Part shown: positions 1-20,157 of the stretch, piece by piece | Position numbering within the stretch: the first letter of the stretch is position 1 | How the letters are laid out: each line of letters begins with the position of its first letter | IMG/VR virus record: IMGVR_UViG_3300042893_001634 | Span: 1 to 20,157 of that record | DNA length: 20,157 bases | From: a virus | Direction: 5' to 3' (one strand) | Position numbers and translations under genes: made by a program | Notes under the pieces: model-generated | Seen by the model: the letters and a program-made list of their open reading frames with translations, nothing else | Databases searched by the model: none | What the model was told of the DNA's origin: nothing

Positions 1-2
1 AG

Positions 3-959
3 TTAGGACTTATTAATAAAATTGGTTCGGGTGTTAGAGGTGCTGTAAGTGGCTATAAAGCAAGTCAATCACAGCGTAAAGGTGCAGATCATGCTGACCG
101 AATTGTGGCTAATTTAAAAAGAGATTTTATGGAGTTAGTAGGGGGAGGAGAACCTGCTACACGTAATAATTTAATTAAATTCCTCGGTACTCACGGATTA
201 CAAAATCTAGATGCGTTAGCTAATCCTACTACTCAGAGTAGTACTGTTACGCAACCTAAATTATCACCTACAAGTACTAATCCTGCAACTACAGATCCGG
301 GCGAGAGAAAAGAACCTACATTAGACCCTGAAGAATTACCGGCTGGTAACTCAGTTGATCAAACCAAACAGGCAAACTTAAAAGCTAGATTAAAAACTGG
401 TCAAGGCATGGGCACAAAAACAAGTACTGGATTTAAAAATTCTAGAGTAGGTGTTCCTGTACAAAAACTAGTTGGAAAGAATCCAGATGGATCACCTAAG
501 TTTAGTGTTGTCCGTGAAGATGTAGAAGAACCTAGAGCATTGAACAATAGACAAATTGATGATATTATTAAGGCAGCAGTAAAGAACAACTATTCAAGAA
601 TTGTAGCCGCACAACGAGGATTACCAGTCGACGATGACGAGCAACAATTGCCAACAACAGTATCACCAGAAGAACCATCTGAGCCGGCTGCAGAACCTGG
701 GCCTACTGCTACTAACCCTTTTAGCGACCCTAATAAACTTGCAGAAGATTGGAAAGCATATATTGCCGGTGGTGGACAATTAAATCCACAGTTGAGAAGA
801 TTAGCAAGGAACATTATGGCCAACACTCCGACTGAACCAAAACCGGATGCTACACCTACACAACCTAAACCTACTCGGGCAGAATTAGATGCTGACCATG
901 AACGTATGGCCAGTGGTTCAAATGAAGGGTATAGTCGGTTCTTAGGAATACAACTTTAA
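3..959 (+). CDS. Unrecognised Pro/Thr-rich phage protein, 5' end outside the window
   Basis: The frame is open from the first bases of the window, so the GTG at 105 is probably internal and the true start lies upstream. The visible part has a short Gly/Ala/Ser segment, then a predicted helical stretch (NLKRDFMELV). It continues as alternating folded-looking pieces and Pro/Thr/Glu linkers (around 215-345, 640-720 and 820-890). Two helical segments, RQIDDIIKAAVKNNYSRIVA and LNPQLRRLARNIMANT, sit between linkers. No transmembrane segment or enzyme motif is visible. The last codon (TAA, 957-959) overlaps the stop of the opposing minus-strand gene. I do not recognise the family. Its place in a late tail module and its modular, disordered composition suggest a virion or assembly protein, but that is inference. 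Confidence 0.7.
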   Translation, partial: LGLINKIGSGVRGAVSGYKASQSQRKGADHADRIVANLKRDFMELVGGGEPATRNNLIKFLGTHGLQNLDALANPTTQSSTVTQPKLSPTSTNPATTDPGERKEPTLDPEELPAGNSVDQTKQANLKARLKTGQGMGTKTSTGFKNSRVGVPVQKLVGKNPDGSPKFSVVREDVEEPRALNNRQIDDIIKAAVKNNYSRIVAAQRGLPVDDDEQQLPTTVSPEEPSEPAAEPGPTATNPFSDPNKLAEDWKAYIAGGGQLNPQLRRLARNIMANTPTEPKPDATPTQPKPTRAELDADHERMASGSNEGYSRFLGIQL

Positions 960-1183
960 AAGAACGGTAATCTAGTCTTACCTGTGGTTTCGAGATTACC
1001 TTCAATTAATTTTATAATTAATTCTCTATCTTGAAAATCAGTTTGATACGCTAGGTCCATAGGAAGGCCACCTCTCATAAACCAAGACATTCGAAATAGT
1101 TCTGTCTTTAAGGCTTTTGTCTCTTTTTCCATATCTTTAAGAAGCTTGGTTATCTCCTCAAAATTCAAAGACAAAAGCCTCAT
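956..1183 (-). CDS. Small tail-assembly partner protein, gp51-position / lambda-T-like; probable frameshift domain
   Basis: A 75-residue protein whose ATG overlaps the stop of the gp26-type gene (ATGA, 1180-1183). The N-terminal half is a charged helix (about residues 7-33). The second half holds SWFMRGGLPMDLAY and DRELIIKLIEGNLETT, a pattern I associate with small T4-like hub-assembly proteins and second-ORF tail chaperones. In T4 the gene beside 26 is 51, but T4 gp51 is much longer, so the equivalence is positional. No Shine-Dalgarno sequence precedes the ATG: the upstream bases are the slippery run TTTTTTCGG. Expression therefore probably depends on translational coupling or on -1 frameshifting from gp26, which enters exactly this frame and would give a fusion of about 363 residues. 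It ends tail to tail with the plus-strand gene. Confidence 0.72.
   Translation of the reverse strand: MRLLSLNFEEITKLLKDMEKETKALKTELFRMSWFMRGGLPMDLAYQTDFQDRELIIKLIEGNLETTGKTRLPFF
1111..1180 (-). repeat. Perfect 12-bp inverted repeat, probable frameshift-stimulating stem-loop
   Basis: The plus-strand segment 1111-1122 (AGGCTTTTGTCT) is the exact reverse complement of 1169-1180 (AGACAAAAGCCT). In the gp26/partner mRNA the first arm starts 5 nt after the slippery heptamer. The loop is 46 nt, long enough for inner pairing or a pseudoknot. Both arms lie within the coding sequence of the small partner gene. Confidence 0.75.
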
Positions 1184-2046
1184 CCGAAAAAACTTGAAGG
1201 ATCGAACGTAATAGGAATTTCTATTTCTTCTGCCGCACCTGCAGCAATCATTTCTGGCGTTGATTTTACTCTTGCAGGTTTAAGAGAATTCTTTTTTTGT
1301 AATAAGTCTAATCGTTCTTTAATAGCATCAAACACTTTTTTATCGCAGTTATTCATGAACTCTTGTAAAAATTCTGGATTATCAGTTGAACCTACTTTGC
1401 TTTCAATTTTATAAACACTATTAATTACAATGCCAACGGTTATGTCAGTTAATTTTTTAAAACTATCTTTAAATTGCTGTATCTTTTCTTCTTCCGATAA
1501 TGTTGAATCATTAACTAAACTTATTATTTTTTGAGTTTCAAAGCTTCGAATACTAGTTTTACTAGCAACTCGATAATTTACAGGTCTAACATAAATGGCC
1601 ATATCTAAGTCTAAATCAATTTTTTCATCCCATGATGCATTTTCATATAGTGAATCTAATATTGTTCTTAAATCTACACTATAGATCATTTCTTCCTCAC
1701 CAATTTTAAATGTGGTATCCATATTCTCGCCGTAGGTAGCCAATCTAATAGCAATAAGAATTGCGTCAGTATCAATGTTAGGCATATCCCAAGCATTAAT
1801 AATGTTAGGCATACAACTTTGTATAACATCAACTACTGCTTGACCGTTCATCAGTGCATCGGGCGTTTTAAGCAGTAATTCATCTTTAGCTGTCATAGAA
1901 TATACAGGGTATTCTCCAGTGTCGGTAATGTTAATTGTACCTTGGGGCCAATATTTTCCATTGCTGGGTAATTTAATATAAATCTTTGGTTGCCGCATTA
2001 GGCTGGCCAATGGATTTACATTTTGTTGTTGTGGGCTAGGAATCAT
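1180..2046 (-). CDS. 26: T4 gp26-like baseplate hub / tail assembly chaperone
   Basis: A 288-residue protein resembling the T4 baseplate protein family (gp26 and relatives). Features seen are an N-terminal beta segment (IYIKLPSNGKYWPQG), then PVYSMTAKDELLLKTPDAL, VVDVIQSCMPNI and DAILIAIRLATYGENM, in the usual family order. T4 gp26 is about 208 residues, so this one has a C-terminal extension with a charged helical region (about 180-260) and an end reading FDPSSFFG. In T4 the family acts in baseplate hub assembly; the fold and the position next to a tape-measure gene also suit a G-type tail chaperone. The start ATG (2046-2044) has a GGAG motif at 2059-2056 and a perfect minus-strand TATAAATA at 2096-2089. 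The last sense codons contain a T TTT TTC slippery site. The family assignment rests on recalled patterns, not a search. Confidence 0.72.
   Translation of the reverse strand: MIPSPQQQNVNPLASLMRQPKIYIKLPSNGKYWPQGTINITDTGEYPVYSMTAKDELLLKTPDALMNGQAVVDVIQSCMPNIINAWDMPNIDTDAILIAIRLATYGENMDTTFKIGEEEMIYSVDLRTILDSLYENASWDEKIDLDLDMAIYVRPVNYRVASKTSIRSFETQKIISLVNDSTLSEEEKIQQFKDSFKKLTDITVGIVINSVYKIESKVGSTDNPEFLQEFMNNCDKKVFDAIKERLDLLQKKNSLKPARVKSTPEMIAAGAAEEIEIPITFDPSSFFG
1186..1192 (-). promoter_or_regulatory. Candidate -1 ribosomal frameshift slippery site T TTT TTC
   Basis: On the minus strand the last codons of the gp26-type gene read agt ttt ttc gga tga, giving the heptamer T TTT TTC in the correct X XXY YYZ phase. 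Slipping back one base gives TTT TTT and then cgg atg agg, which is exactly the frame of the downstream 75-residue gene. The zero-frame TGA lies one codon after the heptamer, and a stem begins 5 nt after it. The layout is that of known -1 frameshift signals such as dnaX and lambda G-T. Confidence 0.75.
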
Positions 2047-2059
2047 GGTTTACACTCCG

Positions 2060-2067
2060 AATAAATA
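2060..2067 (+). promoter_or_regulatory. Late promoter AATAAATA for the tape measure / portal unit
   Basis: AATAAATA differs from the T4 consensus at one base. The predicted start is near 2073, 48 nt before the tape-measure ATG. The surrounding AATAAATAAGTT recurs at 14401 before the giant fibre gene. It faces the minus-strand promoter at 2089-2096. Confidence 0.6.
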
Positions 2068-2088
2068 AGTTTGATTACTTCTGGTAAT

Positions 2089-2096
2089 TATTTATA
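2089..2096 (-). promoter_or_regulatory. T4-type late promoter TATAAATA for the gp26 unit
   Basis: The reverse strand reads TATAAATA, the exact T4 late promoter. By T4 geometry (the octamer at -13 to -6) transcription would start near 2083, leaving a 37-nt leader that contains GGAG before the gp26 ATG. Confidence 0.75.
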
Positions 2097-2120
2097 TACG
2101 CATAGAATTAGGAAAATTAT

Positions 2121-4169
2121 ATGGCCATCGAAACAGCGGCAATGGAAGATCTATTAGAGCAGATACTTAAACAAGCTCAAGCTCAAAGCGCCATGCAGGC
2201 CGCAAGTTTTGCAAAATTGGCAAAAGCATCAGGATTAGATCCTAAAGCAATTGGCGATGCTCAGGCTAAACTTAAAAAATTAGGTGACGCGGCAGCAGAT
2301 AGTGCTGTAAAAGTTGATCACATGGCTTCTGCAGGAAAGTTAGTAGGATCTGTTCTTGGTGATTTAGCCGGCGGAATTGGCCATACGTTAAACAATCTAG
2401 TAGCATTTTCTGCTAAGGCGCTAGCTGGTACAAGCACAATGAACGACTTGTTCATGGCATTTAAAGACTTGCCTATCATTGGTGTGGTTGCAGGTTTGTT
2501 TGCTAATCTAGCCAAGATACAAGAAGAAAACTTGGCTAGTTATAGAAATCTTTCTAAATCTGGAGTTAATTTTGGACAATCAATAAACGAGTTAAGAATT
2601 ACAGCCGTTAGTTTAGGATTAAGTTTAGAACAGTTTAATAAAATGATAGGAGCAAGTGTAGATGCATTTGCTTTAATGGGCACCACAGCCAATGACGGTG
2701 CTAAAAACTTTAAAAATATAAACTTAGAACTAACAAAATCCGGCGGTGTAGGAGAACAGTTAAAGAATTTAGGATATAATTTTGAAGACATGAATTTGCT
2801 AACTGCAAGTTATATTAGAGTAACGGGCGGTTTAAGTAAAAAACAACAACAAGATTATCAAGGTGTTGCTGCCGCAGTAGCAGAATATGGAAAAGAATTA
2901 GATCTTATTGCAAGAATAACTGGCAGAAGTCGTGAACAACAAGAAAAAGAACTTGAAGAACAAATGAAGGAAGCAAACTTTCAAGCGTTCTTATCAGGTC
3001 AAGATGATAAAACAAGAAAGAAATTACAATTAGCAGTTAATGAAGCATTGGCCAATGCTGGCAAAGGTGGTGCAGATATTGTTAAAGCCAGTGCTATGGG
3101 ACTAGTAGCGCAAAGTGAACAGTCTGCCGCACTTTATTCACTGGCAGGTGATGCGGGCGAAACGCTTACTAAGATGGGCAAAGATGCTATGAATAAAAAT
3201 GTAGCACTTACTGATTTTCAAGCAGACTCAGCTAAACGATTAGGGACAGTAGTATATCAATTAGGCACCGCATATAGAGGAAACGAAATAACATTTAATG
3301 CAATGGCCCAAGGCGGAGATAAACTAGCAGAAACATTTGGTGTAGCCGCAAGAGCCGCAACGACTCTGAATAATAATAACATCAATACGTTAGATGAAGC
3401 GCAGGCTAATGCACAAAAAGAAGCGGCAATAGCAAGACATGAAGCTGAAAATAGAAGTTCATCTTTATCGGCTGCATTAGCTCTCGAAGATACAATGCGT
3501 AGACTAAATCTAGCATTTGTAAAATTAGGTGAAGTGTTAATTGACCAATTATTAAATCCATTAATAAAAGTGATAGAGGCTAATATGCCGGCAATTGAAA
3601 AAGGTATTATAGAGTTTGCAAAAGTTTTAAAAGAATGGATACCAAAAATATTCAGCGAAGATGGTCGACAAGAAATTATAGATAAGGTGGTTGAAGGGCT
3701 AACTTATATATTAAGTGTAGTGGCCGCTAAAGTTGGAGAAAAAGTGTTAGATCAAAGTACCGGTAATACAGATTTTCAAAATAGATTGAATGCTATAAAC
3801 AAATTCTTACCAACGTATTGGGCATTAAGGGCTTTAGGAATTGAATCCAACGTACAGAATCCACCAAAAGCGCCAGTGGGTCCTGCACCAAATCAAGGGA
3901 GAGCAGTTGGGTCGTGGGGACAAACCGGTCAACTGTTTGAAAACTTTGGAAATGGAACTGATGTAACATTACACGGAACTGAGGGAGTGTTTACTCCGCA
4001 ACAGATTCAAGCAATCATGGACGGCACTGCTTCAAATAAACTTAAAGATACTTTAGATGAGTTAAATACTACTAACAAGCAGATCTTACAGCACATGATG
4101 GCAATAGCTGACAATACTGGACGAACAGTTGATGCTACTAATGCATTAAATGGCAATATGCTTGCCTAA
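2121..4169 (+). CDS. Putative tail tape measure protein (T4 gp29-like role)
   Basis: A 682-residue, mostly helical, Ala/Gln/Lys-rich protein. It has N-terminal coiled-coil-like heptads (about 8-66), a hydrophobic stretch at about 117-131 (LPIIGVVAGLFANL), and a long charged helical middle with KKQQQDYQG and QQEKELEEQMKEANFQAFL. The C-terminal region, after a Pro-rich linker, contains LHGTEGVFTPQQ near residue 617, reminiscent of the conserved C-terminal motif of many tape measure proteins. T4 gp29 is about 590 residues. Such a protein sets tail tube length inside the tube and is bound by tail chaperones, which fits the divergent gp26-type gene next door. The ATG at 2121 follows a weak AGGAAAA. 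I assign it from composition, size, motif and neighbours, not from a recognised domain. Confidence 0.68.
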   Translation: MAIETAAMEDLLEQILKQAQAQSAMQAASFAKLAKASGLDPKAIGDAQAKLKKLGDAAADSAVKVDHMASAGKLVGSVLGDLAGGIGHTLNNLVAFSAKALAGTSTMNDLFMAFKDLPIIGVVAGLFANLAKIQEENLASYRNLSKSGVNFGQSINELRITAVSLGLSLEQFNKMIGASVDAFALMGTTANDGAKNFKNINLELTKSGGVGEQLKNLGYNFEDMNLLTASYIRVTGGLSKKQQQDYQGVAAAVAEYGKELDLIARITGRSREQQEKELEEQMKEANFQAFLSGQDDKTRKKLQLAVNEALANAGKGGADIVKASAMGLVAQSEQSAALYSLAGDAGETLTKMGKDAMNKNVALTDFQADSAKRLGTVVYQLGTAYRGNEITFNAMAQGGDKLAETFGVAARAATTLNNNNINTLDEAQANAQKEAAIARHEAENRSSSLSAALALEDTMRRLNLAFVKLGEVLIDQLLNPLIKVIEANMPAIEKGIIEFAKVLKEWIPKIFSEDGRQEIIDKVVEGLTYILSVVAAKVGEKVLDQSTGNTDFQNRLNAINKFLPTYWALRALGIESNVQNPPKAPVGPAPNQGRAVGSWGQTGQLFENFGNGTDVTLHGTEGVFTPQQIQAIMDGTASNKLKDTLDELNTTNKQILQHMMAIADNTGRTVDATNALNGNMLA

Positions 4170-4183
4170 ATTGGAATACTTAA

Positions 4184-5905
4184 ATGAGTTGGAAACGTTA
4201 TTTTACACCAGTTAATACCACAGGACAGATAAGTCCTGTAAGTGGTGGTGGTTCACGTCCTAGCATGTCTAGAACAAACTACAGTAGCTATCTACCTGAT
4301 GTCTACAGCGGCCATCCTAATAGATTAGAGCGATACGGTCAGTATGACTCTATGGATACTGACAGTGAAGTTAATGCGGCTTTTGATATTCTTGCAGAAT
4401 TCTGCACACAAATGAATGACGAAAACGGCACACCGTTTCAAGTATTCTTTAAAGATCAAGCAACTAGTACAGAAATTAAAATCATTAAAAAGTACCTACA
4501 GCAGTGGACTAAAATGAACAAGTTTCAAACTAGAATGTTCAAGGTTGTACGCAATGTATTCAAATACGGTGATGTATTTTTTGTTAGAGATCCAGAAACA
4601 CAAACTTGGATGTATGTAGATCCAAGCAAAGTAGACAAAATTATTGTAAACGAAAGTGATGGTAAAAAGCCCGAGCAGTATGTTATCCGTGATTTAAACA
4701 TTAACTTTCAAAACTTAACAGTTACACAAATTAACCCTTCAAATCAAAATGTAACGCCTGGTGGTTCTGCATATCTAACAGGTGGCGCACAACAAAAAGG
4801 TATGGTAGGTGCTTATCCTAATGCCAACAGTTCTAGATTTCAACAAAACGTAAATCAGTGGACTATTGACGCAAAACATGTTATTCATATCAGTTTAAGC
4901 GAAGGTCTGGACAATAACTTTCCCTTTGGCAACAGCCTAATGGAGACTATTTTTAAAGTTTACAAACAGAAAGAACTGCTTGAAGATGCTATTATTATCT
5001 ATCGTGTACAACGTGCTCCTGAACGCAGAGTATTCTATATTGATGTAGGAAATATGCCAAGTCACTTGGCCATGGGCTTTGTAGAACGAGTTAAAAACGA
5101 AGTAAATCAACGCCGTATTCCAAGTAGTATAGGTGGTGGACAGAACGTTATCGACGCGGCATATAACCCGTTGAGCATTAACGAAGATTACTTTTTCCCA
5201 CAAACTGCTGAAGGTCGCGGAAGTAAAGTTGAAATTCTACCCGGTGGTACTAACTTAGGAGAAATTGATGACCTGCGTTACTTTACTAATAAACTGTTTC
5301 GCGCTTTACGGATTCCTAGTAGCTACTTACCAACTGGTGCTGATGATGGAGGAAGCTCGTTCAACGACGGACGAGTTGGGACAGCCTATATTCAAGAGTT
5401 ACGATTCAACAAGTACTGCGAACGTCTACAAAGTCTGATGCATGAATCGTTTGATACTGAATTTAAACTGTATCTAACCAACAAGGGTATTAATGTAGAC
5501 TATAATTTATTTGATCTTAAATTCAATCCTCCACAAAACTTTGCAAGTTATCGTCAAGCAGAAATGGATACTGCCCGTGTAAGCACATGGGGAACTATGG
5601 TAGAAGTACCGTTTATGAGCAAACGCTTTGCTATGAAACGATTCTTAGGGTTAAGTCAAGAAGAAATTGCTGAAAACGAGCGTATGTGGCGCGAAGAAAA
5701 TATCGACCAAGGCACTAATTTAACTGCACAAGCAGAATTACGTGGTGCCGGAATTACACAAAGCGGTATCAGTGGAGATATTGACGGACTGGAGGGATCA
5801 ACTGAACCTCCTGAAGGTATGGAAGGTTCCGATACTGACAGTATTACAGGGTTACCAGCAGGTGGTGCACCTTCGGCAGGCACAGCCCCTCCACCGTCCG
5901 CTTGA
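4184..5905 (+). CDS. 20: Portal vertex protein gp20
   Basis: A 573-residue T4-type portal protein (T4 gp20 is 524). It would form the dodecameric ring at the head vertex through which DNA is packaged and to which the neck attaches. Recognisable blocks are NRLERYGQYDSMDTDSEVNA near the N terminus (about 46-65), then WTKMNKFQTRMFKVVRNVFK, KHVIHISLSEGLDNNFPFG, RVQRAPERRVFYIDVGNMP (about 274-292), YFTNKLFRALRIPSSYLP and EELRFNKYCERLQ-type segments. The last ~40 residues are a Gly/Pro/Ser/Asp-rich tail. It lies 14 nt after the tape measure stop, presumably on the same transcript, with only weak Shine-Dalgarno matching before the ATG. It heads the head-morphogenesis block. Confidence 0.95.
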   Translation: MSWKRYFTPVNTTGQISPVSGGGSRPSMSRTNYSSYLPDVYSGHPNRLERYGQYDSMDTDSEVNAAFDILAEFCTQMNDENGTPFQVFFKDQATSTEIKIIKKYLQQWTKMNKFQTRMFKVVRNVFKYGDVFFVRDPETQTWMYVDPSKVDKIIVNESDGKKPEQYVIRDLNINFQNLTVTQINPSNQNVTPGGSAYLTGGAQQKGMVGAYPNANSSRFQQNVNQWTIDAKHVIHISLSEGLDNNFPFGNSLMETIFKVYKQKELLEDAIIIYRVQRAPERRVFYIDVGNMPSHLAMGFVERVKNEVNQRRIPSSIGGGQNVIDAAYNPLSINEDYFFPQTAEGRGSKVEILPGGTNLGEIDDLRYFTNKLFRALRIPSSYLPTGADDGGSSFNDGRVGTAYIQELRFNKYCERLQSLMHESFDTEFKLYLTNKGINVDYNLFDLKFNPPQNFASYRQAEMDTARVSTWGTMVEVPFMSKRFAMKRFLGLSQEEIAENERMWREENIDQGTNLTAQAELRGAGITQSGISGDIDGLEGSTEPPEGMEGSDTDSITGLPAGGAPSAGTAPPPSA

Positions 5906-5911
5906 TAATTT

Positions 5912-5919
5912 GGTAAATA
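5912..5919 (+). promoter_or_regulatory. Late promoter GGTAAATA placed for a leaderless transcript
   Basis: GGTAAATA is followed by five bases and then the ATG at 5925. With T4 late geometry (+1 six bases after the last A) the first transcribed base would be the A of ATG. No Shine-Dalgarno sequence precedes the gene. The same layout occurs at 11440-11453. Confidence 0.5.
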
Positions 5920-5924
5920 TTGTT

Positions 5925-6173
5925 ATGCTATTACAAGAATTCATTTATTTTGACAAAGATCAAGCAGGTATGAAAAATAACGATCGGTATGATCCGTCTC
6001 ACGATACTAGCATAATCTTTAATAAAGATAATAGAAAAATGCGGTTAACATTGGGTATGTTAAACAATATTAGAAAAGCAGGCGATGCAAGAGAAGTGGA
6101 AACTAGAGAAGATTTAGAGCTAGTTAGGATTATGTATGCCCCACCTCCTGCAGAAGAAGCTCCGCCCGTATAA
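5925..6173 (+). CDS. Small conserved-looking protein between gp20 and the gp67-like gene
   Basis: An 82-residue protein starting MLLQEFIYFDKDQ. Its middle is basic (NRKMRLTLGMLNNIRKAGDA), followed by an acidic helix (REVETREDLELVRIMY) and a Pro/Glu tail (APPPAEEAPPV). I prefer the ATG at 5925 to an in-frame GTG at 5742, because the upstream extension lies within gp20 and reads as shadow sequence. In T4 the genes between 20 and 21 are 67 and 68 (prohead core proteins). Position and charge pattern suggest a core or assembly protein, possibly a gp68 counterpart, but I see no clear sequence match. There is no Shine-Dalgarno; see the promoter at 5912. Confidence 0.75.
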   Translation: MLLQEFIYFDKDQAGMKNNDRYDPSHDTSIIFNKDNRKMRLTLGMLNNIRKAGDAREVETREDLELVRIMYAPPPAEEAPPV

Positions 6174-6201
6174 ACTCTAAGTTTAATTTTTTTGTTTCAA
6201 A

Positions 6202-6209
6202 ACTAAATA
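6202..6209 (+). promoter_or_regulatory. Possible late promoter ACTAAATA upstream of the gp67-like gene
   Basis: ACTAAATA followed by TTTTT lies in the 183-bp gap between the 82-residue gene and the gp67-like gene. Its predicted start is near 6215. A 6-bp hairpin (GAAGAT / ATCTTC, 6230-6247) would lie in the leader. The match is weaker than others and may be redundant with the site at 6307. Confidence 0.35.
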
Positions 6210-6306
6210 TTTTTAACAAAACTTCAAAAGAAGATACCTAAATCTTCGTCTCCTGTGTCAAAACTGACCGTTTTTGGCCTATTTCATATAAGTAAATCAA
6301 CTTGGC

Positions 6307-6314
6307 TGTAAATA
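6307..6314 (+). promoter_or_regulatory. Late promoter TGTAAATA for the gp67-gp21-gp22-gp23 unit
   Basis: TGTAAATA gives a predicted start near 6320 and a 37-nt leader containing TAAGGAG before the ATG at 6357. It would drive the head-core, protease, scaffold and capsid genes as one transcript ending at the terminator at 10341. Confidence 0.5.
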
Positions 6315-6356
6315 TACTCGACAGCCTTGCCGCATCTAATTAAGGAGAAACCCGCA

Positions 6357-7361
6357 ATGTCTAAAAAGTTTGAACAACTATTAGATTATCTTGTCAACGA
6401 AGAGATGGATAAGGCAAATGAATTATTCCATGAAATCGTTGTAGAGAAGTCTAGAGAAATCTATGAAACCATGATTGCCGAAGAGGCAGAAGAAGAGTCA
6501 GTTGAAGAATCTGATGATGATGATGCTGAGGAATCAGTAGAAGAATCTGATGACGATGAAGCTGAAGAATCTGTAGAAGAAGGTTTTGGCGCAGATGATG
6601 AAACATCTATGTCAATTGGTGGTAATAACGACCAAACTGATAGTATGATGCATGCCGTTAGCGGCGATGATGAGTCAGAAATGCCAAGTGACGAAGGTGG
6701 AGTTTCCGCCGGTGAAGAACAAATCCTCGATGTTCTACAGCAATTAAAAGCAGAATTTGATTCTATCGTCAATGGCGGTAGTGACACTGATTCAGAAGAT
6801 GAGCCAGAAAATGAGCCAGCAGAGCCAAGTTTTGGCGATGATGATGACACATCCGATGACGACGAAGATGAGCCAGAAGAAAAAGAAGAAAGCATGGGAA
6901 TGCCAATGCGTGAATATGTTGAAACCGTAGGCACAAACTGGGATAAAGGTTCCATGAAAGCACAAGGTCAATACGTTGGTGCAGGTTCAGGTGAAAAAGA
7001 TGGCGCTCCTCAAGAAGGTCGTAGTCCAATTAGCTCCGGAAAAGGCAAGCCAACAACTGGTGCCAATGCTGGAAATATCCTAAGTGGCAAAGGTACTGAT
7101 TCAAGTAGCAACACAGGAACTAGTCCAAACGGCAAAACTGGCGGATTAGTCGGTGGCGTTAAAGGTAAGTTTACTGGCAACGGTACACATAATGTTGACG
7201 GTGTTAAGTCTGGTATTAAGACAGTTTCCAAGCAAGGCGCTGGCTACCCAGGCAATAACAAAACTCCAGGTCCAGTAGGTTCTGGTACTGGTGATAAAGC
7301 TGGTCAAACTGGCGACACTGGTGGTAAGAAGCAATTCCTGCCACAGTTTGGTAAAAAGTAA
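6357..7361 (+). CDS. 67: gp67-like prohead core protein with a very long extension
   Basis: A 334-residue protein. I chose the ATG at 6357 (AAGGAG at 6343-6348, good spacing) over an in-frame TTG at 6327. The first ~40 residues (FEQLLDYLVNEEMDKANELF, then VEKSREIYETM) and the acidic run that follows resemble T4 gp67, an 80-residue internal prohead core protein that is cleaved by gp21. Here the acidic part carries 12-residue repeats (ESVEESDDDDAE type, 6495-6581). It is followed by further Asp/Glu-rich stretches to about residue 185, then a Gly/Ser/Thr/Lys-rich, low-complexity basic half ending FLPQFGKK. The halves have opposite charge. It lies directly upstream of the protease gene, as in T4. 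The N-terminal assignment is fairly good; the role of the extension is unknown. Confidence 0.78.
   Translation: MSKKFEQLLDYLVNEEMDKANELFHEIVVEKSREIYETMIAEEAEEESVEESDDDDAEESVEESDDDEAEESVEEGFGADDETSMSIGGNNDQTDSMMHAVSGDDESEMPSDEGGVSAGEEQILDVLQQLKAEFDSIVNGGSDTDSEDEPENEPAEPSFGDDDDTSDDDEDEPEEKEESMGMPMREYVETVGTNWDKGSMKAQGQYVGAGSGEKDGAPQEGRSPISSGKGKPTTGANAGNILSGKGTDSSSNTGTSPNGKTGGLVGGVKGKFTGNGTHNVDGVKSGIKTVSKQGAGYPGNNKTPGPVGSGTGDKAGQTGDTGGKKQFLPQFGKK
6495..6581 (+). repeat. 36-bp tandem coding repeat, acidic 12-residue units
   Basis: Two full copies (6495-6530, 6531-6566) and a partial third (6567-6581) encode ESVEESDDD(D/E)AE. Synonymous differences (gtt/gta, tct/tca, gat/gac) show that the copies are not recent identical duplications. 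Confidence 0.8.
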
Positions 7362-7374
7362 TCAGAGAAACTAG

Positions 7375-8004
7375 ATGAAACTATCTTATCTAAGAGAACA
7401 TTTAAGTTTTGATCAGGCAGGAGTTGTATTAGAGTCTGACGATAAGGATGGCAAAAACCTTTACCTAAAAGGCATTGCTATTCAAGGCGGCATTCGAAAT
7501 CAAAACCAGCGGGTTTATCCAGTACGAGAAATCGAGAATGCTGTTAAGACTCTCAACGATCAAATACAAAATGGTTATTCTGTATTAGGTGAGGTAGATC
7601 ATCCAGATGATCTAAAAGTGAATTTAGACCGGGTCAGTCACATGATAACAAACATGTGGATGGAAGGTCCAAACGGTTACGGAAAGATGAAAATCCTTCC
7701 TACACCAATGGGTAATCTAATTCGTACTATGCTTGAAAGCGGCGTAAAACTTGGCGTAAGTAGCAGAGGTAGCGGAAACGTTAATGATGCAACCGGCGAA
7801 GTAGCAGAATTTGAGATTATTACTGTAGATATAGTTGCCCAGCCTTCGGCGCCAGGAGCTTATCCAACACCGGTTTACGAACATCTTTTGAATGCAAGAG
7901 GTGGTAGTAGAGCGTTTAGGGTGGCGCAAGAAGTAGAACAAGATCCCAAAGCACAAAAGCATCTCCGCGAGGCGATGCTTAACATAATAAACGGTTTGAA
8001 ATAA
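7375..8004 (+). CDS. 21: Prohead core serine protease gp21
   Basis: A 209-residue T4-type prohead protease (peptidase family S77; T4 gp21 is about 212 residues), which cleaves core, scaffold and capsid precursors after I/L-x-E motifs. Visible features are the NQNQRVYP motif (about 42-49), the probable catalytic histidine in GEVDHP (His76), the probable nucleophile in GVSSRG (Ser129 or Ser130), and VDIVAQPSAPGA, whose Asp152 is a candidate third residue. The C-terminal ~40 residues are charged and helical and may be removed by self-cleavage, by analogy with T4. It follows the gp67-like stop by 13 nt and precedes gp22, the standard order. Confidence 0.95.
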   Translation: MKLSYLREHLSFDQAGVVLESDDKDGKNLYLKGIAIQGGIRNQNQRVYPVREIENAVKTLNDQIQNGYSVLGEVDHPDDLKVNLDRVSHMITNMWMEGPNGYGKMKILPTPMGNLIRTMLESGVKLGVSSRGSGNVNDATGEVAEFEIITVDIVAQPSAPGAYPTPVYEHLLNARGGSRAFRVAQEVEQDPKAQKHLREAMLNIINGLK

Positions 8005-8021
8005 CCGGATAGGAGAAAGTG

Positions 8022-9107
8022 ATGTTGGACGCATTCAAACAATTAGTTGAAAGTGGTGTAATGACAGAAGAAACACAATCTGTCATCGAAGCCGCTTTCT
8101 CTAAAAAAATAGAAGAGAATCGCGACCAAGTCACCGCACAACTTCGTGAAGAATTCGCACAAAAGTATACTCATGACAAAACTGTTATGGTAGAAGCGAT
8201 CGACAAGATGTTGAGCGAGCGATTGGCCGCAGAAATGGCTGAACTAGTAGAAGATAAAAAAGCATTAGCGGAAGCTAAAGTTGCTTATCAACACAAAATG
8301 ACTTCCGATGCGAAAGTATTAGAATCATTTGTACTAGGACAGTTAGGAAAAGAATTGGTAGAGTTCCAAAACGATCGTCAGAAAGTTACGGAAAACTTCC
8401 ACAAACTTGAGCAGTTCGTAGTACACGCACTGGCCAAGGAAATCAACGAGTTTGCTGTTGACAAACGTGATCTAGCTGAAACGAAAGTTAAGTTAGTACG
8501 TGAAGCAAAAAGCAAGTTTGAAGAAATCAAGAGTAAATTCATACAACGTAGCGCCGCAGTTGTTCAAGAAGCAGTTACTACTAAATTAACATCTGAAATC
8601 AAGCAATTGAAAGAAGATATTGATAGTGCCCGCGAGAACAGTTTTGGTCGTCGTTTATTTGAAGCATTTGCACAAGAATATTCTGGTTCATATCTAAACG
8701 AAAAATCTGAGACAAGTAAATTGTTAAGGGTTATTGAAAAGAAAGAACAAGAGTTAGCTGAAGCAAAAAGTGCTATTTCACAAAAAGACACTATCGTTGA
8801 ATCTAAGGACCGCGAAATTCGTATTACTAAAGATTTAATGGAGCGTAAAGCTGTGATGAGCGAAATGTTAGCACCATTGAGTGCTGACAAAAGAGAAGTC
8901 ATGCAATCGTTGTTAGAAAGTGTAAAAACTTCTAAACTACGTGATGCATATGACAAATACCTACCAGCAGTTATCGAAGGCGAGAAGAGAAAAGTAACGA
9001 AAGTTGCTTTAACAGAAAGCACAGCAGTTACTGGCGACAAAGAGAGCAAGCCAGAGGTAGGCTTAGATAATATTTTGGACATCCGCAAGTTGGCGGGTCT
9101 AAAATAA
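8022..9107 (+). CDS. 22: Prohead scaffold (core) protein gp22
   Basis: A 361-residue, highly charged, almost entirely helical protein (Lys/Glu/Ala/Gln-rich heptads over about 25-300), as expected for the T4-type internal scaffold that is degraded by gp21 during head maturation. T4 gp22 is about 269 residues, so this version is longer. Many L/I-x-E or V-x-E tripeptides provide possible cleavage sites. A compact C-terminal end (GLDNILDIRKLAGL) is typical of the part that meets the capsid protein. The ATG at 8022 has AGGAG six bases upstream; a GTG one codon earlier is too close to that site. It lies between the protease and capsid genes, which confirms the identity. Confidence 0.9.
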   Translation: MLDAFKQLVESGVMTEETQSVIEAAFSKKIEENRDQVTAQLREEFAQKYTHDKTVMVEAIDKMLSERLAAEMAELVEDKKALAEAKVAYQHKMTSDAKVLESFVLGQLGKELVEFQNDRQKVTENFHKLEQFVVHALAKEINEFAVDKRDLAETKVKLVREAKSKFEEIKSKFIQRSAAVVQEAVTTKLTSEIKQLKEDIDSARENSFGRRLFEAFAQEYSGSYLNEKSETSKLLRVIEKKEQELAEAKSAISQKDTIVESKDREIRITKDLMERKAVMSEMLAPLSADKREVMQSLLESVKTSKLRDAYDKYLPAVIEGEKRKVTKVALTESTAVTGDKESKPEVGLDNILDIRKLAGLK

Positions 9108-9132
9108 TTTTTAATTCAAGGAGACAATAAAA

Positions 9133-10314
9133 ATGTCACAACTATTAAATGAAAGATGGTCCGAGACCAAAGAAGCTCTGCTTGAAGGCCTATCAGGTGT
9201 ACGCAAGTCGAGCATGGCTGTATGTTTAGAAAACACACGCAGGTATTTAGGTGAAAGTGCTACAGCAGGTGCAACATCCGCTGGTAACATTGCTACCTTA
9301 AACCGTGTTATTCTTCCAGTAATTCGTCGTGTTATGCCGACAGTTATTGCAAATGAAATCATTGGTGTTCAACCAATGACTGGCCCAGTTGGCCAAATCC
9401 ACACTCTACGTGTTCGCTATGCAGACACAAGTGCTGGCGATGGTATTGTTGCAGGTGATGAGGCACTAAGCCCGTTCAATATTGCGGCTGCTTACTCCGG
9501 TAACGGTGTTGACGCTACTCCTAAAGCTACTAATACAGCAGTTTTAGAAGGTCAACCAGGTAAGCGTATGAGCATTCAAATCTTGAAAGCACCAGTTGAA
9601 GCTAAAAGCCGTAAACTAAGTGCTCGCTGGACATTTGAAGCCGCTCAAGATGCACAAGCCCAACAAGGTATTGACATCGAAGCTGAAATCATGGCTGCTC
9701 TAGCACAAGAAATTACAGCTGAAATTGACCAAGAGATTCTACAATCTCTACGTGCTCTAGCAAGTGTTGAACAAACATATGACCAGTCTTTAGTTTCTGG
9801 TACAGCTACGTTCGTAGGTGACGAGCATGCCGCTCTAGCTATCCAAATCAACCGTGTTGCTAACTTAATTGCTCAGCGTACACGTCGTGGTGCGGCTAAC
9901 TGGGCTGTAGTTTCTAACCAAGCGTTGACAATTCTACAAAGTGCTACAACTTCTGCGTTTGCAAGAACAACAGAAGGTACATTCGAAGCTCCTACAAACA
10001 CCAAGTTTGTTGGTACATTGAATGGCGCAATGAGAATTTATGTTGATGCATATAAGACTGATACAGATGACAACAACCAAGTGTTAGTTGGATACAAAGG
10101 TACTAGCGAGGCAGATGCTGCCGCGTTCTACTGCCCTTACATTCCTCTAATGAGTTCTGGTGTTGTTCTAGATCCTAACACCTTTGAACCAGTTGTTGGC
10201 TTCCTAACACGTTACGGCTATGTTGAATTAAACAACACAGCAAGTAGCTTAGGTAATGCTGCCGACTACCTAGGTAAGGTTGCGATCACTTCCGCTACAG
10301 TAAGCTTCAAGTAA
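9133..10314 (+). CDS. 23: Major capsid protein gp23
   Basis: A 393-residue T4-type major capsid protein that forms the hexamers of the head. Signature blocks are VILPVIRRVMPTVIANEIIG, GPVGQIHTLRVRY, ARWTFEAAQDAQAQQGIDIE, EITAEIDQEILQSL and AQRTRRGAANWAVVSNQALT, and the C-terminal VGFLTRYGYVELN. T4 gp23 is 521 residues; this is a short form. The propeptide end is probably at LGE-SATAG, after Glu41, matching the gp21 L-x-E rule, which would leave a mature protein of about 352 residues. AAGGAG precedes the ATG. The codons used are richer in C-ending choices than those of the neighbours, as expected for the most abundant virion protein. A strong terminator follows immediately. Confidence 0.96.
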   Translation: MSQLLNERWSETKEALLEGLSGVRKSSMAVCLENTRRYLGESATAGATSAGNIATLNRVILPVIRRVMPTVIANEIIGVQPMTGPVGQIHTLRVRYADTSAGDGIVAGDEALSPFNIAAAYSGNGVDATPKATNTAVLEGQPGKRMSIQILKAPVEAKSRKLSARWTFEAAQDAQAQQGIDIEAEIMAALAQEITAEIDQEILQSLRALASVEQTYDQSLVSGTATFVGDEHAALAIQINRVANLIAQRTRRGAANWAVVSNQALTILQSATTSAFARTTEGTFEAPTNTKFVGTLNGAMRIYVDAYKTDTDDNNQVLVGYKGTSEADAAAFYCPYIPLMSSGVVLDPNTFEPVVGFLTRYGYVELNNTASSLGNAADYLGKVAITSATVSFK

Positions 10315-10340
10315 TCCGTTACTTGGCTTTACAAGCAATA

Positions 10341-10366
10341 AAAACGCCCTTCGGGGCGTTTTTTAT
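10341..10366 (+). terminator. Rho-independent terminator after gp23
   Basis: A perfect 9-bp stem AAAACGCCC / GGGCGTTTT with a TTCG tetraloop is followed by a T-rich run. It lies 27 nt after the gp23 stop and just before the late promoter at 10376. Confidence 0.92.
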
Positions 10367-10375
10367 TAGCCCCAC

Positions 10376-10383
10376 TATAAATA
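10376..10383 (+). promoter_or_regulatory. Consensus T4 late promoter TATAAATA
   Basis: An exact TATAAATA. The predicted start is near 10389, giving a 65-nt leader that contains a small hairpin (GCGG / CCGC, 10402-10415) and AAGGAG before the ATG at 10454. The hairpin near the 5' end could stabilise the mRNA; that is inference. Confidence 0.82.
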
Positions 10384-10453
10384 AGGTATCTAGATTATTA
10401 TGCGGCACCCACCGCGTAGGGCCTAGAACGCTCATAATTCAAAGGAGAAAAAA

Positions 10454-11395
10454 ATGGGACGTCCAATTAAAAAGACATATTTTGGTAATACAAACGTAGG
10501 ATCTGCAAATACAACCGCAGATAACGGTATTGGTGGTGAAGGCGTTGCTAGCATTGCCTTTACTACCACTGGTACATTGTATTCAGCTGGCGCAGTAACC
10601 CTGTTTACCGCACCACAATTATTAGGTGGTGTTAGACCATCTACTACAATAACACGTAATAGTGCAGGTAGTATTGCTACTATCAGCATTACAGATGCAG
10701 GTTCTGGTTATACAACTGCTCCAACATTATCTATTACAACTGCAACTGCTGTTTCTACAGCCGCTACAGGTACTATTAGTCAGTCAGTAGTTTATGTTAC
10801 GACTGCAACAGGAATTTTTGCTGGTATGAGAGCAATAGGTAATGGCATTAATGCCGGTGCAACTTATGTTACATCGGTAGTTGGTAATACCGTTAACTTA
10901 TCTGCCGCAAACGCAGGAGCAGTAACTACAGCTAATTATATATTATTCCAAGACGTTGGTTCTGGATTTAGTGCTGGCACCATAACATTGGGAAATACTC
11001 AACAAAATGCTATTTTGTTTACATCATGGGTTCCTACAGCAAGCAACGGAACAGCTAACAGCGGTGGTAGTGCCATCACTGGCGGCGACATTGTTAAACA
11101 GACTGGTTCACGTAGATACTATGTTAAAACAACTCAAGGTTACGGTGTTTGCTCACTGACTACTGGAACTGTTACAATCGGTAAAATAGAAATGACAGCA
11201 ACTGATTGGTATGGTAACATATACAATATTGCAAGACTACAACAACGTAAATTAACTGTATGGCGCAAAACTCAAAGCGGTTCAAGCCCATGGGTATATG
11301 CTAGCGGTGATGTTGCAAGATGGTTACGTGATACAGCGTCAACTGGCACTGATAAGACCTTAGTAACTACACACGTTCAACTAGTTACAAGTTAA
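10454..11395 (+). CDS. Abundant-type virion structural protein (GRP-x-K-K-x-(F)G start), function unknown
   Basis: A 313-residue, beta-rich protein of Ser/Thr/Gly/Ala composition with almost no helix-forming stretches. It begins MGRPIKKTYFGN, a start I associate with structural proteins of marine T4-like phages. It contains ITDAGSGYTTAPTLSIT (about 76-92), two internal beta modules, and a C-terminal domain around GDIVKQTGSRRYYVKTTQGY and later RQKLTVW-like strands. It is monocistronic: its own consensus late promoter and strong Shine-Dalgarno lie upstream and its own terminator downstream, which suggests high, independent expression. T4 gene 24 occupies this place in T4, but this protein does not resemble gp24. 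A head decoration or surface protein is the best guess. Confidence 0.75.
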   Translation: MGRPIKKTYFGNTNVGSANTTADNGIGGEGVASIAFTTTGTLYSAGAVTLFTAPQLLGGVRPSTTITRNSAGSIATISITDAGSGYTTAPTLSITTATAVSTAATGTISQSVVYVTTATGIFAGMRAIGNGINAGATYVTSVVGNTVNLSAANAGAVTTANYILFQDVGSGFSAGTITLGNTQQNAILFTSWVPTASNGTANSGGSAITGGDIVKQTGSRRYYVKTTQGYGVCSLTTGTVTIGKIEMTATDWYGNIYNIARLQQRKLTVWRKTQSGSSPWVYASGDVARWLRDTASTGTDKTLVTTHVQLVTS

Positions 11396-11410
11396 AATTA
11401 ACTGTACTCA

Positions 11411-11438
11411 AAATAGGCTCTACGGAGCCTATTTTTTT
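11411..11438 (+). terminator. Rho-independent terminator after the GRP-type structural gene
   Basis: A 10-bp perfect stem AAATAGGCTC / GAGCCTATTT with a TACG loop and a T run (11432-11438), 15 nt after the stop codon. Confidence 0.92.
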
Positions 11439-11439
11439 A

Positions 11440-11447
11440 GGTAAATA
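11440..11447 (+). promoter_or_regulatory. Late promoter GGTAAATA placed for a leaderless transcript
   Basis: It follows the terminator directly. GGTAAATA plus five bases leads straight into the ATG at 11453, so the predicted +1 is the A of the start codon. It is identical in core and spacing to the site at 5912, and again no Shine-Dalgarno is present. Confidence 0.6.
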
Positions 11448-11452
11448 TCTGC

Positions 11453-12154
11453 ATGCCTACTTTATGGACTTATCCCACCTCTGTAACTCAGTTTTCAGAC
11501 TCTCCGTCGCCTAATTATATTTTGTGGAAAAATCAATATTTGACCTACGCAAAAAATGATGACGGCAGTCGAGTTAGTACCGTTGCTCCGTTACATCATA
11601 CTCCGAATAGTTTTTCTGGAGATCGAATTATGAAGACTTGGTACTTAAAACTATCTGGGTATAAACTTAATGTTTTAAGACCCCTTGCAGGATTGCAATT
11701 AAAACTTCATTCGGACAGAAGCGGAAGAATTATTGAAGAGACTGTACAATTCATGTATCAAAATAATTTTGTAGGTGAAAATAAAGCAAATAGAGATATT
11801 TCTCAAATAAAATATTTCGGCGGAAAAGATACATGGGGATTTTTACCAGTTAGTGATACTACATCTACATTGACAATATTAAACAGTTCAACATTTGCTG
11901 TGGCCGTTAGATTCCAAAGTCATCCAGAATGGCCGCATCGAGAATCTCCAATGGTAGAATATGTTGCTATTAGAGGAATCTATACAACAGATATAATTGA
12001 TACAAGAATTAAACCCCTTGGAGTTGCATGGAAAAATGAAGAAGAAATAAGTGACACAGCAGGAGAAGACGGTTTAAAACAGACCAAAAACACCGGAAGC
12101 ACTCGAGGTGCTATTGGCGGTGTTTCTACACTCACAGGCGACAGAACTGATTAA
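11453..12154 (+). CDS. Virion/fibre protein, N-terminal part before an in-frame TAA
   Basis: 233 residues from the ATG at 11453 to the TAA at 12152. The protein is beta-rich with many aromatic residues (LWTYPTSVTQFSDSPSPNYI, TWYLKLSGYKLNVLRPL, YFGGKDTWGFLPVSDT, VRFQSHPEWPHRESPMVEY) and ends in a polar linker. I do not recognise the domain. The same reading frame continues without another stop for 99 sense codons, through a collagen-like Gly-x-x segment and a fibre-tip-like domain. The gene is therefore best read as one fibre protein of about 333 residues interrupted by a TAA, whether by mutation, strain variation, sequencing error or readthrough. Truncation here would leave a complete N-terminal domain without its stalk. 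No Shine-Dalgarno precedes the start; the promoter abuts it. Confidence 0.75.
   Translation: MPTLWTYPTSVTQFSDSPSPNYILWKNQYLTYAKNDDGSRVSTVAPLHHTPNSFSGDRIMKTWYLKLSGYKLNVLRPLAGLQLKLHSDRSGRIIEETVQFMYQNNFVGENKANRDISQIKYFGGKDTWGFLPVSDTTSTLTILNSSTFAVAVRFQSHPEWPHRESPMVEYVAIRGIYTTDIIDTRIKPLGVAWKNEEEISDTAGEDGLKQTKNTGSTRGAIGGVSTLTGDRTD
12152..12154 (+). other. In-frame TAA separating the head and collagen-like part of a fibre gene
   Basis: The reading is RTD-TAA-KDPTGGPGYVGS. The sequence on both sides is coding-like, the same frame continues for 99 sense codons, and no Shine-Dalgarno or good start follows the stop. The residue replaced cannot be inferred because there is no internal repeat to compare with. 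Confidence 0.7.
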
Positions 12155-12454
12155 AAAGATCCCACTGGCGGACCGGGATATGTTGGAAGTTATCAGTTGT
12201 TTATTGGCAGTCAAGGTGGTGGACAAGGTTTTACAGGTAGTCAAGGTGTACCGGGTGTGGATGTAGATCCGATACCACCTCCAGGATATGTCGGAAGCGT
12301 ATTCAGCTTATTCCAGACTTTTGTATCTTTCCCAACCGTAGCAAGTCTGCCAATTGTTGGCTCGTTTGGAATTGGATATATGATTCAATCAGACGGTTCT
12401 ATAAGATACTGGGATCCTAATTATAACGGGTATTTGTACCTGGCTAGATATTGA
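12155..12454 (+). CDS. Collagen-like linker and tip of the same fibre protein, downstream of the in-frame TAA
   Basis: In the same frame directly after the TAA, 99 residues read GGPGYVGSYQ, GSQGGGQGFTGSQGVPGVD and PPPGYVGSVF, which are Gly-x-x collagen-like repeats typical of aquatic T4-like fibre proteins. A small domain follows (VSFPTVASLPIVGSFGIGY, then SDGSIRYWDPNYNGYLYLAR) resembling C-terminal ends of such proteins. A TTG at 12197 is the nearest possible independent start, but it cuts the Gly-rich segment and has no Shine-Dalgarno, so I treat this as a continuation and not a separate gene. It ends at TGA 12452-12454, overlapping the promoter at 12453. Confidence 0.6.
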   Translation, partial: KDPTGGPGYVGSYQLFIGSQGGGQGFTGSQGVPGVDVDPIPPPGYVGSVFSLFQTFVSFPTVASLPIVGSFGIGYMIQSDGSIRYWDPNYNGYLYLARY

Positions 12455-12460
12455 TAAATA
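12453..12460 (+). promoter_or_regulatory. Late promoter GATAAATA for the second fibre unit
   Basis: GATAAATA begins inside the TGA stop of the preceding frame. The predicted start is near 12466, leaving a leader of only about 13 nt that still holds AAGGAAA before the ATG at 12479. Confidence 0.6.
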
Positions 12461-12478
12461 TTGAAAAGGAAACAGTAA

Positions 12479-13501
12479 ATGGGAACCTCAAGTATAGTTC
12501 GAACCCCCGGTGATTATGTAATATTTGCCCCCAATGGCGGAGTAGTTATTGACGTAAGTAATCCGACTACCACTATTAGGCCGCCTAATACTGGAACAGT
12601 AACTATCTACGGCAACTTAGATGTAATTGGCGGAACTACATTTATTGAAACAACCAACACTAATATTACAGATAATATTCTTGTTTTAAATAACGGAGAA
12701 ACTGCTAATTCTGTAAGTTTAGGTACTGCTGGATTATTAATATCTAGATCTGTTGATGCTAATACAGGTAGCGCGGCCACCTTTCTTTTTAATGATACCC
12801 AATATTGGCAATATGATAATATTACTAGTACTAGAGGTATTTGGGAAGTAAGTGTCGGTGACGGCGTAGGCCCTAAACCCAGTGCTATTAGAATTAGTGC
12901 AATTAGGATAGGAGGTCAGCAAAACTTCTTAAACTTGTTTGGTCAAGATAACCCTAACGCAATGTTAAATGTTAGAGGTACGTTGGATTACGAAACAAGA
13001 GTATCCGACGATGATGATATTCCTAATAAAAAATATGTAGACGATAGATTTTATACTGGAAACGAAACAACTAAAAAACTTCAAGTCGGTAACTCATTTG
13101 TAAAAATTAATGATAATAGTGTAGGTATTTCAGATCCTTACTTTGCTCAAACAAATAAAATATTTGCAGCCTTAGGCACATCTACTAATATTGTTTTTAA
13201 ATTAGAAGATACTACGGCACTTATTCAAGGTATAACAATTGTTGATACTGTAATTAATGTTAATGAAAGCAGGGCTAGTCCCGACCTAACACTGACTCCT
13301 GCTTCTACAGGTACGGTACAAATAACATCTAGTGTTAGCTTAACCAATGTTAATAAACCTAAACCTATTAGGTCGTCTACTCAAGTTTACAGTACATCTA
13401 CTGTAGGCGGAGGCGGTACTGGGTTATATTATGTAAATACAAATAACGCTGACGAATTAGTAAGCCGTAAACGGTCTATTATCTACGGAATAATTTTTTA
13501 A
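12479..13501 (+). CDS. Tail-fibre-like virion protein
   Basis: A 340-residue beta-rich protein. It begins with a repeat-like segment (GDYVIFAPNGGVVIDVSNPT). It then has VTIYGNLDVIGGTTFIETTN followed by TNITDNILVLNNGE (about 40-75), a motif common in T4-like long fibre and structural proteins. A charged NKKYVDDRFY motif at about 181-190 often marks a short helical linker in fibre proteins. The C-terminal half is again Thr/Val/Ser-rich beta sequence with a Gly-rich hinge (TVGGGGTGLYYVN). There is no enzymatic motif. It probably forms a trimeric fibre or attaches to one. It starts a group with the two small genes that follow (11-nt gap, then ATGA overlap). Confidence 0.7.
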   Translation: MGTSSIVRTPGDYVIFAPNGGVVIDVSNPTTTIRPPNTGTVTIYGNLDVIGGTTFIETTNTNITDNILVLNNGETANSVSLGTAGLLISRSVDANTGSAATFLFNDTQYWQYDNITSTRGIWEVSVGDGVGPKPSAIRISAIRIGGQQNFLNLFGQDNPNAMLNVRGTLDYETRVSDDDDIPNKKYVDDRFYTGNETTKKLQVGNSFVKINDNSVGISDPYFAQTNKIFAALGTSTNIVFKLEDTTALIQGITIVDTVINVNESRASPDLTLTPASTGTVQITSSVSLTNVNKPKPIRSSTQVYSTSTVGGGGTGLYYVNTNNADELVSRKRSIIYGIIF

Positions 13502-13511
13502 GGTTTAGAAA

Positions 13512-13847
13512 ATGGCAATTACAACCAAATTGATAACACAACAAGCCTCAGTGAGCTTATTCACTGCGTCAACTGGCACAGAACATGCAATTACCACTAT
13601 GATTTTTTGTAACACAGATGTTGTTACCGATGCATATTTAGATGTATGGGTTGTACCTTTTGGCGGCGTACCAAACGATCCAACTAATCAGATTTTAAAA
13701 TCTGTGTTTATTCCTGCGTCAGAAACATTTGTTTTAGAAAATGAAAAAATAATATTAGGAAGTCAAGATGCTGTGTGGGCACAATCACAACCAGCAGGTA
13801 CAAATAATTTAATTTCTTCTCTTGTAAGTACTGTTATTATATCATGA
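13512..13847 (+). CDS. Small beta-sandwich-like virion protein
   Basis: 111 residues with alternating polar/hydrophobic strands (KLITQQASVSLFTASTGTEH, AITTMIFCNTDV, AYLDVWVVPFGG, SVFIPASETFVLENEKIIL, DAVWAQSQPAG). The PFGG...ILKSVFIPASET...E pattern resembles small accessory structural proteins found near fibre genes in many tailed phages; no specific function is known to me. Its TGA overlaps the next ATG (ATGA, 13844-13847), so the two are probably translationally coupled and made in equal amounts. Confidence 0.7.
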   Translation: MAITTKLITQQASVSLFTASTGTEHAITTMIFCNTDVVTDAYLDVWVVPFGGVPNDPTNQILKSVFIPASETFVLENEKIILGSQDAVWAQSQPAGTNNLISSLVSTVIIS

Positions 13848-14377
13848 AATTCGTTAAACGCCTAGTCCTTAATCGATATAATCAAATGAGCAATCGATTT
13901 GCTGTCCTAGCTGACGGCCGAATAGTTACTAATACCAAAGTTGCTATGGAAGTTCCTGTCGGAAATGAAACAACTGACAGACCATTAGTTAACATAAACG
14001 GATACGTAAGATACAATGATGATCTAAAAGAATTTGAAGTATACAATGGTTCTACGCCCGGCATTGGATGGGAAAAAATAAGAACTGTTAGGCCTGCGCC
14101 AATTAGTGTTTGTAGATTAGGGGATGGAAACTATTCTAAAACTAGATTTGGCCCATTACGTTATGATACTCTTGAAAATTATACTGATATTACCCGCCCT
14201 CAAAATATCTTTGTTTACATTGAAAACGTTTTTCAAATTCCTGTAACAAATTACACCCTAGTTTTAGAATCAGATCAAACAGTTAGTATTCTGTTTCAAA
14301 GTGCGCCACCAAATAAGCCGGTAGTTGCTATTCTAGGCTACGATGGCTATTTCCCTGCATTCCCTTCTCAGGGCTGA
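13844..14377 (+). CDS. Small virion protein with a fibre-type motif
   Basis: 177 residues. The N-terminal third contains NRFAVLADGRIVTNTKVAME and NINGYVRYNDDLKEFEVYNG, ending in WEKIRTV. The N-G-Y-x-R-Y-N ... F-E-x-Y-N-G ... W pattern is typical of short attachment modules in phage fibre and structural proteins. The remainder is a second beta-rich domain (IFVYIENVFQIPVTNYTLVL, then ILFQSAPPNKPVVAILGYDG) resembling a fibre-binding or knob domain. There is no recognised enzyme signature. It is coupled to the previous gene by a 4-base overlap and followed by a 122-bp gap with a promoter and structured leader. Confidence 0.7.
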   Translation: MKFVKRLVLNRYNQMSNRFAVLADGRIVTNTKVAMEVPVGNETTDRPLVNINGYVRYNDDLKEFEVYNGSTPGIGWEKIRTVRPAPISVCRLGDGNYSKTRFGPLRYDTLENYTDITRPQNIFVYIENVFQIPVTNYTLVLESDQTVSILFQSAPPNKPVVAILGYDGYFPAFPSQG

Positions 14378-14400
14378 TGCTCCAATAAAATTCGTATTTG

Positions 14401-14408
14401 AATAAATA
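14401..14408 (+). promoter_or_regulatory. Late promoter AATAAATA for the giant fibre gene
   Basis: AATAAATAAGTT matches the tape-measure promoter at 2060 over 12 bases. The predicted start is near 14414, 86 nt before the ATG at 14500, giving the longest leader in this window. Confidence 0.6.
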
Positions 14409-14413
14409 AGTTC

Positions 14414-14499
14414 GATGCCGAGTAATTGGCAGAACTTACTGTGGTAAACCCGCAATGCAAGGTGGTTCTAGGGTGAAAGACCCTTGTTGAGGAGCTCAA
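14414..14499 (+). promoter_or_regulatory. Structured 5' leader of the giant fibre gene
   Basis: The leader contains three small hairpins: TGCC/GGCA (14416-14431), TTAC/GTAA (14436-14447) and AGGGT/ACCCT (14470-14484). The last competes with a second pairing, CAAGG/CCTTG (14458-14486). GAGGAG lies just before the ATG at 14500. A 10-codon reading frame (14415-14447) begins one base after the predicted transcript start. No tRNA or riboswitch could be recognised. Confidence 0.35.
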
Positions 14500-17400
14500 A
14501 TGGCTGTTATTGGTCGCATATCTGGTCCGTTACTGGCGCAATATCTATTTAGAGATGGAATTGATATTTCCTTCTATAATGCAAACTCCTCTGAAGAGCC
14601 TGTTTTATATCTCGATGTTAATAACACTAGAGTTGGTATAAGAAAAAATACTCCAGCATATCCTTTAGATGTTAAAGGAACGATTAACGGAGATGTATTA
14701 AGAATTCTCGAGACCCCTGGTCAAGCAAGTACTACTGGTTTTGGTACTATTGGCAAAATATATATCTCTACAAACACAATTGCAAGTACTGTGGGCCCTG
14801 TTAATATTTCTCCACAAGGTGGCGATGATATTAATTTATTAAGTAACACTACTGTATTTGGCGATTTACACGCCTCTGGCAATATTACCGCAGATGGTGA
14901 TATTGGATTAGGTAACGTTCCTACAGACAGATTAAAAATTACTGCAGAAGTTGCAAGTAATATTATTCCAGCCGCCGACAATGTTTATACTATTGGAGCT
15001 GAAGGCTCAAGTTGGGCCGAAGGATGGTTTGAAAAACTTTATGCAAATGATATTGCAAGTTCCAAAGGATCGATTAGTATCACTCCTTCGGACGGACTAT
15101 TAGAAATTAATGGTCAACTAAGAGTCAAAGGCAACAAGAGTCCTTTAGGTACTTCTCCAGTTGTTACAAATGTATTGTATGTAACAATGGATGGTGATGA
15201 TACTAATGATGGCGCGGCAATGGATGAAACTCGTGCATGTCGTACAATTAGTGGTGCAGTCAAGAGTCCATTATATGCCCCAGGTACTGCTATTAAAGTT
15301 GCCGCTGGTAGATACTACGAAAATAATCCTATCCTAATGTTGCCCAATACCAGCATTATTGGTAGCGATTTAAGAACAACATTTATTGAACCAATTAATA
15401 AAACACAAGACTTATTCCATGTGCAATCGGGATGCTACATTGCACAGTTACAAATGAGTAACGGTCGAAGTGGCTTATTACCAATTGAAAACGCACCGGG
15501 ATATAATAGGGGTGCGTATGCTACGGCATTCCCTCCAGAAGTCGACGGCGAAAAGATTGACCTATTCCACTCGCCGTACATACAAAACTGTACCAATCAA
15601 AGCGGACCTTGGTTAAAAGATGGTACTATGTTTATACCAAACCAAACTGTACAAATTCCAAAGGCAGTTGCTATGGGGTCCTGGCCAGCAGGCGCAACAT
15701 CTCTTACAGTTGACATTTCAACTGGCACTATTGCCATTGGAGATAGTATTAATTCAGGTCCTCAAAACTTAGGATTCTTTGATGCAAGAACACTGATCCT
15801 GGCTAACAAACCTTTTATCCAAGAACAAGTAGTTAACTGGATTAACAGAAATATCACCCTGGCCGCATCGTCTACAACTTCTATATGGTATAACTTTAGT
15901 TACCAGCAGGCATTCTGTTATAGGGATGTTGGTATTATTTTAGAAAACTTATCTTATGATACAACATTTGGTGGAAACCAAAAAACTGTAGAAAGCGGAT
16001 TATCATATTTTAGGGGAGTTGTTAGTCTAATTGCAGGCCAAGAACAACAAACAATTGCAGCCATCAAGTATATTAATTCGTTAACACAAAAAATTATTAT
16101 TAATAATACTGTAACAACCTACGGAAGTGTTACTGCTTCACAAGTAGTTAATCCTAACTTAAAAGGCGGATCAATTGCCGCACAAAGTTTCTCTAACAAT
16201 ATTAGTTTACTTACAAATATTATTACTTTAGGTCCAGTTGCCGCTCCGGCAATAGTTCCAACTTCGGGTCCTGATACATTTATTGTGTCCGCTGAAGTGT
16301 TATTACAGGCCAATAGAGCGTTTATTCAAAATGAAGTCACTGCTTTTATAGATTATAACTATTCTAGTATTAATTATAGTACAGATAAATGTAAGAGAGA
16401 TTTAGGTCTTATTGTTGACTCTATTGGTCTTGATATGTTATATCCGACAGCTGACCATTCTCAGAGTTTCTTTGCAGGACTAACCTACTGGAATCAATCA
16501 GAGTACACTGGAACTATTGCAAACGAGTTAACAACAACTACTAATGCTATTAAGTTTGTAAGAGATCTATCTCAAGAAATTATACAAAATGGTACTACAG
16601 GTGCTAGGTATCAATCTTCAGAAACACAAAATACAAGCCTACCACCTGCTTCTGCTGTAGAAGCAGATATTATTGCCGACGAATTTAATTTAATTATTGA
16701 TATTTTAATAAAGGGCACAGTTGGTTTTTCAGATAGAGTTATTCCTAATAGCTCAACAACAAGTACTGCCGTATCTACATGGAATGCTTATAATATATTA
16801 CAGGCAAACAAATCATTTATTGCGGCTGAAACAATTGCCTTTGTAGATCAGAATAAATCTTCAGGATTTGTATATGATGCCACAAAATGCGCTAGAGATG
16901 TTGGCTATATGATTGATTCCGTGAGTTTTGACTTGTTACACGGCGGTAATCGACAAGCAATTCAAAGCGGTGTATACTATTATACTTTTAATGCTAGCGA
17001 CTCTGCAATTAGAAATGAAATTCCACAGACGTTATATGCATACAATACTCTAACAAATCTTATTTCTGATCTAATGGTAAACAATGTAGTAACTCCTTCT
17101 ATGGGAAATAAGTTAACACAAAATACTTCATTGCCGCCAGCTACTCCGACACAGTCTACTGAACTAGGTACATACCTCGGCGACATTGTTACTATTATAC
17201 AATCTGGCCCAAGTGCTTTGGGTTATAACAAAGTACCTATTGGGTTATCGAGGGTGTCAGATGCTAATAAAGAAAAAGCATATGATATTCTACAAGCTAA
17301 CAGAGATTTTATTAAAGAAGAAATTGTTGCTCGTGTTAATCAACAGTATTTTAGACAACATACTTATAATCAAGCAAAATGTTATAGAGATACAGGGCTA

Positions 17401-18312
17401 ATTGTTGACTCAGTTGTACAAGATCTATTGCATACTACATCTAGTCAGTCAACATTTGCAGGATTACAATATTGGAATCAAGGAAACTTAACTGGGCTAA
17501 TCGGAGTCCAAATTACAACTACTACTAATGCTATTATATTTGCAAAAAACTTATGTAAGAAAATTGTTGTAAATGATTTTTCAAATCCAAGATTTTCAAC
17601 AGGCACACAAGTTACAACATCTACAGGCGGTCTAGCACTGCCTGCCGCAACAGATGCTGAACAACAATTTATTGAAAACGATTTCCAAGTTATTTTAAAT
17701 ATTCTTGCAAACGGTGTTGTTGGTGTATCTGATATTATTGTTCCAAACGGAATTGAAGAATCGTACAATATTAACGTTCGACAAGCGCATGATCTATTAC
17801 AGGCAAATAAAGAATACATTAAACAGGAAGTAATTTCCTATATCAATTCTACTAATCCGGGATTTACATATAATCAGGCAACTTGTGCTAGAGATGTAGG
17901 ATACCTGGTTGATAGTGTAAGTTTTGATCTATTATATGGCGGAAACAAACAAGCAGTTCAATCCGGAGTATACTATTACGGCTACAATAGTGGCTCAAGC
18001 GCAATCTATGGTCAAACAACAGGAACTATAGCTGCCTACACGTATATTAGAAATATAATTCCTCAAATTATATCAGGAAATGCTGTAACAGCCTACCAAT
18101 CTACCGTTACGCAAGTATTTGGTGAAAGTACTGTTGACCCAACAGTAATAGTAGCGGCGGTTGGAAAAATAGATATTATAACTAATATCATTCAAAACGG
18201 TCCAAGCGTTGCCGGTGACGAATCACCAATTCAGAAAACAGTATCTACAAACACCAATATAATTACTGCGGCCACTATATTGGCGTCCAACAGAAAGTTT
18301 ATTCAAGCATAA
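14500..18312 (+). CDS. Giant fibre/adhesin protein, N-terminal 1270 residues before an in-frame TAA
   Basis: Strong start: GAGGAG six bases before ATG. Residues 1-60 (ISFYNANSSEEPVLYLDVNN, then RVGIRKNTPAYPLDVKGTI) and GDLHASGNITADGDIGLGN are fibre-type beta modules; a segment with SSWAEGWFEKLYANDI follows. At about 220-310 comes a right-handed beta-helix-like region (YVTMDGDDTNDG, PGTAIKVAAGRYYENNPILM, NTSIIGSDLRTTFIEP). From about residue 435 the protein turns helical, with units starting ANxxFI and carrying a conserved C-x-R-D-x-G motif. Five full units fall in this part and a sixth is interrupted by TAA at 18310. The same frame stays open for 615 more codons to the window end, so the complete protein exceeds 1,885 residues. 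I read it as a host- or surface-binding fibre; no enzymatic motif was seen. Confidence 0.75.
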   Translation: MAVIGRISGPLLAQYLFRDGIDISFYNANSSEEPVLYLDVNNTRVGIRKNTPAYPLDVKGTINGDVLRILETPGQASTTGFGTIGKIYISTNTIASTVGPVNISPQGGDDINLLSNTTVFGDLHASGNITADGDIGLGNVPTDRLKITAEVASNIIPAADNVYTIGAEGSSWAEGWFEKLYANDIASSKGSISITPSDGLLEINGQLRVKGNKSPLGTSPVVTNVLYVTMDGDDTNDGAAMDETRACRTISGAVKSPLYAPGTAIKVAAGRYYENNPILMLPNTSIIGSDLRTTFIEPINKTQDLFHVQSGCYIAQLQMSNGRSGLLPIENAPGYNRGAYATAFPPEVDGEKIDLFHSPYIQNCTNQSGPWLKDGTMFIPNQTVQIPKAVAMGSWPAGATSLTVDISTGTIAIGDSINSGPQNLGFFDARTLILANKPFIQEQVVNWINRNITLAASSTTSIWYNFSYQQAFCYRDVGIILENLSYDTTFGGNQKTVESGLSYFRGVVSLIAGQEQQTIAAIKYINSLTQKIIINNTVTTYGSVTASQVVNPNLKGGSIAAQSFSNNISLLTNIITLGPVAAPAIVPTSGPDTFIVSAEVLLQANRAFIQNEVTAFIDYNYSSINYSTDKCKRDLGLIVDSIGLDMLYPTADHSQSFFAGLTYWNQSEYTGTIANELTTTTNAIKFVRDLSQEIIQNGTTGARYQSSETQNTSLPPASAVEADIIADEFNLIIDILIKGTVGFSDRVIPNSSTTSTAVSTWNAYNILQANKSFIAAETIAFVDQNKSSGFVYDATKCARDVGYMIDSVSFDLLHGGNRQAIQSGVYYYTFNASDSAIRNEIPQTLYAYNTLTNLISDLMVNNVVTPSMGNKLTQNTSLPPATPTQSTELGTYLGDIVTIIQSGPSALGYNKVPIGLSRVSDANKEKAYDILQANRDFIKEEIVARVNQQYFRQHTYNQAKCYRDTGLIVDSVVQDLLHTTSSQSTFAGLQYWNQGNLTGLIGVQITTTTNAIIFAKNLCKKIVVNDFSNPRFSTGTQVTTSTGGLALPAATDAEQQFIENDFQVILNILANGVVGVSDIIVPNGIEESYNINVRQAHDLLQANKEYIKQEVISYINSTNPGFTYNQATCARDVGYLVDSVSFDLLYGGNKQAVQSGVYYYGYNSGSSAIYGQTTGTIAAYTYIRNIIPQIISGNAVTAYQSTVTQVFGESTVDPTVIVAAVGKIDIITNIIQNGPSVAGDESPIQKTVSTNTNIITAATILASNRKFIQA

Positions 18313-19360
18313 ACAGTTGCTTATGTAAATCAATTCTTTGCGTTTGATTATAACAGAGCAAAATGTAAGAGAGATGCAGGATATATTGTTGATGCAGTTA
18401 CATTAGATTTAATTTTAGGCGGAACTACAAAGGCACTTGAGTGCGGTCTTAACTATTGGGTTGGGGCAAGAAATTACGTAGAAGGCCAAGTACCCCAAAC
18501 AGTTGACGGAGTTAATAGAGCTAGAGAGATTTCTATATCTATTATTAAAAATCTACCAGTAACAAGAACTACAGGTAACGGTACCGCACAAATTATTAAC
18601 ACTTATTTTAGCAACGGTGTATACGCAACTGATCGAGTAAAAGGCACATATGATATTATTACCAATATTATTCAGAATGGCCCAGACAGCCTAGGCGTGC
18701 CAGACAGCTACGAAGGATCTGGTCTATTTGCATCCACCGGTATTAGTAATAATGATGTTAAGATTGCACCAAAGGTAACATCAATTATTCCGTTTACATA
18801 TAGCGAATCAGTATATAGAGCTAGTGGAAATTATATTCTTGATGCAACATATTATGATGTTGGATTAGGTACTAATTATAAGTTAATAACTTCTGGTAAT
18901 ATGTATTTAGGTCGGGTACCGCCATTTGAAACTTTAGGTAATACACAATTAACTCAATCAATTAGTGCCTTTAATTATCTTAAATCTAGAGCCATAACAA
19001 TTATGGCAGCTAATACTCCGGCAGTGGTAGGAACAACAAATATATATGCTAATCTAATTGATATAATTAATGGCCTATATCCTGCCGCACTTACTTTCAC
19101 TAATCCTGCAAGTGCAACAGCTAGCCAGATTGGTGCAAAAGATATATTAGTTGAAAATCGAGATTATTTAAGATCGGCAGTTGTTGCATGGATTGAAGCG
19201 CAAATTAAAAATAATATTGCACCATTTACAACTACATTTAATTATAATAAAGAAAAATGTAGTCGTGACGTTGGATACATTGTTGATGCATTATGTTATG
19301 ATTTACTATACGGCGGAAATAGTGCTATTCGACAAGTTGCTACTGCATATTTTACATCTG
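15802..19360 (+). repeat. Seven ~165-residue helical repeats, partly arranged as a two-unit super-repeat
   Basis: The ANxxFI-type starts lie at 15802, 16309, 16804, 17296, 17803, 18283 and 19153. Spacings are 507, 495, 492, 507, 480 and 870 bp. Each unit has (A/E)N(R/K)x(F/Y)(I/L), then C-x-R-D-x-G-x-(I/L/M)-(V/I/L)-(D/E), then a Gly-Gly-Asn or equivalent turn. Units 2 and 4 share FAGL(T/Q)YWNQ; units 3 and 5 share QSGVYYY and IIQ(S/N)GPS. This implies that a pair of units was duplicated. Confidence 0.85.
18310..18312 (+). other. In-frame TAA interrupting repeat unit 6
   Basis: The unit reads FIQA-TAA-TVAYVN. The aligned position is Glu in units 2-5 (FIQNEV, FIAAET, FIKEEI, YIKQEV), so one change from GAA to TAA explains it. 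The frame continues open to the window end. Confidence 0.85.
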
Positions 19361-20157
19361 CAGGAGCAAGTACAATATTAGGAGAACAATCTCAGTCAGT
19401 TGCCGCGTTTCAATACATGTCAACATTGGCACAGCAAACTATAAATGCCGGCGGTATAGTAACTTCGACAGAAACTACAAGACTAAGTTCTCTAGTAGAC
19501 ATTATTACCGGAGCAATTACTGCGGGTAATTTAACTAGCTTACCGTCAGTTGTTAATCCAGATATCACCTGGGCCGATGCCGGCATACAAACAGCAGTCG
19601 GCGCATTAAGTTCTGCAAAGTCAACAGTAATCGATGACATGATTACCTATATTAATTCAACACCGGCTACTAGTTATATTATCGGGTTAGATAAACCAAC
19701 TGTAGGTAATGCGTCAAATGCTACTTTATATTTTGGTAAAACTGCTGTGTTCCCTAAACTTGCGGCAGAGTTTACCACACAGGAAGCTAAAGATTGGGGA
19801 CAACGTATGATTGATCCTACAGGATCAATGGGCGGAAGTTTAGTTGACGGAAATGTAATTAGCTCACGTAGTCCAATTAACTCGTTTGTTTATGATGCGT
19901 TTACACAAGTTAACCAAGGTGGACGCGGTATTCATATTATTAACAACGGTTATGCACAGTTAGTTTCTGTGTTTACTATATTCTGCTCAACCGCTGTTGA
20001 AGTTGGCAATGGCGGTATTGCTTCTATTACTAACAGTAATAGTAACTTTGGTGACCTTTGCTTGGTTGCAAAAGGAAAAGGTAGATTAGAATTCCAAGGA
20101 ACAGTTTATAACCCCTCATTCCCTACACTTGCACAAACAGGCGGACAAACCACAAAC
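18313..20157 (+). CDS. Giant fibre/adhesin protein, continuation downstream of the TAA (3' end outside window)
   Basis: Directly after the TAA the same frame runs 615 codons without a stop. It completes repeat unit 6 (FDYNRAKCKRDAGYIVDAV) and holds a longer spacer with different sequence (18720-19140). It then has unit 7 (FNYNKEKCSRDVGYIVDALC) and a region of conserved beta-helix sequence: GGSLVDGNVISSRSPINSFV, DAFTQVNQGGRGIHIINNGY, STAVEVGNGGIASITNSNSN, FGDLCLVAKGKG. That last region looks like the other half of the beta-helix begun at about 15180. There is no convincing start codon with a Shine-Dalgarno after the TAA, so it is a continuation and not a new gene. Whether it is made depends on the TAA being an error, a strain variant or read through. 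Confidence 0.7.

Follow-up and report, generated by a model that had tools for sequence, protein, structure and literature searches.

The stretch of DNA analyzed here (hereafter the window) is a virus record of 20,157 bases that carries a T4-like head and tail region, including a portal gene (PF07230, E 7e-109). We focus on a minus-strand ORF whose protein matches two families, namely PF12322 in Pfam (T4_baseplate, the family of T4 gp26 and gp51; 33.9 bits with a cut-off of 24.5, E=3.3e-8) and phrog_150 in PHROG (baseplate hub, E=7.9e-16). The features around the end of this gene are collected in Table 1.

Table 1. Features of the putative frameshift junction and its surroundings in the window
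Feature	Coordinates	Strand	Basis
Zero-frame ORF, 288 aa, gp26-like short form, TAC-N candidate	1180..2046	-	PF12322 and phrog_150 matches
Slippery heptamer T TTT TTC, in phase	1186..1192	-	Direct reading and identity in homologous junctions
Extension read in the -1 frame (R MRLLSLNF... LPFF), 76 residues followed by the stop	956..1186	-	Conserved, gap-free protein
5' arm of the downstream stem; strong core GGCUUUUGUCU from 1179	1167..1182	-	RNA fold, compensatory changes
3' arm of the downstream stem	1109..1124	-	RNA fold, compensatory changes
Inner hairpin inside the stem loop; prediction for the window alone	1135..1163	-	RNA fold
Divergent neighbor, 682 aa, probable tape measure protein	2121..4169	+	Position relative to the RaK2/CBB homologues

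The final codons of the ORF are AGT TTT TTC GGA TGA, in which T TTT TTC stands in the X XXY YYZ phase (TTTTTTCGGATGA, minus strand 1192..1180). An earlier note on this DNA had placed the heptamer in the correct phase, one codon ahead of the gp26-type TGA, and a direct reading of the codons agrees. The consequence it predicted is equally borne out: a -1 slip leads into CGG ATG AGG and a frame that stays open to the stop at 956, giving a fusion of 287 + 76 = 363 residues. Taken as a bare 7-mer, T TTT TTC is common in this AT-rich DNA (five occurrences on the minus strand of the window versus about 6.8 expected from composition alone), and we dropped the idea that it is a compositional rarity; its phase and position are not a matter of chance. 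A second canonical heptamer, A AAA AAG, also lies in phase within the gp26-like gene (minus strand 1297-1291). We consider it a chance occurrence, since a stop follows three codons later and we saw no such motif in relatives.

By position, the divergent neighbor is homologous to CBB_251 and to RaK2 ORF088, whose annotation notes a similarity to a tape measure protein. It has no Pfam or PHROG match of its own, and its probable identity as the tape measure protein is thus drawn from positional homology. A tRNA search of the window found none. Further along the plus strand, the ORFs at 14500-18312 and 18697-20157 encode large proteins that contain repeats (RDVGYLVDSVSFDLLYGGN...). These run on through the gap between the two ORFs, which may be a single gene with a break.

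Relatives, heptamer conservation, and the downstream stem

A search of viral contigs with the single protein returned no relatives, and the relatives were retrieved with an alignment as the query. In nine annotated jumbo phages (XaC1, BF, CBB, Vibrio 2.275, 121Q, RaK2, Phosso, MIJ3, and Atu_ph07), whose homologues are 27-30% identical to the window's protein across the alignment, an in-phase heptamer occupies the corresponding position, from which the -1 frame leads into a related extension; the zero-frame stop follows 1 to about 11 codons after the heptamer. The RaK2-like jumbo phages and their relatives (RaK2, 121Q, CBB, BF, Atu_ph07, MIJ3, and Phosso) thus share the junction, heptamer, and -1 extension with the window, and the neighboring genes are mostly the same. 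Among the closer IMG/VR relatives (43-65% identical), the heptamer is present in 79 of 79 readable junctions.

With duplicates removed, T TTT TTC is found in phase in all 80 distinct junctions, from homologues that are 27-65% identical. The expectation that heptamer and phase would be conserved at synonymous positions across related phages therefore holds for 80 of 80 diverged junctions. The same result is obtained from the other side of the junction, as the loci fetched with the extension protein as the sole query carry the heptamer in 72 of 72 distinct cases. The extension itself is 76 aa long in every complete IMG/VR relative, with a protein that is conserved without gaps. No frameshift is annotated in the records viewed for RaK2-like jumbo phages and relatives, and the extension is left unannotated in the RaK2 and MIJ3 records.

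Folding of the window RNA from the end of the heptamer predicts a 16-bp stem (-27.3 kcal/mol; z -5.29, with 0 of 200 shuffles equally good) that starts 3 nt downstream and has its strong core starting at 6 nt. A best-stem score of at least 20 is reached at 75% of the 80 junctions versus 2% of control positions within the same genes. Compensatory changes were counted in 41 sequences chosen without regard to the stem: 41 helix cells are altered on both sides, where shuffles give 16.7 and slid controls no more than 12. Double changes affect 7 of the 10 helix pairs, and one pair occurs as AU, UA, CG, and GC. The stem is weak or absent in several clades. Its 5' arm is fixed, and the distance from the heptamer to the 3' arm is about 36, 54, or 73 nt depending on the clade, in steps of some 18 nt (L062, L037, L076, and the window). 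Searching Rfam with the stem gave only a sub-threshold microRNA match (E 0.32, far under the gathering score), which we regard as chance.

Alternative readings of the junction

We hold with high confidence that the PF12322 gene encodes a putative tail assembly chaperone made in two lengths via a -1 frameshift at T TTT TTC. Other explanations of the same junction have to be weighed, the simplest being that the heptamer merely reflects a conserved Phe-Phe motif and that the extension is read in some other way. The motif is indeed invariant in the protein alignment, but codon usage already contradicts this explanation. The pair is written TTT TTC in 80 of 80 junctions, whereas Phe elsewhere in these genes is encoded by TTT 777 times (79%) and by TTC 201 times (21%). 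Codon choice is mixed at the other Phe-Phe pairs in the homologous genes, whose 22,557 codons hold no further T TTT TTC in phase. The codon before the pair specifies N, D, S, T, H, Y, or R, yet its third base is T in 80 of 80. The nominal probabilities (10^-17 for the preceding codon's T and 10^-63 for TTT TTC) overstate the significance because the sequences share kinship. Even so, a varying amino acid with an invariant third base would be hard to explain otherwise, and we consider the probability that only a protein motif is conserved here to be practically negligible.

The downstream frame could also be a separate small gene, translated by termination-reinitiation where its start overlaps the stop of the gp26-like gene. 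Stop and ATG do share the overlap ATGA in the window, and the annotators of several relatives have called a small gene at this place. An ATG is, however, the second -1 codon, as it is in the window, in only 13 of 80 junctions, and in 30 of 80 no ATG, GTG, or TTG occurs among the 14 codons that open the -1 frame. As the earlier note had also remarked, the downstream frame has no Shine-Dalgarno sequence of its own, and the 20 nt before the heptamer contain no such motif, either in the window or in any of the 80 junctions. The sequence constraint points the same way: the -1 frame opens with R in 79 of 80 junctions and has R or K as its third residue in 76 of 80, and the zero-frame residue after FF, which overlaps the conserved R, can be G, A, V, E, D, or R. 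This R is conserved upstream of any possible start, and the constraint on the -1 frame thus begins at the heptamer, the invariance of which a separate gene would leave unexplained. Reinitiation is for these reasons very unlikely. The same 20 nt hold no Shine-Dalgarno-like frameshift stimulator in any of the 80 junctions; this is not disqualifying, since such stimulators, present at some bacterial -1 sites, are optional and non-defining.

Joining of the two frames by the RNA polymerase rather than by the ribosome deserves mention because the site is a homopolymer run. The run, however, has a constant length of six T across the 80 distinct junctions, which is short for polymerase slippage. Moreover, its codon phase is fixed and the downstream stem is conserved at ribosomal spacing, neither of which favors transcriptional slippage, and we judge it a shade less probable still than reinitiation. 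Ribosomal -1 frameshifting remains our preferred reading of the junction, with about as much backing as sequence data can give it.

Probable correspondence with T4 gp26 and gp51

When whole records are searched for PF12322, each of 11 heptamer-bearing jumbo phages proves to have a single copy, whereas T4 (gp26 and gp51) and eight further Straboviridae have two. No T-run heptamer is present at the end of the gp26 gene in T4 and five other Straboviridae examined; the gp26 gene of RB43 has T TTA AAG, with no open -1 frame beyond it. The Straboviridae proteins resemble those of the window in the PF12322 domain, in having a short form and a long form with a C-terminal tail, and in the neighboring tail and baseplate genes, but T4 and the eight others use two complete genes where the window has one gene with a putative frameshift.

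The single-copy arrangement extends to other T4-type phages. P-SSM2, S-PM2, HTVC008M, Cr30, and phiM12 have one PF12322 copy with T TTT TTC or T TTT TTT in phase at the same place, and cyanophage-like contigs carry T TTT TTC in 79 of 80 cases. The PF12322 gene and short "gp51" of cyanophages and Pelagibacter phages are thus like the window's locus in the single copy, the in-phase heptamer, the -1 extension, and the downstream stem. They differ in that their extension is about 60 aa long and clearly gp51-like (versus 76 aa in the window) and in that their stem closes at about 35 nt. Two loci show other configurations. In a 236-kb contig with one PF12322 copy (L195, ~2180-2200), the short form and the extension are naturally joined in frame and the heptamer is lost. 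Salmonella phage Vi01 (L125), also with one copy, has no canonical heptamer, and its -1 frame still encodes a homologous, gp51-tail-like extension (YSIFEISESMPWHLDLL).

An hhalign comparison matches the cyanophage -1 extension over its full length to the gp51 C-terminus (97%, E 3e-10). For the jumbo-phage extension, the register of the alignment is unchanged but the match is weak (E 0.0035 at a score of 16.5, with a probability of about 4%). None of 200 column shuffles reaches 16.5 in this comparison (maximum 13.2), a figure for which we relied on the clean gp51 set alone, as a shuffled value of about 130 turned up in two of the control sets and seems to be an artefact of the output. The whole fusion gave no useful hhalign alignment with gp51; the C-terminal part alone aligned, weakly. 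It is therefore well supported, on these profile alignments, that the short form of cyanophages is gp26-like and their long form gp51-like, and probable that the same holds for the lineage of the window.

The earlier note had placed a downstream partner gene next to the tape measure gene. The neighbor is indeed probably the tape measure gene, but the partner is not a "gene 51" of its own: in T4, genes 26 and 51 are read in divergent directions and both encode a PF12322 domain. The downstream frame is instead probably the counterpart of the gp51 C-terminal tail, with the fusion as the gp51 equivalent. According to Sullivan et al. 2010 (PMC3037559), the cyanophage gp51 is about 20% of the length of T4-type gp51, with the first ~200 aa missing; if ribosomes shift out of the gp26-like frame at its end, these residues would be accounted for. 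It seems to us reasonably likely, though well short of certain, that a single frameshifted gp26/gp51 gene is the general and probably ancestral T4-type arrangement (in the jumbo, cyanophage, Pelagibacter, Caulobacter, and Sinorhizobium lineages), that the T4 pair is a derived duplication which replaced the frameshift, and that the 3' arm of the stem switched registers among clades while the 5' arm was kept.

Putative chaperone function, proposed mechanism, and significance

A T4 review (PMC3004832) lists gp26 and gp51 among the hub assembly chaperones. A chaperone role is inferred for the products of the window's PF12322 gene from this, from the CBB and literature observations below, and from the probable tape measure neighbor. 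The available excerpts of the CBB virion protein table list CBB_251 (29 peptides, 50% coverage), whereas neither CBB_249 nor CBB_250, the CBB homologue of the window's PF12322 protein, appears there, which would fit an assembly factor. The GenBank label of CBB_250 is nonetheless "structural protein." An AlphaFold model has a pLDDT of 82, and sequence and fold searches of the PDB gave nothing informative, no listed match being a phage tail chaperone or having a known chaperone fold. RaK2-type jumbo homologues have two CxxC pairs (a possible zinc ribbon) that are absent from the gp26-like protein of the window, at its residues ~115-118 and 268-271.

A known system for comparison is lambda G/GT, with its relatives, which the locus resembles in having overlapping frames near a (probable) tape measure gene, a heptamer close to the short frame's end, and two predicted product lengths. 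The lambda heptamer is G GGA AAG versus T TTT TTC in the window, and the probable tape measure neighbor of the window is divergent, unlike that of lambda. In the lambda relatives, a -1 frameshift of the G/GT type has reportedly been described (Xu 2004). A further comparison is phage Adele (Vandenendeviridae/Andersonviridae), which appears in PMC12846349 as a myovirus with a poly-T -1 site and an unannotated extension; its motif is GTTTTT, and it belongs to a different phage family from that of the window. According to PMC10274946 and PMC12846349 (2025), both citing Vladimirov et al. 2022, who reportedly identified T4-like tail assembly chaperones, some T4-like phages carry their tail assembly chaperones as a short and a longer gene, and poly-T slippery sites are known in T4-like TAC-N genes (PMC12846349). 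The proposal of a G/GT-type mechanism for gp26 and its partner is supported by the heptamer, its phase, the stem, and the lack of a visible independent ribosome binding site, but it is not a new idea for T4-like phages: both the mechanism class and its use in this group are already in the literature. The heptamer and putative frameshift throughout the jumbo lineage, together with the covarying stem, on the other hand, appear to be so far unannotated.

The heptamer, its phase, the constraint on the -1 frame, the stem with its compensatory changes, and the pattern of one gene versus two are properties of the sequences themselves. From these, we infer the slippage and its rate as follows. Most ribosomes would terminate at the TGA and release the 288-aa gp26-like form. 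A minority would pause at the stem 3-6 nt downstream of the heptamer and slip by -1 on T TTT TTC, with the tRNAs re-pairing from TTT/TTC to TTT/TTT. These ribosomes would then read on to produce the 363-aa form with its 76-residue C-terminal domain, the presumed counterpart of T4 gp51. The short and long forms probably cooperate while the tail is assembled on the tape measure protein, as lambda gpG and gpGT do.

The finding sets right how a conserved tail gene is annotated in many jumbo and marine phages, in which the long product is missing or recorded as a stray small gene. It also offers a possible explanation for the truncated look of the cyanophage "gp51." Finally, it provides a natural comparison of two routes to one protein pair, namely a single frameshifted gene and the two genes of T4, which makes it testable whether selection holds the ratio of short to long product constant.
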